Shown: positions 1 through 64,000 of the stretch, in pieces
Numbering within the stretch: position 1 is the first letter of the stretch
Layout: the number at the start of each line of letters is the position of its first letter
NCBI RefSeq assembly: GCF_004139715.1
Contig: NZ_CP035544.1
Coordinates: 1,550,001-1,614,000 of the forward strand
Length of the DNA stretch: 64,000 nucleotides
DNA from: Muriicola soli
Lineage (GTDB): Bacteria > Bacteroidota > Bacteroidia > Flavobacteriales > Flavobacteriaceae
Direction: 5' to 3'
The notes under the pieces: generated by a model
Seen by the model: the letters and a program-made list of their open reading frames with translations, nothing else
Databases searched by the model: none
Told to the model about the DNA's origin: nothing
Position numbers and translations under genes: made by a program

Positions 1-502
1 TGTCTAAGCTGTAACTTCCCTGCTTCGTACGCTTTAGTCGCTCACTAACGCCATGCGCATCCTGCATGAGAAAATCGGTAAGATCAATATAATACGTACC
101 GTCTTTCTCTTCTTCAATTTTAAAGCCGAATAGGATCGATTTGGCGAAGGCCTGTTCCACAGACCGCTTCTCTAAAGCGTTGTCTGTAAGGGCCCGGTAT
201 CTTAGATTAGGCTGGATCAGCAGTAATTTATTTCCGGCCTTCTTAAAAAATACAACTTGCTCATTTCCAAGCTGTCCTCTATCTAAACCTATATCGTTAC
301 TTCCAATTCCGCTGCTAAGAGAATACACATAGAGAAAATCCTTTTCCAGCTCCTTTACCTCAAGGTATACCTTGTCATTTGAAGAATCGTAATAGAATGG
401 AAAAAAGCCATCGTATTTCTGAAAATCTTTCATTTTATCTGTGATCTGTCCAAGTGCGGTAAAGGCACTTAGAATTGCAAGTAAGAGCAGTGTTCTTTTC
501 AT
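1..502 (-). CDS. Zinc-dependent metalloprotease of the DUF5117/DUF5118 type, N-terminal part only
   Basis: Reading the minus strand from the ATG at 500-502 gives an open frame that runs off the left edge of the window, so only about 167 residues and no active site are present. It starts with a signal peptide (MKRTLLLLAILSAFTALGQ). Next come the segments FYYDSSNDKVYLEV, FLYVYSLSSGIGSNDIGLDRG and LLLIQPNLRYRA, which I recognise as the N-terminal region of large secreted Bacteroidota zinc proteases (DUF5118 then DUF5117, with an HExxH catalytic domain further on). The family call is from memory of the pattern. The protein probably acts in the periplasm or at the cell surface. It is divergent from the ATP-grasp gene at 700. 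Confidence 0.72.
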   Translation of the reverse strand, partial: MKRTLLLLAILSAFTALGQITDKMKDFQKYDGFFPFYYDSSNDKVYLEVKELEKDFLYVYSLSSGIGSNDIGLDRGQLGNEQVVFFKKAGNKLLLIQPNLRYRALTDNALEKRSVEQAFAKSILFGFKIEEEKDGTYYIDLTDFLMQDAHGVSERLKRTKQGSYSLD

Positions 503-699
503 CTCGAAAGTTTAGAGCCTAAATTTATACAAATTAGAAGGAAACAGAAGAGCGCTTTTCCAAATTGATTTGAAAAATCCCCACGAAGCCAATACCATTT
601 ATTGATGATTCAGTAAATATCCCTGCGAATAATTACAGATTTAGAGTTCCGATTTTATTCATTTTAAGCTATCTTCCCTGACTCACCAAAGAAATCGAT

Positions 700-2163
700 A
701 TGCCGGTCCAGGATAGTACTATTTTTTCTTCTTACGAACGAAATCACGACCTCTTTGACGAACTCTACGACAATAATGGCAAGGTGAAGGAGATTTACCA
801 AAAGTTGTTCAACCTATACGGAGCGCATTCCATTGAAGATTATATGCGCTTAAACGAAAAGGCTAAATCTTCTTTTTTTAATCAGGGAATTACATTTCAG
901 GTCTATGACGATAAGGAGATGCAGGAAAAGATTTTCCCGTTTGATCTCTTTCCGAGGATCATTGATGCCGGGGAGTGGGACGTTATCGAGAAGGGGGCTA
1001 TTCAGCGAAGCAGGGCCCTGAACCTTTTCCTGCACGATATTTACCACGATAAAAAGATCTTAAAACAAGGAGTAGTACCGCTTGAACTGATAAGTTCTTC
1101 GGAAAACTACTTGCATCAGATGATGGATGTTGACCCGCCGGGAGGTATCTACAACCACATATCAGGGACCGATATTATAAAGCACAAGGACGGCAATTAT
1201 TACGTTCTTGAAGATAATATAAGATGTCCGTCTGGCGTGAGTTATGTGATTTGCAACCGTACAGCACTAAAAAGAGCTTTATTTGGCGTCTTTAATCATT
1301 ACGAAACCCATACGGTCACCAATTATGCCGAGAATTTATTAGACCTCCTTGAATCGGTAAAACCAAAAGGTGTAGACAGCCCCAATACGGTAGTCATTAC
1401 TCCGGGAATGTACAATTCAGCCTTTTACGAGCACTCTTATCTTGCCAAAACCATGGGTGTGGAATTGGTTGAAGGGCGTGATCTGTTTGTGGAAAACGAC
1501 TTTGTGTATATGCGAACCATCAAGGGTCCTGTAAAAGTTGATATCATCTACCGTCGAATAGACGATAAGTTTATTGATCCACTTGAATTCAGAGCAGATT
1601 CTGCCCTGGGGGTGCCGGGATTATTCGCAGCTTACAAAAAAGGAAACGTTACCCTTGCCAATGCTCCAGGAACCGGTGTGGCCGATGACAAGGCTGTTTA
1701 CACCTACATGCCCGAGATTATAAAATACTATCTGGATGAGGCCCCTATCCTGAACAATGTACATACTTATCACTGCAGCAGGCCCAAAGAACTGGCCTAT
1801 GTATTGGAACATATCCCTGAATTGGTGATAAAACCGGTGGATGAAGCAGGGGGTTATGGAATATCCATAGGGAATCGACTTACAAAGGAGGAGATTACCA
1901 AGGTTAAAAAACAGATTCAGGAGAGTCCCCGTAAATACGTCGCTCAACCCATCATGTCGCTTTCTGTTCACCCTACCTATATAGATGAAACCAATTCGTT
2001 CGAGCAGCGGCATGTAGACCTGAGAACCTTTACAATTTTGGGAAAAGACAAAGACTTTGTTCTCAAGGGCGGTTTATCCCGTGTGGCACTTAAAAGGGGA
2101 AATCTGATCGTAAATTCTTCCCAGGGTGGTGGGTCTAAGGACACCTGGGTATTAAAATCATAA
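700..2163 (+). CDS. Circularly permuted ATP-grasp protein (DUF404/DUF407 type)
   Basis: This 487-aa protein has the length and motifs of the circularly permuted ATP-grasp family: LEDNIRCPSGVSYV near residue 170, YRRIDDKFIDPLEF near 285, and the nucleotide-binding stretch VIKPVDEAGGYGISIG near 380-395. There is no signal peptide, so it should be cytoplasmic. ATP-grasp enzymes join a carboxylate to an amine or thiol through an acyl-phosphate. Comparative-genomics work predicts that this subfamily makes peptide-like bonds together with alpha-E and transglutaminase-like partners. Both partners follow directly: the alpha-E gene starts 4 nt after the stop and the transglutaminase gene is next. The substrate is unknown. 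Confidence 0.9.
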   Translation: MPVQDSTIFSSYERNHDLFDELYDNNGKVKEIYQKLFNLYGAHSIEDYMRLNEKAKSSFFNQGITFQVYDDKEMQEKIFPFDLFPRIIDAGEWDVIEKGAIQRSRALNLFLHDIYHDKKILKQGVVPLELISSSENYLHQMMDVDPPGGIYNHISGTDIIKHKDGNYYVLEDNIRCPSGVSYVICNRTALKRALFGVFNHYETHTVTNYAENLLDLLESVKPKGVDSPNTVVITPGMYNSAFYEHSYLAKTMGVELVEGRDLFVENDFVYMRTIKGPVKVDIIYRRIDDKFIDPLEFRADSALGVPGLFAAYKKGNVTLANAPGTGVADDKAVYTYMPEIIKYYLDEAPILNNVHTYHCSRPKELAYVLEHIPELVIKPVDEAGGYGISIGNRLTKEEITKVKKQIQESPRKYVAQPIMSLSVHPTYIDETNSFEQRHVDLRTFTILGKDKDFVLKGGLSRVALKRGNLIVNSSQGGGSKDTWVLKS

Positions 2164-2167
2164 CTAT

Positions 2168-3115
2168 ATGTTAGCAAGAGTTGCCAATAACCTGTTCTGG
2201 ATGGGACGCTATATCGAACGTTCTGAGCATATCGCGAGATACATGCACGTAAATTACTTTTCCTCGCTTGATGCACCTAATGAACTCTCCAGATCGAGAC
2301 AGTTTGTACTGAATTCGATGCTGAGAATGATCGGTGACCCGGAAGCGAAGGAAGGGCAGGAATTAAAGGAAGAAGAGGTGCTGTTTAAGCTGGCCTTAGA
2401 TCCAAATCACCCCTACTCCATTATCAGCAACGTAAAATATACCAGGGAAAATGCCAATAGTGCGAGGGACCTGATCTCAACCGACTTATACGAGTCTATC
2501 AATAAGTTTTATCACTTTGTTTTAAAATATCCCCAGGACTATTTTATCAAAAAAGGGATGTACGACTTCTGTATCAACATTATTGAAATGTCGTCCATTC
2601 TGAGGGGAAAGATCAGAAGCACCCTACTTCATGATGAAGTTTATGCCATAATTTTAATGGGGGTTAACCTCGAGAGGGCGAACCAACTTATTCGCATTAT
2701 CAATTCGAAATATAAGGATGCCTCTATCTCAAGAGGGGGATACGGGGATACCTTTAAGAATAGCTTTGAATGGACAACCCTTTTGAAAAGTGTTGAATCC
2801 TATGATATGATGCGCAGGTTTTACAAAAAGACACCATCAAGTGCATCTACGCTTGAATTCTTAATCCTCAACCCTAATTGTCCCCGATCGCTGATGAACA
2901 GTCTCAATCAGATATACACGCATATCAGGGTTCTTGATAATTCTTTTCGTTACAACAAGAATTCGACGGCCTTTCTCGTGGGTAGAGTGAGATCGGAATA
3001 TCAATATAAATACATCGATGAGATTGAAGGTAGCATTGAACAATTTATTGAAGGAATGTTACAGAATTTAGCCGATATTGGCACCAAAATGGAAACTGAA
3101 TTTTTTCATTACTAA
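2168..3115 (+). CDS. Alpha-E domain protein (DUF403)
   Basis: This 315-aa, mostly helical protein opens with MLARVANNLFWMGRYIERSEHIAR, the hallmark N-terminus of alpha-E proteins; NLFWMGRYIER is nearly invariant in the family. Length agrees with the usual 310-320 residues. It starts 4 nt after the ATP-grasp stop, so the two are almost certainly co-transcribed. Family members nearly always sit beside a circularly permuted ATP-grasp gene and a transglutaminase-like gene, as here. The biochemical role is unproven; a partner or carrier function for the ATP-grasp enzyme is an inference from context. There is no signal peptide or membrane segment. Confidence 0.9.
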   Translation: MLARVANNLFWMGRYIERSEHIARYMHVNYFSSLDAPNELSRSRQFVLNSMLRMIGDPEAKEGQELKEEEVLFKLALDPNHPYSIISNVKYTRENANSARDLISTDLYESINKFYHFVLKYPQDYFIKKGMYDFCINIIEMSSILRGKIRSTLLHDEVYAIILMGVNLERANQLIRIINSKYKDASISRGGYGDTFKNSFEWTTLLKSVESYDMMRRFYKKTPSSASTLEFLILNPNCPRSLMNSLNQIYTHIRVLDNSFRYNKNSTAFLVGRVRSEYQYKYIDEIEGSIEQFIEGMLQNLADIGTKMETEFFHY

Positions 3116-3146
3116 TCTCACAGTTTTTATCAACCTATAAGCGACC

Positions 3147-4004
3147 ATGTCTCTGGAATATTCCATCGTATACAATGCTGAAAATCAATACGAATATCCT
3201 GTAAAAGAGGCGAGGTGGCAATTTCTCATCTTTCCGCATGAGGACGATAACCAGAAGCTCTTATCCTATGCTTTTACCAATTCCATGGACTTCCCTTATG
3301 AAGTTTCCATAAATGCGTATGGTTTTAAGGCTTTGCGAATTCTGGCGAGGTCAGAATTTGACCGCATCAATTTTCGTGCGAGCTTTTCTTTGCTCAAGAC
3401 TGCGGTAAACCCCTTCGATTTTGATCTGGCCATTGATCCCGCTGAGGAATTTTTCCGTTATCAGGAGCTTCCTTTTAAAGTAGACCACGAACCTTTTTTG
3501 CGTAAGACTCCCCTGACTACTCTCTTAGAAGAACATCGCGATTTTTTTCAATTCGAAAAGCAGAAAACAGTTTTTGAAAATTTGCAACTACTCAACCAAT
3601 GGGTATTCGAAAAAATATTCTACACTGCAGGGGTAACCAATGTAGATACCACTTTAGACGCTATTGTAGAGAATCGCCATGGGGTCTGTCAGGATTTTGC
3701 ACATCTGTTTTCGGCTATCGCCAGACAATACGGCATTCCCTGTAGGTATGTTTCCGGATATCTGCACCAGGGGAACGGATATTTCGGGGATTCTCAAATG
3801 CATGCATGGACCGAAGCTTATGTCATCGATGTGGGATGGGTAGGTTTCGATCCTACTAATAATATTTTGGCTAGTGACAACCATATTAAAGTTGCTCACG
3901 GAAAGGACTACGCGGATTGTTCCCCTATTAAAGGAATACTTCTTTCACAAGGAGAAAATACCACTACCCATAGTGTTCAGGTTCAGGGGCAGCAGCAACA
4001 ATAG
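3147..4004 (+). CDS. Transglutaminase-like cysteine protease/peptidase family protein
   Basis: The 285-aa protein has an N-terminal beta-rich region (bacterial transglutaminase-like N-terminal domain) and a transglutaminase core. The catalytic triad is visible: Cys in NRHGVCQDFAHLF (about 177-189), His in QMHAWTEAYV (about 217-226) and Asp in GFDPTNN (about 233-239). It lacks a signal peptide, which suggests a cytoplasmic location. It lies 31 nt after the alpha-E gene and completes the ATP-grasp/alpha-E/transglutaminase trio. Members may hydrolyse or transfer peptide bonds, possibly reversing or trimming the ATP-grasp product; that is inference. The C-terminus is a Gln-rich tail (VQVQGQQQQ), unusual but short. 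Confidence 0.88.
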   Translation: MSLEYSIVYNAENQYEYPVKEARWQFLIFPHEDDNQKLLSYAFTNSMDFPYEVSINAYGFKALRILARSEFDRINFRASFSLLKTAVNPFDFDLAIDPAEEFFRYQELPFKVDHEPFLRKTPLTTLLEEHRDFFQFEKQKTVFENLQLLNQWVFEKIFYTAGVTNVDTTLDAIVENRHGVCQDFAHLFSAIARQYGIPCRYVSGYLHQGNGYFGDSQMHAWTEAYVIDVGWVGFDPTNNILASDNHIKVAHGKDYADCSPIKGILLSQGENTTTHSVQVQGQQQQ

Positions 4005-4073
4005 CATTTATTTTGTTTTTTAAAGTTCTTCACTCTTTCAAAACGTCTTACTTTTACATGAAATTTATAGAGA

Positions 4074-5172
4074 ATGGTAACTACAGATCAGCAGAAAGAT
4101 CTTATTGAGCGCCTTGGTGCGTTAAGGAGGTATCTTTGACATCGATGCCAAATTGATTGAAATTGAAAATGAAGAAGAGAAGACCTTAGCTCCTGATTTT
4201 TGGGATAACCCCCAGGAAGCACAGCAGCAAATGCGTCTGCTTCAGGCTAAGAAAAAATGGGTAGAAGAGTATAATGCCTCGCTTACCTTAGCCAACGATT
4301 TGGAAGTACTGCTAGAGTTTCAAAAAGAAGGAGAAGTGTCTCCTGCTGAAGTTGAAGCACAATATGCAAAGGCCGTTGATGCTGTCGAGAAGCTCGAATT
4401 TAAGAACATGCTTTCCGAAGAAGGGGACGATATGACCGCAGTTCTTCAAATCACTGCCGGAGCCGGAGGTACTGAGAGTTGCGACTGGGCTGCAATGTTG
4501 ATGAGGATGTACCTGATGTGGAGTGAGAAAAATGGATATAAGGTTAAAGAGCTCAATTATCAGGAAGGCGATGTTGCCGGGATCAAGACTGTAACCCTTG
4601 AAATAGACGGAGACTATGCCTTTGGTTGGCTCAAAGGTGAGAATGGTGTACATCGACTTGTTCGAATCTCTCCTTTCGACAGTAACGCCAAACGCCACAC
4701 TTCTTTTGCTTCGGTCTATGTCTATCCCCTGGTGGACGACAGTATTGAGATAGATATAAATCCTGCCGATATTGAAATCACTACAGCACGTTCCAGTGGT
4801 GCAGGCGGACAGAATGTGAACAAGGTTGAAACCAAGGTTCAATTAGTGCACAAACCCTCAGGAATACAGATTTCCTGTTCGGATTCAAGATCGCAGCATG
4901 ACAACCGAGCTACCGCTCTTAAAATGCTTAAATCTCAATTGTATGAAATTGAATTACGCAAAAAGCAGGAAGCCCGCGATGAAATTGAATCTTCCAAAAT
5001 GAAGATTGAATGGGGATCTCAAATACGGAATTACGTGATGCATCCCTATAAACTCGTCAAAGATGTCCGAACCGGAGAAGAGACTGGTAACGTAGACGCA
5101 GTGATGGACGGAGACCTCGATATGTTTTTAAAGGCCTATCTGATGATGATGGGACAAAATCACGAAAGTTAA
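4074..5172 (+). CDS. prfB: Peptide chain release factor 2, with programmed +1 frameshift
   Basis: Translation begins at the ATG at 4074 ([21 protein letters not shown]) and meets an in-frame TGA at 4137-4139. A +1 shift that skips T4137 reads GAC and joins [14 protein letters not shown], giving a normal RF2 of about 365 aa. The stop-codon anticodon motif SPF ([15 protein letters not shown]) is RF2-specific, and the catalytic GGQ sits in [20 protein letters not shown]2 releases peptides at UGA and UAA. The shift is autoregulatory: low RF2 lets the ribosome pause at UGA and slip. A start taken only after the shift would drop the conserved N-terminal helix. The ArsC-like gene follows after 4 nt. 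Confidence 0.97.
4124..4140 (+). promoter_or_regulatory. prfB programmed +1 ribosomal frameshift site
   Basis: The sequence AAGGAGG TAT CTT TGA C has a strong internal Shine-Dalgarno element (4124-4130) three bases before the slippery codon CTT (4134-4136), followed by the TGA stop (4137-4139) and C. This is essentially the arrangement known from E. coli prfB. It stands out here because Shine-Dalgarno sequences are weak elsewhere in this window, so selection for the frameshift signal is evident. Confidence 0.96.
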
Positions 5173-5176
5173 ACTT

Positions 5177-5524
5177 ATGATTACGATCTACCACAACCCA
5201 AGATGTCGAAAATCGCGAGAAGGCCTTGCCGTTGTAGAGGCAAGCGGGAAACCGTTTAAAGTTGTAAAATATCTCGACAACCGACTGAGCAAATCCGAAT
5301 TACAGCAAATACTGGCTACCCTGAGCATGGGACCAATGGAGATAGTCAGAAAACAGGAAGCCATCTGGAAATCGGAATTTAAGGGGAAAGAAATGTCGGA
5401 AGAAATGATTCTTAATGCCCTTGTTGAGCATCCTAAGCTTATTGAAAGACCCATTGTGATGTACAACCAAAAAGGGGTGATTGGAAGACCTTCTGAGAAT
5501 ATCGCTGATTTGCTCTCAGACTAA
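5177..5524 (+). CDS. ArsC/Spx-family thioredoxin-fold protein (arsenate reductase-like)
   Basis: The 115-aa protein begins MITIYHNPRCRKSREGL; the single Cys in NPRCRKSR is the ArsC-family nucleophile. The later segment LIERPIVMYNQKGVIGRP matches the family's RP(I/L)V motif and conserved C-terminal Arg. Such proteins reduce arsenate with glutathione or glutaredoxin, or act as Spx-like regulators or YffB-like proteins. There are no arsenic-resistance neighbours (no arsB, acr3 or arsR), so a detoxification role is not supported by context. It starts 4 nt after prfB and is probably co-transcribed with it. Confidence 0.88.
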   Translation: MITIYHNPRCRKSREGLAVVEASGKPFKVVKYLDNRLSKSELQQILATLSMGPMEIVRKQEAIWKSEFKGKEMSEEMILNALVEHPKLIERPIVMYNQKGVIGRPSENIADLLSD

Positions 5525-5596
5525 TTCGATTTCCCAATTTGTAAGGGCCCTTAGTCTTTTAACAAACATTTAACCGCAGGCTCATTTACTTCAGTT

Positions 5597-5604
5597 TACA
5601 TTTG
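5597..5604 (+). promoter_or_regulatory. Candidate -7 promoter element (TACATTTG) for the gene at 5616
   Basis: TACATTTG matches the Bacteroidota -7 consensus TAnnTTTG and lies just before the ATG at 5616, giving a very short leader. No clear TTG -33 element is seen at the right distance, so confidence is limited. Confidence 0.4.
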
Positions 5605-5615
5605 ATATAATAACG

Positions 5616-6059
5616 ATGATACCTAAACGACATTACACTTTACTTATATTATTCCTCTTAGGGATATCCTTTTACGCAGAGGCTCAGGTAGGAGCCATGG
5701 GCCGACGGAGGATTGTTCCACAAACCCAAACTGCACCGGCAAAAACAGAGCCTATGACGGCCGAAGAACTCGTAGAGGCTGAAATGCCCAAACTCCTCGA
5801 GTCTATTGATTTCTCCGAATTTGAACAAGCAATTTTAAAATCCATCCTTACAAAATATGTTCAGCAGCGAATAGAAATTCAGATTCTTCAATTGTCGCCA
5901 GAAAAAACAAGAGAGGCTTACGAACAGATCAATTTAAGTCAGGACGAAGAACTAAAAGCCAGCCTCCCTGAAGACAAATACGAGGCGCTAAAGGCTTACC
6001 GTGAAAGAGGTGGAAAGAAAGCCAAAACAAAAAAAAGAAAAAAGAAAAAGGGAACCTGA
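5616..6059 (+). CDS. Hypothetical secreted protein with Lys-rich tail
   Basis: I do not recognise a named family. The 147-aa protein has a Sec signal peptide (MIPKRHYTLLILFLLGISFYAEAQ, cleavage likely after AEA). The middle is acidic and helical (MTAEELVEAEMPKLLESIDF; ILKSILTKYVQQRIEIQIL). The C-terminus is strongly basic (GGKKAKTKKRKKKKGT). Repeated short LxxSPEKTREAYEQINLSQDEELKASL segments suggest a helical periplasmic protein similar to small conserved Bacteroidota proteins. It is transcribed alone, with a promoter-like TACATTTG just upstream and a strong terminator at 6092. Confidence 0.72.
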   Translation: MIPKRHYTLLILFLLGISFYAEAQVGAMGRRRIVPQTQTAPAKTEPMTAEELVEAEMPKLLESIDFSEFEQAILKSILTKYVQQRIEIQILQLSPEKTREAYEQINLSQDEELKASLPEDKYEALKAYRERGGKKAKTKKRKKKKGT

Positions 6060-6091
6060 TCAGAATCGAAGAAAAAGTACAAAAAACAAAA

Positions 6092-6116
6092 AGAAGCCAA
6101 ATGGCTTCTTTTTTTT
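6092..6116 (+). terminator. Rho-independent terminator (bidirectional)
   Basis: A perfect 8-bp stem, AGAAGCCA (6092-6099) pairing with TGGCTTCT (6102-6109), is followed by a run of T to 6116 and preceded by an A-rich run. It ends the 5616 gene and can also serve the convergent minus-strand gene that stops at 6115. Confidence 0.87.
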
Positions 6117-6288
6117 ATGAGTTTCGCTTGGCTCTTCTCGCCTCGCGTTTTTCTTTAAAGATCTCCATTAGATTTCCACCCAACCAATAAGGTACTACAA
6201 AAAGCAAGAGGAACATCATCAGCCAGAAGCCTATAGTCACTATGGTTAAAAATGCCAAAAATCCAAGGTATTGATCAAATTCGAACAT
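6115..6288 (-). CDS. Small hypothetical membrane protein
   Basis: This 57-aa protein (MFEFDQYLGFLAFL...) has one long hydrophobic stretch of about 28 residues (FLAFLTIVTIGFWLMMFLLLFVV) that could form one or two membrane passes, and a basic tail (KEKREARRAKRNS) likely to stay cytoplasmic. A longer start at the TTG at 6309 is unlikely because a promoter -7 element (6307-6314) lies over it. I do not know its function. It is divergent from fumC and its stop sits in the T-run of the terminator at 6092-6116. Confidence 0.7.
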   Translation of the reverse strand: MFEFDQYLGFLAFLTIVTIGFWLMMFLLLFVVPYWLGGNLMEIFKEKREARRAKRNS

Positions 6289-6306
6289 AAAATTTGCTTT
6301 ATTAAG

Positions 6307-6338
6307 CAAAGATACTTGGAAATTCCTAAAAGATGCAA
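6307..6338 (-). promoter_or_regulatory. Promoter for the small membrane protein (TTG-N21-TATCTTTG)
   Basis: On the minus strand TTG (6336-6338) and TATCTTTG (6307-6314) are 21 bases apart, matching the Bacteroidota -33/-7 promoter. It places the transcript start a few bases inside 6307 and supports the ATG at 6288 as the start. Confidence 0.65.
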
Positions 6339-6391
6339 ATCACGGCAAAGAAAATTATCGATGTGAAAAACAGATTTTCTGCTTCAAGCCT

Positions 6392-6399
6392 TACCTTTG
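6392..6399 (+). promoter_or_regulatory. Candidate -7 promoter element for fumC (TACCTTTG)
   Basis: TACCTTTG matches TAnnTTTG and lies 21 bases before the fumC ATG. The -33 region (ATTTTC) is poor, so the call rests on the -7 element and its position. Confidence 0.5.
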
Positions 6400-6420
6400 T
6401 TTATCTAAAAGCACAATACG

Positions 6421-7824
6421 ATGAAATTCAGGATTGAGAAAGACACCATGGGAGAAGTAAAAGTCCCGGCCGAAAAATATTGGGGGGCTCAGACCGAAAG
6501 ATCAAGAAACAATTTTAAGATTGGCCCACCTGCCTCCATGCCTCTGGATATTGTTTACGGTTTTGCTCACCTTAAAAAAGCAGCTGCCTATGCCAATTGT
6601 GAATTAGGGGTTCTGGAAAAGGAAAAACGCGATTTGATCGGTAAAGTGTGTGACGAAATCCTTGAAGGTAAGCTCGATGACCAGTTTCCTCTCGTTATCT
6701 GGCAAACAGGATCCGGGACACAAAGCAATATGAATGTCAATGAAGTAATTGCCAACAGGGCCCACGAAATAGCAGGAAAAAAGATTGGCGAAGGCGCTAA
6801 AACAATACAGCCTAATGATGATGTGAACAAATCACAATCTTCCAATGATACTTTCCCCACTGGAATGCATATCGCAGCCTACACCAAAATTTCCAAGGTG
6901 ACCATTCCCGGAATCACACAACTGCGAAATACACTGAATAAAAAGGTGGAGGAATTTGAAAGCATCGTAAAAATTGGCAGAACCCACCTAATGGATGCCA
7001 CTCCCCTAACCCTGGGTCAGGAATTCTCCGGATATGTATCACAACTCGATCATGGATTAAAAGCCCTGGAGAACACCCTGGATCACTTAAGTGAACTGGC
7101 CCTCGGGGGAACCGCGGTAGGCACCGGACTAAATACACCGGAAGGGTATGATGTTCTGGTGGCAAAATACATTGCTGAATTTACCGGACTCCCCTTCAAA
7201 ACTGCAGCAAATAAATTTGAGGCCCTGGCAGCACATGATGCCATGGTGGAAACTCATGGTGCTTTAAAACAGCTCGCCGTTTCTCTGAACAAGATTGCAA
7301 ATGACATCCGTATGATGGCCTCCGGACCCAGGTCGGGAATTGGGGAGATCATTATTCCGGCCAATGAGCCGGGGAGTTCCATCATGCCCGGAAAAGTAAA
7401 TCCCACCCAATCTGAAGCGCTAACCATGGTATGCGCACAGGTCATGGGAAATGATGTCGCTATTTCTGTTGGAGGGGCCCAGGGGCACTATGAATTGAAT
7501 GTATTTAAACCCGTGATGGCCGCCAATTTGCTGCAATCTGCGGAATTATTGGGTGATGCCTGTGTAAGCTTTGATATTCACTGTGCTTCGGGAATAGAAC
7601 CCAATCACAAAGTAATTAAACAATTACTGAACAATTCCCTGATGCTCGTAACAGCACTCAATACAAAGATTGGCTACTACAAAGCTGCAGAAATTGCAAA
7701 TACAGCCCATGCGAATGGTACCACTTTAAAGGAAGAGGCGATCAATCTGGGATACGTCACCGCCGAAGAGTATGACCAGTGGGTTAAACCCGAGGACATG
7801 ACAGGATCCCTAAAGAAGAAATAA
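6421..7824 (+). CDS. fumC: Class II fumarate hydratase
   Basis: This 467-aa enzyme interconverts fumarate and malate in the TCA cycle in the cytoplasm and needs no iron-sulfur cluster. It shows all superfamily signatures: [13 protein letters not shown] near residue 100, [11 protein letters not shown] near 140, a [23 protein letters not shown] block near 185-200, and [16 protein letters not shown] near 318-333, the fumarase/aspartase signature containing the catalytic serine loop. Length equals the usual 460-470. [10 protein letters not shown] together with the class II length separates it from aspartase and argininosuccinate lyase. It is a single-gene unit between its own promoter-like element and a terminator. 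Confidence 0.97.
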
Positions 7825-7833
7825 ACGATAATA

Positions 7834-7863
7834 AAAAAGGGCCTTCAATTGAAGGCCCTTTTT
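7834..7863 (+). terminator. Strong bidirectional terminator after fumC
   Basis: AAAAAGGGCCTTC (7834-7846) pairs with GAAGGCCCTTTTT (7851-7863) around a short AATT loop. The stem is GC-rich and the flanking A and T runs let it work on both strands, ending fumC and the convergent 7883-8770 gene. Confidence 0.93.
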
Positions 7864-7882
7864 CATTTTAAATAATTCTATT

Positions 7883-8770
7883 TTACTTGAGGGTAAACTT
7901 AGAAGTTCCCAGAAGTTTCAGGTTGTCATCATAGACATTAACCATATAGTTTCCTGATTGAAAATCTCCGCCTGGCTTGTTGATAAAGTCACAAACATCC
8001 AGATCCTGGTTTTCGTAATAAAAATCAGTTGTCTTTGTGTAAGTTACAGAAGCTCCTTCATCAGTAGATTTAGTGCTACCACCTCCCAATACATTTCCTT
8101 GAGGATCTAAAACCTCGATAAGGAATTGTCTGTCTCCGGCTTGCGCGATGACGTTATCGGCAATAGTAAAACAAACTTTAAGTTTGTCGGTATTTCTGGC
8201 TCTAGGTGTAGAAACCAATCTACCGCTACTTCTCTCCTTTACTGCATCTACGTTGAAATCAGACAGGTTAAGAGCAGATCCTCTTTCAACAGCCTCGGCT
8301 AATTGAGTGTTTTGAACAACCAATGAATCATTGAAAACAGCCTGCTTTTCCAATTCTACGAAAGTGCTGTCTCGCTGCATAGCCAGAAGCGAATTAGAAC
8401 GGGTAAGTGAATCAACTTGTTGAAGCAACTGCTCTCTTTCTTTTCTGAGAACAACCACCTGGTTTCTGTAACGTCTCAAAGAAGAGATGTCAGCCTGCAT
8501 TGTTTGAACAGAGTCGATATACTTTGCGATCCTGTCTCTGGCCTCAACCAGTTCTTCATTTGTCGCGTTGCTTTCGAGAATGGCCTTGTCGTACTCAGAT
8601 TGAAGACTTTTAAGATCTTCAACAACCAATTCCTTTTCCTGAGTTAGTTCAGTTTCCCTTTTCTTTTTGTCCTGGTAAAGACTCACTGTATAAATGATAG
8701 TACCCAAAAGTACCACGGCTAATAAACCGGCAATTACCTTTAATCCATTATTACTTTTTGTTTCAGTCAT
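7883..8770 (-). CDS. Conserved membrane-anchored coiled-coil protein
   Basis: The 295-aa protein has a short cytoplasmic N-terminus, one membrane segment (VIAGLLAVVLLGTIIYTVSLY, about 11-31), a long coiled coil (about 35-165, rich in Glu/Lys/Gln and Leu heptads), and a C-terminal beta-rich domain (about 185-295; KLKVCFTIADNV, FLIEVLDPQGNVLGGG, GDFQSGNYMVNVYDDN). I recognise this as a conserved Bacteroidota hypothetical but know no function. The layout resembles an envelope tether with an extracytoplasmic beta domain. It is a single gene ending at the shared terminator at 7834. Confidence 0.75.
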   Translation of the reverse strand: MTETKSNNGLKVIAGLLAVVLLGTIIYTVSLYQDKKKRETELTQEKELVVEDLKSLQSEYDKAILESNATNEELVEARDRIAKYIDSVQTMQADISSLRRYRNQVVVLRKEREQLLQQVDSLTRSNSLLAMQRDSTFVELEKQAVFNDSLVVQNTQLAEAVERGSALNLSDFNVDAVKERSSGRLVSTPRARNTDKLKVCFTIADNVIAQAGDRQFLIEVLDPQGNVLGGGSTKSTDEGASVTYTKTTDFYYENQDLDVCDFINKPGGDFQSGNYMVNVYDDNLKLLGTSKFTLK

Positions 8771-8927
8771 AGTGTAAAAAGTTTAATACGCTTATCTTTT
8801 TGTAACGTGTTTACATGCTATATACGATTAAAGTCTAGATTTAGATTTTTTGCATTAAAATATATTGTACATTCTTCTAGATTTACATGTAATGAATTAA
8901 ATTACAAAGGACCAAAGCCAATATTTC

Positions 8928-9398
8928 ATGGCTATTCAAATCATTCCCTTTAAATCGGAGCTCGCAACAGAATTCAGAGACTTGAATCTCGTCTGGCTGA
9001 ATGAATACTTCCATTTGGAACCCAAAGACAGCGAATTGTTGGGCAGGGCACGGGAAGAAATTATCGACCCCGGGGGAGCGATCTTCTTTGCAGAGACGGC
9101 GGAGGGGCACATCATAGGCTGCTTTTCACTTATCCCCTACGGAACCAATAGTTTTGAGTTAGGTAAAATGACGGTTAAAAAGGGGTATGAAGGACAAAAG
9201 ATAGGTCATGATCTTCTGGTATTTGCCATCAATTATACCCGGGAACAGGGAAAAGAATGGCTAGTTTTATATTCAAACACCATTCTAGAAACCGCTATTT
9301 ATTTATACAGAAAATTTGGCTTTGAAGAAATCGAAATGGAATTTCCGCCACCTTATACCCGCAGCAATATTAAAATGGCGTTAAAGATCTCAGACTAA
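8928..9398 (+). CDS. GNAT-family N-acetyltransferase
   Basis: The 156-aa protein has the GNAT fold: the beta4 segment FELGKMTVKKGYEGQKIGHDLL (about 82-103) carries the acetyl-CoA pyrophosphate loop (R/Q-x-x-G-x-G/A, here YEGQKIG, slightly off consensus), and the C-terminal IYLYRKFGFEEIEME is the usual motif B. The substrate cannot be predicted from sequence. It is divergent from the 7883-8770 gene; the lipoprotein gene at 9453 follows after 54 nt on the same strand and may be co-transcribed. Confidence 0.88.
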   Translation: MAIQIIPFKSELATEFRDLNLVWLNEYFHLEPKDSELLGRAREEIIDPGGAIFFAETAEGHIIGCFSLIPYGTNSFELGKMTVKKGYEGQKIGHDLLVFAINYTREQGKEWLVLYSNTILETAIYLYRKFGFEEIEMEFPPPYTRSNIKMALKISD

Positions 9399-9452
9399 AT
9401 ATAAACCTGATTATCTTTAAAAAATTGAAATCACCATAATCAACTTATTGAA

Positions 9453-10253
9453 ATGAATACATATTTAAAGTTCTTGCCGGTATTGTTATTGTTTATAAGC
9501 TCTTGTAAGGACGGAAAAAAGGAAGAGGCAGCAGAGGCTCTAAAAACCGGAACGGAAACAATGGCATCAGAGGAATCTCAAAGCGAATTACTGATAAGTC
9601 CAATAGAACACGCCACAGCGGTGGTTCAATGGGGTAACACTACTATTTACATTGATCCTGTTGGCGGGGCTGAAGTTTTTGCCGAATACCCAAAACCAGA
9701 CCTCATTCTCATCACGGATATCCACGGGGATCATTATAACATTGAAACTATTGAAGGCTTAGACACTTCAGATGCCAAAATCATGGTACCACAAGCTGTT
9801 GCCGACCTTATGCCTGAACAATTTGCCACTCAGATCGATGTCTTAAACAATGGAGAATCAAAAGAGCGGTTCAATATTTTAGTTGAGGCCATCCCTATGT
9901 ACAACCTCAGAGAAGAAGCTAAGAATTTCCATGTGAAAGGGAGGGGCAATGGATATGTTCTGAATTTAGGAGACGAACGAATATACTTTTCCGGGGATAC
10001 AGAGGATATTCCTGAAATGCGAGCTCTTGAAGACATAGACAAGGCCTTTGTATGTATGAATTTACCCTACACAATGACGGTAAACAGTGCAGCTGATGCC
10101 GTTTTGGAATTCAAACCAAAACAGGTTTATCCTTATCATTTCCGCGGCCGTCCAGACGTGAGCGATGTCAACCAATTCGCAAGTCTGGTCAATAGCGGAA
10201 ATCCGGATATAGAAGTTGTGCAGCTCGACTGGTATCCCAGTGAACCTTATTAG
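9453..10253 (+). CDS. MBL-fold metal-dependent hydrolase, lipoprotein
   Basis: This 266-aa protein has a lipoprotein signal (MNTYLKFLPVLLLFISSCKD; Cys18 is the likely lipidation site) and a metallo-beta-lactamase fold similar to UPF0173/UlaG-like hydrolases. Metal-binding motifs are ITDIHGDHYNIE (HxDH type, about 88-99, His-Gly-Asp-His), YFSGDTEDI (about 173-181) and YPYHFRGRP near 226. The substrate is unknown. A related cytoplasmic UPF0173 protein is encoded at 25378-26058. It converges with ettA; a terminator-like hairpin lies inside the ettA 3' end. Confidence 0.88.
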   Translation: MNTYLKFLPVLLLFISSCKDGKKEEAAEALKTGTETMASEESQSELLISPIEHATAVVQWGNTTIYIDPVGGAEVFAEYPKPDLILITDIHGDHYNIETIEGLDTSDAKIMVPQAVADLMPEQFATQIDVLNNGESKERFNILVEAIPMYNLREEAKNFHVKGRGNGYVLNLGDERIYFSGDTEDIPEMRALEDIDKAFVCMNLPYTMTVNSAADAVLEFKPKQVYPYHFRGRPDVSDVNQFASLVNSGNPDIEVVQLDWYPSEPY

Positions 10254-10270
10254 GTTTCAGGATTAACGAA

Positions 10271-11953
10271 TCAATTTTTATACTTCAAACGCTTGGGGGT
10301 AAGATCGGCACCCAGGCGTTTTTTCTTGTTTTCCTCGTACTCAGAGAAGGAACCTTCAAAAAAATAGACCTGTGAATCTCCTTCAAATGCCAGCATATGG
10401 GTACAGACCCGGTCCAGGAACCACCTGTCGTGGGAGATGATAACCGCACAACCTGCAAAGCTTTCAAGTCCTTCTTCCAGCGCCCTGAGGGTGTTTACAT
10501 CAAGGTCGTTGGTAGGTTCATCGAGTAATAAGACATTTCCTTCTTCTTTCAGGGTCATTGCGAGGTGGAGCCTGTTACGTTCACCCCCTGAAAGCATATT
10601 CACTTTTTTATTCTGTTCGCTGCCCGAAAAATTAAACCTGCTCAGGTAAGCTCTGGAATTCACCTGCCGTCCTCCCATCAGGATCAATTCCTGCCCGTCA
10701 CTGAAATTTTCCCATATCGTTTTATTGGGGTCAATATTGGAATGACTCTGGTCTACATAAGCCAGTTTTGCCGTCTCCCCTACTGTGAATTCACCTTTGT
10801 CCGGGCTTATCTGACCCATGATCATTTTAAATATGGTCGTTTTCCCGGCTCCATTAGGACCGATGATGCCCACAATCCCGGCTTGAGGGAGTTTAAAATT
10901 GAGATCGTCGTACAGTAATTTATCATCATAGGCCTTGCTCACTCCCTTGGCCTCTATTACATTGGTTCCCAGTCGCGGACCATTAGGGATATAAATCTCC
11001 AGTTTCTCGTCGAGTTGTTTTTGGTCCTGACTTAATAATTTGTCGTAGTTCTTGAGTCGTGCCTTTTGCTTGGTCTGCCTGCCTTTTGCGCCCTGCCTTA
11101 CCCATTCCAGCTCTCGTTCAAGTGTTTTCTGCCGCTTGGAAGCCTGCTTTGACTCCTGAGCCAGGCGTTTGGATTTCTGATCGAGCCAACTGCTGTAATT
11201 TCCCTTCCATGGGATCCCTTCACCTCTATCCAACTCAAGAATCCATCCTGCGACATTATCCAGAAAATAACGGTCATGGGTAACCGCTATTACCGTGCCC
11301 TTATATGTAGCAAGATGATGTTCTAACCAGTGAACCGATTCCGCATCCAGGTGGTTGGTAGGTTCATCGAGCAATAGGATTTCAGGTTCTTTGAGTAACA
11401 GCCTGCATAGCGCTACCCGCCTTCGCTCTCCACCGGATAATACTCCTATCTTTTTATCCGGATCTGGAGTCCGCAGAGCATCCATGGCAATCTCCAGTTT
11501 GGTATCTAGTTCCCAGGCATTTGCCGCATCGATCTGATCCTGCAGCCCCGCCTGCTTGTCCATGAGCTTTTGCATCTTATCTGCGTCCTCATAAACTTCG
11601 GGCAAGCCGAACATATCGTTTATTTTGTTGTATTCATCGAGGATAGCTACTGTTTCTGCCACGCCTTCCTTAACCACTTCCAGGACAGTCTTGGAATCGT
11701 CAAGAATCGGTTCCTGCTCCAGATATCCGACTTTGTACCCCGGAGAAAAGACAACATCCCCCTGATAATTCTTGTCCTCGCCCGCTATAATCCTTAGGAG
11801 CGTTGACTTCCCCGAGCCGTTTAGCCCCAGGATTCCAATTTTGGCCCCATAGAAAAAGCTGAGGTAGATATTTTTTAAAACAGGGGTATTTGCATTTTTA
11901 TAGGTCTTGGAAACCCCGGACATGGAGAATATGACCTTCTTATCGTCTGACAT
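10271..11953 (-). CDS. ettA: ABC-F translation factor EttA
   Basis: This 560-aa cytoplasmic ATPase has two ABC domains and no membrane part. NBD1: Walker A GLNGSGKST, signature LSGGERRRVALCR, Walker [16 protein letters not shown]2: GPNGAGKTT, LSGGERNRLHLAM and [12 protein letters not shown]. Length, the inserted arm between Walker A and signature of NBD1, and the C-terminal end (RLGADLTPKRLKYK) match EttA rather than Uup or YbiT. EttA binds the ribosomal E site and gates entry into elongation in response to ATP/ADP ratio. It is a single gene; a second ABC-F gene of the YbiT type is at 54763-56390. Confidence 0.95.
   Translation of the reverse strand: MSDDKKVIFSMSGVSKTYKNANTPVLKNIYLSFFYGAKIGILGLNGSGKSTLLRIIAGEDKNYQGDVVFSPGYKVGYLEQEPILDDSKTVLEVVKEGVAETVAILDEYNKINDMFGLPEVYEDADKMQKLMDKQAGLQDQIDAANAWELDTKLEIAMDALRTPDPDKKIGVLSGGERRRVALCRLLLKEPEILLLDEPTNHLDAESVHWLEHHLATYKGTVIAVTHDRYFLDNVAGWILELDRGEGIPWKGNYSSWLDQKSKRLAQESKQASKRQKTLERELEWVRQGAKGRQTKQKARLKNYDKLLSQDQKQLDEKLEIYIPNGPRLGTNVIEAKGVSKAYDDKLLYDDLNFKLPQAGIVGIIGPNGAGKTTIFKMIMGQISPDKGEFTVGETAKLAYVDQSHSNIDPNKTIWENFSDGQELILMGGRQVNSRAYLSRFNFSGSEQNKKVNMLSGGERNRLHLAMTLKEEGNVLLLDEPTNDLDVNTLRALEEGLESFAGCAVIISHDRWFLDRVCTHMLAFEGDSQVYFFEGSFSEYEENKKKRLGADLTPKRLKYKN
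10287..10324 (+). terminator. Candidate terminator for the MBL lipoprotein gene, inside the ettA 3' end
   Basis: AAACGC (10287-10292) pairs with GCGTTT (10316-10321), with further imperfect pairing of GGGT with ACCC, followed by a T run to 10324. It would end the plus-strand 9453-10253 gene but lies in the coding 3' end of ettA, where the codons may simply allow it. Confidence 0.45.
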
Positions 11954-12004
11954 CTGTATATGAGTTACTTTGAGAAAATGAAGTGGAAAATTTGCCTGTG
12001 ATCT

Positions 12005-12187
12005 CTATACCCTTCCTTTTAGTGCGTTAAATACCCAGGCGATGGCAAAAAAACCAATCCCCACGGAAGCAAAACCCCAGCCGGCAACTTCGTCGTAGCG
12101 AAAGGCTCCCAAACCAATTAAACCTAAGCCTACTAAAATCATGATAAAGGTAGCCCAGGCGAGGACTGTATTTTTATTCATTCCCAT
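12005..12187 (-). CDS. Small two-helix membrane protein, CAL67264-like family
   Basis: The 60-aa protein has two hydrophobic segments (about 9-28, TFIMILVGLGLIGLGAF; about 36-55, GFASVGIGFFAIAWVFNAL) with a short acidic turn (RYDEVAG). I recall near-identical small proteins in Flavobacteriaceae (NCBI family named after CAL67264 of Gramella), which is the basis for the family name; no function is known. The start is the first of two close ATGs. It sits between ettA and a Gfo/Idh/MocA gene, all on the minus strand, and could be in one transcript. Confidence 0.75.
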   Translation of the reverse strand: MGMNKNTVLAWATFIMILVGLGLIGLGAFRYDEVAGWGFASVGIGFFAIAWVFNALKGRV

Positions 12188-12250
12188 ACGAGTTAGTTTA
12201 GTAAAATCAAATATCGTAAAATCATCGGAATATAAGCCTAGTGAAAGAAT

Positions 12251-13234
12251 TTATCCTTCAAAGGGAAAGCGTATGCCTGCGATCTCCCTGATCTTATCGA
12301 GTAAGGAAATCAGTTCCAAACTGTTTTTATGCGACCAATATGGACTTTCTGTGTTATTTTCTGCCAGGCAACGATGTACCTCTTCAATTTCATAGGTGTA
12401 TCCCTTGCCAACTGTGGGATAATGGAATTCCTCTTTCTGTCCGTCCACGTCTAAGGTAAAACCTTGCGCTTCGTGCCATCTCGAATGAATAACCAAAGTT
12501 CCGTCATTCCCTGCGATTGTAGCTGTCATCGGACTTGTGGCCGTTAAGCCGCTGAATAAATGGGCATGTGCTGCTTTGTAGGTGAAGGTGACGGCGATCT
12601 GTACCTCGGTTCCTGTTTCGATAAATTTGGCGTCAGCGCTGATCTTTTCAGGCATCCCGAGAATCAAATAAGCCAGAAATACGGGGTAGATGCCAATATC
12701 GAGAAGAGAACCTCCGGCAAGTTCGGGGTTTAAGAGCCTTCCCTCACTGTCACGATCAAGGGCGAAAAAGGCGAAATCGGCCTGAAGATATCCCACAGCT
12801 CCAATTTCTCCGGAATCTACGCTCTCTTTGATTTTCCTTATGGATGGAATAAACCTGCTCCAAAGCGCTTCCATAAAAAAGACATTATTCTTTTTAGAAG
12901 CTGCAATCATGGCTTCCAATTCCCGGCGATTAATTCCTACGGGTTTCTCGCATAAAACATGCTTACCTTTTTCCATGGCCTTAATACTCCAGGTCAGGTG
13001 TTCGGTATGAGGTAAGGCAATGTAGACCACTTCTACCTCCTCACAATCGAACAAAGCATCGTAGTTGTCAAAGGCAAAAGGGACATTAAATTCCTTTTTA
13101 AAAGCATTGGCTTTAACTAAGGATCTTGAAGCCACCCCCATGAGCGCAGCATCATGTACAAGGGCCAGGTCTTTGGCAAATTTTTGGGCGATATTCCCTA
13201 ATCCAATTATTCCCCATCCCACACTATTTGCCAT
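12251..13234 (-). CDS. Gfo/Idh/MocA-family NAD(P)-dependent oxidoreductase
   Basis: The 327-aa protein has an N-terminal Rossmann fold with VGWGIIGLGNIAQKFAKDL (GxGxxA motif, about 5-23), VYIALPHTEH near 70 and GKHVLCEKPVGIN near 90-102 (the family's EKP motif, whose Lys is catalytic). The C-terminal half is the alpha/beta substrate domain. Family members oxidise sugars, inositols or dihydrodiols; the substrate is not evident. I chose the ATG at 13232-13234 because a TAACTTTG -7 element (13253-13260) covers the alternative TTG start at 13255. It is divergent from the carboxylase gene at 13313. Confidence 0.9.
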   Translation of the reverse strand: MANSVGWGIIGLGNIAQKFAKDLALVHDAALMGVASRSLVKANAFKKEFNVPFAFDNYDALFDCEEVEVVYIALPHTEHLTWSIKAMEKGKHVLCEKPVGINRRELEAMIAASKKNNVFFMEALWSRFIPSIRKIKESVDSGEIGAVGYLQADFAFFALDRDSEGRLLNPELAGGSLLDIGIYPVFLAYLILGMPEKISADAKFIETGTEVQIAVTFTYKAAHAHLFSGLTATSPMTATIAGNDGTLVIHSRWHEAQGFTLDVDGQKEEFHYPTVGKGYTYEIEEVHRCLAENNTESPYWSHKNSLELISLLDKIREIAGIRFPFEG

Positions 13235-13252
13235 ATTCCATTGTATTTTTGT

Positions 13253-13260
13253 CAAAGTTA
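13253..13260 (-). promoter_or_regulatory. Candidate -7 promoter element (TAACTTTG) for the Gfo/Idh/MocA gene
   Basis: TAACTTTG on the minus strand matches TAnnTTTG, 18 bases before the chosen ATG. No TTG -33 element is evident. It argues against the longer TTG start. Confidence 0.5.
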
Positions 13261-13312
13261 ATGAATATTACTCCTTATCTTTAGTCGTCTAAAATTAAAC
13301 CCTTCTTCACAT

Positions 13313-14941
13313 ATGGATATCAGCTTCAATATCAACGAAGACCACAATAAATTAAAGAGTTCAGACCTTAAAAAACAGCTTGCAAAAATTAAATTAGGAG
13401 GTGGTAAAGCCCGGATAGAGAAGCATCACTCCCAAGGTAAGATGACGGCTCGTGAACGCATCGAATATCTTTTGGACAAGGGTACAGATCACATTGAAAT
13501 AGGGGCGCTGGCAGGCAAAGACATGTATGAAGAACACGGAGGGTGTCCCTCCGGAGGTGTTGTTGTGGTCATGGGGTATATCCAGGGCAGGCAATGTATT
13601 ATTGTAGCCAATGATGCCACTGTAAAAGCAGGGGCATGGTTCCCGATCACCGGGAAAAAGAATTTAAGGGCCCAGGAAATAGCCATTGAAAATAGATTAC
13701 CGATAATTTATCTGGTAGACAGTGCCGGGGTTTACCTGCCCATGCAGGAACAGATTTTTCCGGACAAAGAGCACTTTGGGAGGATTTTCAGGAATAATGC
13801 GGTTATGAGTAGTATGGGAATCCCTCAGATCGCTGCAGTTATGGGCAGTTGTGTGGCAGGAGGCGCCTATCTCCCCATCATGAGTGACGAAGCCCTGATC
13901 GTAGAAAAAACCGGGAGTATTTTCCTGGCCGGAAGCTATTTGGTGAAGGCAGCCATAGGAGAACAGGTAGACAATGAAACCCTGGGTGGAGCCACTACAC
14001 ATTGCGAGATTAGTGGCGTTACCGATTACAAGGCTAAAGACGATAAAGACGCCCTGGACACTATCAAAAAGCTCCTCGATAAATTCGGGGCATCAGACTC
14101 AGCCGGATTTAACAGAAGTAAACCTGCGCTCCCAAAAGAAAAGGAAGCAGAACTATTCGGGATATTGCCAAAGAAGAGATCAGATCAATACGATATGCTC
14201 GAGATCATAAAGCGACTGGTAGACAATTCAGAATTTGAGCAATACAAGGAAGGCTTTGGCAAGACTCTCCTTACGGGTTACGCCCGAATTGACGGTTGGG
14301 CCGTGGGAATTATAGCTAACCAGCGCAAGGTGGTAAAGACTAAAAAAGGCGAAATGCGGTTTGGTGGCGTGATCTATTCCGATTCCGCCGATAAGGCCAC
14401 CAGATTTATCGCCAATTGCAACCAGAAAAAGATACCCTTAGTGTTTTTACAAGATGTTACCGGCTTTATGGTAGGCAGTAAAAGTGAACATGGCGGGATC
14501 ATCAAAGACGGGGCAAAAATGGTCAATGCGGTAAGTAATTCTGTGGTTCCCAAGTTTACTGTAGTCATAGGAAATAGTTATGGAGCCGGGAATTACGCCA
14601 TGTGTGGTAAGGCCTATGATCCTCGATTAATCGTTGCCTGGCCTAGTGCTGAGCTCGCTGTAATGAGCGGGAATTCGGCCGCTAAGGTGCTTCTGCAAAT
14701 AGAGACGGCCTCTTTGAAAAAGAAGGGAGAAAAGATAACGGCTGAGAAGGAAAAAGAACTGTATGATAAAATCAAAGAGCGATACGACCATCAAATCTCG
14801 CCTTACTATGCGGCGGCAAGATTATGGACAGATGCAATTATAGATCCGCTGGAAACGAGAAAATGGATTTCCATGGGAATAGAGGCCGCTGATCATGCAC
14901 CTATTGAAAAACCATTCAACATGGGTGTGCTACAAGTTTAA
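13313..14941 (+). CDS. Acyl-CoA carboxylase carboxyltransferase (beta) subunit, methylcrotonyl-CoA type
   Basis: The 542-aa protein is a biotin-dependent carboxyltransferase: N-terminal crotonase-like domain with GKMTARERIEYLLD, IYLVDSAGVYLPMQEQIFP and MGSCVAGGAYLPIMSDEA, and a C-terminal domain with VTGFMVGSKSEHGGIIKDG and NSYGAGNYAMCGKAYDPR. YLPMQEQIFPDKEHFGRIF is closest to 3-methylcrotonyl-CoA carboxylase beta (leucine breakdown) rather than propionyl-CoA carboxylase, but the substrate remains an inference. It would transfer CO2 from biotin to the acyl-CoA and needs a biotin carboxylase/carrier subunit, which is not in this window. The gene stands alone. Confidence 0.92.
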   Translation: MDISFNINEDHNKLKSSDLKKQLAKIKLGGGKARIEKHHSQGKMTARERIEYLLDKGTDHIEIGALAGKDMYEEHGGCPSGGVVVVMGYIQGRQCIIVANDATVKAGAWFPITGKKNLRAQEIAIENRLPIIYLVDSAGVYLPMQEQIFPDKEHFGRIFRNNAVMSSMGIPQIAAVMGSCVAGGAYLPIMSDEALIVEKTGSIFLAGSYLVKAAIGEQVDNETLGGATTHCEISGVTDYKAKDDKDALDTIKKLLDKFGASDSAGFNRSKPALPKEKEAELFGILPKKRSDQYDMLEIIKRLVDNSEFEQYKEGFGKTLLTGYARIDGWAVGIIANQRKVVKTKKGEMRFGGVIYSDSADKATRFIANCNQKKIPLVFLQDVTGFMVGSKSEHGGIIKDGAKMVNAVSNSVVPKFTVVIGNSYGAGNYAMCGKAYDPRLIVAWPSAELAVMSGNSAAKVLLQIETASLKKKGEKITAEKEKELYDKIKERYDHQISPYYAAARLWTDAIIDPLETRKWISMGIEAADHAPIEKPFNMGVLQV

Positions 14942-14952
14942 TAATTGAATTC

Positions 14953-15252
14953 CTAGGACCTTTCCAATCTGATATTGATAAATTTCTTCTTTAGGATCTT
15001 GATCCTTAGTTTTTTCATGCCCCTGGCAGAAAACTCTATTAAATCCCCTTCCGAGGCCGGAATTTCATAATTTCCTTTTTCATTGGTCTTAACAGTGATA
15101 TCGTTGCTCAGATTAACCACTTGTACATCTGCCAATGCTATATTCCCATTAAATACATATCCTGAAATAAAGGATGTATTTGCTTCCTCTTTCTTCCTGT
15201 TTCTAGATTTTTTATTGGTTTCTTGAAGTATCCGGTACTTTGCAACCTATAG
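14953..15252 (-). pseudogene. CarboxypepD_reg-like domain fragment, out of frame with the upstream gene
   Basis: A minus-strand frame without a proper start encodes ...SFISGYVFNGNIALADVQ, NEKGNYEIPASEGDLIEF and a stop after FINIRLERS. It resembles the carboxypeptidase-regulatory domain at the N-terminus of the gene at 16078-17829 (MVKTDVEGKYEIDTSEGDLVTF). The frame is open from about 15252, overlapping the 3' end of the 317-aa gene. Either a one-base change separated it from that gene, or it is the remnant of a third plug-type gene that lost its plug and TPR parts. It ends 11 nt after the convergent carboxylase gene. Confidence 0.55.
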
Positions 15253-16091
15253 GCCATGGCTGCATCCGATAACAATTGCCATGTATCCTGACTGGCATAT
15301 TTCTTATAGGAATCGGTAAACTTATTATTGGCTGCAGCCAATATAAGTCCAATCTTACTATTGCCGTACACCCTCAACAACTCCAAACTCGCAATAAAAT
15401 CGTCTTTTACAAACAGATCAAAAGGTCTCAGATCAACTTTGTAAAGCCCGGGGTATTTGATCGTATGAAGAATATTTTTTCCGCTTTCGTTTAGATTAGT
15501 TCCGGGGAGAGAACTCTTTCCGTCTGTTTTGTAGAAGTTAATCCTTATCAAAACGCTGTCAGCTGTGTTTCCAACAACCTCAAAAGTAAACTCATTGAGC
15601 CTGCGCAATCCCTTTCTGATCCGTATCCTCGTACCCAGTTCTCCCCCTAAAGCTATATTATCCTTCCAATAGCCATAAAACTGATGTCCCCCATTTTCAT
15701 AGCCGATCGATTCTTCACTTTCGTATAAACCCACATTTGTGACCACTACTTCGTTCAGCAATTCTACCTTGGGTTCCATGAGAATCCGGGGGTATTCATT
15801 ATAACGAAATTCGAGATCTGAGACCAGCTTGTTAATAGTAGTATATCCCAGTGCAGAGAACTGTAGCACTTCTTCCGCACTAAATAGTCCCCGATCCAGT
15901 TCTAGATGGAACAAGCCATCTTCATTACTCACGGTCCCAATACCCTTGTCCACAATACCTATATTGACAAAAGGGATGGGTTGATTTGTTTTCTTGTCTA
16001 CAATAATGCCTTTATAATCTTGCTGAGAATTGGCCAGATTAACTAAGGATATAAAAAGAAAATATGTAATAATTGATTTAATTCGAAACAA
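15138..16091 (-). CDS. Secreted CarboxypepD_reg-like domain protein
   Basis: The 317-aa protein has a signal peptide (MFRIKSIITYFLFISLVNLANS), then a carboxypeptidase-regulatory-like beta-sandwich (about 24-110; GIIVDKKTNQPIPFVNIGI, GTVSNEDGLFHLEL), then a conserved C-terminal half of Bacteroidota type with LLNEVVVTN and a beta-rich region (EFTFEVVGN, GLYKVDLRPFDLFVKDDFIASLELL). The start is a TTG that overlaps the stop of the upstream gene by 14 nt, so it is likely translationally coupled. The last about 20 residues (RKRKQIHPLFQDMYLMGI) look unnatural, and an out-of-frame homologous segment follows, so the 3' end may be frameshifted. Location should be envelope. Confidence 0.75.
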   Translation of the reverse strand: MFRIKSIITYFLFISLVNLANSQQDYKGIIVDKKTNQPIPFVNIGIVDKGIGTVSNEDGLFHLELDRGLFSAEEVLQFSALGYTTINKLVSDLEFRYNEYPRILMEPKVELLNEVVVTNVGLYESEESIGYENGGHQFYGYWKDNIALGGELGTRIRIRKGLRRLNEFTFEVVGNTADSVLIRINFYKTDGKSSLPGTNLNESGKNILHTIKYPGLYKVDLRPFDLFVKDDFIASLELLRVYGNSKIGLILAAANNKFTDSYKKYASQDTWQLLSDAAMAYRLQSTGYFKKPIKNLETGRKRKQIHPLFQDMYLMGI

Positions 16092-17829
16092 GGGATTGTG
16101 AATTTTGCACCTTGAATAGCTCCTGATTTACATTTTTTAACTGTAGCTTAAACACTTTCACTTCTTTGCGTTGCGACTGCGTCCCAAAGTTGGAATAGAT
16201 GGTCGCCTTTAAAAAGGTAGGGGTTAAACTCTTATTTCCTAAATAGGTTAGATTAATCTGCCAGGTACCGGTAAGGCTTCCGTCAATAAGGTACTCTTCG
16301 CAGGAATATCCCTTTATTTTCTCCTCTCGGATACGATCAGGATCGGCGAGCAAACTGTGCTCCCATTTGAAATACTTTTTCTCCGGATTAACAAATTGCA
16401 GTTCAAACTCCGCTTCGCTGTCATTCCATTCAAAAACAATACGGGTACCTTCAAAATCACTGTTCAGGGAAGGGCCCTTCTTTGCCTCTGTTCCTATCAA
16501 TTCCTTTCTGTGGAGTTCGAGCAGGTTGCTGAATTCACGTTCTATCAAGGGGGTAAATTCCTTGTCCTCTGCTGTAATAAAACCCTCAGAGATCAGGTAG
16601 TCATATCTGGCGTAGATGGCGGCCGACTTACGGTAATCGCCCACATCGACATAACTCAGGGCCAGATCCCTGTAGGACTGGGCATAATTAGGTCTCAATA
16701 TGAAAATTTCTTTGTAAAGTTCATGCGCCCTTTCTGTCCTACCCAGGGTTTGGTACAAGTAGGCCAAAGCCTTCATCCCCACCGGGTTTTCTTTAAATAA
16801 ATACCAATGATCCTCAATAATCTGATCAGCAAAGGACGTATTTTTCCACTTGGCAGCAAAATACCCAAAGACATCCAAAAAGTAATACGGGGAACTACTG
16901 TACTTTTTAGATTGAGATTTATAAAGTTCCAGAGCCTCTTCTTCCGACCCACTGGCATATAAGTCCTTGAGATAGGTAGGAACACTTGAGCTTAATTTGT
17001 CTTTCGAAAGTGCATTCCCTCCATAAATATTATTCCTCAACAAAGCCTGATCATAAGGGCCACCCGTTAGCGGTTCCCTAAAGGTATTTGCGCCTTTTGT
17101 ATTGATCACGATAATTCCTCCATTTCCTTGTCCTCCGTATTTATTCACAAGGCCAAGGCCGCTGAGAATAGCAATACGCTCAACGTTCTCTATGTTTACA
17201 AAATCCGGGAAATCTTTGAGAATTAAACCATCTACATCATAAATAGCGGGGAACATCCCCATTGCAGATCCTCTTAAGTATATCGTTGGCTTGTAGAAAT
17301 CACCGGAGCGGTCAACACGAATACCGGCCGCTCGGTATTGGATGGCAGATGCAAGATCAATGCCTCCAAAAAGGAATTGGGATTTATCGATAATCCTTAC
17401 AGAGAAGTTTGTGATTTCCTTGTCGAGAATTCCAAACGCAGTATTGATCAGGTTTTTATTGCTGTTGTATTCCTTTCGCAATTGAGCCTGACTTTTAATC
17501 TTTGTCTTTTCTACAACTACCTCGTCAAGGACATTTACTGCTGTATTTAATTTAATATTGAGGACCGAACTCACATCTTCCACCACGATCTCCATGTCGG
17601 ACAGACCGGGATATGAAAAGGTCACAAGGTCACCTTCCGAAGTGTCTATTTCGTACTTCCCTTCAACATCAGTTTTGACCATTTGCCCGCTCTTCTCGGA
17701 ACGCACTTCTGCATTAACTAACGGGGTTTCCATATTAGTCACCTTTCCCCTGATGGTAAGTTGATTCTCCTGAGCCTGCAATGCTGCAGTAAAACACAGA
17801 AGCAGGCTAAAAATAATTGTCTTTTTCAT
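16078..17829 (-). CDS. TonB-plug domain protein without barrel, with TPR-like region and C-terminal beta domain
   Basis: The 583-aa secreted protein has a signal peptide (to about residue 19), a CarboxypepD_reg domain (about 22-95), a TonB-dependent receptor plug domain (about 125-240; IRVDRSGDFYKPTIYLRG, IYDVDGLILKDFPDFVNIENVERIAILSG, GGQGNGGIIVINTKGA), a helical TPR-like region (about 300-420; KALAYLYQTLGRTERAHELYKEIF, SYRDLALSYVDVGDYRKSAAIY) and a beta domain (about 465-575; RIVFEWNDSEAEFELQFVNP). A TonB receptor would have a barrel of 500 or more residues after the plug; none is present. The C-terminal domain is shared with the next upstream gene. Function unknown; a periplasmic or surface scaffold is inferred. 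Confidence 0.8.
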   Translation of the reverse strand: MKKTIIFSLLLCFTAALQAQENQLTIRGKVTNMETPLVNAEVRSEKSGQMVKTDVEGKYEIDTSEGDLVTFSYPGLSDMEIVVEDVSSVLNIKLNTAVNVLDEVVVEKTKIKSQAQLRKEYNSNKNLINTAFGILDKEITNFSVRIIDKSQFLFGGIDLASAIQYRAAGIRVDRSGDFYKPTIYLRGSAMGMFPAIYDVDGLILKDFPDFVNIENVERIAILSGLGLVNKYGGQGNGGIIVINTKGANTFREPLTGGPYDQALLRNNIYGGNALSKDKLSSSVPTYLKDLYASGSEEEALELYKSQSKKYSSSPYYFLDVFGYFAAKWKNTSFADQIIEDHWYLFKENPVGMKALAYLYQTLGRTERAHELYKEIFILRPNYAQSYRDLALSYVDVGDYRKSAAIYARYDYLISEGFITAEDKEFTPLIEREFSNLLELHRKELIGTEAKKGPSLNSDFEGTRIVFEWNDSEAEFELQFVNPEKKYFKWEHSLLADPDRIREEKIKGYSCEEYLIDGSLTGTWQINLTYLGNKSLTPTFLKATIYSNFGTQSQRKEVKVFKLQLKNVNQELFKVQNSQSLVSN

Positions 17830-17908
17830 AGCGTTTTCTCAATTAAATGATCAGCAGTATTACCACAAAAAACCTGCCAATTCCCTTAAAATTAAGAAAA
17901 TTATTGAT

Positions 17909-20104
17909 TCAATTTACAAGCAGGGTTTTTAGTTGCTTAGTTTCCTGCCGACTGTTGAATACGACGACTATCTCTTCCGATTTTTGATCGGGATATCCAA
18001 AATTCTGATAGATGGTGCATTTTAATACAAAGGGCACCTGATTGGTCATGTTTATATGGTTTAAATAGGTAGCGTTAAGGATCCACTGTCCCTGAACTCC
18101 TTCTCCGTAGAATTCAAATTCCTCTGAAGTGTACCGATTTAAAATCTCGTCTTTCATTCGCTCTGCGTTGGAAATACTGTTGTGCTCCCAGTTAAAATAT
18201 CGTTTTTGAGGGTTCACAAACTGCAGATTAAATTCGGCTTCCGGATCGTTCCACTCAAAAACCAGGCGAACATTGTATTTAATGTTATTCAAGTAGTTGT
18301 CAGGGACCCCAGTCAAATTTAATTCACCCTTCTGCTTGAATACAAGATTCTTTAACTCCCTGTTTACTGTTTTGGCGATAGGCTTTACGGCCAGGTTTGG
18401 CGGTGCAGAATTTTCCTGCAATGCCAGCAGTTGCTGCAGTGCCTTATTATACTCACCCAGGCGCCTGTATGCAACAGCCAAATCGAGATACGCCTGCACG
18501 TTTTTATCGTCAATCTCAATGATCTCCTCATTGATCGCAAGCACTTGCAGATAATACCCTAATTCTGACAAGGCAAGAGAAACCGCCTTCATTGTCTTGA
18601 TATCCCTGGGAAACAGTTCAAGGATGCCAGAGGTTATTGTAGCAGCTTTTTGGCTGTCCCTGGTTTTGAAATAGTCGGCCGCATCAAAGAAAAACTCCAT
18701 CTCTGCTTCGGCCTTAGACCTCATCTTTAAATATGCAGTATATGCCTCTTCAGTGGAATTAGATAATTCCAGTGTTTTTCTGAACGCGGAACGACTTCCA
18801 ACAACGGCTTGTTCCTCATCGTAAATATTATCCGTGAGTCGGGCCAGATCCCGGGGTTCACCTGTTTGGTTAGCAGCTGCGGCACCTTTACTCGTTATGA
18901 GAATCACACCATTGGCTCCGATACTACCGTACTTATTGGTAGCCGCATAGCCTTTTAAAACTGAAATTGAGGCAATATTATCAGGGTTGATGTAATCAAA
19001 AACTTGCTGTCCGGAAACTGAAGCCCCCTTAGATGAATCGGATTGACGTTGTGGCACCCCGTCAATAACAACCAGACTGTAATTATTACCTAAAATTGAG
19101 GTGTTCGATCGCATTGTAGCTCTACTGATATCTTCGGTGTTTCCCAGGTTAACATTAGAGAATTTATTGATTACCGATTGAGACACATCTGTCTGAATCG
19201 GGTTGATTTCGTTTTCGTCTATCGATTGAGCTGCATAGCCCAATTTTTCGGCATTTTCCTTCCCATAAGCCGTCGTGACCATTGAAGTTTCCTCTTCTTG
19301 TCTTTTCTCAATCAGCGTAACCTCATCCAGGGTAAATACATTGCCTTCCAGGAACACATTCATCTGATCCGTATCTTCGACGGCTACCACCTTGTAGGTA
19401 TTGTTGCTCCTGCTGCTAATCAAGAGACTGTCTCCGGGATTCGCTTCTATGGAAAAACTTCCGTCAACTACAGACCTTGTACCCCCTGAAATACCCTTTA
19501 CTGCTATCACCACATCAGGTGTTGGTTGATTATCTACATACACTTTTCCTCTCACCAAATTCTTCCCACTACTTTGAACCTTTTTCAGACTGCCTATGTT
19601 CTCAGGTAAGATCGCCGCAAAGTCCATCAAGCGGTAACGGTTGATCAGGGCAGACCTCTTCAGGAATTCCTCGTCCCGGTTGGGCGAACTATTGATCAGA
19701 TAGCTTTTGGCAGGAAGCTCGGGATAATCTTTTTCAAAAACCCCGTTTCCATCAGTGAACATATAAATATTCGGGTGTTTGGCCTGGCCTTTTAATATGG
19801 CGTAATGGTTGGCTCCATCGTATGTAATGGCTAAAAGGTCTTTGCGCAAGCTTTCCCAATTACCCCCTTTAATTTGGTACGATCGTTCTTCAGTTTCGAT
19901 ATTGAACAGAACAAGTTGCACTTCCTGGTCTGGTGTGCGTTGAAATAATTTTCCAAGAACATCCAGCTCTTTCTCCAGATCTCTGTCTTTCATGGAAACA
20001 GATGTATCCCAGAAGATCGTCGTATTTGGATTCCTGATTTCCTGAGCCCCAAGAAAGGAGTTGCTCAACAATACTGTAATTAAAAAGACTATTAAATTTC
20101 TCAT
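17909..20104 (-). CDS. VWA-like / CarboxypepD_reg / TonB-plug / TPR / beta-domain multidomain protein
   Basis: The 731-aa secreted protein starts with a signal peptide (to about residue 20). Then come a von Willebrand A-like domain (about 25-160; TIFWDTSVSMKDRDLEKELD has a DxSxS metal-site motif, and PNIYMFTDGNGVF), a CarboxypepD_reg domain (about 183-265), a plug domain (about 285-405; YSLVVIDGVPQRQ, INPDNIASISVLKGYAA, GSIGANGVILITSKGA), a TPR-like helical region (about 440-590) and a C-terminal beta domain (about 625-725; LVFEWNDPEAEFNLQFVNPQ) shared with the downstream gene. No barrel follows the plug. It starts 1 nt after the M24 peptidase stop, so the genes are co-transcribed. The C-terminal domain is reminiscent of YfaP/DUF2135, a remote inference. 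Confidence 0.82.
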   Translation of the reverse strand: MRNLIVFLITVLLSNSFLGAQEIRNPNTTIFWDTSVSMKDRDLEKELDVLGKLFQRTPDQEVQLVLFNIETEERSYQIKGGNWESLRKDLLAITYDGANHYAILKGQAKHPNIYMFTDGNGVFEKDYPELPAKSYLINSSPNRDEEFLKRSALINRYRLMDFAAILPENIGSLKKVQSSGKNLVRGKVYVDNQPTPDVVIAVKGISGGTRSVVDGSFSIEANPGDSLLISSRSNNTYKVVAVEDTDQMNVFLEGNVFTLDEVTLIEKRQEEETSMVTTAYGKENAEKLGYAAQSIDENEINPIQTDVSQSVINKFSNVNLGNTEDISRATMRSNTSILGNNYSLVVIDGVPQRQSDSSKGASVSGQQVFDYINPDNIASISVLKGYAATNKYGSIGANGVILITSKGAAAANQTGEPRDLARLTDNIYDEEQAVVGSRSAFRKTLELSNSTEEAYTAYLKMRSKAEAEMEFFFDAADYFKTRDSQKAATITSGILELFPRDIKTMKAVSLALSELGYYLQVLAINEEIIEIDDKNVQAYLDLAVAYRRLGEYNKALQQLLALQENSAPPNLAVKPIAKTVNRELKNLVFKQKGELNLTGVPDNYLNNIKYNVRLVFEWNDPEAEFNLQFVNPQKRYFNWEHNSISNAERMKDEILNRYTSEEFEFYGEGVQGQWILNATYLNHINMTNQVPFVLKCTIYQNFGYPDQKSEEIVVVFNSRQETKQLKTLLVN

Positions 20105-20105
20105 A

Positions 20106-21488
20106 TCATTGACCTTGGTGGGGCATTGGCCTTGGTATTAGAAGTAAATCGGTTTGTCTGCCATTCACATATCTGAACCCTTCAGGGCCAAAAAACCCTG
20201 CTTCTTCCAGCATGATACGGATATCGCGTTTCCACTGCGGAATATTCACAGTGGTATTGAGCTCAATGGCATAAACCGTGTTAGGATTGAGGGGGTAGTT
20301 ATCCCCGTCATCTTTCATCACTCCACCCTGGGCATCCCACATCCCAATGGTTGTTCCTGCAGAATGACCGTACATGCCTAAAGGATGAGTATATATTGCT
20401 GGGCGAAGCCCTTCTGCCCTGCCTGCCGCCAGGGCTTTAGCCAGGATCTGATTCCCTGTCATCCCCTCTTTCATATTTTCGGTAAGATGATCCTGAACTC
20501 TGTTTCCTTTTTTTAAAGCCTCAACAAGGAATTTGGGCGGGGTGGTCTCATCTGGCTTGAGGACATAAGCCAATTCCTGACAGTCGGTATTAAGCCTGAG
20601 GTAGGTGATCCCAAAATCGCAATGCAATAAATCGCCGGGCAGGATGACCATATCATCGGGCCTGCCCGAAAATGAATACAAATGACTCACCAGAGTTTCA
20701 TTTGTCCGTTGTATGTCTACTGTAGGATGAAACCAGGTCTCAAGGCCCAGATCCGTAACTTTCTGCCGCATCCACCACTCCACCTCTGAGGTAGTGGTAA
20801 TCCCGGGAGTGATTACCTTTTCTGAAAATGCTTCCTTGATAATTTCATGGGTTATGCTGACCAACTGAGAAAAAATGACCATTTCGCGTTCTGTGCGGGT
20901 TTCTATCCATCGCACGGCGAGTTGCTCTGCCGAGCCCACTCTTTTATGATAACGGGAAGGGAGGTATCCCATAAACTCGTCATAATCTGTCTTGTCGAGT
21001 CCGTCTGCAATATTGTGGTCCCTGGAATAATTGAGTCCGATTTTGGATGGATTTTTTTCTTCGATGATTTCCATAAGGCGTTTCCACTGATTGGGCTGTT
21101 CTTCCTTATCCCAGGCCGAATCAATATTTTTGCCGACATTATAACGCGCAACAGCGAGCTTTTCAATGGTATTTTTAGCCGTATCCCTATAGAACACCAG
21201 TATGGTTCTGCGTCTGGCATTGAGCCAGGTGGCTGGCAGCATGGTCCGAAGTACAGGATCCTCATTGTACTCGCGGGAAATAAGTATCCACATATCGAAA
21301 CCGGTCTTGTCCATTAGCTGGGGAAGAAGGGTGTTAAAACGCGTAGAAAGGATTTCATCAACTACCCGGGCGCGATCCTCCTCAGGCAGGATATGCTGGG
21401 AAAACCCAGGGGTAATTGCCCAAAGGAAGCAGAGAATTAAACAATATTTAAATGGAAAAAAATTAAAACGATTTAAGTATGAAACCAT
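20106..21488 (-). CDS. Secreted M24-family metallopeptidase (Xaa-Pro aminopeptidase-like)
   Basis: The 460-aa protein has an N-terminal signal peptide (hydrophobic to about residue 30) followed by a creatinase/aminopeptidase-type N-domain and an M24 pita-bread domain. Metal ligands can be read: Asp in LLHCDFGITY, Asp in RLNTDCQE, His in YTHPLGMYGHSAG, Glu in YAIELNTTV, and Glu in MLEEAGFFG. Enzymes of this type remove an N-terminal residue before proline, or cleave related X-Pro bonds. It probably works in the periplasm on imported peptides. It is the first gene of the operon ending at about 14953, with only 1 nt to the VWA/plug gene. Confidence 0.87.
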   Translation of the reverse strand: MVSYLNRFNFFPFKYCLILCFLWAITPGFSQHILPEEDRARVVDEILSTRFNTLLPQLMDKTGFDMWILISREYNEDPVLRTMLPATWLNARRRTILVFYRDTAKNTIEKLAVARYNVGKNIDSAWDKEEQPNQWKRLMEIIEEKNPSKIGLNYSRDHNIADGLDKTDYDEFMGYLPSRYHKRVGSAEQLAVRWIETRTEREMVIFSQLVSITHEIIKEAFSEKVITPGITTTSEVEWWMRQKVTDLGLETWFHPTVDIQRTNETLVSHLYSFSGRPDDMVILPGDLLHCDFGITYLRLNTDCQELAYVLKPDETTPPKFLVEALKKGNRVQDHLTENMKEGMTGNQILAKALAAGRAEGLRPAIYTHPLGMYGHSAGTTIGMWDAQGGVMKDDGDNYPLNPNTVYAIELNTTVNIPQWKRDIRIMLEEAGFFGPEGFRYVNGRQTDLLLIPRPMPHQGQ

Positions 21489-21562
21489 AAAGCTTAGAGT
21501 AGATAAAATTATGTTTCAAAATACGGCTTTTTAGGGAAATTAAAATGCCCTTATATTTAAGA

Positions 21563-22216
21563 ATGAAATTATCTTCCTTCTTTGTCACGGTCATGCTCGT
21601 CTTATCTATGGCCTGCTTTTAAAGTAAGAAGATCTCCATGCCCGAGTTACCCGATCCTGTCATACTTTTTCAGGTAAAAAATATTGTTTTTATCGGTAAC
21701 AGTCATACCCATTTTTAAGTGGGCTTGTATTTCTATCAAAGGAATTTACCGCGGTGGCCGATCTTGACTACACACCTGCTATCGATAAAATTGCAATAGA
21801 TGGCGCCACGATGCAGGATCACGCTGAAAGTGCAAGTACGATAAACAAATTAAGTAAAAAGGAAATTCGACTGAGATCTGCATGTTTACTATCCGGGCCT
21901 ATGTGGATCAATCCGGGATGCTAGCTAATATTTTTGCCACTTATGCACAGGCAGCACCTCTTGTATCCGGTATTGTAGGCCTATAGTATTGGGATTACAA
22001 AAGATATAAGATGATCCTCTAAGTGAAGTTATGTTTTACAGTGTTGATGGGGTCCATCCCAGCGAGGCAGGTTCTTTTTTTACAGCTGCCTTGTTTTATA
22101 CAACCATATACGGTAAAGATCCGTCAATTAATCCTTGTACCGCCTCCCTAAAACCGGCCACGGCCCTTTATCTCAAGGAAAAAGCAAAAGAAGTCTGGGA
22201 AAACTATCAAGATTAA
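21563..22216 (+). pseudogene. Decayed SGNH-type hydrolase (lipoprotein) gene
   Basis: The stretch between the M24 gene and menE carries pieces of an SGNH/GDSL-like hydrolase in different frames. A lipoprotein start MKLSSFFVTVMLVLSMACF stops at 21620. VKNIVFIGNSHTHF (block I, GNSHT at 21695-21709) stops at 21716. A middle part reads DGATMQDHAESASTINKLSK and YVDQSGMLANIFATYAQAA. The end reads SVDGVHPSEAGSFFTAALFY (block V, DxxH, near 22040-22085), TAG-free to TAA at 22214. Several stops and frameshifts make it non-functional as read. No transposon is seen. Its end overlaps menE by 4 nt. Confidence 0.75.
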
Positions 22217-23304
22217 GTCAGAAATTGCTCCTTGAGTATTTTGCGATCGAGTTTTCCGCTCTTCGTGAGCTCAAATTTAGGAATAAAGTGTACCTCCTTA
22301 GGCATTTCGTATTGGTCTAGGCTGTCCAGATCCGTTATTTTATTTAGTATTTGAGCTGCATCCCCCTCTCCTTCTACTACAAGAACCAACTTTTCACCCA
22401 GCTTTTTGTCAGGCTTGCCCAGAACAGTAAACCGAGATTCTATGATGGGGTTTAATTTGTTTTCTATGGTTTCAGGAATGAGTTTTACCCCGCCGGAATT
22501 AATGATATTGTCCCAACGGCCGAGCCATCTAAATTCGTTTTCCGATATGAGTTCAACCAGATCATTGGTCACCAGGGAGTCTACATCCAAATCAGGAGCA
22601 TTAATCACGAGACAATTCCGGGAATCTGTAGAAACTGTAATCCCGGGCAGGGTTTTAAAAGGATTAACCAGCTGCTCATTAAATTCCGCCTCACTTCCAT
22701 TGACCGCCCTAACGGCAATATGAGAACAGGTCTCCGTCATTCCATAGGTTTCAAAAATTTTGGATGAGCTGCTTTGTAGTTTTTCCCTCAATTCCGAAGA
22801 AAGCGGCGCTCCTCCAACCAACAATGTTTTTACCCTCGATAGATGTTTAATGGACTTCTCCAACTGTAAAGGAACCATTGCACAGAGGTCATAAGTCTTA
22901 TTTATTGCGCTCAACGGGGATGAGGTAGGGTCTACAGTATCAAGGGACAACCCGAGCACCATGGCCCTGACAAGTATCATTTTCGCCGCAATATGAGTGC
23001 CTGATAGACATAATAAGGCAGTCTGGTTTGCTCCTATACCAAAGTACTCTCCCGTATTTAATGCGGAGTTCACCATGGCTTGCTTTGAGACACTAATGGA
23101 TTTTGCTCTTCCGGTTGTTCCCGAAGTTTTCAAAAAGACATGGTCCTTTGGGGATACCCAGTCCATTAAAAAATCACCTATGAGTCGTTCTTCTTTTTCA
23201 CCTTCTTTGATAAGGCTGTAGGCCATGTCATTTAAGTCGTGATATGTGTAATGTACTCCTTGGAATCTAAAAGAAGGATGTGTTTCTTTAAACTGATTTT
23301 GCAT
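22213..23304 (-). CDS. menE: o-Succinylbenzoate-CoA ligase (menaquinone biosynthesis)
   Basis: A 363-aa member of the acyl-adenylating (AMP-binding) superfamily, shorter than the usual 450 to 500 residues but typical of Bacteroidota MenE. Motifs: FLKTSGTTGRAKSISVSK (P-loop A3, about 57-74), IFETYGMTETCSHIA (A5), WLGRWDNIINSGGVKLIPE (A8 hinge) and KLDRKILKE at the end. It converts o-succinylbenzoate to its CoA thioester. The ATG at 23302-23304 is chosen over the upstream TTG, and overlaps the CPBP protease stop by 17 nt. It follows menC and the protease on the same strand, which supports the menaquinone assignment. Confidence 0.9.
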   Translation of the reverse strand: MQNQFKETHPSFRFQGVHYTYHDLNDMAYSLIKEGEKEERLIGDFLMDWVSPKDHVFLKTSGTTGRAKSISVSKQAMVNSALNTGEYFGIGANQTALLCLSGTHIAAKMILVRAMVLGLSLDTVDPTSSPLSAINKTYDLCAMVPLQLEKSIKHLSRVKTLLVGGAPLSSELREKLQSSSSKIFETYGMTETCSHIAVRAVNGSEAEFNEQLVNPFKTLPGITVSTDSRNCLVINAPDLDVDSLVTNDLVELISENEFRWLGRWDNIINSGGVKLIPETIENKLNPIIESRFTVLGKPDKKLGEKLVLVVEGEGDAAQILNKITDLDSLDQYEMPKEVHFIPKFELTKSGKLDRKILKEQFLT

Positions 23305-24223
23305 GTGAGTAATTTTCTTCAAATTCTTCTTTCGTATGTACCTTTCCTGCCAATCGCTCCTTCCAGTTCTTCCATCCGTATTTTCTGGAAAAATAGTAAA
23401 GTAATAATGGGAAAACTACAAATACGGGAACCAGAATATCCCATCCCAGAACAGGCTCAGATACATCCCTGTAAATGGAATTCGTCTGAAACGCAGTCCA
23501 GTCGGCGGTTACCAATAGCGCTCCAAAGAGGTTATTGGCTGCGTGAAACCCCAAAGCCAGCTCTAAACCTTCATCCATAAGGGTAATTATTCCCAGAAAT
23601 AGCCCGGTACCGATGTAGAAGATCATCACTCCTGGGCCAAGGGTGTCCACTTCCGGATTCCCCAGGTGCATCAGACCGAAGAGCAAGGAAGTAAATAATA
23701 ATGGAAACCATCTGTTTTTAACCAGCAGGCCGATGCCCTGCATCATATGACCGCGGAACATATACTCTTCAAAACTCGTCTGCAGGGGGATAAGCAGTAC
23801 TCCAATCAATGCTAGTTTTAAAAAAGGTATGAGTTGAAAATTGAACTCGAAATTCTCGGGAGAAAACCATACATCAATCAGGGTTAAGCCCACAGTTATA
23901 CCACCCCAGAGCAAAAAGGCAAACCAAATCCTTTTCCAGTCCACTTTTTTCCTTGATGTTGTAAGCGCCCTGATTGACTGGGATTGCACCAGTTTTACCC
24001 ACCCAAGTACAAAGAAAAGGCCGAGGGCTAATGGGAAAAGAAGTAAAATCAGAACTAGATTAGAGCCCAGTTTTTCGATCATATCGGCCATCATAACTTC
24101 TACGCTGACCGGGGAATAAAGTACAGAAATGTAATTAAAGACCATCAGGGCAATAAAGCCTAAGGGTAAAATCCAGAATTTCCATTGCTTGTATTCTCCT
24201 TCATATCCTTGTTCTATATACAT
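23288..24223 (-). CDS. CPBP-family intramembrane metalloprotease
   Basis: The 311-aa protein has about eight hydrophobic segments and the CPBP/Rce1-type motifs: EEYMFRGHMMQ (EExxxR, near residue 176), LLFGLMHLGNPE (FxxxH) and LGFHAANNLFG (HxxxN, near 245). Such proteases cut within or near the membrane, often in processing or export of peptides or CAAX proteins. The ATG at 24221-24223 lies 5 nt after the menC stop; the longer TTG start would overlap menC. Its place between menC and menE is common in Flavobacteriaceae, but no menaquinone role is known. Confidence 0.88.
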   Translation of the reverse strand: MYIEQGYEGEYKQWKFWILPLGFIALMVFNYISVLYSPVSVEVMMADMIEKLGSNLVLILLLFPLALGLFFVLGWVKLVQSQSIRALTTSRKKVDWKRIWFAFLLWGGITVGLTLIDVWFSPENFEFNFQLIPFLKLALIGVLLIPLQTSFEEYMFRGHMMQGIGLLVKNRWFPLLFTSLLFGLMHLGNPEVDTLGPGVMIFYIGTGLFLGIITLMDEGLELALGFHAANNLFGALLVTADWTAFQTNSIYRDVSEPVLGWDILVPVFVVFPLLLYYFSRKYGWKNWKERLAGKVHTKEEFEENYSHAKSV

Positions 24224-24228
24224 ACTTT

Positions 24229-25266
24229 TCAGATTAAATTCGTTGACCAAGCCTTTTCATTTTGGTACCAGAGATGGCCTTTACTTACCTCAAGCGGACT
24301 ATCTATATTATTAGTGAACAAGCTGCCTGTGCCTAGTCCCTGAGGCAATGGGCTATGGAGCGAAAATGTCCATTGTGCTATGGCATTCAGCCCGATATTG
24401 CTTTCCAAAGCACTGGTTACCCACCACTTCACTCCTAATTCCTCGGCGAAGGTAATCCATTCCATGCTTCCGTGAAATCCACCAACCAGACTGGGTTTTA
24501 AAATAATGTAATCCGGCTTAATTATGTGTAGTAATTCTTTCTTTTTTGTTTCAGTGAAAATTCCTATCAATTCTTCATCCAGCGCAATATCCAATATTCC
24601 TTCAACGCATAAGTCCCTCATAAGTTCGGTCTGACCTGGCTTTATGGGCTGTTCAATGCTATGAATGTCAAGCTCAGCCAGTCTCTCCAGTTTTTGAAAA
24701 ACATTATTTTTACTAAAGGCACCGTTTGCATCTACCCTGATTTCAACCTCTTCAGCGCTGTACAGATCACGTATACCTTTAAGGATTTCGATTTCTGTTT
24801 CAAAATCGATCGCTCCTATTTTGAGCTTCAGGCAAGTAAAGCCATCGGCCAGACGATCTTTGAGTTGTTCTTCCATGAACTTCCTATCCCCCATCCAGAT
24901 AAGGCCATTTATTGGTATCGGTGCATTCCCATCTGTAAAATCAGAAGGAAAAAGACAGAATGGATTTTCAGCACGCAGAGATCGGAACGCCTGTTCCAGT
25001 CCAAATTGAATACTGGGATATTCCTGCAACTCACGGCGAAGTACCTCCATACCCAAGTCTATTTCTGAACAGACCCATTTTAATTTCTCTTCGTAGTTAG
25101 GAACATCGTCAACGCTCAGGCCCTTGAACATGGCACATTCACCTATTCCCACCTTCTGTCCGTCGTTAAGGATGATAAACCATGTTTCTTTTTCCCTCAA
25201 AACCCCTCTGGAGGTTCCGCCAGGTCTTTTAAAATGGAGTATGTGTTTTTTAAAAGAAGCTTTCAT
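24229..25266 (-). CDS. menC: o-Succinylbenzoate synthase
   Basis: An enolase-superfamily enzyme of about 345 aa that dehydrates SHCHC to o-succinylbenzoate in menaquinone synthesis. Seen residues: CLKLKIGAIDFETEIEIL with the KxK motif (near 133), VRVDANG-type metal ligand in VEIRVDANGAFSKNN (near 162), IEQPIKPGQ, LDEELIGIF (Glu/Asp ligand) and ILKPSLVGGFHG with the second catalytic Lys. I prefer the start MKASFKKHIL at 25266; an upstream ATG at 25290 adds eight residues and cannot be excluded. It is followed by the CPBP protease and menE. Confidence 0.9.
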   Translation of the reverse strand: MKASFKKHILHFKRPGGTSRGVLREKETWFIILNDGQKVGIGECAMFKGLSVDDVPNYEEKLKWVCSEIDLGMEVLRRELQEYPSIQFGLEQAFRSLRAENPFCLFPSDFTDGNAPIPINGLIWMGDRKFMEEQLKDRLADGFTCLKLKIGAIDFETEIEILKGIRDLYSAEEVEIRVDANGAFSKNNVFQKLERLAELDIHSIEQPIKPGQTELMRDLCVEGILDIALDEELIGIFTETKKKELLHIIKPDYIILKPSLVGGFHGSMEWITFAEELGVKWWVTSALESNIGLNAIAQWTFSLHSPLPQGLGTGSLFTNNIDSPLEVSKGHLWYQNEKAWSTNLI

Positions 25267-25377
25267 AAGAAGTTGTGCAAATTTAGCCATAAATGGTCTT
25301 TCCTGCTAAATTCCAAACGGTCTCTGGTATAAATGTCTGAGCTGTTGTACCCCAATAGTAAAAACAAATAGAGCTGA

Positions 25378-26058
25378 TCAGATGGAGAGTGATTCCCCTA
25401 TCGCCAAAAGATGTAGTTTCTTGCCTGCCTTTTTAAATGAATCTTTGGCCTGTTTATGGTCAATTTCAATATAGCCGAAGGTATCGTAATGATAGCCCAT
25501 TACGGAATCGCATTTGACGAATTCGGAAGCACGGATCGCATCATCAACGCCCATAGTGAAGTTGTCACCAATAGGAAGGATGGCCAGGTCTAAATTGAAC
25601 TCTTCAGGGATGAGCTTCATATCCATGGTCAGTGCAGTATCGCCGGCGACATAAATAGTCTTTCCGGAAGCACTAAGAATAAATCCCCCCGGTTGTCCGC
25701 CATAGGTGCCGTCGGCAAAGGAGGAGGTGTGCACAGCATTTACGTATTTCAACTTACCAAAAGGGAATGACCAGCTACCTCCGTGATTCATGGGATGAAC
25801 TTCAAAACCTTTTTCCTGGAAGTGCATGGCAATTTCGTAATTGCTGACAATCTTCGAATTGGCTTGTTTTGCAATTGCTTCAACATCCAGGACATGGTCC
25901 TGATGGGCATGAGTGAGCAGGATAAAATCAGGATTCAAATCCTTTAGTTTAACTGCGTCATTTATCATGGGATTCCCTGTGATAAAGGGATCTACCAAAA
26001 GGGTGTGATCATCAAGTTTTACGGTAAGGGAAGCGTGCCCCAGGAAGGTGATTTCCAT
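25378..26058 (-). CDS. UPF0173-family MBL-fold metal-dependent hydrolase
   Basis: This 226-aa cytoplasmic protein begins MEITFLGHASLTVKLDDHTLL, a clear UPF0173/UlaG-type start. It carries LTHAHQDHVLDVEAI (metal-binding HxHxDH, about 49-63), HTSSFADGTYGGQPGGFIL, GKTIYVAGDTALTMDMK (Asp ligand) and GYHYDTFGYIEID. The family is widespread and its substrate unknown. It sits between menC and the sensor kinase on the same strand. The lipoprotein at 9453 is a distant relative. Confidence 0.92.
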   Translation of the reverse strand: MEITFLGHASLTVKLDDHTLLVDPFITGNPMINDAVKLKDLNPDFILLTHAHQDHVLDVEAIAKQANSKIVSNYEIAMHFQEKGFEVHPMNHGGSWSFPFGKLKYVNAVHTSSFADGTYGGQPGGFILSASGKTIYVAGDTALTMDMKLIPEEFNLDLAILPIGDNFTMGVDDAIRASEFVKCDSVMGYHYDTFGYIEIDHKQAKDSFKKAGKKLHLLAIGESLSI

Positions 26059-26082
26059 ACAAATCGATTTGATGGCCCTAAT

Positions 26083-28044
26083 TTATTTAAAATTGAACCA
26101 AAATCGAACTCCTTCTGTGGTTTTATCAATATTTAAGTTGGACTGCAACTGATTTACGAGTCGGTTCATCAAACGTATACCCATAGACGAATTGGCTCGC
26201 TCTTCAGAATCATCGGGTAAGCCTATCCCGTTATCGGTGTATTCAAAATAGCCCTGATCTCCATTTTTTCTGAGGTGTATGTAAATTTTACCGTTGTTCT
26301 TATCTTCAGGAAAGGCGTATTTAAAAGAGTTAGAGACCAGTTCGTTCAGGATCAGGCCAAAGGGTATGGCACGGTCGATGTCGAGTTCAACCCCCTCTGC
26401 GTCTATGGTGATATTAATACTGTGACCACCTTTCTTAAAAACCGATTGGACGCTATTTACCAGGCTTTCAATATATCCCTGCATTTCGATGACGGACAGA
26501 TCGTCGTTCTGATAGAGTTTTTGATGAATAAGCGCCATTGCTTTCACCCTGCTCTTTCCTTCTTCCAGGGCTTCTATCGCTGCCTTGCTCCGGGTATTTT
26601 TTGTCTGCAGACTCAACAGGCTTGAAACCATTTGCAGGTTATTCTTAACGCGGTGATGAATTTCTTTCAGCAAGGAATCCTTTTCCACCAGGGCATTCTC
26701 AATTATGTGTTTTTGCTCTGCGATCAGCCTTTGATTCTTTATACTTTTCAGATAGGCAAATACCAATCCGGCAAAACCCAAAAGAGTAAAAATCAGAGAG
26801 ATAAAGACTAAATTTGTCCTTTCATCCATAGCCGCCATATCGCTGCGCGTCTGTTCCATTTCGAGTTTCTGAAGACTGATCTGTCTTCTCGAATCTTCCA
26901 GATTTTCTTCCGCGATTATTGTAGCAATCTGCTGCGTTTTTATTGAGGATTGATTTATTTCGAGAGAATCCCGTATCCTCACGTTCTCTTTCAAATACAT
27001 CGCCTGGTTCTTAAAATCGCCTATCCGGTCGTAGTATACCGCGTATAAGCGGTTCTTTTTGATAATCTGACTGGGTTTCGTTAACTCCAGGTCGATATCC
27101 AGATAATCCTTTGCGATATTTAGCCTGTTCAATCTGAGATGGCATTCGGCAAGGGCGAGTACATTTTCATTTACCTCTGTAGAGGTACGTCCTATATTGT
27201 TTTCCTCAATAATTGATATACTGGTTTCGAGATAAGGAATGGCCTCCTCGAACTGGCCCATTTGCAGATAACACTTCCCAATATTTCCTTCGATGATTCC
27301 TTTGAGCAGATTTGCATTGATGATGTCACTCTCGGTTTTTACAACGCTCATATCGTTGTGGTACACATCGATTAATCCTTTGGCCTTGGAAAAATTGGTA
27401 AGAGCGGTGGAAGTTGTTTTATCGAGCAGCAGAAAATTTCCTATGGAATTATGATATATCGCGCGGCCGTAATAATCGTTATCCTCAAATTCATTCTTAT
27501 TGTCCATGATATAATCTTTCATGGCCTGTCTGTGAAAACCTAAATTGGAATAGATGTCGTAAAAGGAAATATTGTTTTTAAAGCCTAATTCTCTTTTTTT
27601 CTTGCGTATTTCTACCTGTTTGTCGTAGAGTTCGAGTCGGGAATAGTTATCGTCTAAAATATTGAGCAATAATTCTTTGGCAGGCTTGTCTAATTTGTGT
27701 TTTTCACTGTAGATCTTTGTTGCGACAGCTACACTCCGATCGTAGTCTCCCAGGTCAAAATAAATTTGAGATTGAATGAGTTTGTACTTTTTAACGGCCA
27801 GAGAATCGCCACCGTTCTCGGCACTTTTAATGTATCTTTCCACAGCATCCAACCAGTCGTAGGCCGAATTCGTATTGTATCTGTTCACTGTCTCAAAAAA
27901 GAAACTGAACCTATCCGAAACGGACTCCGCATTCTGGAATTTGAGCAAAGCATCGTTATCTAATGGGTCTAAATCCTGTGCAAAGCCGGATAAAGCCGCA
28001 AAAGCGAAATAAAAGTATAAAATGATGCCAAGCTTTTTTGCCAT
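26083..28044 (-). CDS. TPR sensor histidine kinase, HisKA_2 family
   Basis: The 653-aa protein has a signal peptide, a periplasmic region of TPR-like helices (about 25-400; LLKGIIEGNIGKCYLQMGQF, SIIEENNIGRTS), one membrane segment (about 408-428, LVFISLIFTLLGFAGLVFAY) and a cytoplasmic kinase. The HisKA_2 dimerisation block is KEIHHRVKNNLQMVSSLLSL with the likely phosphorylated His at about 463, followed by an HATPase_c domain with LILNELVSNSFKYAF (N box) and YFEYTDNGIGLP (G1 box). Signals sensed by the TPR part are unknown. A LytTR response regulator lies upstream at 28716-29471 on the same strand, a plausible partner, though 670 bases apart. Confidence 0.9.
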   Translation of the reverse strand: MAKKLGIILYFYFAFAALSGFAQDLDPLDNDALLKFQNAESVSDRFSFFFETVNRYNTNSAYDWLDAVERYIKSAENGGDSLAVKKYKLIQSQIYFDLGDYDRSVAVATKIYSEKHKLDKPAKELLLNILDDNYSRLELYDKQVEIRKKKRELGFKNNISFYDIYSNLGFHRQAMKDYIMDNKNEFEDNDYYGRAIYHNSIGNFLLLDKTTSTALTNFSKAKGLIDVYHNDMSVVKTESDIINANLLKGIIEGNIGKCYLQMGQFEEAIPYLETSISIIEENNIGRTSTEVNENVLALAECHLRLNRLNIAKDYLDIDLELTKPSQIIKKNRLYAVYYDRIGDFKNQAMYLKENVRIRDSLEINQSSIKTQQIATIIAEENLEDSRRQISLQKLEMEQTRSDMAAMDERTNLVFISLIFTLLGFAGLVFAYLKSIKNQRLIAEQKHIIENALVEKDSLLKEIHHRVKNNLQMVSSLLSLQTKNTRSKAAIEALEEGKSRVKAMALIHQKLYQNDDLSVIEMQGYIESLVNSVQSVFKKGGHSINITIDAEGVELDIDRAIPFGLILNELVSNSFKYAFPEDKNNGKIYIHLRKNGDQGYFEYTDNGIGLPDDSEERANSSMGIRLMNRLVNQLQSNLNIDKTTEGVRFWFNFK

Positions 28045-28113
28045 AACACGCTTAGTACATAGAAGTAATTTCCTTCATAAAATTTTGGGTTCCTTCCCTT
28101 GGAATACGTCCCT

Positions 28114-28121
28114 CAAACTTA
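28114..28121 (-). promoter_or_regulatory. Candidate -7 promoter element (TAAGTTTG) for the sensor kinase
   Basis: TAAGTTTG on the minus strand matches TAnnTTTG about 70 bases before the kinase ATG. There is no good TTG element at -33, so it is tentative. If real, kinase and response regulator are separately transcribed. Confidence 0.4.
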
Positions 28122-28505
28122 CCATTATTTAACGGGCTGGTTTAATATTTGTTGTAAACTGTATTGGATGTGTTGTTAATTCCCTTTCCCGGATAATCCA
28201 TGAATTTTTAAGTCTCAATAATAATTCTAATTGTCGTATTGGGAGATTCAAATGAAACTCAATAATTTTTTGATATAAAATGCCTTGTCGGGCTGTAACG
28301 CCGTTGTCTATTGCAGGGTAAAAAAAGAGGTAAGATTTGGGAAGTTCGAAGAACGCTTTAAAAATAGCAGGATGCTGCCTGAGATTTGCTGAAATGTTGT
28401 GAAAGTGCGCTCAGGTGTTGTGAAATGAGTTATTCTGTTTGTCAAAGCATCCCTCTCCCCTTCTCACGACTACAATAAGAGCGAACTTTCATTCCTGATA
28501 CTAAT
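28122..28505. other. Intergenic region without a recognised gene
   Basis: The 670-base gap between the kinase and the response regulator holds no convincing reading frame on either strand. It contains the kinase promoter candidate, a terminator (28506-28542) and AT-rich sequence. A 12-codon plus-strand frame after the terminator (MKMKKVNVYFEY, near 28556) is too short to call. A small RNA is not excluded. Confidence 0.5.
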
Positions 28506-28542
28506 AAAAAAAGGGTCTGCCTTAATTGGCAAAACCCTTTTT
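28506..28542 (-). terminator. Terminator downstream of the LytTR response regulator
   Basis: AAAAAGGGT and ACCCTTTTT form the outer stem and TGCC/GGCA the inner stem with a TTAATT loop. On the minus strand it ends in a run of seven T. It lies about 175 bases past the response-regulator stop; it could also function on the plus strand. Confidence 0.7.
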
Positions 28543-28715
28543 AACGAGAACACTATATGAAAATGAAAAAAGTTAATGTCTATTTCGAATACTAAAATAC
28601 CCCATCAGAGTGATAAGGGAAAAGTATTGTTGTAAAAGCACAGAAAGTTGTGGTGAAGAGACAAATTCGCCAGAAACAACTCAAATCTAGAAGTGATTTG
28701 GCAGTACGCCAATCC

Positions 28716-29471
28716 TTAAGAATTCATTGCTGAAATGATAAATTCCTTAAAATCTTTGGAGATGGGAATCAACGTATTATTGATCATGATATCCTTAGAA
28801 TTAATGGCATCTATGTGATCAACGTTGACAATATATGACTTGTGGGCCCTGTAAAACTTGTTTTTGGGAAGTTTCTCCAAATAGTCTTTTAGAGGAGACC
28901 GCACTAAAAATTTCTTATCCACGGTGTTTACTTCGAGGTAAACATTGTCTGCTTTGATGAATTGAATGTCTTCAAATTGAATCCGGTAGTAAAGGTGTTG
29001 CTTTTTTACAAAGATAGAGTCTTTAAGAACCGAATTAGAAACCACTTTTTCAGTGGTATCTTCAGAAGGCGAATCCCCTCTTCCTTTTTCAGAATAGTCA
29101 AAGTTAGAAAGGGCAATTTCTATGGAGGTATAGAGGTCCTGCTGCTCAAAAGGTTTCACCAGGTAACCGTTAGGTTTCACGGTCTTTGCATTTTCTACTG
29201 TTGCCCTATCCGAGTTAGAGGTTACGAAAATAAACGGGATGTTGTATTTCTCACGGATGTGTTTTCCGAGATCGATTCCGGTCTTATCTGAAGCAAGGAT
29301 GATATCGATCAGAACCAGGTCTACGTGGTTATTTTTTAAGACCTCTTCGGCCTGTTCATAAACAATGACGTTATCGACGATCTCATAGCCTATTTCTTCA
29401 AGCATAGACTGCATATCGTCTGCAATGATCACATTATCTTCTACAATAAGGATCTTTATGGGTTGTTCCAA
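28716..29471 (-). CDS. LytTR-type response regulator
   Basis: The 251-aa protein has an N-terminal receiver domain (ILIVEDNVIIADDM, acidic pocket Glu11/Asp12; phospho-acceptor Asp56 in LVLIDIIL; Lys in NGYLVKPFE) and a C-terminal LytTR DNA-binding domain (about 150-250; YYRIQFEDIQFIKADNVYLEV, FYRAHKSYIVNVDHIDAI). Such proteins bind direct repeats and are usually paired with HisKA_2 or LytS kinases; the kinase at 26083-28044 is the likely partner by proximity. A TTG-N17-TAAATTTG promoter precedes it. Unlike the related protein at 62913, its receiver residues are intact. Confidence 0.92.
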   Translation of the reverse strand: MEQPIKILIVEDNVIIADDMQSMLEEIGYEIVDNVIVYEQAEEVLKNNHVDLVLIDIILASDKTGIDLGKHIREKYNIPFIFVTSNSDRATVENAKTVKPNGYLVKPFEQQDLYTSIEIALSNFDYSEKGRGDSPSEDTTEKVVSNSVLKDSIFVKKQHLYYRIQFEDIQFIKADNVYLEVNTVDKKFLVRSPLKDYLEKLPKNKFYRAHKSYIVNVDHIDAINSKDIMINNTLIPISKDFKEFIISAMNS

Positions 29472-29502
29472 AATGTATGGGGTTTATGACGGTTATGGTA
29501 TT

Positions 29503-29530
29503 CAAATTTACAAAAAAATATTAAACCCAA
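29503..29530 (-). promoter_or_regulatory. Promoter for the LytTR response regulator (TTG-N17-TAAATTTG)
   Basis: TTG (29528-29530) and TAAATTTG (29503-29510) on the minus strand lie 17 bases apart, about 31 bases before the start codon. The -33 element falls in the 3' end of menA, so the regulator can be transcribed apart from the menaquinone genes. Confidence 0.6.
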
Positions 29531-30410
29531 GATAAAAGAGTAAGGCCATGAAAAAGGTACTCAAAGCCACTTTTTTAAGTTCCGGATCAAAGTCGACCGG
29601 GGACTTAATTTGTCGAACCCTTAGGGCGTGTATTGTTAATGGGATAAAGACAATCAGGCATAAGAACTGATACCATTCTGCATCAACCCAAATTAAATAG
29701 TAAAGCATACATAGCAGTGAAACGAGCAATAAAAAGAAATGATATGCTTTGGCCCGGGGAATTCCCAGTTTTACCACCAAGGTGTTTTTTCCTACCCTCG
29801 AATCGGAGATAAAGTCTCTCATATTATTCAGATTCAAAACCGCGGTACTCAACAAACCGACGGTTACGGCGGGCAGCAAATCGGTCCATCCAAGTTCTTT
29901 TGTAAATAAAAAAAGTGATCCCAGAACACTCAGCAAGCCAAAAAAACAAAAGACAAATAAATCCCCAAGACCTTTGTACCCGTATGCCGAATCCCCTACG
30001 GTATATTTAATGGCCGCCCAAACTGCTGTAATTCCCAGGACAGAGAATAAAAGAATGAATGCAGGATAGCCTTCAAAAGCGGCGTAAAGAAGCAGGCCAA
30101 TAAAGATAAGGGTGATTACTACGGAGAGACGTATTCCTGTTCTGAGTTCTTTCCGGGACAACGAACCACTCTGCAAAGCCCGTTTCGGTCCTATCCGTTC
30201 GTCATTGTCGGTGCCTTTCACCCCGTCACCATAATCATTGGCGAGATTAGATATAATTTGTAACCCAAGAGTGGATACTAATGCAAGGATAAAGACGATT
30301 CTATCAGACTGACCGTAAATGGCAGCCATCCCGCATCCAACCAAAATGCCGGACACCGATAAGGGCAGCGTTCTCAATCGAACTGCACTTAACCAGGCTT
30401 TTGTTTTCAA
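29508..30410 (-). CDS. menA: 1,4-Dihydroxy-2-naphthoate polyprenyltransferase
   Basis: A 300-aa UbiA-superfamily membrane enzyme with about eight to nine helices. Motifs: NLANDYGDGVKGTDNDERIGP (the first Asp-rich NDxxDxxxD motif, about 55-75) and NNMRDFISDSRVGKNTL (second Asp-rich motif, about 194-210). It attaches the prenyl chain to dihydroxynaphthoate to give demethylmenaquinone. MKTKAWLSAVRLRTLPLSVS is a typical MenA N-terminus, which supports the TTG start at 30408-30410; no ATG is available nearby. It starts 5 nt after the SPOR gene stop. Confidence 0.93.
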   Translation of the reverse strand: MKTKAWLSAVRLRTLPLSVSGILVGCGMAAIYGQSDRIVFILALVSTLGLQIISNLANDYGDGVKGTDNDERIGPKRALQSGSLSRKELRTGIRLSVVITLIFIGLLLYAAFEGYPAFILLFSVLGITAVWAAIKYTVGDSAYGYKGLGDLFVFCFFGLLSVLGSLFLFTKELGWTDLLPAVTVGLLSTAVLNLNNMRDFISDSRVGKNTLVVKLGIPRAKAYHFFLLLVSLLCMLYYLIWVDAEWYQFLCLIVFIPLTIHALRVRQIKSPVDFDPELKKVALSTFFMALLFYLGFNIFL

Positions 30411-30415
30411 ATATA

Positions 30416-31015
30416 TTAATTGGCGGGTTCTATCTTGAGTCGCTTACCTTCTTTGTAAGAAGCCACAAAAGCATCTTCAAAGCCAAGATTTACAAGTTGT
30501 TTCCTGAACTTCTGCGCTTCATCAAGGGTTTCAAAATTCCCGAGCGAATAGGAATAAAAAGGATTAGTTTTTACAAACAAGGTATTATTTAAAGACTGAG
30601 AAGACAATGTGAGGTTATTATCGACAAAGGATTTAATCTGAACCGAATATATGGTCTCTTTTTCAAGGAAATTTTTAGCCAGATAAAACTCCTTCACCAG
30701 ACTTAATTCTTCGTTTTCTTTTTTGAGATTATCAATTCTGTCTTTAAAACTCTGCAGACTGTCTAGAGGTACAGAAAAACTATTTTCAGCTACCTGGGAA
30801 CTGGAGGTACTCAAGCCGGCTGTAAAAGAGGTAATAGCAAGGGAAGCAATAAGGAATAATACCGTTACTCCCGCAAAGATATTTCGCTGTATCTTACTGC
30901 GTTTCAGCTCTTTATTCTTGTATTTGATCTGATCTAAAAGTCGCTCATTAATAATTTGAGCCTTGTCGATATCTTTGTGTAATTCCAGCAGGTCGCTTTC
31001 CTCTATAAATGGCAT
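30416..31015 (-). CDS. SPOR-domain membrane protein
   Basis: The 199-aa protein has a cytoplasmic N-terminal helix (to about 45), one membrane segment (about 46-70, IFAGVTVLFLIASLAITSFTAGL), a short coiled coil (about 85-115) and a C-terminal SPOR-like domain (about 122-197; YSVQIKSFVDNN, YSYSLGNFETLDEAQKFRKQL, DAFVASYKEGKRL). SPOR domains bind denuded glycan strands of peptidoglycan at septa. The gene lies between cvfB and menA, an odd position in a menaquinone cluster where menB often occurs in related genomes. Confidence 0.82.
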   Translation of the reverse strand: MPFIEESDLLELHKDIDKAQIINERLLDQIKYKNKELKRSKIQRNIFAGVTVLFLIASLAITSFTAGLSTSSSQVAENSFSVPLDSLQSFKDRIDNLKKENEELSLVKEFYLAKNFLEKETIYSVQIKSFVDNNLTLSSQSLNNTLFVKTNPFYSYSLGNFETLDEAQKFRKQLVNLGFEDAFVASYKEGKRLKIEPAN

Positions 31016-31154
31016 ATGTGCAGTTTTAAAAAGTGGGTCCTAAATATAACCAAAAAGCTCAGAATCAAAAAATAATAACTAGTATTTAGAGAATAGGATT
31101 CAGTATTTTAAATGAGACCAGAAAAGAAGCGCATCTCATTAGTCGTTTCGCGTT

Positions 31155-31988
31155 TTACTTTACCAACTGAATACCATCTTTCTCCAGGGTTATTCGCTTC
31201 GCTTTATACAAGGTACCAATGGCTTTTTTAAAGGTTTTCTTGCTCATTGAAAACACTGACCTGATCTCCTCAGGGCTAGATGAATCATTGAGATTAAGAA
31301 AGCCGTCGCTATGCAGCAATTTTTGGTAGATGAGATCGGCCGCCGGCTCCAATGCTTTAAGTCCAATGGGTTGAAGAGCAATATCGAGTTTTTTATCAGG
31401 GCGAATTTGTTTTACGTAGCCCTTAATCTTGTCCCCTACGCTAATTTCCTGAAATACATCGCTGTGGAAAATGAGGCCCCTATGGCTTCCGTTCACTACC
31501 ACATCCCATCCTAAATCAGATCGACGGTAGACCAAAAGAGAGACTTCTTCATTTAAACTGAGCTCTGTATTCTCGTTTGACAGGAATTTAGAAAGTCGAC
31601 TCGACCCCACCAACCGAAATGATTTTTCATCCAGATAGCAGTAGACTACCTCCCAGGATCCCTGAACCATTTTACTTCTCTGTTCCCGATACGGAACCAA
31701 TAGATGTTTTTCCAGACCCCAGTCCATAAAAGCACCTATTTCGTTCACTTCTGCTACCCGCAGATACGCAAAACTATTTCTTTTGATAAAGGGTTTGAGT
31801 GTTGTGGCAATGGGCCGCTCCTCATGATCGAGGTAACAGAATACTTCTAGTTTTTGACCTATTTCAAAATCCTCCGGCGCATATTTGGTAGGCAGAAGCA
31901 GATCGTCCACATCTTCATCCCCGAGGAATAGACCAACACTTGTACTTCTAAGAATTGTAAGCTCGTTGTAATTACCCAATTCAATCAT
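31155..31988 (-). CDS. cvfB: CvfB-family S1-like RNA-binding protein
   Basis: The 277-aa protein begins MIELGNYNELTILRSTSVG and has repeated S1-type OB folds (about 1-65, 66-135 and 145-210; LRVAEVNEIGAFMDWGLEKHLLVPY, GWDVVVNGSHRGLIFHSDVF, GDKIKGYVKQIRPDKKLDIA) plus a C-terminal winged helix (FSMSKKTFKKAIGTLYKAKRI). This is the CvfB/YitL arrangement. Family members bind RNA and influence gene expression; no role is proven in Bacteroidota. It lies between DUF2853 and SPOR genes. Confidence 0.88.
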   Translation of the reverse strand: MIELGNYNELTILRSTSVGLFLGDEDVDDLLLPTKYAPEDFEIGQKLEVFCYLDHEERPIATTLKPFIKRNSFAYLRVAEVNEIGAFMDWGLEKHLLVPYREQRSKMVQGSWEVVYCYLDEKSFRLVGSSRLSKFLSNENTELSLNEEVSLLVYRRSDLGWDVVVNGSHRGLIFHSDVFQEISVGDKIKGYVKQIRPDKKLDIALQPIGLKALEPAADLIYQKLLHSDGFLNLNDSSSPEEIRSVFSMSKKTFKKAIGTLYKAKRITLEKDGIQLVK

Positions 31989-32052
31989 AATTCCATCCCC
32001 GGCTGCATTAATCTACCTGGATTCGCAGCCTTAGTCATCCAGTTAATTGGCA

Positions 32053-32397
32053 TTAATTGTAGATATTCTCTTTTTCAAATTTCCTGGTGAGCAGATAGTA
32101 AATCACCGCACGGTACTTCGTGCGCTCTGAGACGCCGTATTCCTCAATGATATCAAGTATGGCTTTATCGAGGACTTCACTATCCTGCAGGCCCAGTTTA
32201 TTGATCAAAAAATTATCCTTAACCCTGGCCAGCTCCGCTTCATTCGAGCCTGAGACATTAGCCGAATCGCGATTGTAGATGGAAGGGCCTAAGCCTATGG
32301 TTACTTTTCGAAGCAGTGCCATATCAGGTTGGTGATTAAACTTTGTCCTTAATGTTTCTGCGTATTTCTCAATCAATACTTCCCTTTTGTTGGCCAT
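32053..32397 (-). CDS. DUF2853-family protein
   Basis: A 114-aa soluble helical protein; MALLRKVTIGLGPSIYNRDSA and the spacing of charged residues fit DUF2853, a short family found in Bacteroidota and Proteobacteria, of unknown function. It lies 33 nt after menD, probably in the same transcript. No catalytic motif is obvious. Confidence 0.85.
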   Translation of the reverse strand: MANKREVLIEKYAETLRTKFNHQPDMALLRKVTIGLGPSIYNRDSANVSGSNEAELARVKDNFLINKLGLQDSEVLDKAILDIIEEYGVSERTKYRAVIYYLLTRKFEKENIYN

Positions 32398-32430
32398 AGA
32401 ATAAAACTTAGTTAGTGAATATGAAGAGTG

Positions 32431-34188
32431 TCAAGTTATAAAATCAAAGTACTCGAGCAAAATCTTGTCGTTGAGATCAGCAGGAGTCCTTACTTCAAGT
32501 AGCTTGGGTTGGTCTGAACGGGTGTAGAAATCATTTAGGGCATTCTTCAACCCGGCCTTGTCACTTGCCATGTGATATTCAAAGCCAAATAATTCACAGA
32601 GTGGCTGAGCATTCATATGGTGTGCAGTCTCAAAAAAGGTTTTAAAATTCCTGGAATTTTCTTTGCCAGGCAGAATCCTGAAAATGCCCCCTCCTCCATT
32701 ATTGACCAAAATGATCCTGAAATCGGGCCGAATAAACGTATTCCATAGGCCATTGCTGTCATAGAAAAAACTGAGATCTCCTGTGATCAATACAGTAGGG
32801 CCTTTATAATGAACAGCAGCACCAACAGCTGTAGAAGTACTGCCATCGATACCACTTGTTCCACGATTGCAATACACCGACTGACCGGGTATCATATCAA
32901 AGAGCTGGGCATAACGAACCGTTGAGCTGTTGGCTAATTGCACCATGGCATCCTTTGGAAGACTTTGAATGAGCTTTTCAAAAGCCCACATATCTGAAAA
33001 GGGTATTTGCTTAAGGTATTCCTGCCTCCTGCCCATATAACCATCACGAACCCCGAGCCAATTGGAGCGATAGTTGCTGCTAGTTTTTGTGATTCCAGGA
33101 ATGAATGAGCTGAGGAATTTGGAAGCAGTGGTTTTAAAATGGTGGTTTAAAGTGAAATAAGTGTCAAATGCTTTATGTTGATTGACGTGCCAATGTTGTT
33201 TGGGCTTGTAGTTTCTCAGAAAGGCCTTAATTTTTTTGGACACTACCAATCCTCCGAAAGTTAAAAGTATTTCGGGTTGTAATTCCTTAAATTTTTGTTC
33301 TCTGTCCTCCGATTTCTCAATAGGGAAAATGATGCTGTCTATACTGGGAATAATGTTCGGGTGATGCAAATTGGAGGTAGTTTCTGTAAAGATCAGGACC
33401 GAAGGATCATCCGCAAGGGATTGGAGCCATTTGGTTTCGATTTCGCCGGGCGACATTACCCCTACCAAAATCATTTTTTTAGAAGCTGTATTCCATTGGT
33501 CTTGAAAATCGGAAAGGTCTCCCGCTTCTTCATTTGTACTCTTTTGTCCGGAGCTCAGATCTAAGTATTTATCGAGGGAGGACACTGTATCGTACAGGGG
33601 TTCTTCAAATGGGATATTGATATGTACGGGCAAGGATTTTTGAAACAAAACATCAAAAGCCCGACCTAGTTCGTTCTTGTTATATTCCCAAATTTCTTCC
33701 TGAATGTTTGTAACCGATCTACCCTCGGGAAGCATTTGAGGAGCGAAGGTGGAGATGGATTTAGTAGCATGACTTACATCGAGTTTTAAATTCGCACTGT
33801 AACCAATATGACGATCAAAAACGCGGTCCTGCCTTATGGTTTGCCCGTCTCCTATATCAATTTTGTAAGGGGGTCTGTCTGCGGAGACAACCAATAAAGG
33901 ATGATCGCTGTAAAATGCTTCGGCTACTGCCGGATAGAAATTAAGCAGAGCACTCCCTGAGGTACAAAGCACTATGGCCGGTTGTTTCAATTGCTGTGTA
34001 ATACCTATGGCAAAAAAGGCAGCTGCTCGTTCGTCGACAATACTGTAACAATTAAAAAAAGGGTCCTCAGAAAAGCCAATAATTAAGGGTGCATTTCTCG
34101 AGCCAGGAGAGATCACTACCTGAGAAATATCCATGGCCTTGCAGTATTGAACCAGTAGTTGAGCAGATGGGATACTCGGGTGTCTCAT
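32431..34188 (-). CDS. menD: 2-Succinyl-5-enolpyruvyl-6-hydroxy-3-cyclohexene-1-carboxylate synthase
   Basis: A 585-aa thiamine-diphosphate enzyme that joins 2-oxoglutarate and isochorismate, the first committed step of menaquinone synthesis. Motifs: VVISPGSRNAPLIIGF (about 24-39, MenD signature), DERAAAFFAIGITQQ with the catalytic Glu region (about 55-70), CTSGSALLNFYPAVAEAFY and, near 445-475, the ThDP-binding block GDLSFFYDSNGLWNT (GDxS... N). The ATG at 34186-34188 gives the family's usual start; upstream TTG and ATG are within or next to a TATTTTTG promoter element, making a near-leaderless transcript possible. It is downstream of menF. Confidence 0.93.
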   Translation of the reverse strand: MRHPSIPSAQLLVQYCKAMDISQVVISPGSRNAPLIIGFSEDPFFNCYSIVDERAAAFFAIGITQQLKQPAIVLCTSGSALLNFYPAVAEAFYSDHPLLVVSADRPPYKIDIGDGQTIRQDRVFDRHIGYSANLKLDVSHATKSISTFAPQMLPEGRSVTNIQEEIWEYNKNELGRAFDVLFQKSLPVHINIPFEEPLYDTVSSLDKYLDLSSGQKSTNEEAGDLSDFQDQWNTASKKMILVGVMSPGEIETKWLQSLADDPSVLIFTETTSNLHHPNIIPSIDSIIFPIEKSEDREQKFKELQPEILLTFGGLVVSKKIKAFLRNYKPKQHWHVNQHKAFDTYFTLNHHFKTTASKFLSSFIPGITKTSSNYRSNWLGVRDGYMGRRQEYLKQIPFSDMWAFEKLIQSLPKDAMVQLANSSTVRYAQLFDMIPGQSVYCNRGTSGIDGSTSTAVGAAVHYKGPTVLITGDLSFFYDSNGLWNTFIRPDFRIILVNNGGGGIFRILPGKENSRNFKTFFETAHHMNAQPLCELFGFEYHMASDKAGLKNALNDFYTRSDQPKLLEVRTPADLNDKILLEYFDFIT

Positions 34189-34195
34189 AGGCCTG

Positions 34196-34227
34196 CAAAA
34201 ATACAACCCCATAACTTGCTTTCCCAA
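34196..34227 (-). promoter_or_regulatory. Candidate internal promoter for menD (TTG-N21-TATTTTTG)
   Basis: On the minus strand TTG (34225-34227) and TATTTTTG (34196-34203) lie 21 bases apart, in the menF-menD gap. The predicted start would be only a few bases from the menD ATG. This could uncouple menD from menF. Confidence 0.45.
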
Positions 34228-34242
34228 TGATATCCGATAATT

Positions 34243-35310
34243 CTACAGCACCTTCAGAATGGTCCTGCTTTTTGCAATAGTTTCCTGCCATTCCTTTTCC
34301 GGATCGGAATCTCGAGTGATTCCACCGCCAACGTAGACAATCGCTTTCCCTTCTCTGTATTCCATACATCTGAGGTTAACAAACAATTGGATTTCCCGCT
34401 GACTCCCTTCCTTTATTTCACCCAGATAGCCTGTGTAAAATTTTCTCGGATAGCCTTCATGTTGCTCTATATAATACATAGATTCCTTTAAGGGTATTCC
34501 ACAAACCGCGGGTGTAGGGTGCAAGCTACGGATCATGCTGGCAATTTGCTCCGGTTGCACCTTTCCCGAAAGGGTTGTCTTTAAATGCCATAAGGCACCG
34601 GCATCTGTTGTCTGGGCCTCAGAACTATTGACCTCAATACCCAGATCTGCTGCAACTTCTAAAATATATTGGGTCACCAATTGCTGTTCCTCCCTTTCCT
34701 TGGCCTGCCAGTTTGGTTTTTCTGTACCCGATTTTTCAATGGTGCCTGCAAGGGCAACTGTGGTAAATTGAGCACCTTGTACTTTCAGTAAAATTTCCGG
34801 GGTGGCTCCTACCCAGCAACCTACCTTTGGATGGTACCAGCAGTAGCAGAATGCAGTGGGGTATTCCCTACTAAGTTGGTTGAAAATATTAATTGCTGAA
34901 TTGGCTGTAGCTACTTCAATTGGTCTTGACAAAACCACCTTTCTTAGATCATGTTGCTGTATGGCCGTAATTGCATCCGCTACTAGTTTTTTATATCGGC
35001 TTGCCTCCTTTTGATCCTCAATATGTTGGCGCAGGCTACTTTCTTTTGGTAATTCTGTATTGTGGAGCTTTGCAATTAGGACATCATCGGGTCGTAAGAG
35101 TATGGTTCGCTGACCATCATCAAAGGGACTGAAAACAAAACCCGGTTCAGTAAAATTTGAGGTGAAGTTCAGGCTGGCATCAGATTGAAGAATAGCCTTC
35201 AGTTCTGAAGCCCCGGGGTACTTAAAAATTACAAAAGGCAAGTGATTTTGATGATGAGCCTCTAACTGAGCCAACAACTCGTCCTGAATCTTATTTTTTG
35301 GGGAGGGCAA
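34243..35310 (-). CDS. menF: Isochorismate synthase
   Basis: The 355-aa protein is a chorismate-binding enzyme. Seen are LRKVVLSRPIEVAT (Lys that activates water, about 141-154), GATPEILLKV (about 193-202), HPTPAVCGIP (about 283-292, typical of isochorismate synthases) and a final block RCMEYREGKAIVYVGGGIT. It is shorter than E. coli MenF (about 430) but of normal Bacteroidota length. It isomerises chorismate to isochorismate. The only usable start is a TTG that overlaps the menI stop by 20 nt, implying translational coupling. Confidence 0.9.
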   Translation of the reverse strand: MPSPKNKIQDELLAQLEAHHQNHLPFVIFKYPGASELKAILQSDASLNFTSNFTEPGFVFSPFDDGQRTILLRPDDVLIAKLHNTELPKESSLRQHIEDQKEASRYKKLVADAITAIQQHDLRKVVLSRPIEVATANSAINIFNQLSREYPTAFCYCWYHPKVGCWVGATPEILLKVQGAQFTTVALAGTIEKSGTEKPNWQAKEREEQQLVTQYILEVAADLGIEVNSSEAQTTDAGALWHLKTTLSGKVQPEQIASMIRSLHPTPAVCGIPLKESMYYIEQHEGYPRKFYTGYLGEIKEGSQREIQLFVNLRCMEYREGKAIVYVGGGITRDSDPEKEWQETIAKSRTILKVL

Positions 35311-35713
35311 TGGTCGTGAGTTTACATTGGGAAATTAAGCGATCTTCTTCATCGGTAATCCTGATCTCCCACAACTGGGTAGTCCGGCCTTTGTGGAGGA
35401 TACTTGCTTTGGCATATACCCATCCTTCTTTGACGCTGCGAACGTGGTTAGCCGCTATTTCTATCCCCCGAACAAAAAAGGACTGGCCATCGAGAAAGAC
35501 GTACGATGCAGCAGAACCAACACTCTCTGCCAAAGCCACGGTGGCGCCTCCATGAAGCACCCCATCTGGCTGGTGCACCTTCGGGCTTACCGGCATCCTT
35601 GCGATAAGAAAGTTTTCACCTACATCTACATATTCAATCTCAAGAGTTTCCATCAGGGTGTTCTTTCTGATCTCATTACAGACCTGAAGGATTTTGGCTT
35701 TGTAATCGCTCAT
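35291..35713 (-). CDS. menI: Hotdog thioesterase, 1,4-dihydroxy-2-naphthoyl-CoA hydrolase type
   Basis: The 140-aa hotdog-fold protein has the block PDGVLHGGATVALAESVGS (about 46-64), in which HGG and the catalytic Glu of LAES match the YdiI/MenI subfamily. It would hydrolyse DHNA-CoA to DHNA, the step after MenB. Its position as first gene of menI-menF-menD strongly supports this over a generic PaaI thioesterase. A TAATTTTG element (35727-35734) lies upstream. Confidence 0.85.
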   Translation of the reverse strand: MSDYKAKILQVCNEIRKNTLMETLEIEYVDVGENFLIARMPVSPKVHQPDGVLHGGATVALAESVGSAASYVFLDGQSFFVRGIEIAANHVRSVKEGWVYAKASILHKGRTTQLWEIRITDEEDRLISQCKLTTIALPKK

Positions 35714-35726
35714 TTCAAATTTTTGA

Positions 35727-35734
35727 CAAAATTA
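35727..35734 (-). promoter_or_regulatory. Candidate -7 promoter element (TAATTTTG) for menI-menF-menD
   Basis: TAATTTTG on the minus strand lies 13 bases before the menI ATG and fits TAnnTTTG. The nearest TTG is too close (13 bases) to be a normal -33 element. Position at the head of the operon supports it. Confidence 0.45.
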
Positions 35735-35962
35735 AGCATTCTCGGATCAATAAGGCATTTGTAGCTTATTCCTATAGATTCTATAAGATTTACCTCTTAT
35801 CGGTGTAACACATTTACTTTTTTTTCGTCTTTTAAACAAATACCTAACTGATTATCCGAATAAAGCAAACATTGATTATTGAACTAACCGGAGGTTGATT
35901 CGATATTTAAACTACCCTGCGAAAATTCATTCTTATTCGATGGTAATCACAATAACAGTATT

Positions 35963-36670
35963 GTGAATGTTGAATTAGAGCGGCACAGGTATTACTTTGA
36001 AGTTTTCTTGAATAATCCACTATTCAAGGGCGTTCCCTCTGATTCTATAAAAGAACTACTCCGTTTATCACGGAGCCGCATTTGTACAAATCGCACCTGT
36101 GTGCTGGATACCAGGGACACCTCCCATCATTTCTTCTTCGTAATTACCGGAAAGCTTAAGGTCTATGTGTTTGACTCCAAGAATGACCGGCAGCTCACGC
36201 TTACACTATTGCTTTCTGACGATGTGTTTAGTGTGATGTCGTTGTTTGGCGGCTTAAAGCGCAAGGTCTATTACGAGACGCTCGAAAGGACAGAATTGCT
36301 TTATGTGCCGCTACCGGAAATGAAGAAATGGTTAATACAAAATCACGATTTTAGCTTGTCCCTGATGAAATACATGGCATATAAAATCCAAACCCTGGAA
36401 AAATCAGTGACCAATATTGTGATGGAGGATATTCCAACCCGACTTGCCAAATTGCTCTACAAGAACATGGATAAGAATACGGGTGTCATTGAGCATATCA
36501 ATGATCTATCCCATGACGAAATTGGCGCTTTAATCGGCACCACCAGATCTGTTGTAAACAGGCACATCAATGGTTTAAAAGATCAGGGGATATTGGAAGT
36601 GGGAAGGAAATATATGCGAATTACTTCTATTGAAGGCCTGAAACGAGAATTTCAACACAGCCGGGTCTGA
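35963..36670 (+). CDS. Crp/Fnr-family transcription regulator
   Basis: The 235-aa protein has a cyclic-nucleotide-binding-like beta barrel (about 15-125; FFVITGKLKVYVFDSK, LLLSDDVFSVMSLFGG) and a C-terminal winged helix (about 160-230; LSHDEIGALIGTTRSVVNRHINGLKDQGIL). It lacks the Fnr N-terminal Cys cluster; it has only Cys residues at RICTNRTC, so iron-sulfur sensing is uncertain. The start is a GTG; no ATG is in frame nearby. The effector is unknown. Two tandem secreted paralogues follow, and may be targets. Confidence 0.9.
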   Translation: MNVELERHRYYFEVFLNNPLFKGVPSDSIKELLRLSRSRICTNRTCVLDTRDTSHHFFFVITGKLKVYVFDSKNDRQLTLTLLLSDDVFSVMSLFGGLKRKVYYETLERTELLYVPLPEMKKWLIQNHDFSLSLMKYMAYKIQTLEKSVTNIVMEDIPTRLAKLLYKNMDKNTGVIEHINDLSHDEIGALIGTTRSVVNRHINGLKDQGILEVGRKYMRITSIEGLKREFQHSRV

Positions 36671-36702
36671 TTCCTTTTTTTCAATTCATAAAATAGTCTT
36701 AA

Positions 36703-36754
36703 AGTGTTACCTAGAGCACACTGAGGTATGTTGTAGTGACTGTACCTTAACACT
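36703..36754 (+). promoter_or_regulatory. Inverted repeat upstream of the secreted paralogue gene
   Basis: AGTGTTA (36703-36709) and TAACACT (36748-36754) are inverted repeats about 38 bases apart in the gap between the Crp/Fnr gene and the 36806 gene. They could be half-sites of an operator or the base of a long hairpin. I see no better signal, so this is tentative. Confidence 0.3.
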
Positions 36755-36805
36755 AATCAAAGTTTATAATATCCATCATCATGTCAATCAAAAAATCAAA
36801 ACACT

Positions 36806-37309
36806 ATGAGAACACTTCTTATCTTAGGTGTTACTGCATTCATCTGCAGTTTCACTACTGCCCAACAACTCTATAGAGCTCCCAGCACGGTAGATCTAAA
36901 GTTAATTACAGTTAGACCATTAAACATTTCCTACGTACATTCTGTGGTTGACGAGAGAATGCCCGAAGCGGTCACTAAACTCGAGAACAAGGCTGCCCGG
37001 TACAACATCACAGAGAATCCCATTTACGACGGAAACTTTGAGGCCTATGAGGTTATTTTTTCTCAGAATAACGGCACCATTATCGCCACCTATGATCAGC
37101 ACGGAAAAATCATACAGACCTCAGAGCGTTTTAAAAACATAACCTTACCCGCTTTTATCAGAAACAAAATCCACTCTGAAAATCCGGGTTGGACCATCCA
37201 CTCAGATCTGTACCTGGTCTCTTACTTTGGAAACAAGGAAGTGAAAAAGGTCTGTAAAATACAAATTCGGAAAGACGGTATGCGTAAAAACCTCAAGATT
37301 GAAATATAG
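36806..37309 (+). CDS. Secreted protein, tandem paralogue 1 (PepSY-like?)
   Basis: The 167-aa protein has a signal peptide (MRTLLILGVTAFICSFTTAQ) and a compact mixed fold. Shared landmarks with the next gene are PLNISYVHSVVDERMPEAV, FEAYEVIFSQNNGTIIATYD, FKNITLPAFIRNKIHSENPGW and IRKDGMRKNLKIE. The order of a strand pair, FxATYDxxGKI, a LP-containing helix and a final strand is reminiscent of PepSY-like (DUF2874) periplasmic proteins, an inference only. No Cys pair or catalytic motif is seen. It follows the Crp/Fnr gene by 135 nt. Confidence 0.75.
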   Translation: MRTLLILGVTAFICSFTTAQQLYRAPSTVDLKLITVRPLNISYVHSVVDERMPEAVTKLENKAARYNITENPIYDGNFEAYEVIFSQNNGTIIATYDQHGKIIQTSERFKNITLPAFIRNKIHSENPGWTIHSDLYLVSYFGNKEVKKVCKIQIRKDGMRKNLKIEI

Positions 37310-37407
37310 CAACACGGAACAATAATCAGTCTGTGATTGTTCATCAGCATGTAAGTAAGTTGAGATTGACCTCATTGCCAATTATTAATCATTTAAAATC
37401 ATTCATC

Positions 37408-37929
37408 ATGAAAAAAACAGTTCTAAGCCTAATTTTAATTAGCGTAGTTTGTATCGGCTTTGCTCAGGAAAATGAGCAGGCAATTGAATTGAAAGGTGTA
37501 ACGGTAAGTCCGTTAAACCTCGATTATGTATATACTGTTGTAGATAAAAACATGCCTATATCAGTACAGAAGTTAGAAAGAAAAGCAGCTCAGTTTGATG
37601 TAACCGAATTAGACATTTACAACGGCCAATTTGAAGCTTACGAAGTTTTCTTTGAGCAAAACAATGGCAGCATCATAGCTACTTACGATTCTGAGGGTAA
37701 GATCTTGCAATCTTATGAACGCTTCAAGGATATAACACTCCCCCTGGCTGTAAGGGAACATATTCATAAAGCTCATCCAGGCTGGACCATAAACAAGGAC
37801 ATTTATATAGTGTCCTATTATGACGACAGGGATGTTTCTAAAGTGGCCAAGGTTCAATTGATAAAAGACGGACTCAAGAAAAATTTGAAAGTTGATATCA
37901 ATGAGGTTTACCAATTGGCACAAAATTAA
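37408..37929 (+). CDS. Secreted protein, tandem paralogue 2 (PepSY-like?)
   Basis: The 173-aa protein begins MKKTVLSLILISVVCIGFAQ, a clear signal peptide, so the ATG at 37408 is used rather than an earlier in-frame ATG. It is clearly homologous to the preceding gene over the whole mature part (PLNLDYVYTVVDKNMPISV, FEAYEVFFEQNNGSIIATYD, ITLPLAVREHIHKAHPGW, VQLIKDGLKKNLKVD). The two probably arose by tandem duplication. Function unknown; envelope location likely. A hairpin terminator follows at 37972. Confidence 0.75.
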   Translation: MKKTVLSLILISVVCIGFAQENEQAIELKGVTVSPLNLDYVYTVVDKNMPISVQKLERKAAQFDVTELDIYNGQFEAYEVFFEQNNGSIIATYDSEGKILQSYERFKDITLPLAVREHIHKAHPGWTINKDIYIVSYYDDRDVSKVAKVQLIKDGLKKNLKVDINEVYQLAQN

Positions 37930-37971
37930 AAGTACAGCTATGCAATGAGGTAATATACTGTACGCCGATGG

Positions 37972-38005
37972 AAAAGCGCAAGATTTGACTTTTGCGCTTT
38001 TTTAT
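37972..38005 (+). terminator. Terminator after the tandem secreted genes
   Basis: AAAAGCGCAA pairs with TTGCGCTTTT around a GATTTGACT loop, ending in a run of T. It closes the 36806-37929 unit. Confidence 0.88.
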
Positions 38006-38065
38006 TTTAGACGAAAATGCTATTAATTTTACAGCAGAGGGCGATGTGTTTTTGTATTTTTAGGT

Positions 38066-38707
38066 ATGGATCTGACACAGAAAGACATCAGCTTTACGAA
38101 CCGAAAACCGTATGCCACTTTAAATAAGCTTCATTCCAAAACAAAGTATGTGTGGTTTGTTTTTCACGGAATGGGCTACCTGAGTAAATACTTCCTGAGA
38201 TATTTTAAAGATCTCAATCACGAAGAAAACTACCTTATAGCGCCTCAGGCACCTTCTAAGTATTACATGAATGGAGAATTTAAACACGTGGGCGCAAGCT
38301 GGCTAACCAAGGAAGACACGGAAATGGAAATTGACAATATTATGGAATACCTCGACGCTGTTCTGCAACAAGAGGCGTTACCTGAAAATGTCAAATTGGT
38401 GATCTTCGGGTACTCACAGGGAGTATCTATTGCGATGCGATGGGTGGCGAGAAAAAAAATAGTTTGTAGTCATTTGATCTTGTATGCGGGCGGTATGCCC
38501 AACGAGCTGAAAGTTCATGATTTAAGCCATCTCCGTGAATCCACCCAAATACGATTTTTTGTAGGGAAACACGATGAGTACATAACACCAGCGCGATGGG
38601 ATGCAGAAAAAAGGAAAATTGAGCATCTTTTTCAAGGCAAGGCTGCTATTGAAATTTTTGTTGGCGGGCATGAAGTAAAAAACGAAATCATCAAAAAGTT
38701 ACCGTGA
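38066..38707 (+). CDS. Alpha/beta-hydrolase, phospholipase/carboxylesterase type
   Basis: The 213-aa cytoplasmic protein has the oxyanion segment WFVFHGMGYLSKYF (about 31-44), the nucleophile elbow FGYSQGVSIAMRW (Ser near 114), Asp in FVGKHDEYITPA and His in VGGHEV at the end. This is the short esterase/lysophospholipase-like (YpfH-like) group. The substrate is unknown. Its stop overlaps the next gene by 4 nt (GTGA), so the two are translated together. Confidence 0.87.
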   Translation: MDLTQKDISFTNRKPYATLNKLHSKTKYVWFVFHGMGYLSKYFLRYFKDLNHEENYLIAPQAPSKYYMNGEFKHVGASWLTKEDTEMEIDNIMEYLDAVLQQEALPENVKLVIFGYSQGVSIAMRWVARKKIVCSHLILYAGGMPNELKVHDLSHLRESTQIRFFVGKHDEYITPARWDAEKRKIEHLFQGKAAIEIFVGGHEVKNEIIKKLP

Positions 38708-39285
38708 ACCTGAACAAAATTAGCCTGGAAAATAAACGGGTAAAGCTCATACCCCTGTCAGAAGACCATCTAGAGCAACTTTTGCCAATAGCAATAGAAC
38801 CAGGCCTTATCCGGTATTCACCTTCAGTGATCCATTCAGAAGCTGCCTTATCTGCCTATATTAAAAATGCCCTGGAACAGCGGGATAAAAGGCTGGCTAT
38901 TCCCTTTCTTGTGATTGATAATAAATCTGCAGCCACGGCCGGTTGTACACGATATATGCATATCGATTGGACTAACAAGGTCCTTCATATTGGGGCTACC
39001 TGGCTGGGACGAAAATTTCACGGGAGCGGCCTCAATACTCATATGAAGAGTCTGATGATTGATTACGCTTTTCAAGTATTGAAATTTGAAAAGGTTGAAT
39101 TCCGAATTGATGAGAGAAATCTTCGTTCCAGGAAGGCTGTGGAAAAACTAGGCGCCGAACTTGAAGGCATCTTGTTAAAAAATGTTTATCTCTCTGATGG
39201 TTTTAAACGAAATACATGCTGTTATGGTCTGTTCCCGGAGTCCTGGGAAGAAATTAAACCTAAGCTGTTCAGCACATCCAAATAA
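38704..39285 (+). CDS. GNAT-family acetyltransferase, RimJ/RimL type
   Basis: The 193-aa protein has ISLENKRVKLIPLSEDHLEQL at the start, a beta4 with VLHIGATWLGRKFHGSGLNTHMK (acetyl-CoA loop, H-G-S-G-L-N), and FEKVEFRIDERNLRSRKAVEKLGAELEG (typical RimJ-like motif B). Substrate unknown. It starts with GTG overlapping the esterase stop by 4 nt. These may act on the same or unrelated substrates. Confidence 0.88.
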   Translation: MNLNKISLENKRVKLIPLSEDHLEQLLPIAIEPGLIRYSPSVIHSEAALSAYIKNALEQRDKRLAIPFLVIDNKSAATAGCTRYMHIDWTNKVLHIGATWLGRKFHGSGLNTHMKSLMIDYAFQVLKFEKVEFRIDERNLRSRKAVEKLGAELEGILLKNVYLSDGFKRNTCCYGLFPESWEEIKPKLFSTSK

Positions 39286-39414
39286 TGATCTGAAAAAGCG
39301 TTAGCTCTCTGCCCAAATTAAACCCTTGTTGCAAGCAATAAACCCCCGTCTATGGCGTTCTAAAAGTCCAACAACGCTGTTCACATTTTTAAATAAATCC
39401 CCAGAATCCTACTT

Positions 39415-40122
39415 ATGAAAATTTGCGCCGTCCTTGCACTTGCCTTACTTGCTTTCACCAGTGTATCAGCCAATTGTAACAATGCCTATGCCTCCGCAGC
39501 TTACAGTTTGTCTCATGCGAAAAAATCAATGGGGGCAAATAACTTTGAACACCAGCAATATTATGCAGAAAGGGCGTTGACTGCCTTTGAAAAAGCAAAG
39601 GCACAAAATGAAAATTGTGGTTGCCAGAAGGCCACTGATCCTATTCTGGACGGAATTGAAAATTTGGAAACAGCCTTAAAACAAGAGAAGTGGGAAATGG
39701 GTCGTTTCTACACTAAAAAAGCCCTTGAAAATGCAGAACAGCTTCTGGGAAATCTGGATATATGCACTATAGGAATCACAAATGAAGAAAATCCTGAGTC
39801 CTCTGAGAAGGTCCCGCCCGTAATAGAGGATTTGACTTCTACTCCTGAGGAAAGTGTATCGGAGGAGTGGGAAATTAAGAAAAATTATCAGCAGCAGGCA
39901 GAAGCCGAACTGGCCGAATTGGAAAAATCGATTCGGGAACTCGTCACCTTATTTCAATGTGATAAGGCCAAACAAATTCTCAATTCACGAAAAGTAAAGA
40001 CAGAAGAAGAGCTCAGGGTCGAAAGCCTCAAAACACTTAGGGCGTTTTATGTGTCCCAGACAATAGCCATTCACAACAAGGCTCTTTTTGCGATGATAGA
40101 GTGCTCCAAGAAATTAGAATAA
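39415..40122 (+). CDS. Hypothetical secreted helical protein
   Basis: I do not recognise a characterised family. The 235-aa protein has a signal peptide (MKICAVLALALLAFTSVSA) and is mostly alpha-helical and charged. There are repeated Ala/Lys/Glu-rich helices (AERALTAFEKAKAQNENCGC, YTKKALENAEQLL, QQAEAELAELEKSIREL) and several Cys residues (NCNNA, NCGCQ, LDICT, FQCDKA, IECSK) that could form disulfides in the periplasm. The gene converges with 40137-41084 with a 14-nt gap and no visible terminator. Confidence 0.72.
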   Translation: MKICAVLALALLAFTSVSANCNNAYASAAYSLSHAKKSMGANNFEHQQYYAERALTAFEKAKAQNENCGCQKATDPILDGIENLETALKQEKWEMGRFYTKKALENAEQLLGNLDICTIGITNEENPESSEKVPPVIEDLTSTPEESVSEEWEIKKNYQQQAEAELAELEKSIRELVTLFQCDKAKQILNSRKVKTEEELRVESLKTLRAFYVSQTIAIHNKALFAMIECSKKLE

Positions 40123-40136
40123 CCTCACAACCCCTT

Positions 40137-41084
40137 TCAGCCCTCGCCATCTGTTTCAGGAGGATCGTCCTTGTAGTAAGTAATCCTGCGTGTTGTGTAT
40201 TGATTGTCAGGTGTGATGATCATTTTGATCCAGTTGGAAGGCTCGTGACCATCAAATTGATAAATATACTCCTGCTTTTTTTCGCTGTTGTTCGTTTTCT
40301 GGATTTTGGTCTTTAAAAATCCTTGCTCCTCGTAAATGTAGCTGACTTCGCCAGATTTGGCAAATCCGGATTTCTCCTCGTCATAATCAAAATTTATTTC
40401 CCTGAGCGTTCTCCCCAAAGTATCCTTAAATGATTCGGTAGCTTTATAAGGTTCTCCTTTTAAATATTTCTTTTCCAGTTCTACCCGAAGTAATTGCCCC
40501 TTTACTTCCTTCTCAGCAGTCCGAAGTGAATGTTCAGTAATTCCATTCACATTGATGGTTTTGGTGATTTCCCCCCTCAAGGTATCATAAGTGATCTGGG
40601 TATCGTCTATTCCTTCATTTGTGGTTCGTATTACAGCAATTAGATTTCCGGTGGTATCGTATTTATATTGAAATTGATCGAGGAATTCTCTTTGGTAAGA
40701 ATACACACTTTCTTTTACCACCTTGTTGAGTAAGGTGTCGATAGAATAAACATGAGCAAGAGAAGTTTGCCGGTCCAGACTGTCCTCCCGGTAATTTTCA
40801 AGGCGTTTTTCTTTCAATAGGCCCCTGGAATATTTGTAATAACTAATATCGTAATCGGTATCGCTGTAAATGGTGGTTACTTTGGTCAATAGTCCTTTAC
40901 GGTCGAATTCAAAAGCTTCCTTCCCGTAATCGGTGATCACCAGGCATGACTTTACCTGTCCGAGAAGGTCAAAATCTTCTGTGGTAAATACCCGGGGTTC
41001 CTGACCAAATGCAGAACACACCACAAAAGCCAGGAATACTATCTGTATTTTCAAAAAAGTATTAATTAGGTAGTCCTTTATCAT
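40137..41084 (-). CDS. Secreted YD/RHS-repeat-like protein
   Basis: The 315-aa protein has a signal peptide (to about FGQEP) and then short beta repeats of the form FEFDRKGLLTKVTTIYSDTDYD, YSYQREFLDQFQYKYDTTGN, RTLREINFDYDEEK and VSYIYEEQGFLKTKIQ. The Tyr-Asp/Gly patterns resemble YD (RHS) repeats or the WG/toxin-shell type, though the protein is much too short for a toxin. No C-terminal toxin or secretion tag is seen. A TAATTTTG -7 element (41090-41097) lies so close to the ATG that the message could be leaderless. Confidence 0.7.
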   Translation of the reverse strand: MIKDYLINTFLKIQIVFLAFVVCSAFGQEPRVFTTEDFDLLGQVKSCLVITDYGKEAFEFDRKGLLTKVTTIYSDTDYDISYYKYSRGLLKEKRLENYREDSLDRQTSLAHVYSIDTLLNKVVKESVYSYQREFLDQFQYKYDTTGNLIAVIRTTNEGIDDTQITYDTLRGEITKTINVNGITEHSLRTAEKEVKGQLLRVELEKKYLKGEPYKATESFKDTLGRTLREINFDYDEEKSGFAKSGEVSYIYEEQGFLKTKIQKTNNSEKKQEYIYQFDGHEPSNWIKMIITPDNQYTTRRITYYKDDPPETDGEG

Positions 41085-41089
41085 CGATT

Positions 41090-41097
41090 CAAAATTA
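41090..41097 (-). promoter_or_regulatory. Candidate -7 promoter element (TAATTTTG), near-leaderless
   Basis: TAATTTTG on the minus strand sits 5 bases before the ATG of the 40137-41084 gene; a TTG about 22 bases further up would be the -33 element. Transcription would then start at or very near the start codon. Confidence 0.45.
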
Positions 41098-41138
41098 CGG
41101 CTTCTTTGTACAATGAAAACAATTTACGTGCCGAAAAA

Positions 41139-41168
41139 AAAAAGAGGTAGCGTAAACTACCTCTTTTT
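41139..41168 (-). terminator. Terminator of dnaK
   Basis: AAAAAGAGGTAG pairs with CTACCTCTTTTT around a CGTAAA loop, 19 bases past the dnaK stop. The flanking A and T runs let it work in both directions. Confidence 0.92.
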
Positions 41169-41186
41169 CATATAGAATATACAATC

Positions 41187-43094
41187 CTATTTTACTTCCT
41201 CAAAATCAACGTCTTCTACATTATCACCTTCTTTAGTACTGTCTTCAGCTGCGGCTTCACCTTGAGCTGATGGCTCACCTTCCTGAGCAGCCGCCTGGGC
41301 TTTGTACATTTCCTCAGAAGCTACTTTCCAGGCTTCATTGATCTTCTCGAGTGCAGGTGTTACCAGAGCGATGTCTTTGCTCTCGTAGGCCTTTTTCAAT
41401 TCCTCGAGTGCTTCTTCGATGGGTTTCTTCTTATCGTCAGACAATTTATCCCCGAATTCAGACAATTGCTTTTCGGTCTGGAAAATCATTGCATCCGCCT
41501 CATTGAGTTTATCTGCTGTTTCCTTAGCTTTCTTATCTGCATCTGCATTGGCTTCTGCCTCGGCTTTCATCTTTTCGATTTCCTCTTCGGTAAGTCCTGA
41601 AGAAGCTTCGATACGGATATCCTGAGTTTTATTAGTCGCCTTATCTGTAGCAGACACTTTGATAATTCCGTTAGCGTCAATATCAAAAGTTACTTCAATC
41701 TGAGGAGTACCTCTGGGTGCAGGTGGTATTCCATCGAGGTGGAACCGTCCTATCGTTTTATTGTCAGCAGCCATTGGCCTTTCTCCTTGAAGTACATGGA
41801 TCTCAACTGATGGCTGATTGTCAGCCGCGGTTGAAAAGATCTGTGACTTCTTGGTAGGAATGGTCGTATTTGCTTCTATCAACTTCGTCATTACGCCTCC
41901 CATGGTTTCAATTCCAAGAGATAAAGGAGTAACGTCCAGGAGCAGAACATCTTTTACATCTCCTGTCAATACCCCTCCTTGTATTGCAGCACCTACGGCT
42001 ACAACCTCATCGGGATTCACACCTTTGGAAGGTTTCTTTCCAAAGAATTTTTCAACAGCTTCCTGTACGGCTGGAATCCTTGTTGATCCTCCAACTAAAA
42101 TAATCTCATCGATATCACTTTTAGAGAGGCCGGCCGATTTCAATGCCGTTTGACAGGGTTCTATGGTCCTTTTTACAAGGTCGGCGATCAATTGCTCGAA
42201 CTTGGCCCTCGTGAGTGTTCTTACCAAGTGTTTTGGTCCGGATGCAGTGGCAGTTACATAAGGCAAGTTAATCTCGGTCTGGGTAGAACTAGACAACTCG
42301 ATCTTTGCCTTTTCTGCAGCTTCCCTCAAACGCTGAAGAGCCATAGGGTCTTTTCTTAGATCTATACCTTCTTCTTTGTTAAACTCGTCGGCTAGCCAAT
42401 CGATTACTTTCTGGTCCACATCATCTCCCCCTAAATGGGTGTCACCATCGGTAGATAATACTTCAAATACCCCATCACCCAATTCCAGGATGGATACGTC
42501 ATGTGTTCCCCCTCCAAAGTCAAAAACAACAATCTTCTGATCTTTGTGTTTCTTGTCTAAACCATAAGCCAGTGATGCTGCGGTAGGTTCGTTGATGATC
42601 CTTTCTACTTTTAAACCTGCGATCTCTCCGGCTTCTTTTGTAGCCTGACGCTGTGCGTCGTTAAAGTAGGCGGGGACTGTAATTACAGCTCTGCTTACCG
42701 ACTGCCCCAGATAGTCTTCGGCTGTCTTCTTCATTTTCTGAAGGATCATTGCAGACAACTCCTGCGGCGTGTACAAACGCCCGTCAATATCCACTCGAGG
42801 GGTATCATTGTCCCCTTTCTGAACTTTATACGGTACTCTTTCTGCTTCTTTTTTGGATTCTGAGTATTTGTTTCCCATAAACCTCTTGATGGAGTAAATG
42901 GTCTTGTGGGGATTGGTCACTGCCTGTCTTTTGGCAGGATCACCCACTTTTATCTCTCCACCTTCAACAAAGGCTATAACAGACGGCGTAGTCCGTTTCC
43001 CCTCGGCATTAGGAATCACAACAGGCTCGTTTCCCTCCATTACGGAAACACACGAGTTGGTTGTACCCAGGTCTATCCCAATAATTTTGCTCAT
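41187..43094 (-). CDS. dnaK: Molecular chaperone DnaK (Hsp70)
   Basis: The 635-aa cytoplasmic chaperone begins [18 protein letters not shown], the Hsp70 ATPase signature. Other marks are [17 protein letters not shown] (signature 2, GGGTHDVS), [18 protein letters not shown] (signature 3), the inter-domain linker [15 protein letters not shown] and an acidic C-terminus ending [10 protein letters not shown]. The ATG at 43092-43094 is used; the longer open frame to 43160 runs over a promoter element. DnaK works with DnaJ and GrpE, which are not in the window. A terminator follows. Confidence 0.98.
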
Positions 43095-43145
43095 CTTATC
43101 TTTTTTAATATTAATGTTTTCGTTTCTATTCGCTCTCTTAAATGT

Positions 43146-43153
43146 CAAACATA
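43146..43153 (-). promoter_or_regulatory. Promoter -7 element of dnaK (TATGTTTG)
   Basis: TATGTTTG on the minus strand matches TAnnTTTG about 50 bases before the dnaK ATG. The expected -33 position lacks a perfect TTG. It supports the shorter dnaK start. Confidence 0.55.
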
Positions 43154-43269
43154 GTGCCAACCCAGAGAAACTGACAGGTTGTCACATACTTAAGGTAGAA
43201 AGGTGTTATTGATTTCGATTACACTTCTGAGATAGAGGGTAACTTGGGCGTTAGGGAGTGAAAACTTCC

Positions 43270-43728
43270 TTAGTTCTCACATCCTTCTTTTCTTCGGGTA
43301 TCAATGATGTAAAGTATTTTCCAATCTTCTTCTGCTTTAAACAGTTGAAAGGAATTGACACCGCAATGGCTTAAACTGCCATTGATCCGGAATTCATAGG
43401 GCGTCCAGGCCTGAGCCATATTATTATCTACCCTCACCGAGATGGAAAGCAAACGTTCCTGAAATTGCACTGAATCTGGGATAGAGACTATTGATTGTAC
43501 AAATCTTTCAAAGGGCACAGTCACTACGCTGTCGAGCCCAGCCGCGGACTTCCCTATAGTTTGCATTCTGATCCCTGGAGAAACTTTATCCACAAGCTGA
43601 GCGGAATCACGAGAGTGAAATGCCTCAAAAAAATCTTTAACCGTCTTTTTAACTGATTCTTCCGGACTTTGCTGTGCCGATCCGATCGTGATTGCAAACA
43701 GAAATAAGAGAACTAGGTAGTTTTTCAT
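43270..43728 (-). CDS. Secreted NTF2/SnoaL-like protein
   Basis: The 152-aa protein has a signal peptide (MKNYLVLLFLFAITIGSAQ) followed by a nuclear-transport-factor-2-like cone fold (KKTVKDFFEAFHSRDSAQLV, VDNNMAQAWTPYEFRI, CGVNSFQLFKAEEDWKILYI). This is the DUF4440-like layout. Such proteins are common and can bind small ligands or act as enzymes; no catalytic residues are obvious. It lies between dnaK and panB. Confidence 0.82.
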   Translation of the reverse strand: MKNYLVLLFLFAITIGSAQQSPEESVKKTVKDFFEAFHSRDSAQLVDKVSPGIRMQTIGKSAAGLDSVVTVPFERFVQSIVSIPDSVQFQERLLSISVRVDNNMAQAWTPYEFRINGSLSHCGVNSFQLFKAEEDWKILYIIDTRRKEGCEN

Positions 43729-43845
43729 ATCATTTAGGAGTTTCCGGTCATTTTGATCTAATGTACATAATTATGTAAAACCTAAAGAGCAGCCCCATGT
43801 CTAATTGGTCATTTCTCCTTACATTTAACGCGCAAACTAACTATT

Positions 43846-44664
43846 ATGTCTGTCGCTAAAAAAGAGTACAAAAGAGTCACCGTGAAGTCACTGGTTGACA
43901 TGAAAAAACAGGGCGAGAAAATTTCCATGCTCACGGCTTATGATTATTCCATGGCCAAAATCGTCGATGCCGCTCAGGTAGATGTCATTCTCGTGGGGGA
44001 TTCGGCCAGCAACGTAATGGCGGGGCATGAAACTACCCTTCCCATTACCCTAGACCAGATGATCTATCATGCCTCCTCTGTAATTAGAGCTGTTGAAAGA
44101 GCTCTGGTTGTGGTAGACCTCCCCTTTGGAAGCTATCAGAGCGATCCTAAAGAGGCCTTGCGTTCGGCCATTCGAATCATGAAGGAAAGCGGGGCACATG
44201 CCGTTAAACTAGAAGGTGGGGAAGAGATTAAAGAATCAGTAAAGCGCATCCTTAATGCCGGTATTCCGGTGATGGGGCATCTCGGATTAACCCCTCAATC
44301 GATATATAAATTCGGGACGTATACCGTAAGGGCCAAGGAAGAAGAAGAGGCTGAAAAATTAATGGATGACGCCAAATTGCTCGAGAAGATGGGGTGCTTT
44401 TCAATTGTCCTTGAAAAAATCCCCGCTACCCTCACGAAAAAAGTTTCGGAGAGCATTTCTATCCCCACCATAGGCATTGGGGGTGGCAGGCATGCAGACG
44501 GCCAGGTATTGGTCATACATGACTTGTTGGGAATGACACATGAATTCAATCCCAGGTTTCTAAGGAGATATATGAACCTGTACGAAGAAATGAGCGAGGC
44601 GATTTCCAATTATGTGAAAGACGTAAAAACCCGCGACTTTCCCAGTGAGGAAGAGCAATATTGA
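43846..44664 (+). CDS. panB: 3-Methyl-2-oxobutanoate hydroxymethyltransferase
   Basis: The 272-aa enzyme adds a hydroxymethyl group from methylene-THF to 2-oxoisovalerate, the first committed step of pantothenate (CoA) synthesis. Marks: [20 protein letters not shown] (about 25-44), [19 protein letters not shown] (metal-binding Asp, about 47-65), [28 protein letters not shown] and [10 protein letters not shown]. It uses a valine-pathway intermediate, though the leucine genes are 3 kb away and not adjacent. Followed by an RluA-type synthase. Confidence 0.96.
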
Positions 44665-44713
44665 ATTCCCTTGTTTAAATTCTCATACACTCGTCTTGTA
44701 AATTCTTTTTGCT

Positions 44714-45415
44714 TTGCCTTTAAATAAAATTACCTCAAATGCCTCTAACCTCCAGGTCCTCTACGAGGATAACCACCTCATTGCGGTCAACAAAAGGGTT
44801 GGCGATATCGTGCAGGGAGACAAGACCGGTGATAGTCCTCTTAGTGAACACGTTAAAGAATACATCAAAAAGAAATACGATAAACCCGGCAAGGTCTTCC
44901 TGGGAGTCATTCACCGTTTAGACAGGCCAACAACAGGAGTTGTTGTATTTGCAAGAACCTCCAAGGCGCTCAGCAGGATGAACAAATTATTTGCCGAAAA
45001 AGCAACCCGAAAGGTCTATTGGGCCCTGGTGAAAAACAAATTACCGCAGGAAGAAGGCAAACTAGTCCATTGGCTAAAGCGCAATCAAAAGCAAAATAAG
45101 TCTTACGCTTACGCTGAGGAAGTTTCGGAAAGTAAGAAGGCAGAACTGGAGTACAAAGTGCTTAAATATCTAGATCGATACAGTTTGGTAGAAATCTTGC
45201 TTTTGACGGGTAGGCACCATCAGATCAGGGCACAACTCTCAAAGATCGGGGCTCCTATCAGAGGAGATCTCAAATACGGATTTAACCGGAGTAATCCCGA
45301 TGGTGGGATTCACCTACATGCGCGGGAATTGAGTTTTGAGCATCCCGTGAAAAAAGAACAGATCAAATTGATTGCCGCGCCTCCTGATGAAGAACTCTGG
45401 AACGCCTGTGTTTAA
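44714..45415 (+). CDS. RluA-family pseudouridine synthase
   Basis: The 233-aa protein carries VLYEDNHLIAVNKRVGDIVQ at the start and the catalytic block GVIHRLDRPTTGVVVFARTS, with Asp in HRLDR as nucleophile. EILLLTGRHHQIRAQLSKIG is the RluA-type motif III. It converts uridine to pseudouridine in rRNA or tRNA; it lacks an S4 domain, unlike RluC/RluD. The start is uncertain: a TTG at 44714 is the only in-frame start near; the ATG at 44739 is in another frame. The preceding panB gene is 49 nt upstream. Confidence 0.88.
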   Translation: MPLNKITSNASNLQVLYEDNHLIAVNKRVGDIVQGDKTGDSPLSEHVKEYIKKKYDKPGKVFLGVIHRLDRPTTGVVVFARTSKALSRMNKLFAEKATRKVYWALVKNKLPQEEGKLVHWLKRNQKQNKSYAYAEEVSESKKAELEYKVLKYLDRYSLVEILLLTGRHHQIRAQLSKIGAPIRGDLKYGFNRSNPDGGIHLHARELSFEHPVKKEQIKLIAAPPDEELWNACV

Positions 45416-45424
45416 TACCCTCTG

Positions 45425-46969
45425 CTATCGAAGAGCTTTCAGAGCTTTCTTGCGAATTACTTCTGCAACGGGTTTGTTTTCCAAATGACTTTCGAGCCAG
45501 GAAAGGATATCCAGGTATAGGAATGCACGTTTTTCATACGGATGATCTTCAAAAACTTTGAGTCGGTCGTATAATTTCTGAAATTCGGCCCTGAGTTCGT
45601 GGGGGTAGATCGACCCAAGCTTACGTAAGAATTTGATCATCTCTTTCTGGACCTCATGCAGGTCGTTCATTTTCAGCAGGAATTTATACGTGCTCTTTAA
45701 TTGAATTTCCAGATGATAGTCCATCCCCGCTTCATAGTGCGCAACCAAACTGAGGACCCGTGCAAAGCACATCAGATCTTCCCTCATTTTGAGATTTTTG
45801 TTGTTGATGATTTTCTTTAAATAGACGATGCAATTCTTGTTGTCCCCTACCCCAAAATACAGGCAGGCAATCTTGTAGTAGAAAACCATAATGTGATGCT
45901 CGTCTATACGGTCGCGATGCTTGTTTATGCCGTACTCGATGATCCTAACCAGGTACAAGCCTTTCTCAAAGGTACCTTTTAAAAAATGTAGATTGAGCTT
46001 ATTCGCATTGATGTACAGAAAACTCAGGGAAGCTATGTTGTCATTGGCAGGAAAGTCTTTTTGGGCCACCGTTTCCTCGAGCCTGGCGAGCACCGACTCA
46101 AACTGAGAGGCGTATTTTACGTAGAAGAGCGATTCCAGCAAATAATGATTTCCCTTGAGAAAAAATACAGGGTTTAGCGCAATCATTTCCTTGTATTCGT
46201 AAAATAAGTCTACCCACTTACTGGCGTATTTATAACAGGACAAAAAATCCTGAGTCAAAAAGCTATACCAAAGATGTGCTTTGTACAACCACAGCTTTTC
46301 GCGAAAACCAAGGTTGTTGATGTTGTAGCTGGGGAGGTGGGCATCAAAGTATTCTTTTACGCGTTGCAGGTCTTCCTCGCTCCTTACATAGCCCACCTTG
46401 AGCATCATTCCGTATAGCTGAAGTGAGAGGTTAGACAACTTGCTGGTCATGAGGTTTTGTTCTGAAAGCATTTTGGCCTGGACAGCCAACTCGTCGGCCC
46501 TGTCCGGGATACTCCTTGTGATGTATTGAGTTTCTATAATTTTCTCAAGCTCCACAATCTCGTAAGCTATATTCTTTTCCTCATTTTCAATGGCCGTTGA
46601 TTTTACCTTATCTAAGATTTTGAGGCTTTGCTTGTACAGGCCTTTCTGGTACAGGATGGTAGCAAAATCAAGCTGCTCCCTGATTTGAACCCTGATGTTC
46701 TGGTTTACGGGATTTAGACGCAGGCTTACGAGGATCTGCCGGTAAAGATGTGCTTTGAGATTAGAAAGTTGGGCCTTTTTTACGATTCCGCTGCCCAGGA
46801 TCACACTCTCGTCATAGCTCTTCATCTTGTCCATCAAGTTGAACAAAGCCAGGAATTTAGCATCTGTATTGACCCCTAACCGACCTACATACAACTTGAA
46901 TTGTCGCTTCTCCGATTTGGAAAGTGATTTAACTAAAACAAATAAGGCGTCCTTATTGACATTTGTCAT
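45425..46969 (-). CDS. Conserved hypothetical helical-repeat protein
   Basis: The 514-aa cytoplasmic protein begins MTNVNKDALFVLVKSLSKSEKRQFKLYVG and is alpha-helical throughout, with repeated short helices resembling TPR or half-a-TPR (YQKGLYKQSLKILDKVKS, YYKIACLYFGVGDNKNCIVYLKKI). This family recurs in Flavobacteriia, apparently without characterised members. There is no membrane segment or catalytic motif. It converges with the RluA gene 9 nt away; no terminator is visible. A protein-interaction scaffold is a reasonable inference. Confidence 0.72.
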   Translation of the reverse strand: MTNVNKDALFVLVKSLSKSEKRQFKLYVGRLGVNTDAKFLALFNLMDKMKSYDESVILGSGIVKKAQLSNLKAHLYRQILVSLRLNPVNQNIRVQIREQLDFATILYQKGLYKQSLKILDKVKSTAIENEEKNIAYEIVELEKIIETQYITRSIPDRADELAVQAKMLSEQNLMTSKLSNLSLQLYGMMLKVGYVRSEEDLQRVKEYFDAHLPSYNINNLGFREKLWLYKAHLWYSFLTQDFLSCYKYASKWVDLFYEYKEMIALNPVFFLKGNHYLLESLFYVKYASQFESVLARLEETVAQKDFPANDNIASLSFLYINANKLNLHFLKGTFEKGLYLVRIIEYGINKHRDRIDEHHIMVFYYKIACLYFGVGDNKNCIVYLKKIINNKNLKMREDLMCFARVLSLVAHYEAGMDYHLEIQLKSTYKFLLKMNDLHEVQKEMIKFLRKLGSIYPHELRAEFQKLYDRLKVFEDHPYEKRAFLYLDILSWLESHLENKPVAEVIRKKALKALR

Positions 46970-47034
46970 CGTAAAATGATATGCTTATCTATCTGATTAT
47001 CATAAAGTTAACTACTATAAAAAGTATATTAACG

Positions 47035-47051
47035 TTGTAAATGCCTTACAA
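47035..47051. promoter_or_regulatory. Palindrome upstream of leuA
   Basis: TTGTAA-ATGCC-TTACAA is a perfect 6-bp inverted repeat with a 5-base spacer, about 65 bases before leuA in the intergenic region. A second related TTGTAATAC occurs near 47074. It might be an operator; it could also be chance in an AT-rich region. Confidence 0.35.
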
Positions 47052-47115
47052 TCACTGAATTGGTATAGAACGGTTGTAATACATTCGTTATGGTGAGTAA
47101 AATTAAGTAATTATA

Positions 47116-48288
47116 ATGAGCAAAGATAAAGTATACATTTTTGACACTACCCTACGCGATGGTGAGCAGGTTCCGGGTTGCAAACTGGACACTGAACAAA
47201 AATTGGTTATCGCAGAAAGACTCGATACTCTGGGAGTTGACGTCATTGAGGCAGGTTTCCCAATTTCCAGTCCGGGCGATTTCAATTCGGTCAATGAGAT
47301 TGCCAAAATAGTCAAGAATGCCACCGTTTGCGGTCTTACCCGCTCGGTAAAAAAAGACATCGAAGTTGCTGCTGAGGCATTAAAATATGCCAGAAAACCC
47401 AGGATCCATACTGGGATTGGCACTTCAGATTCGCATATCAAATACAAATTCAATTCCACCCGGGAAAAAATCCTCGAAAGAGCGGTTGATGCCGTGCGTT
47501 ATGCCAAGACTTTTGTAGAAGATGTTGAATTCTACGCAGAAGATGCGGGCAGAACAGACAACGAATACCTGGCAAAAGTATGCGAAGAAGTTATCAAAGC
47601 CGGGGCAACTGTTCTCAATATTCCCGATACCACAGGGTACTGCCTGCCGGAAGAATACGGAGCAAAAATGAAATATCTTCGGGAGAACGTCTCAGGAATT
47701 GACAAGGCCATACTTTCATGTCATTGTCATAACGACCTGGGTCTGGCCACAGCCAATTCTATTTCGGGAGTGATCAATGGTGCCCGACAAATTGAATGTA
47801 CCATCAACGGCATTGGTGAGCGGGCCGGTAACACTTCCCTTGAAGAGGTGGTTATGATTCTCAGACAGCATCCCTACCTCAAATTAGATACAGGAATAAA
47901 CAGCAAACTGCTTTATGATACCAGTTTAATGGTATCCGAAAAAATGGGGATGCCTGTACAACCCAACAAGGCAATAGTAGGGTCAAATGCTTTTGCGCAT
48001 AGCTCGGGTATCCACCAGGATGGTGTAATAAAGAAGAGGGAGACCTATGAAATTATTGACCCCAGAGAAGTTGGGGTAGATCATTCATCCATTGTCCTTA
48101 CGGCCAGAAGTGGAAGAGCCGCTTTGGCTTACAGGGCAAAGAACATAGGATATGAACTCACCAAAGTACAGCTCGATGTCATTTACGAGCATTTCCTCCG
48201 ATTTGCTGACAGGAAGAAGGAAATCGTGGATGAGGATATCCATCAGATTATCGAAAATGCCAATATCAACATTGAAAGCATTGCCTGA
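47116..48288 (+). CDS. leuA: 2-Isopropylmalate synthase, short type without regulatory domain
   Basis: The 390-aa enzyme condenses 2-oxoisovalerate with acetyl-CoA in leucine synthesis. It carries [20 protein letters not shown] (HMGL signature, metal-binding Asp, about 4-23), [16 protein letters not shown] (His-x-His ligands, about 200-215) and [14 protein letters not shown]. It stops at about 390 residues, so the C-terminal leucine-binding regulatory domain of the long type (about 500 aa) is absent. That implies altered feedback control; established for the short clade, inference here. It is 2 nt before leuB; leuC and leuD are not nearby. Confidence 0.93.
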
Positions 48289-48290
48289 AT

Positions 48291-49409
48291 ATGAAACTTA
48301 AAATTGCCTTGCTTCCGGGTGACGGTATTGGACCAGAGGTAACTGCCCAGGCAGTTAAATGTCTTCAGGCTGTTGAAGAGACCTTTGGCCACGAATTTGA
48401 ATACGTTGAGGCTGTTGTTGGTGCCGCAGCAATGGATAAGTCCGGCGATCCCCTGCCGGAGAAAACACTTGAACTCTGCAAAAATTCTGACGCTGTACTC
48501 TTCGGAGCCATAGGTGATCCAAAATACGATAATGATCCAGATGCGAAGGTAAGGCCAGAGCAGGGATTACTGCGATTGAGAAAAGAACTCGGTCTTTTCT
48601 GTAACATCAGGCCTATCAAGGTTTTTCCCACCTTAATGGAAAAGTCCCCCTTAAAGAAAAAGGTCATTGCCGGTACCGATTTTGTCATTTATCGGGAATT
48701 GACCAGCGGAATTTACTTCGGTGATAAGTCGGTTAGTGCAGATGGAACCTCTGCAACAGACGTTTGTACATACACCGAAAGTGAAATTAGTCGCATCGCT
48801 CACCTCGCATTTAAAGCTGCCAAAAGGAGGAGAAAAAAATTAACCCTAATCGATAAGGCCAACGTTCTCGAATCTAGTCGATTGTGGAGACGAACCGTAG
48901 GAAAGATCGGAGAGAGTTATCCTGAAGTAGCCCTCGATTTTATGTTTATAGACAATGCGGCCATGCAATTAGTCTTAAAACCGTCCCAGTTTGATGTGAT
49001 CCTCACAGAAAATATGTTTGGTGACATCCTTTCTGACGAAGGTAGTGCCGTTGGAGGTTCCTTAGGCTTATTACCTTCGGCTTCCACAGGAGACAATCAT
49101 GCCTTATTTGAACCGGTACACGGATCTTACCCACAGGCAACCGGGAAGGACATAGCAAATCCCGTTGCCTCTATCCTTTCTGCTGCCATGCTTCTAGATC
49201 ATTTTAAACTCGATGAAGAATCAAGGGCAATTGTTATAGCCGTTCTCAAATCTATAAAAAAAGGAATCGTTTCTCCGGATCTGAATACGTCAAGCAAATA
49301 CGGAACAAATCATATCGGGGATTTTATATCGGCAAACATCAGGGATTCTGAGGACTATCTCATCCTGAATAAGGAGAATATCTGGTTGGGTAAATCAACC
49401 ATTATTTAA
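48291..49409 (+). CDS. leuB: 3-Isopropylmalate dehydrogenase
   Basis: The 372-aa enzyme oxidises and decarboxylates 3-isopropylmalate with NAD. It begins MKLKIALLPGDGIGPEVTAQ. Other marks are LLRLRKELGLFCNIRPIKVF (substrate-binding Arg set), LTLIDKANVLESSRLWR (Lys at the active site), VILTENMFGDILSDEGSAVG (metal-binding Asp) and EPVHGSYPQATGKDIANP, the isopropylmalate-dehydrogenase nucleotide site. Directly follows leuA. A terminator follows at 49434. Confidence 0.95.
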   Translation: MKLKIALLPGDGIGPEVTAQAVKCLQAVEETFGHEFEYVEAVVGAAAMDKSGDPLPEKTLELCKNSDAVLFGAIGDPKYDNDPDAKVRPEQGLLRLRKELGLFCNIRPIKVFPTLMEKSPLKKKVIAGTDFVIYRELTSGIYFGDKSVSADGTSATDVCTYTESEISRIAHLAFKAAKRRRKKLTLIDKANVLESSRLWRRTVGKIGESYPEVALDFMFIDNAAMQLVLKPSQFDVILTENMFGDILSDEGSAVGGSLGLLPSASTGDNHALFEPVHGSYPQATGKDIANPVASILSAAMLLDHFKLDEESRAIVIAVLKSIKKGIVSPDLNTSSKYGTNHIGDFISANIRDSEDYLILNKENIWLGKSTII

Positions 49410-49433
49410 TTACTTTTTTTTACAGCCACCAAG

Positions 49434-49462
49434 AAAGTCCTTCCTCACGGAAGGGCTTTTTT
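49434..49462 (+). terminator. Terminator after leuA-leuB
   Basis: AGTCCTTCC and GGAAGGGCT (with one G-T pair) form the stem around TCAC, followed by TTTTTT. It ends the leucine genes at the convergent boundary with the thioredoxin-like gene. Confidence 0.85.
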
Positions 49463-50681
49463 ATTCGGCCTGTAATTCTTGTACAAAGTCGTGAAATTCC
49501 TTTTTGAAAGTGAGATACTTCTCCCCCGTGGCGGGACCGTTGAATCCCGTATGTATCTTCCTGACTTTCCCTTGCTTGTCGATAAAAATTGTTGTTGGAT
49601 AAGATAGAATGTGATTTAACATGGGGAGCTTTTCATTGGCAATCTCTTTGTTACTAGTCCCGTATTGGGCCAGGACAATTGGGTAAGGTATTTCTAGTCG
49701 ATCCCTTAAGCGCTCTATACCCCGGATCGCCCTTTCTTCTGTTTTTGCATATTCAAAGGCCAGGGCAATGATTTTCAAATCATCAGTTGGGTTGTTCCCG
49801 AGATAATCAACGAGAAACTTAGTCTCATCAAGGCAATTGGGACACCATGTTCCCATAATCTGAAGTATTACAACCTTATCACGGAATTGAGGATCATCAG
49901 GCGAGATGTAATTGCCTTTGGTATCGGGAAATGAAAAAGTCACCTTGTCGTAGCCTTTCTTTAAATACGTCAGTGAATCTTCGGAAGGCAATTCATAATT
50001 TTCATTGCGAATGGCCTCAAAGGGCTCCTTAAAATGGTTGCCCGAATAGAAAACGCCGTTCATGGTAGTGTCAGTCACTTTTGCCAGAAAGAGAAATACA
50101 TGCGCCCCGTCAAAGGTGGACAACTTGAGGGAATCCCCCTGCATAGTACCTTCAAGGTATCTGTAATCGCCAGTGGTAGTTCTGATGGTTCCTATGACTC
50201 TTCCATCCTCTTGTTGAAAAATTCCTTTGGCGATGTACGCATCATCAGTATTCTCACTAAATTCCGCCTGCCATATACCTTCTATATTCTGAGTGGAAAC
50301 CTTGTTCCCTTTGAATCTTAGGCTGTCACCATAGACAGCCTTGAACGGAACATTTCTCTCCAGATCATCTTTGATAAACTCACCTTCTATTAAATTCTCA
50401 GCGTAAATCCCGGCAAAATACCCATCAAAGACCGGCATTTGTATGGTAATTGAATCTCCCTTTAGTGTAAAATCATCAATTTTTACAGTCTCTTCTGCAT
50501 TGTAAACCTCCATGGAATATCCAAACTCACCTTTTTTTAGCAAGAAATTAAAAGGAAGAAGTTGGCCATCCTGCACCTCCATTTCAGCCCTCCATATCCC
50601 TTCATTAAGAACTGCTTCTTCTTTCTCCTTGCAGCTACAGGCTATTAGGATCAACAGCAATAATTGAAAACTCTTTTTCAT
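49461..50681 (-). CDS. Thioredoxin-like (TlpA/ResA type) lipoprotein
   Basis: The 406-aa protein has a lipoprotein signal (MKKSFQLLLLILIACSCKEKEE; Cys near residue 17), a long N-terminal beta-rich region (about 25-240), and a C-terminal thioredoxin fold (about 255-405; VVILQIMGTWCPNCLDETKFL with the CPNC redox motif). It should sit on the periplasmic face and exchange thiol/disulfide or peroxide equivalents. The ATG at 50679-50681 gives a normal signal; a longer frame would put 31 odd residues before it. The gene at 56556-57938 is a degenerate relative. Confidence 0.86.
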   Translation of the reverse strand: MKKSFQLLLLILIACSCKEKEEAVLNEGIWRAEMEVQDGQLLPFNFLLKKGEFGYSMEVYNAEETVKIDDFTLKGDSITIQMPVFDGYFAGIYAENLIEGEFIKDDLERNVPFKAVYGDSLRFKGNKVSTQNIEGIWQAEFSENTDDAYIAKGIFQQEDGRVIGTIRTTTGDYRYLEGTMQGDSLKLSTFDGAHVFLFLAKVTDTTMNGVFYSGNHFKEPFEAIRNENYELPSEDSLTYLKKGYDKVTFSFPDTKGNYISPDDPQFRDKVVILQIMGTWCPNCLDETKFLVDYLGNNPTDDLKIIALAFEYAKTEERAIRGIERLRDRLEIPYPIVLAQYGTSNKEIANEKLPMLNHILSYPTTIFIDKQGKVRKIHTGFNGPATGEKYLTFKKEFHDFVQELQAE

Positions 50682-50760
50682 ATTTTTAATTAAAGTGCAA
50701 ATATCGAAATAAAACACTAAACAAATTTTGCATAAATCGTGATGAAAGCTTAGTTCTGCT

Positions 50761-50791
50761 TTGAAAGTGAACACCCATTGTTTTATCTTTG
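50761..50791 (+). promoter_or_regulatory. Promoter of pheT (TTG-N20-TATCTTTG)
   Basis: TTG (50761-50763) and TATCTTTG (50784-50791) are 20 bases apart, ending 18 bases before the pheT ATG. This matches the Bacteroidota consensus well. Confidence 0.7.
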
Positions 50792-50809
50792 GTCGCTTAA
50801 GAATCGTCC

Positions 50810-53233
50810 ATGCAAATTTCTTATAACTGGTTGAAGCAATTCATTCAGCTTGATTGGGAGCCGACCAGGGTTGCCGAATTACTCACAGACCTGGGATTGG
50901 AAGTAGAAGGTATTACCGATTTTGTTTCGATTCCCGGAGGATTGCAGGGCGTTGTTGTGGGTCATGTTCTCGATTGCATCAAACACCCCAACGCCGATAA
51001 ACTTCAACTTACTAAGGTAGACATCGGCGCAGAAGAACCCGTACAGATTGTTTGTGGTGCCCCTAACGTGGCAAAAGGACAAAAGGTTGCTGTTGCTACC
51101 ATAGGTACTACTTTGTACATGAATAACGGGGAATCCCTGAAAATTAAAAAAGGTAAGATCCGCGGTGAAGTAAGTGAAGGAATGATTTGTGCTGAAGATG
51201 AGCTTGGCCTGGGAGAAGACCACGATGGAATCATTATCCTGGACAAGTCCATCGAAGTGGGAACAGCCGTGTCAGATCTGTTTGAAATTGAAAACGACCA
51301 TGTTTTTGAAATAGGGTTAACGCCCAACAGGGCAGACGCCATGAGTCATTATGGTGTAGCGAGGGATCTGAAAGCCGGACTCCGGCAACTAGGCATACAA
51401 AAAGAGATGCTCACTCCGTCTCTAAGTAATTTCAATGTGGCCAACAGATCACTGAAAATTGCAGTCTCCGTAAAGGATCCTAATCTGGCACCACGATATG
51501 CCGGGGTTACCATCAGTAATCTTATCGTACAGGCCTCGCCAAATTGGCTTAAGAACCGACTGCGATCCATAGGGTTAAAGCCCATCAATAATGTGGTAGA
51601 CGCCACAAACTATGTACTACACGAGTTGGGCCAGCCTCTTCATGCGTTTGACGCAAACCGTATTTTTGGGAAGGAGATTGTTGTAAAAACTACAGCGCCA
51701 GGAACTCGTTTTATGACCCTCGATGGGGAGGAGCGTATCCTTCATGAGGACGACCTGATGATCTGCGACGGGGAAAAGCCCATGTGTATTGCGGGGATTT
51801 TTGGGGGAATAAATACCGGAGTAACAGAAAACACCAAATCGATATTCCTGGAAAGCGCGTATTTCGATCCGGTTTCTATCCGTAAAACCGCTAAGCGTCA
51901 CGGGTTAAATACCGATGCGTCCTTCAGGTTTGAGCGGGGAATCGACATCAACAATGTAGAATACGCTTTGCAGAGGGCTGCTTTACTCATCTGCGAACTC
52001 ACCGGAGGTGAAATCTCTTCCGACGTGGTAGACCTTTATCCTAAAAAGAAAGAAGACAACCAGGTTTTCCTGACCTTTGAAAAAATCAACAAGCTAATAG
52101 GTCAGGAAATCCCGAGGGATGTGATCAAATCGATCCTCACCTCTCTCGATATCAAAGTTAAAAGTGTCACAGAGTCAGGATTAGGCCTCGTGATCCCTTT
52201 TTACAGGATCGACGTTACCAGGGAGGTAGATGTAATTGAAGAAATTCTGAGGGTTTTCGGATATAACAACGTCAACTTCGATCCTAAACTCCACGCCTCG
52301 GTAGCCACTTCCACCAGATTTGAAGACTATATTCTTCAAAACCACGTTGGGGATTTACTGGCGGCAAAAGGGTTTTACGAAATTCTGTCCAATAGCCTTA
52401 CCAATCCGGAATATTCTCAACTACTCGAGCCCGAGGAAAAAAGTAAAGTAGAAATCTTAAATCCTCTGAGCTCAGAGCTTTCGGTGATGAGATCATCCAT
52501 GCTCTTTTCAACGCTTGAAGCGGCCTCTTATAATATGAATAGAAAGCGGCAGCATTTGAAGCTTTTTGAATTCGGGAAAACATATCACCAGGCAGACAAG
52601 GGTTATGATGAGAAACGTCACCTCTCAGTGCTCATCAGTGGGGATCGTACTGCCGAAAGCTGGGCTGTACCTTCAAAACCTACCGATTTCTTTTATCTCA
52701 AATCCATCGTTGAGCATATCCTGAATAAAATGGGTATTGTAAAATGTACATCTTCAGCGAGTAAAAATGCTGTTTTTAGCGAGGCGATACAATTGACCCA
52801 GGGCAACACTTCTTTAGTGCACCTCGGGCTTGTTCAAAGCAATCTGCTCAAACGATTTGATATTAAACAAAAGGTTCTTTATGCCGATTTCGATTGGGAA
52901 GCCGTTTGCCATCTGGCTGCCAAACAAAAGATTGTCTACCAACCCATACCTAAATTCCCCTCTGTAAGAAGAGATTTTGCACTCTTACTCGACAACGAGG
53001 TTGCCTTTAGTGAACTAGAGTCTATTGCCTTTAAAACCGAGAAAAAATTATTGAAAGAACTTTCGCTTTTCGATGTTTATACCGGCGACAAATTACCTAA
53101 AGGAAAGAAGTCCTACGCCATTAGTTTTACACTTCAGGATAGCACCAAGACGCTGACAGACAAACAAATAGACAAGATCATGAATAAAATAAAGTCGGCT
53201 TACGAAAATCAATTGGGCGCCGAATTGAGGTAA
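50810..53233 (+). CDS. pheT: Phenylalanine-tRNA ligase beta subunit
   Basis: The 807-aa protein has the full PheT domain order: N-terminal B1 helix (MQISYNWLKQFIQLD), an EMAP-type tRNA-binding OB fold (about 40-150; GHVLDCIKHPNADKLQLTKVD, CGAPNVAKGQKVAVA), B3/B4 (about 210-380; RDLKAGLRQL, NNVVDATNYVLHELGQPLHAFDA), B5 DNA-binding-like (about 400-475) and a C-terminal FDX-ACB domain (about 710-807; FPSVRRDFALLLDNEVAFSE). It pairs with PheS (elsewhere) to charge tRNA-Phe. Length is normal. A strong promoter precedes it. Confidence 0.97.
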   Translation: MQISYNWLKQFIQLDWEPTRVAELLTDLGLEVEGITDFVSIPGGLQGVVVGHVLDCIKHPNADKLQLTKVDIGAEEPVQIVCGAPNVAKGQKVAVATIGTTLYMNNGESLKIKKGKIRGEVSEGMICAEDELGLGEDHDGIIILDKSIEVGTAVSDLFEIENDHVFEIGLTPNRADAMSHYGVARDLKAGLRQLGIQKEMLTPSLSNFNVANRSLKIAVSVKDPNLAPRYAGVTISNLIVQASPNWLKNRLRSIGLKPINNVVDATNYVLHELGQPLHAFDANRIFGKEIVVKTTAPGTRFMTLDGEERILHEDDLMICDGEKPMCIAGIFGGINTGVTENTKSIFLESAYFDPVSIRKTAKRHGLNTDASFRFERGIDINNVEYALQRAALLICELTGGEISSDVVDLYPKKKEDNQVFLTFEKINKLIGQEIPRDVIKSILTSLDIKVKSVTESGLGLVIPFYRIDVTREVDVIEEILRVFGYNNVNFDPKLHASVATSTRFEDYILQNHVGDLLAAKGFYEILSNSLTNPEYSQLLEPEEKSKVEILNPLSSELSVMRSSMLFSTLEAASYNMNRKRQHLKLFEFGKTYHQADKGYDEKRHLSVLISGDRTAESWAVPSKPTDFFYLKSIVEHILNKMGIVKCTSSASKNAVFSEAIQLTQGNTSLVHLGLVQSNLLKRFDIKQKVLYADFDWEAVCHLAAKQKIVYQPIPKFPSVRRDFALLLDNEVAFSELESIAFKTEKKLLKELSLFDVYTGDKLPKGKKSYAISFTLQDSTKTLTDKQIDKIMNKIKSAYENQLGAELR

Positions 53234-53238
53234 TTAAA

Positions 53239-53781
53239 TTAAAGCGGAGTTGGCAGAATAACACTGTCAATGGTATGAATGATCCCATTGCATTGATCAG
53301 AATCTGCAACCGTTATCCTCGCCTGATTTCCCTGGCCATCTGTAAGGATGATGTCCACCCCATCTATCGATGCCTTTATCTTTTTACCCTGTACTGTAGT
53401 AAAAGTTGCCTTGCCATTGCCTTTAACAAGTGCATTGAGGATTTTTGAAGCTGAAAGTGAACCTGCTACCATAAAGTAGGTCAGCATTTCTTTGAGCTTC
53501 TTGTTGTTTTCGGGACGCATCAGTTTAGAAATAGTCTCAGACGAAAGCTTGTTAAATGCCCTGTCTGAAGGGGCAAATATCGTAAACGGTGCGTCACCAT
53601 CGAGGAGTATATCGAGTTCCGTTGCTTTTAGGGCTGAGATAAGTGTGGTGTAGTTGCCCGACTCCACCGTGGTGGTGTAAATCGTCTTTTTGAAGTCTGC
53701 GTAATCGTCTCCCGCCTGGGCTATTCCCAATGCCGGAATCATAAAAAGCAGTAATAAACAATTAACAAAGTAGGTCCTCAT
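53239..53781 (-). CDS. Fasciclin-domain secreted protein
   Basis: The 180-aa protein has a signal peptide (MRTYFVNCLLLLFMIPALGIAQA) and one FAS1 domain (about 35-178; TTLISALKATELDILLDGDA, FTIFAPSDRAFNKLS, LTYFMVAGSLSAS, GIIHTIDSVILP). Fasciclin domains mediate adhesion or surface interactions. A conserved Cys in DQCNGIIHTID is present. Converges with pheT. Confidence 0.92.
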   Translation of the reverse strand: MRTYFVNCLLLLFMIPALGIAQAGDDYADFKKTIYTTTVESGNYTTLISALKATELDILLDGDAPFTIFAPSDRAFNKLSSETISKLMRPENNKKLKEMLTYFMVAGSLSASKILNALVKGNGKATFTTVQGKKIKASIDGVDIILTDGQGNQARITVADSDQCNGIIHTIDSVILPTPL

Positions 53782-53926
53782 TCAGATAACTCAATCTTGC
53801 CGTCTAATCGATAAACGGTATAAAATGGTCGACAATATACACTAATTGTTCAGGAAACAGAGGTCGGGAAAAGAACTGTGATCGAAATTAACATAATATT
53901 AACACTTATTGCTTCTTGTAGATGGG

Positions 53927-53957
53927 TTGCTTTGAGTAATCTTAATACGTATTTTTG
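53927..53957 (+). promoter_or_regulatory. Promoter (TTG-N20-TATTTTTG) before the gene at 53981
   Basis: TTG (53927-53929) and TATTTTTG (53950-53957) are 20 bases apart. The -7 element covers the GTG that would be the longer start, so the ATG at 53981 is preferred. Confidence 0.68.
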
Positions 53958-53980
53958 TGGAAATTGCTAAAAGAAAAAGA

Positions 53981-54700
53981 ATGTTATTACCAAGAACGAA
54001 TATCGAGGAAAAACTCGCCCTCGAGATGCGTAAGGACGGTACGCAGGATAAACTCATCGAGGCCGTTTATGAATTTCTCAGAGAGGACAGTGAAAAAGAG
54101 GAGCAGATTCAAAAGCGACTTGAAGGTTCTCGTAAAAAAGTGGAAAATCGATTTTGCTTTGACCTTCTGGAAACCGATAAGATCTATCATATCGAACAGA
54201 TAAAAAACATTTGTATCGATTATCGTCTGCGATTTCTCGATTCGAAATATTTTAAAGGTGAAATTCCCAAGGAAGGAATCAATAAGATTAAGGCCCTGGA
54301 AAAAGAACACGATTTGTCCATCGAAGGATTTAAAATAATTGCCCCATCCAAATTATTCCGCCTGGAAGATAAGGACGACCCTTTACTATTTGCCCCTATA
54401 GGCAACGGCTATTATTATTTGATACACCGTTGGGGAAATGATCTTCATCCTTTGAGGAAAATTATGGCATGGCCCTTTAAAAATATCGTCAACCTAAGTA
54501 TGCTGGTATTGCTGATTTCCTATTTGGCAACACTGCTGGTCCCGGAAGGCCTCTTCTCCAAAAGCAGCACACAGGCTGAATTCTGGATTGTCTTTTTCTT
54601 TATGTTTAAGTCTATTGCATCCGTAGTGATCTTTTACGGCTTTGCCTTAGGGAAGAACTTTAATCCCGCGATTTGGAACAGCAAGTATTTTAATGCCTAG
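53981..54700 (+). CDS. Conserved hypothetical membrane protein
   Basis: The 239-aa protein has a basic, helical N-terminus (MLLPRTNIEEKLALEMRKDGT, about 1-60), a middle soluble region with PKEGINKIKALEKEHDLSIEGF and FKIIAPSKLFRLEDKDDPLLFAP, and two membrane helices at the end (about 164-184 VNLSMLVLLISYLATLLVPEG; about 198-218 WIVFFFMFKSIASVVIFYGF). I recognise it only as a conserved Bacteroidota hypothetical. The ATG at 53981 is chosen because the promoter covers the longer GTG start. A terminator follows at 54717. Confidence 0.72.
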   Translation: MLLPRTNIEEKLALEMRKDGTQDKLIEAVYEFLREDSEKEEQIQKRLEGSRKKVENRFCFDLLETDKIYHIEQIKNICIDYRLRFLDSKYFKGEIPKEGINKIKALEKEHDLSIEGFKIIAPSKLFRLEDKDDPLLFAPIGNGYYYLIHRWGNDLHPLRKIMAWPFKNIVNLSMLVLLISYLATLLVPEGLFSKSSTQAEFWIVFFFMFKSIASVVIFYGFALGKNFNPAIWNSKYFNA

Positions 54701-54716
54701 GATGATGAACAGAAAT

Positions 54717-54747
54717 AAAAAAAGCATTCAAACGAATGCTTTTTTTT
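54717..54747 (+). terminator. Bidirectional terminator
   Basis: AAAAAAAGCATTC pairs with GAATGCTTTTTTT around AAAC, with T run on the plus side and A run for the minus side. It ends the 53981 gene and also the convergent ABC-F gene. Confidence 0.87.
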
Positions 54748-54762
54748 ATGGTTGGTAAGGAA

Positions 54763-56390
<1,628 letters not shown>

Positions 56391-56411
56391 AGCAGTTCTT
56401 TAAAATTTTTG

Positions 56412-56443
56412 CAAAAATAGGTAAAATATGCCCGATGTAACAA
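56412..56443 (-). promoter_or_regulatory. Promoter of the YbiT-like gene (TTG-N21-TATTTTTG)
   Basis: TTG (56441-56443) and TATTTTTG (56412-56419) on the minus strand are 21 bases apart, ending 22 bases before the ATG. It fits the Bacteroidota promoter and shows the interrupted gene keeps an intact promoter. Confidence 0.65.
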
Positions 56444-56524
56444 GCCCCGGAAGTTATCTGTGTTACCCAGACAGGAGTTAAATTTTTTAACGCCCTATTA
56501 ACAGGGCTCACGTTCGGCATTTCT

Positions 56525-56532
56525 TAGCTTTG
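56525..56532 (+). promoter_or_regulatory. Candidate -7 promoter element (TAGCTTTG) for the gene at 56556
   Basis: TAGCTTTG matches TAnnTTTG and lies 23 bases before the ATG at 56556. No TTG -33 element is clear. Confidence 0.4.
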
Positions 56533-56555
56533 TCAAGGTTATTGAGCCACCTTAT

Positions 56556-57938
56556 ATGAATAGACTTCTACTTCTTTCGAGTCTCGTTTTCTTAACTTGG
56601 AGTTGCCAGCAGAACAATGGAAACCCCAATCGGGTTTTTTTTGCAGGTGAAATCGTCAATCCAACTAGTGATCATGTTATCCTTTTCCGAGGAGAAGAAG
56701 CACTGGATACAGCGATGCTCGATAAAGATAATCGCTTTTCTTTTTCCCTTGATTCCGTTTCAGAAGGGTTACATCATTTTGTTCATCGCCCGGAATCACA
56801 ATATATATATCTAGAAAACGGTGACAGCCTTCAAATAAGGCTGAACACTTCCGACTTTGATGAATCTCTTGTATACTCAGGACAGGGAGAAGAGGTCAAC
56901 AACTTCATCTTGGAGATGTTTCTCAGCAGAGAAGATGAGCGAGAATTAATACAATCTTACTACTATTTAGAACCCGGTGAATTTCAAATGAAGATCGATT
57001 CACTCCGAAAGTCCAAACTGGATTTATTTGAGCAAATCCAGACGGAATTTGAAATTTCTGCCAAAGCTTCAGATCTGGCCAGAGCATTTGTTGAATACAG
57101 TTCCAATATTTCCATGGAGGCCTATCCATTCTATCACCGGAAGAGAAGTGGGGAGGGCGAAATACACGATCTACCGGTCACTTTCTACGATTATCGAAAA
57201 AACATTAGTTACAACAATCACGATTTTACCTACTTAAGACCGTATTATAATTTTATGAAGTATCACATCGGCAACCTCGCCTACAATCATTGTAAGCAGA
57301 ACTGTCCGAAAGATATGAACAGTGCGAGCAGGCATCTGCATTCAAACCAGCATAAGTTGTTTCTCATAGACAGTCTTTTTACACAGAAAGATCTCCGGGA
57401 TAATCTATTTAGGAGTGTAGCCATTGATTATCTCCTAAAGCACGATAATGAAGAAAACACTGTGGAATTTATCGAGAGTTTTAAAAAATACTCTGAAAAT
57501 AATGCCCACAGCGAGGAAATATACACCCTTTATCAGAGCATTCTTAAAATGCAGCCCCTGAAAGAATTACCCAATTTCACGGTTTATAATTACGATGACG
57601 AAGCCATTGAGATTTCTGACATCGAATCCAAAGATACTGTCGTATTTTACTTTTGGTCCGGTTCACAACCAGGGCATTTCAGGAATCTTATGAAACGTGT
57701 GGCAGAATTAAAGTCGCAATATCCCAACCATCAGTTTATCGGGCTGAACATGAAGACCGATAAGGCCAATTGGAAAAATATGGTGAAGACTCATGGTCTC
57801 GACCCTTTGGAACAATACTGGACTGAAGATTTCGATAAAACGGTCAACACCCTTATCGTCTACGATCCCAATAAGGCGATAGTCGCAAAAGACGGTAAGA
57901 TCGTAGATGCCTTTTCAAATATCTTCCGATCGTTCTAA
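56556..57938 (+). CDS. TlpA-like thioredoxin-fold lipoprotein lacking the CXXC motif
   Basis: The 460-aa protein has a lipoprotein signal (MNRLLLLSSLVFLTWSCQQN, Cys17), a beta-rich N-terminal region of the type seen before thioredoxin domains in Bacteroidota (about 25-120; NPTSDHVILFRGEEALDTAM), a helical middle (about 130-330) and a C-terminal thioredoxin-like fold (about 335-460; LPNFTVYNYDDEAIEISDIE, TVVFYFWSGSQPGHFRNLMK). Where TlpA/ResA proteins have WCxxC, this has FWSGSQPGHF, so no redox Cys pair exists. A non-redox binding or structural role is inferred. Confidence 0.8.
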   Translation: MNRLLLLSSLVFLTWSCQQNNGNPNRVFFAGEIVNPTSDHVILFRGEEALDTAMLDKDNRFSFSLDSVSEGLHHFVHRPESQYIYLENGDSLQIRLNTSDFDESLVYSGQGEEVNNFILEMFLSREDERELIQSYYYLEPGEFQMKIDSLRKSKLDLFEQIQTEFEISAKASDLARAFVEYSSNISMEAYPFYHRKRSGEGEIHDLPVTFYDYRKNISYNNHDFTYLRPYYNFMKYHIGNLAYNHCKQNCPKDMNSASRHLHSNQHKLFLIDSLFTQKDLRDNLFRSVAIDYLLKHDNEENTVEFIESFKKYSENNAHSEEIYTLYQSILKMQPLKELPNFTVYNYDDEAIEISDIESKDTVVFYFWSGSQPGHFRNLMKRVAELKSQYPNHQFIGLNMKTDKANWKNMVKTHGLDPLEQYWTEDFDKTVNTLIVYDPNKAIVAKDGKIVDAFSNIFRSF

Positions 57939-57962
57939 AGCGAAACGGTCTGCTAATCCTTT

Positions 57963-58616
57963 CTAATTTCCCTTTTTATAATCTGCCAGGAACTTTTCTA
58001 AGCCAATATCCGTCAAGGGATGCTTGAGAAGACCTTCAATAGAAGATAGTGGTCCGGTCATTACGTCAGCTCCCAGTTTGGCACAATCAATGACGTGCAT
58101 GGTGTGTCTGATAGAGGCGGCAAGGATCTGGGTTTCAAAACCGTAGTTGTCATAAATTAAGCGGATTTCCGCAATCAGGTTGAGTCCGTCAGTAGAAATA
58201 TCATCTAACCTTCCCAAAAATGGCGATACGTAAGTAGCGCCCGCCTTGGCTGCTAGCAAAGCTTGTCCGGGAGAAAATACGAGGGTGCAATTTGTCCTGA
58301 TTCCCTTATCTGAAAAATATTTCAGTGCTTTTACGCCATCTCGGATCATTGGGACTTTAACCACAATCTGATCGTGCAATTCGGCTAACTCCTCCCCTTC
58401 TTTAACCATGCCATCAAAATCGGTTGCAATCACCTCAGCAGAAACATCCCCGCTTACGATATTACATATATCCACATAATGCTTGAGGATGTTGTTTCTC
58501 CCTGTAATCCCCTCTTTGGCCATAAGGGATGGGTTGGTAGTAACACCGTCAAGAACGCCCAATTCCTGAGCATCTCGGATTTGATCTAAGTTTGCGGTAT
58601 CGATAAAGAATTTCAT
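57963..58616 (-). CDS. tal: Transaldolase / fructose-6-phosphate aldolase family protein
   Basis: The 217-aa protein is a short transaldolase: [33 protein letters not shown], and [14 protein letters not shown] with the Schiff-base Lys (Lys87), [30 protein letters not shown] and [19 protein letters not shown]. In E. coli FSA the residue corresponding to Phe133 is Tyr; Phe here, as in transaldolases, points to transaldolase activity rather than aldolase. It would interconvert pentose-phosphate intermediates. A TAGCTTTG element lies in the 3' end of the upstream SDR gene. Confidence 0.92.
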
Positions 58617-58667
58617 ATGTTCTGATTTTGATTATGGTGTAATTAAAGACCTTCAATAATTTCCTTG

Positions 58668-58675
58668 CAAAGCTA
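58668..58675 (-). promoter_or_regulatory. Candidate -7 promoter element (TAGCTTTG) for the tal gene
   Basis: TAGCTTTG on the minus strand is a TAnnTTTG match about 50 bases before the tal ATG, overlapping the stop of the SDR gene. The -33 element is imperfect (TTC). Confidence 0.4.
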
Positions 58676-59482
58676 CAATTTATAATGATTTCGAAGCAGT
58701 TTCTCGTAAACTTTACCCGGTAGTATACGTTTTAAGACCACTGAGAATCGCTGCATAAAGCTACCCACTTTATAGTGGACTTTGGGTGAGGTTTTTTTGA
58801 TTATCACCAGTACTTTTTCGGCTACCAGGACAGGGTCACCTGCCTGATCTACATCTTCATTTATCATCTGAAGGGTGGCGGCGTATGGTTTGTGATAAGG
58901 CGAATCTTCCTTCAGAGGTGCGTGGTATCGACCTGCCGCAATATTAGTCTTAAAATCCCCAGGTGCAAGGGTGCATATTTGTATTCCAAACTCCTTGGTT
59001 TCTAATCGAAGAGCCTCCGTTGCGAGATCGAGTGCTCCTTTACTGGCAGAATAAATACCCCGATAGGGTAGTCCCATCTTTCCGGCAATGGATGTAATGT
59101 TTATGACTAATCCCCTTTTTTGTTTTCTCATCACGGGTAGGACCGCTTTGATCATATTCAAAGGGCCGATAAAATTCGTTTCAAAATTGTGGAGAATAGC
59201 CTCATTAGGAGTTTCTTCAACGGGTCCTGTGATGCCTATGCCTGCATTGTTGATCAGTATATCTATGGCATCCTCTTTTTGCTGAAGCAGCTGAAGGGCG
59301 TTTTCAATCGTATCGGGTTTTGTAACGTCGAGTTCCAGTAGTTGAAAGTCCTTGAAATCCTGTTGTTTACTCAGATTTCGTGTTGTTCCGTAGACCCTGA
59401 ACCCCTCTTTTTGCAAATGGTTTCCTATGGCTCTGCCGATTCCGGAAGAACCACCCGTCACTAATACGACTTTGTCCTTCAT
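58673..59482 (-). CDS. Short-chain dehydrogenase/reductase (SDR)
   Basis: The 269-aa protein has the classical SDR pattern: VVLVTGGSSGIGRAIGNHL (TGxxxGIG, about 4-22), LDVTKPDT, ILINNAGIGITGPVEE (NNAG), INITSIAGKMGLPYRGIYSASKGAL (Ser, Tyr and Lys catalytic residues in S-Y-x3-K) and IQICTLAPGDFKT. The substrate is unknown; the C-terminus (SPKVHYKVGSFMQRFSVVLKRILPG) is of the extended steroid-like group often seen in bacterial lipid metabolism. Translation starts at the ATG 59480-59482; a longer frame to 59569 has no family support. Confidence 0.9.
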   Translation of the reverse strand: MKDKVVLVTGGSSGIGRAIGNHLQKEGFRVYGTTRNLSKQQDFKDFQLLELDVTKPDTIENALQLLQQKEDAIDILINNAGIGITGPVEETPNEAILHNFETNFIGPLNMIKAVLPVMRKQKRGLVINITSIAGKMGLPYRGIYSASKGALDLATEALRLETKEFGIQICTLAPGDFKTNIAAGRYHAPLKEDSPYHKPYAATLQMINEDVDQAGDPVLVAEKVLVIIKKTSPKVHYKVGSFMQRFSVVLKRILPGKVYEKLLRNHYKL

Positions 59483-59565
59483 AGGTTTGCAAAGAAACAA
59501 ATAATATGCAGCCGACCCAAAAAACAAGTGGAGCCTCAATAGCTCAACTTTGTTCAATACAGGGT

Positions 59566-59670
59566 ACAAAAAAAAGGCAAGCTACCTACATCGCACCGCT
59601 ACGACCGTATACCCTTGCTGCGTTCCCACCCTGGGGGATTCTACAGGAGCTGGTCGTGTAGGACTTGCCT
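59566..59670 (-). ncRNA. ffs: Small signal recognition particle RNA (4.5S-type)
   Basis: On the minus strand 59670-59575 forms a long hairpin: AGGCAAG at the 5' end pairs with CTTGCCT at the 3' end, and the apex has CCCCCAGGGTGGGAACGCAGCAAGGG. The conserved SRP core 5' CAGG and 3' GCAGCA around a GGAA tetraloop is present. The RNA binds Ffh and targets ribosomes to the membrane. A T run (59574-59566 on plus appears as A) forms its terminator, and TTG-N19-TATATTTG (59675-59704) lies just upstream. Length of about 96 nt is normal for the small bacterial type. It is in the gap between the SDR and glutaminyl-cyclase genes. Confidence 0.93.
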
Positions 59671-59674
59671 CGTG

Positions 59675-59704
59675 CAAATATACAACCTTTTAAATTTGAG
59701 ACAA
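59675..59704 (-). promoter_or_regulatory. Promoter of SRP RNA (TTG-N19-TATATTTG)
   Basis: TTG (59702-59704) and TATATTTG (59675-59682) on the minus strand are 19 bases apart, a perfect match to the Bacteroidota consensus. Its -7 element ends only 4 bases before the first base of the RNA. Confidence 0.8.
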
Positions 59705-59760
59705 TCGTTTTAGAATCTTAAATTTATGGGGTAACTTGCCCTATAAATCTACTCTTGGCT

Positions 59761-60810
59761 ATGAATTTCATTAAGTTCTTCACTCTTAATGTGTTGTTGT
59801 TATTTTTTATCGGATGTGGGGAGGAAAAAGATCCTGACAGGCAATTTTCCTTGCAATTAAAAAAGAAAGGGAAATCCTACAAAGCATCCGACACCATCTA
59901 CCCTTCTTTAAAGAATAAGAAAGATCTGCCGGTAGATGAGGTAAAATATGTACTTGCTGGAAAAGAACTGGAATCTGCGGGTGAGGGTTGGATTCTCAAT
60001 TCCGGGAAATTGGGACTACAGCAACTGACAGCCAGAATAATTTCCGGGGAAAAGGTGCTGGAAGTTTCTGAAGATATAAAAATACTGGCGCCTCAAAGTC
60101 CGCAGTTATACACCTACAGTATTGTAAATGAGTTCCCTCATGATATCACTTCTTTTACCCAAGGCTTAGAATTTTACAAGGATACCTTATACGAAAGTAC
60201 AGGATCAGGAGGTGGGGCAAAATCCTATGTCCGCAAGATCAATTTCGAGACCGGAAAAGTTTTTCAGCAAGTAGATTTAGAGCCACAGTACTTTGGTGAA
60301 GGTATCACCCTGATCAATGACAAACTGTATCAACTGACGTGGCAGCAAAGAGTCGGTTTTATTTACAAGGCTTCTTCCCTAGATCGGATGGATCAATTCC
60401 AATACGGAAAAAGTAAAGAAGGATGGGGATTGTGCAATGATGGCAAGTACCTGTATAAAAGTGATGGAACGGAGAAAATCTGGCTCCTCAATCCTGAAAC
60501 CATGAAAGAGGAAGATCATATTCAGATCGTAACGGACAAATCCATTTTTAATAAAGCTAATGAATTGGAATACGTCAAGGGTAAGATTTATGCCAATGTA
60601 TGGCAAAAAGAAAGTATGATGATCATCGATGCGAAGAGCGGGGCTATTGAAGGGGTGGTCAACCTGGGCGGACTCAAGGAAAAAGTAGCTCAGCATCCGA
60701 AATTGGATGTGCTCAACGGAATAGCCTTTCATCCTGAACGCAACACCTTCTTTGTCACTGGGAAAAATTGGGACAAGCTCTTCGAGATTACCCTGCAGAA
60801 AAAAGAATAG
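59761..60810 (+). CDS. Glutaminyl-peptide cyclotransferase, lipoprotein
   Basis: The 349-aa protein has a lipoprotein signal (MNFIKFFTLNVLLLFFIGCGEE, Cys20) and a beta-propeller glutaminyl cyclase domain of the plant/bacterial type (YSIVNEFPHDITSFTQGLEF, GEGITLINDKLYQLTWQ, GWGLCNDGKYLYKSDGTEKI, NELEYVKGKIYANVWQ, DVLNGIAFHPERNTFFVTGK). It cyclises N-terminal glutamine to pyroglutamate, protecting exported proteins. The ATG at 59761 is 6 nt after the first in-frame TTG. It begins a tight operon with a thioesterase and a lipoprotein. Confidence 0.92.
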   Translation: MNFIKFFTLNVLLLFFIGCGEEKDPDRQFSLQLKKKGKSYKASDTIYPSLKNKKDLPVDEVKYVLAGKELESAGEGWILNSGKLGLQQLTARIISGEKVLEVSEDIKILAPQSPQLYTYSIVNEFPHDITSFTQGLEFYKDTLYESTGSGGGAKSYVRKINFETGKVFQQVDLEPQYFGEGITLINDKLYQLTWQQRVGFIYKASSLDRMDQFQYGKSKEGWGLCNDGKYLYKSDGTEKIWLLNPETMKEEDHIQIVTDKSIFNKANELEYVKGKIYANVWQKESMMIIDAKSGAIEGVVNLGGLKEKVAQHPKLDVLNGIAFHPERNTFFVTGKNWDKLFEITLQKKE

Positions 60811-60811
60811 T

Positions 60812-61213
60812 ATGGTCTTTGAAATGAAAAGAGAGGTTAGACAGGAAGATCTGGATGATCTGGAACATGTGAACAATGTGCGATACGTACAGTGGATACA
60901 GGATATTTCAAAGGCACATTGGGAAGCCCGTGCACCACAATCCATACGGGATAGCGTCATTTGGGTGGTAAAACAGCATAAAATAGAATATCGGAATGCG
61001 GCCAAATTGGGAGATACCGTATTAATGAAAACGCATATAGATCATTCGGCAGGAGCCATCTCTGTCAGGGTTGTGAAGATGTTTGACAGCAAAACGAAGT
61101 TGCCCTTGCTAAAATCTGAAACCCAATGGTGCCTGCTGAATAAAAAGACCTTAAAACCCATGCGGATCTCTGATGAGATCAGTTCTGTATTCATACAAAA
61201 GACTAATTCCTGA
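60812..61213 (+). CDS. Acyl-CoA thioesterase (4HBT hotdog fold)
   Basis: The 133-aa protein has the 4HBT pattern: REVRQEDLDDLEHVNNVRYVQWIQDISKAH (D-x-x-x-H-V-N-N-x-x-Y, about 9-31), then YRNAAKLGDTVLMKTHIDHS. Asp in EDLDDLEHVNN is the usual catalytic region. It hydrolyses acyl-CoA or acyl-ACP; substrate unknown. It starts 1 nt after the glutaminyl-cyclase stop and its stop touches the next ATG. Confidence 0.88.
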   Translation: MVFEMKREVRQEDLDDLEHVNNVRYVQWIQDISKAHWEARAPQSIRDSVIWVVKQHKIEYRNAAKLGDTVLMKTHIDHSAGAISVRVVKMFDSKTKLPLLKSETQWCLLNKKTLKPMRISDEISSVFIQKTNS

Positions 61214-62755
61214 ATGGCTGTGATACGCTATGTCCTTGTTCCATTAGTTTTATTCTGCGGTCTGATTTGGATCAGCTCTTGTCGGAAAGATTTCGATTAT
61301 TCTCCCAGTACAGGTCAGCTCGAATTTTCAAAAGACACTGTTTTTTTGGATACGATTTTCAGTACTATTGGCAGTAGTACCTATAGCCTCAAAGTTTATA
61401 ACCGAACAAAGGAAGATATTGAAATTCCAAGTATCCGACTGGGAGAAGGGACTAACAGCCAGTACCGCCTCAACGTAGATGGACAAGCCGGGCAAGAATT
61501 CAGTAACGTGCCCCTTTTGGCGCGAGACAGCCTTTATATTTTTATTGAGACCACTTATGACATAGCCTCTTCTGCGGTGGATGAATTTCTTTACGTAGAC
61601 CAGATCTTGTTCGATGAGGGAGCAAATGAACAGCGCATTCCTCTGGTTACCCTGGTAAAAGAGGCCATTTTCCTGTTTCCCTCAACTCTGGCAAATGGCA
61701 GTAAGGAGTCATTATTACTGGGGCTCGATGAGGAGGGAAATGAATTGAGGATCGAAGGCTTTGTCCTCGAGGATGACGAACTCAATTTTACCGCAGATTT
61801 ACCTTATGTAATCTACGGTTACGCGGCAGTGGCTGAAGATAAAGTACTTTCGATGGCTGCCGGTACAAGGGTCTTTTTTCATGAAAATTCAGGTATACTT
61901 GTCGGAACAGGCGGGAGTCTTAAAATTAATGGGGAGCTGAGTGAAGATGCTGAAATCCTCGAGAACGAAGTGATTTTTGAAGGAGACCGGCTAGAACCGC
62001 AATTTGCAGAAGTACCGGGGCAATGGGGTACTCTTTGGCTTGCACCAGGCAGCATTGAGAACGAGATCAGCTATCTTACAATTAGAAATGCCACTGTTGG
62101 CGTGCTTGTGGAAGGTAATCCAGAAGCCTCTGCACCTACCCTAAAGATTAGTAATTCCCAGATTTATAACAGTACAATCGTAAATCTATGGGGTAGAAAT
62201 ACCTCTATCGCAGCTGAAAACCTGGTATTGGGCAATGCGGGCACACATAGCTTGTATTGTGAAAAAGGCGGCACTTATAATTTTCTGCATTCTACCATCG
62301 CCAACTACTGGAGCAATGGTTTCAGAACGGGATCGGCTCTCAGGCTTAGCTCCTTTGAAACCGATGGCGAGGGAAATGAGACAGGGGAAGATCTCCTGCA
62401 GGCAAATTTCATCAATTGCATTGTAGATGGCAACACGGCTAGTGAACTCAGCCTGGAGCGTTTAGAGGGGTTCGACTTTAATTTTTACTTTTCTCATTGC
62501 CTTATGAAATTCATTGATAGTGGTGGTCAATTTGCGAATGATCCGCTATATGATTTTACGAATATAGCCCGGTACGAAAATATCCTTCTTAATACTGACG
62601 CGGAATTTACAGACCCGTTCGGAAATTTATACACTATTGGAGCAACCTCATCTGCCTTGGGGAATGCAGAGCTACAAACTGCCCTGCTGGTACCCTTTGA
62701 TCTCCTGGGGAAGGATCGGACAGAAGATCCTGCCATTGGTGCGTACGAGCAGTAA
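61214..62755 (+). CDS. Lipoprotein with right-handed beta-helix-like domain
   Basis: The 513-aa protein has a lipoprotein signal (MAVIRYVLVPLVLFCGLIWISSCRKDFDYS; Cys near 23), an N-terminal beta domain (about 30-150; LKVYNRTKEDIEIPSIRLGE) and a long repetitive part (about 185-490; ISYLTIRNATVGVLVEGNPE, LKISNSQIYNSTIVNLWGRN, NFLHSTIANYWSNGFRTG, ANFINCIVDGNTASELSLER) typical of right-handed beta helices. The end (DPAIGAYEQ) is the usual final motif of such choice-of-anchor proteins. A surface adhesin or polysaccharide-binding role is inferred. It is directly after the thioesterase (0 nt gap). Confidence 0.85.
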   Translation: MAVIRYVLVPLVLFCGLIWISSCRKDFDYSPSTGQLEFSKDTVFLDTIFSTIGSSTYSLKVYNRTKEDIEIPSIRLGEGTNSQYRLNVDGQAGQEFSNVPLLARDSLYIFIETTYDIASSAVDEFLYVDQILFDEGANEQRIPLVTLVKEAIFLFPSTLANGSKESLLLGLDEEGNELRIEGFVLEDDELNFTADLPYVIYGYAAVAEDKVLSMAAGTRVFFHENSGILVGTGGSLKINGELSEDAEILENEVIFEGDRLEPQFAEVPGQWGTLWLAPGSIENEISYLTIRNATVGVLVEGNPEASAPTLKISNSQIYNSTIVNLWGRNTSIAAENLVLGNAGTHSLYCEKGGTYNFLHSTIANYWSNGFRTGSALRLSSFETDGEGNETGEDLLQANFINCIVDGNTASELSLERLEGFDFNFYFSHCLMKFIDSGGQFANDPLYDFTNIARYENILLNTDAEFTDPFGNLYTIGATSSALGNAELQTALLVPFDLLGKDRTEDPAIGAYEQ

Positions 62756-62912
62756 ATTAAGTCCGAACTTCACAGGTTTTTACAATTTGTAGGAATATTC
62801 TTTCTTTTTAATTGATTTTCAGTATATTAGCCACTAAAACCTTAATTATTCTAAGGGAAGTATATAGTCGTTTCTCACGCAGGTTTGTTAATTTTCCCAC
62901 AATGAATTGCCT

Positions 62913-63644
62913 ATGGAGTATCGATACACCATAATTGATGCAGACGCCACTTCCAATTTGCAATTACAGCATTATCTGGAGGATCACGGCGACTTTCTCT
63001 GTGTGGATCGATCAAAGGATAGCAGAGAAGGAATAAATTCTATCCTTAAGTTTCTCCCCGACCTCGTTTTTATCAATCTGAATGATTTGGCCATGGACTA
63101 TTTTCTGATGGTCTCTGAGCTGCATCAGTATATGAATGAGCTACCCCTCATTATAGGAATTGCAAAAAGTAAAGAGTACGCTTACCACGCCATTAAAAAT
63201 GGTTTCTACGACTATTGGTTAATGCCTTATAACGAATTGGATATCAGGAAAACGCTGTTGCGACTTAAAAAACAGCATCCAAAAGAAGTAAGCTCTCATA
63301 CCATCTGTTTAAAGTCTTACAAGGACTTCCAGTACCTTGATACAGACGAAATTTTATATCTTCAGGCTGATAACAATGCAACCGACTTCATTATGAAGGA
63401 CGGAAGTGTCATCAGTGCCTTTAAAACGCTTAAGACCTTTGAACGCTCCTTACCCAAAAATTTTATCCGTATTCACCAGAGCTACATTCTCAATATGGAC
63501 TATGTGTCCAGGATCAATTACGGTAAGAGCATCTGTGCATTAAAAGAAGGCAAAAAACAGCTGCCCTTCTCCAAGACCTATAAGGAGAATATAGACGGTC
63601 TTAAAAAGGTGTTATCCAGGAACGCCATTTCTACCCTTAAATAA
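62913..63644 (+). CDS. LytTR regulator with degenerate receiver (pseudo-receiver)
   Basis: The 243-aa protein has a receiver-like N-terminal domain (about 3-118) and a C-terminal LytTR DNA-binding domain (about 140-243; FQYLDTDEILYLQADNNATDF, KNFIRIHQSYILNMDYVS). In the receiver the acidic pocket Asp9/Asp11 is present (IIDADATS), but the phospho-acceptor Asp is Asn55 (DLVFINLN) and the conserved Lys is Met104 (WLMPYN). It should not be phosphorylated normally. The ATG at 62913 follows a TTG by 3 codons and is preferred. The intact relative is at 28716. A small lipoprotein follows. Confidence 0.88.
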   Translation: MEYRYTIIDADATSNLQLQHYLEDHGDFLCVDRSKDSREGINSILKFLPDLVFINLNDLAMDYFLMVSELHQYMNELPLIIGIAKSKEYAYHAIKNGFYDYWLMPYNELDIRKTLLRLKKQHPKEVSSHTICLKSYKDFQYLDTDEILYLQADNNATDFIMKDGSVISAFKTLKTFERSLPKNFIRIHQSYILNMDYVSRINYGKSICALKEGKKQLPFSKTYKENIDGLKKVLSRNAISTLK

Positions 63645-63775
63645 TAAAATTCTTACAAAAACGTGGCGTTCACTAACAGATACCATGTGTTTACTAAAAC
63701 TAATGAATTAGGGCAATAGTTTTTTCAGCCAGGGAATAGTTTAGAGGAAAATAAATCCACTAAAACGAAACACCC

Positions 63776-63922
63776 ATGAAAAAATTAGCTTGTATTTTAG
63801 CAATAGCCCTTTTTAGCGTATCTATGATTTCCTGTACTAACGACACTGCTGAAGACCAAAGCCTATATGAAACACAGGCTACTGATGGTAATTCTGATTC
63901 AGGATCTGGCAGAGACGGATAG
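63776..63922 (+). CDS. Very small lipoprotein (48 aa) downstream of the LytTR gene
   Basis: The ATG at 63776 starts MKKLACILAIALFSVSMISC, a complete lipoprotein signal with lipobox SMISC (Cys20). The rest is TNDTAEDQSLYETQATDGNSD and a Gly/Ser/Asp tail ending GRDG with a TAG stop. Short proteins of this type occur in Flavobacteria next to other genes, function unknown. It is only 131 nt after the LytTR gene and has its own strong terminator, so it is transcribed alone or with the regulator. Confidence 0.8.
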   Translation: MKKLACILAIALFSVSMISCTNDTAEDQSLYETQATDGNSDSGSGRDG

Positions 63923-63946
63923 ATCTTATCTAGAATATAAATAATG

Positions 63947-63978
63947 GGAGCCTTATAATTAATAAGGCTCCTTTTTTT
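63947..63978 (+). terminator. Strong terminator after the small lipoprotein
   Basis: A perfect 10-bp stem, GGAGCCTTAT with ATAAGGCTCC, around a 5-base AATTA loop is followed by seven T. Confidence 0.93.
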
Positions 63979-64000
63979 ATATTGTAATCTGATAATTCAA

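Follow-up and report, generated by a model that had tools for sequence, protein, structure and literature searches.

A conserved flavobacterial operon encodes plug-domain proteins with a TonB box and no receptor barrel

Positions 14953 to 21488 of the window, the whole 64,000-nucleotide stretch of Muriicola soli DNA that was analysed, hold a compact operon of four genes, all on the minus strand, in the order M24 metallopeptidase (g1), g2, g3 and g4. The g2 and g3 proteins contain real plug domains with no barrel after them, and all three of g2, g3 and g4 show strong conservation of a TonB box of the LDEVVV type. The operon is kept at the same place in many marine flavobacteria and belongs to their Muriicola-Maribacter-Allomuricauda group. 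We tentatively propose, at somewhat below an even chance, that it encodes a soluble periplasmic complex whose TonB boxes recruit TonB, the motor then acting on a non-transporter. A periplasmic location is suggested by the signal peptides, recognized by eye, together with the absence of a barrel. Neither the operon nor barrel-less plug-TPR-DUF2135 proteins are described in the titles or opening abstract lines of the open-licence PMC literature, among the matches listed.

Plug domains without a receptor barrel

The g2 gene (17909..20104, minus strand) encodes 731 residues comprising, by Pfam and profile searches, a VWA-like domain, a CarboxypepD_reg (CpD) domain, a TonB box, a plug, TPR repeats and a DUF2135-like domain. 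Its plug (residues 288-400; 18905..19243, minus strand) scores 37 bits against PF07715 (cut-off 23.9), and the g2 family profile matches the plug of a solved SusC chain (5fq6) at E=1.5e-27. TPR_17 is likewise above threshold (26 bits, cut-off 24.4) and the CpD domain is below it (20.5 bits, cut-off 32.2). The g3 gene (16078..17829, minus strand; 583 residues) has the same architecture without VWA, as judged from Pfam, profiles and an AlphaFold model. On its own g3 stays under the Pfam cut-offs for CpD (31.7 against 32.2 bits) and Plug (19.7 against 23.9 bits); the g3 family profile finds both in a SusC chain (plug i-E 7.3e-12, CpD 1.4e-8, together 6.6e-22). The modelled g3 plug (residues 137-246; 17092..17421, minus strand) aligns with that of SusC BT1763 (6z9a_B) at Z 10.1 and rmsd 3.2 over 107 residues (VIA-align). 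Since it is detectable at E<=0.01 in only 33 of 82 rows of the g3 alignment, its sequence appears to be drifting.

No C-terminal beta-barrel is present here, the 21 PF00593 matches in the genome all lying elsewhere, and on the SusC/RagA model TIGR04056 (cut-off 368) the two proteins score 99 and 57 bits. By profile and fold matches, g2 and g3 follow the N-terminal half of SusC/RagA domain by domain, from CpD/NTE through the TonB box to the plug; a barrel comes next in SusC/RagA, TPR repeats and a DUF2135-like domain in g2 and g3. The original prediction of plugs joined to TPR-like repeats without the receptor barrel is thus borne out. Its placing of a VWA domain in one of the pair is backed by the family, in which 5 of the 17 g2 rows give a VWA_2 match at E<=0.01; in the window protein itself Pfam calls no VWA. 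The aligned VWA-like region (residues about 28-160; 19625..20023, minus strand) has D33, S35 and S37 (DxSxS) and D118 invariant in the 17 rows.

The shared C-terminal beta domain that had been noticed in the pair appears to be DUF2135-like. It occupies residues about 613-722 of g2 (17939..18268, minus strand; alignment and Pfam) and 461-576 of g3 (16102..16449, minus strand; alignment and model). Both copies are below the PF09906 cut-off of 22 (12.8 bits in g2, 14.5 in g3), while a match at E<=0.01 is obtained for 51 of the 82 g3 rows, and the long relatives L021, L022, L031 and L033 exceed the cut-off. It is the best-conserved segment of the g3 family, taking the top conservation ranks with a mean of 2.98 bits per column; among the fold matches listed for g3, filled by TPR and CpD, none is to this domain.

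The g2 and g3 proteins are 31% identical. In a midpoint-rooted FastTree tree, 95 g3 sequences form a clade (support 0.937) and g2 shares a 50-tip node with VIT proteins (support 0.85); the 25-tip node that unites g2 by itself is supported at only 0.01. Five tips labelled g3 fall inside the 50-tip node, one of which (L036_55) is a truncated g2, and a sister from the same locus is seen for 16 of the 88 g3 copies at multi-copy loci. The identity and the separate parts of the tree reject a recent tandem duplication, and so the suspected duplication is real in that the two are paralogues, but it is old. The longer relatives, which group with g2 in the tree, are VIT-VWA-CpD-plug-TPR-DUF2135 proteins (PF08487, with weak TIGR03788 and TIGR04477 matches); compared with these, g2 lacks VIT and g3 lacks both VIT and VWA. 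Pfam finds no VIT domain in the window proteins, and none occurs in the genome at E<=1e-6. As old paralogues akin to these proteins, g2 and g3 belong to a family of barrel-less plugs. The premise that plugs normally do not stand without a barrel is not supported: barrel-less plugs also occur in the VIT-VWA relatives, in YfbK-type relatives and in two plug-only proteins of the same genome (137 and 133 residues, lipoproteins by eye).

The operon and its neighbourhood

The first gene (g1; 20106..21488, minus strand) encodes a 460-residue M24-family metallopeptidase that scores 51 bits against PF00557 (cut-off 23) and has a signal peptide predicted by eye, in agreement with the view that a secreted M24 peptidase leads the operon. 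Its candidate metal ligands, which we take by eye from the D-D-H-E-E pattern of M24 to be D291, D302, H375, E409 and E428/E429, lie in columns invariant in 24 of 24 aligned rows. A PDB sequence search with this protein gave no match at E<=0.001.

The g2 gene starts 1 bp after g1, and g4 overlaps g3 by 14 bp. The gene order, for which a search had been suggested, recurs: named genome records yielded 52 long loci with g3, and at 48 of them a same-strand M24 gene is followed by one or more plug genes, with an intervening gap of <=189 bp in 46 of the 48, and up to 5 plug genes per locus. Hence neither of the contrary outcomes named beforehand, segments that are not plug folds or an order not conserved elsewhere, occurred. 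The M24 gene and the plug family nevertheless often separate between genomes: M24 is absent (E<=1e-100) in 25 of 81 genomes having the plug family, the plug family is absent, among the matches listed, in 35 of 91 M24 genomes, and the two lie within 12 kb of each other in 39 of the 56 genomes that have both.

The fourth gene (g4; 14953..16091, minus strand) encodes a CpD domain, an LNEVVV motif, a lectin-like jelly roll and a second CpD domain, as assigned from Pfam, a model and the orthologue in L036. The CarboxypepD_reg domain expected of this gene is confirmed by its first CpD (51 bits). The open reading frame ends at 15138 through a one-base frameshift near 15.2 kb, beyond which the next frame encodes the second CpD and reaches a stop at 14953-14955, so that 14953 is the correct left edge of the operon; the L036 orthologue is intact (379 residues, second CpD present). 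Fusions of g4 with proteins of the g2 or g3 type occur in L018, L087, L119 and L154. Its middle domain resembles the phi812 baseplate, Cwp84 and esterase N-terminal domains at Z 10-15 in a fold search with the model (Cwp84: Z 13.9, rmsd 2.9, 147 residues); these matches reflect a common jelly roll and say nothing of function.

The operon genes are under purifying selection. Against L036, dN and dS are 0.051/0.788 for g3, 0.092/1.138 for g2 (573 codons), 0.086/0.863 for the first 284 codons of g4 and 0.034/0.586 for the 77 codons past the shift; dS is saturated for g1 and g2 against L042.

Upstream of M24, 11 loci carry a gene for 692-720 residues that was considered as a receptor or partner barrel and rejected: all 7 scanned are YfbK-type VWA proteins (PF12450, PF12034) with CpD, vWF_A, VWA and YfbK_C, the CpD being N-terminal. 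A plug is above cut-off in 5 of these, below it in L038 and unreported in L041. YfbK proteins also lie beside VIT-plug genes in L134, L136, L149 and L150, most of those scanned having a plug above cut-off; YfbK domains are absent from g2, g3 and g4, including the L036 g4 orthologue (Pfam). A 1057-residue neighbour in L142 matched no Pfam family at E<=0.001, leaving its reading as a membrane transporter unsupported. A defence-system reading was dropped because none of the PADLOC families matched the four proteins at E<=0.01 (g4 as its L036 orthologue). A sigma-70 scan was uninformative, with 14 promoter-like sites against 15.5 expected.

Conservation of the TonB box

By sequence, SusC/RagA-type boxes follow the NTE/CpD domain as LDEVVV in g3 (residues 101-106; 17512..17529, minus strand; alignment and model) and as the box-like LDEVTL in g2 (residues 259-264; 19313..19330, minus strand); g4 has the box-like LNEVVV (residues 112-117; 15741..15758, minus strand). 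At the box columns, 65 of 82 g3, 15 of 17 g2 and 20 of 22 g4 rows fit the pattern L[DNEQ]E[VI][VITL][VIL], which no row shows elsewhere. Rows missing it, 17 of the 82 in g3, carry near variants such as LKEVVV and LDNVTV. The g3 box averages 3.63 bits per column against 1.97 for the stretch after it, and ranks 26th of 578 six-residue windows. Its position is that of the BT1763 TonB box, DEVVVTG, which is reported to be flexible in an NMR structure of the NTE and whose deletion is reported to abolish function (PMC7782687). The g3 model has pLDDT <50 at residues 101-109, and confidence is also low at the g4 box. These observations suggest a conserved, functional role for the TonB box in the proteins.

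Of 30 related VIT-VWA-TPR-DUF2135 proteins lacking both CpD and plug, 18 also carry a box-like motif in the linker (0.57 expected from shuffled linkers); a stricter form is present there in 16 of the 30 (0.16 expected) and nowhere else in the same proteins. The pattern was written after L121, L147 and L152, without which the count is 15 of 27; 18 of the 30 proteins come from one genus and are non-independent, and the shuffles ignore kinship. A plug-helix fragment is left in 10 of the 30 (0.001 expected), and the box pattern must therefore be partly inherited from a decayed plug cassette. In L121 and L146, of one genus, the box is retained with CpD and plug lost and the linker strongly diverged. 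It is absent in 12 of the 30, some genera having none (0 of 4 in g128). In one relative the box slot is occupied by a marginal match to the TonB C-terminal domain (25.0 bits, cut-off 24.6). Plug-less relatives are also found in other genera and in another family of the order.

Possible roles of the operon

A SusC-type N-terminal half (CpD/NTE, TonB box and plug) fronts a TPR scaffold and DUF2135-like domain in g2 and g3, and CpD with a TonB box fronts a lectin-like domain in g4. In the reading that we tentatively prefer, the boxes would recruit TonB, and the proton-driven TonB-ExbBD motor would work on a non-transporter, TonB giving docking or pulling while partners bind to the VWA, TPR, DUF2135-like and lectin-like modules. 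The M24 peptidase may trim the peptides or protein N-termini on which the complex acts.

It is also conceivable, though unlikely, that a VIT-VWA-TPR-DUF2135 protein once acquired a CpD-box-plug cassette, which today serves only as a structural spacer, with function residing in VWA, TPR and DUF2135 and the box surviving either as a structural end of CpD or because the cassette began to decay only recently. The plug-helix fragments in plug-less relatives, the drifting g3 plug and the top conservation ranks of the C-terminal domain are all consistent with this. However, L121 and L146 keep the box amid a strongly diverged linker, and the low pLDDT at the g3 and g4 boxes speaks against a structural CpD end.

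Two other explanations link the operon to transport. That free plugs enter or regulate the barrels of other receptors (plug-less or temporarily emptied SusC), as lid or chaperone, is improbable: the plug fold is retained, published SusC structures include barrels whose plug is displaced (PMC7782687), and one 597-residue barrel without a plug match lies elsewhere in the genome, but no barrel gene occurs among the conserved neighbours identified, the upstream gene is of YfbK type and several relatives retain the box and not the plug. The TonB-receptor partner once envisaged finds no counterpart among the neighbours identified. Distinctly improbable is a nutritional operon in which g2, g3 and g4 bind (glyco)peptides from a RagAB-like importer and M24 releases N-terminal residues. 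The M24 residues look competent, the g4 domain is lectin-like and the several plug genes per locus could represent substrate diversification; against this, the conserved neighbours identified, mostly named by eye, include no importer or SusD gene. The earlier idea of an envelope complex that presents peptides is unsupported.

In textbook accounts TonB energises outer-membrane transporters. It may, although this is doubtful, have a second client class in Bacteroidota, namely soluble periplasmic VWA/TPR/DUF2135 proteins with a TonB box, through which the proton-driven motor pulls or switches non-transport machines; the class would comprise forms with plug (the operon), forms without plug, and forms whose slot is filled by a TonB C-terminal domain. 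If true, the TonB client list would extend to soluble envelope proteins. The box has been kept and the channel discarded, in other relatives the plug too, both in a conserved operon and in the broader family of proteins around it, and as a short mutable motif its effect is directly testable in culturable marine flavobacteria.

Two published systems bear comparison. The vWA force transducers are VWA proteins tied to TonB/TolA-type motors with a TPR gene neighbour (PMC12204202); they carry the transducer end, a TM helix, whereas g2 and g3 carry the receiving end, the TonB box and plug. BamP is a non-barrel periplasmic protein of the Flavobacterium johnsoniae BAM complex (PMC12611786) that shares the CpD domain only: g3 scores 31.2 bits against NF053692 (equivalog cut-off 230), and the N-terminal part of BamP (9n2d_E) matches the CpD of the g3 model at Z 10.5 and rmsd 3.4 over 80 residues.

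Operon layout and conserved gene order

The four genes form a tightly packed operon on the minus strand, in a genome assembled as one contig (3.07 Mb). They comprise the M24 peptidase gene (20106-21488); g2 (17909-20104), starting 1 bp after it and encoding VWA, CarboxypepD_reg (CpD), plug, TPR and DUF2135-like domains; g3 (16078-17829), 79 bp after g2 and similar but without VWA; and g4, which overlaps g3 by 14 bp and encodes two CpD domains around a lectin-like one. Among the best named matches of g3 are two Muriicola species, at 74% identity, and, at 90%, a Flavobacteriaceae MAG. The g4 reading frame ends early, a single base near 15.2 kb shifting the frame, and its second CpD domain is encoded in the next frame, up to the stop at 14953-14955. 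The orthologue at locus L036 is intact (379 aa). The g4 tail past the shift looks still constrained from its substitution rates (dN 0.034, dS 0.586; 77 codons), which marks the frameshift as a recent event or a sequencing error. Between the M24 gene and a menE-like gene, 21560-22215 looks by eye like the remains of a hydrolase gene, spread over several frames; elsewhere, 59571-59677 encodes a Bacteroidales small SRP RNA (110 bits).

Searching named genome records with g3 returned 59 loci, of which 52 exceed 9 kb. In 48 of the 52 the M24 gene is followed by one or more plug genes on the same strand, and 46 of the 48 have a gap of 189 bp or less. The other four have no M24 gene: L036 and L043 end at a contig edge, and L075 and L083 lie in different surroundings. 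The long loci carry one (16), two (19), three (11), four (4) or five (2) plug genes, and g4, recognised in 22 loci, is always downstream of a plug gene. The flanks recur, with carboxyl transferase and GFO oxidoreductase genes (Pfam, in the window) and menE-, menC-, CPBP- and ABC-F-like genes (named by eye), and the site therefore looks vertically inherited. At L142, L143 and L153 a gene of 1032-1061 aa separates the plug gene from M24; for the copy at L142, Pfam gives no family at E<=0.001. Plug genes at L115, L118, L142 and L143 have as neighbour a small protein of 158-174 aa that carries an RGQRGYxPPP motif and has a lysine-rich tail.

Of 249 Flavobacteriaceae genomes, 91 have an M24 orthologue (E<=1e-100). 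Among the matches listed, down to about 1e-42, the plug-TPR family occurs in at least 81 of the 249 and together with M24 in at least 56 (Fisher p=3e-13, ignoring kinship among genomes); at 1e-20, 195 of 249 genomes match the plug-TPR query, the weaker matches being assumed to be receptors. Within the matches listed, the two genes lie at most 12 kb apart in 39 of the 56 genomes with both, the plug gene being downstream on the same strand in 32 of these 39; the 64 pairs within 12 kb are all on the same strand, 56 with the plug gene downstream and 8 upstream. Sampling the phylum more widely gives matches at 1e-35 in 10 of 345 genomes, of which two are not Flavobacteriaceae.

Plug domain and TonB box without a barrel

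The plug of g2 scores above the Pfam cut-off and that of g3 slightly under it. Profile comparison matches g2 to the SusC chain 5fq6 across box and plug (E=1.5e-27), and g3 to 5t3r over plug (7.3e-12) and CpD (1.4e-8). In the AlphaFold model of g3 (built from 82 sequences; mean pLDDT 86, pTM 0.67), CpD is followed by the TonB-box stretch, which has low confidence, and then by the plug, the TPR helices and a beta domain at the C-terminus; VIA-align superposes the model on the NTE of SusC BT3090 (Z 13.9, 79 residues, rmsd 2.2) and the plug of BT1763 (Z 10.1, 107 residues, rmsd 3.2). No barrel follows the plug in g2 or g3, and the genome's 21 PF00593 matches all lie elsewhere. Two further proteins of the same genome, 137 and 133 aa long (at ~1.830 Mb and 45 kb; L105:735-1148, L107:802-1203), are plug-only, without any barrel, and by eye are lipoproteins. 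A 597-aa protein encoded at ~2.135 Mb (L185:1349-3142), next to a TPR-like gene, matches the PF00593 barrel but, in the genome scan, no plug.

PMC7782687 reports that the box of SusC BT1763 (DEVVVTG) is unstructured in the isolated NTE and that deletion of VDEVVV abolishes function. In the corresponding LDEVVV of g3 (residues 101-106; pLDDT <50), L is invariant over the 82 rows, V104 is kept in 81 and E103 in 74. The motif averages 3.63 bits of information per column; CpD averages 2.39, the plug 2.36, the stretch just after the box 1.97 and the C-terminal domain 2.98. Windows of this last domain lead the conservation ranking, in which the box is 26th of 578. The pattern L[DNEQ]E[VI][VITL][VIL] is found at the box columns in 65 of 82 (g3), 15 of 17 (g2) and 20 of 22 (g4) rows, and away from these columns in 0 rows of the three alignments. 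Although it has no plug, g4 keeps the box, also at pLDDT <50. Its middle domain (model mean pLDDT 80, pTM 0.46) is, by predicted structure, a lectin-like jelly roll (Cwp84: Z 13.9, rmsd 2.9, 147 residues), a hint that the ligand may be a glycan or lie on a surface. At L018, L087, L119 and L154, g4 forms part of a fusion with a g2- or g3-type protein.

On our best reading, g2, g3 and g4 would be soluble proteins of the periplasm that TonB recruits or pulls, and M24 a putative partner that trims peptides. Columns D, D, H, E and E of M24, which we take to be the metal-ligand pattern, are invariant (24 of 24 rows), so the enzyme looks active from its sequence. No published description of the operon or of barrel-less plug-TPR-DUF2135 proteins was found by title or abstract start among the open-licence PMC papers listed; as far as these searches go, the parts are known and their combination, with a TonB box kept without receptor or plug, is undescribed.

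Relatives with and without the cassette

Longer relatives (about 1050-1220 aa) have the order VIT-VWA-CpD-plug-TPR-DUF2135; g2 lacks VIT and g3 lacks VIT and VWA. In the tree, g2 falls on the VIT side and most g3 proteins form a separate clade. Another kind of non-barrel protein, CpD(-plug)-YfbK, is encoded upstream of M24 in 11 loci (domain content from the 7 of 11 scanned). The distance is -17 to 180 bp in 10 of them; in L050 it is 823 bp and another gene intervenes. This kind also adjoins VIT-plug genes in L134 (where no plug is matched), L136, L149 and L150. Plug and VWA modules therefore repeatedly meet. Such YfbK-type VWA proteins, with N-terminal CpD and mostly plug, beside M24 or VIT-plug genes include L067:1880-4042, L134, L136, L144, L149 and L150.

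We also assembled 30 VIT-VWA-TPR-DUF2135 proteins without the CpD-TonB box-plug cassette, 27 from 30 loci of a longer match list (the other three have a plug) plus L129, L147 and L148, leaving out L132 (CpD, no plug; box absent) and the broken L146 (box present). Neither CpD nor plug was detected, with local profiles for all 30 and also with Pfam for 14 of them. The VWA-TPR linker carries a box-like motif in 18 of 30 (0.57 expected from shuffled linkers) and the strict form in 16 (0.16 expected), for example IEEVVVTGALGIRRSEKS in L163 and LNEVVVVGYSPRRKAAM in L121; the strict form has zero occurrences outside the linker. The linker pattern was drawn up with L121 (one gene with L155), L147 and L152 (one gene with L168) already known, and 15 of 27 retain the motif once these are removed. 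The cases are not independent: one genus supplies 18 of the 30 proteins, 13 of them with a box. By genus, the box occurs at least once in 6 of 10 and is missing in 4; one of the six (L180) has it only as VEEIIV. A plug-helix fragment is present in 10 of 30 (0.001 expected) and accompanies the box in seven, six box-first and one fragment-first; by these patterns, 9 of 30 have neither. The surviving fragments and box suggest that the ancestor probably had the cassette, which then eroded, the box outlasting the rest.

The linkers of L159, L166, L176, L179 and L181 hold differing short pieces of box or plug helix at the same position, as if the cassette had eroded in different ways. In L113/L135 (genome G160), residues 679-749 of a VIT-VWA-TPR-DUF2135 protein form a TonB C-terminal domain in place of the cassette, a single marginal case (25.0 bits; cut-off 24.6).
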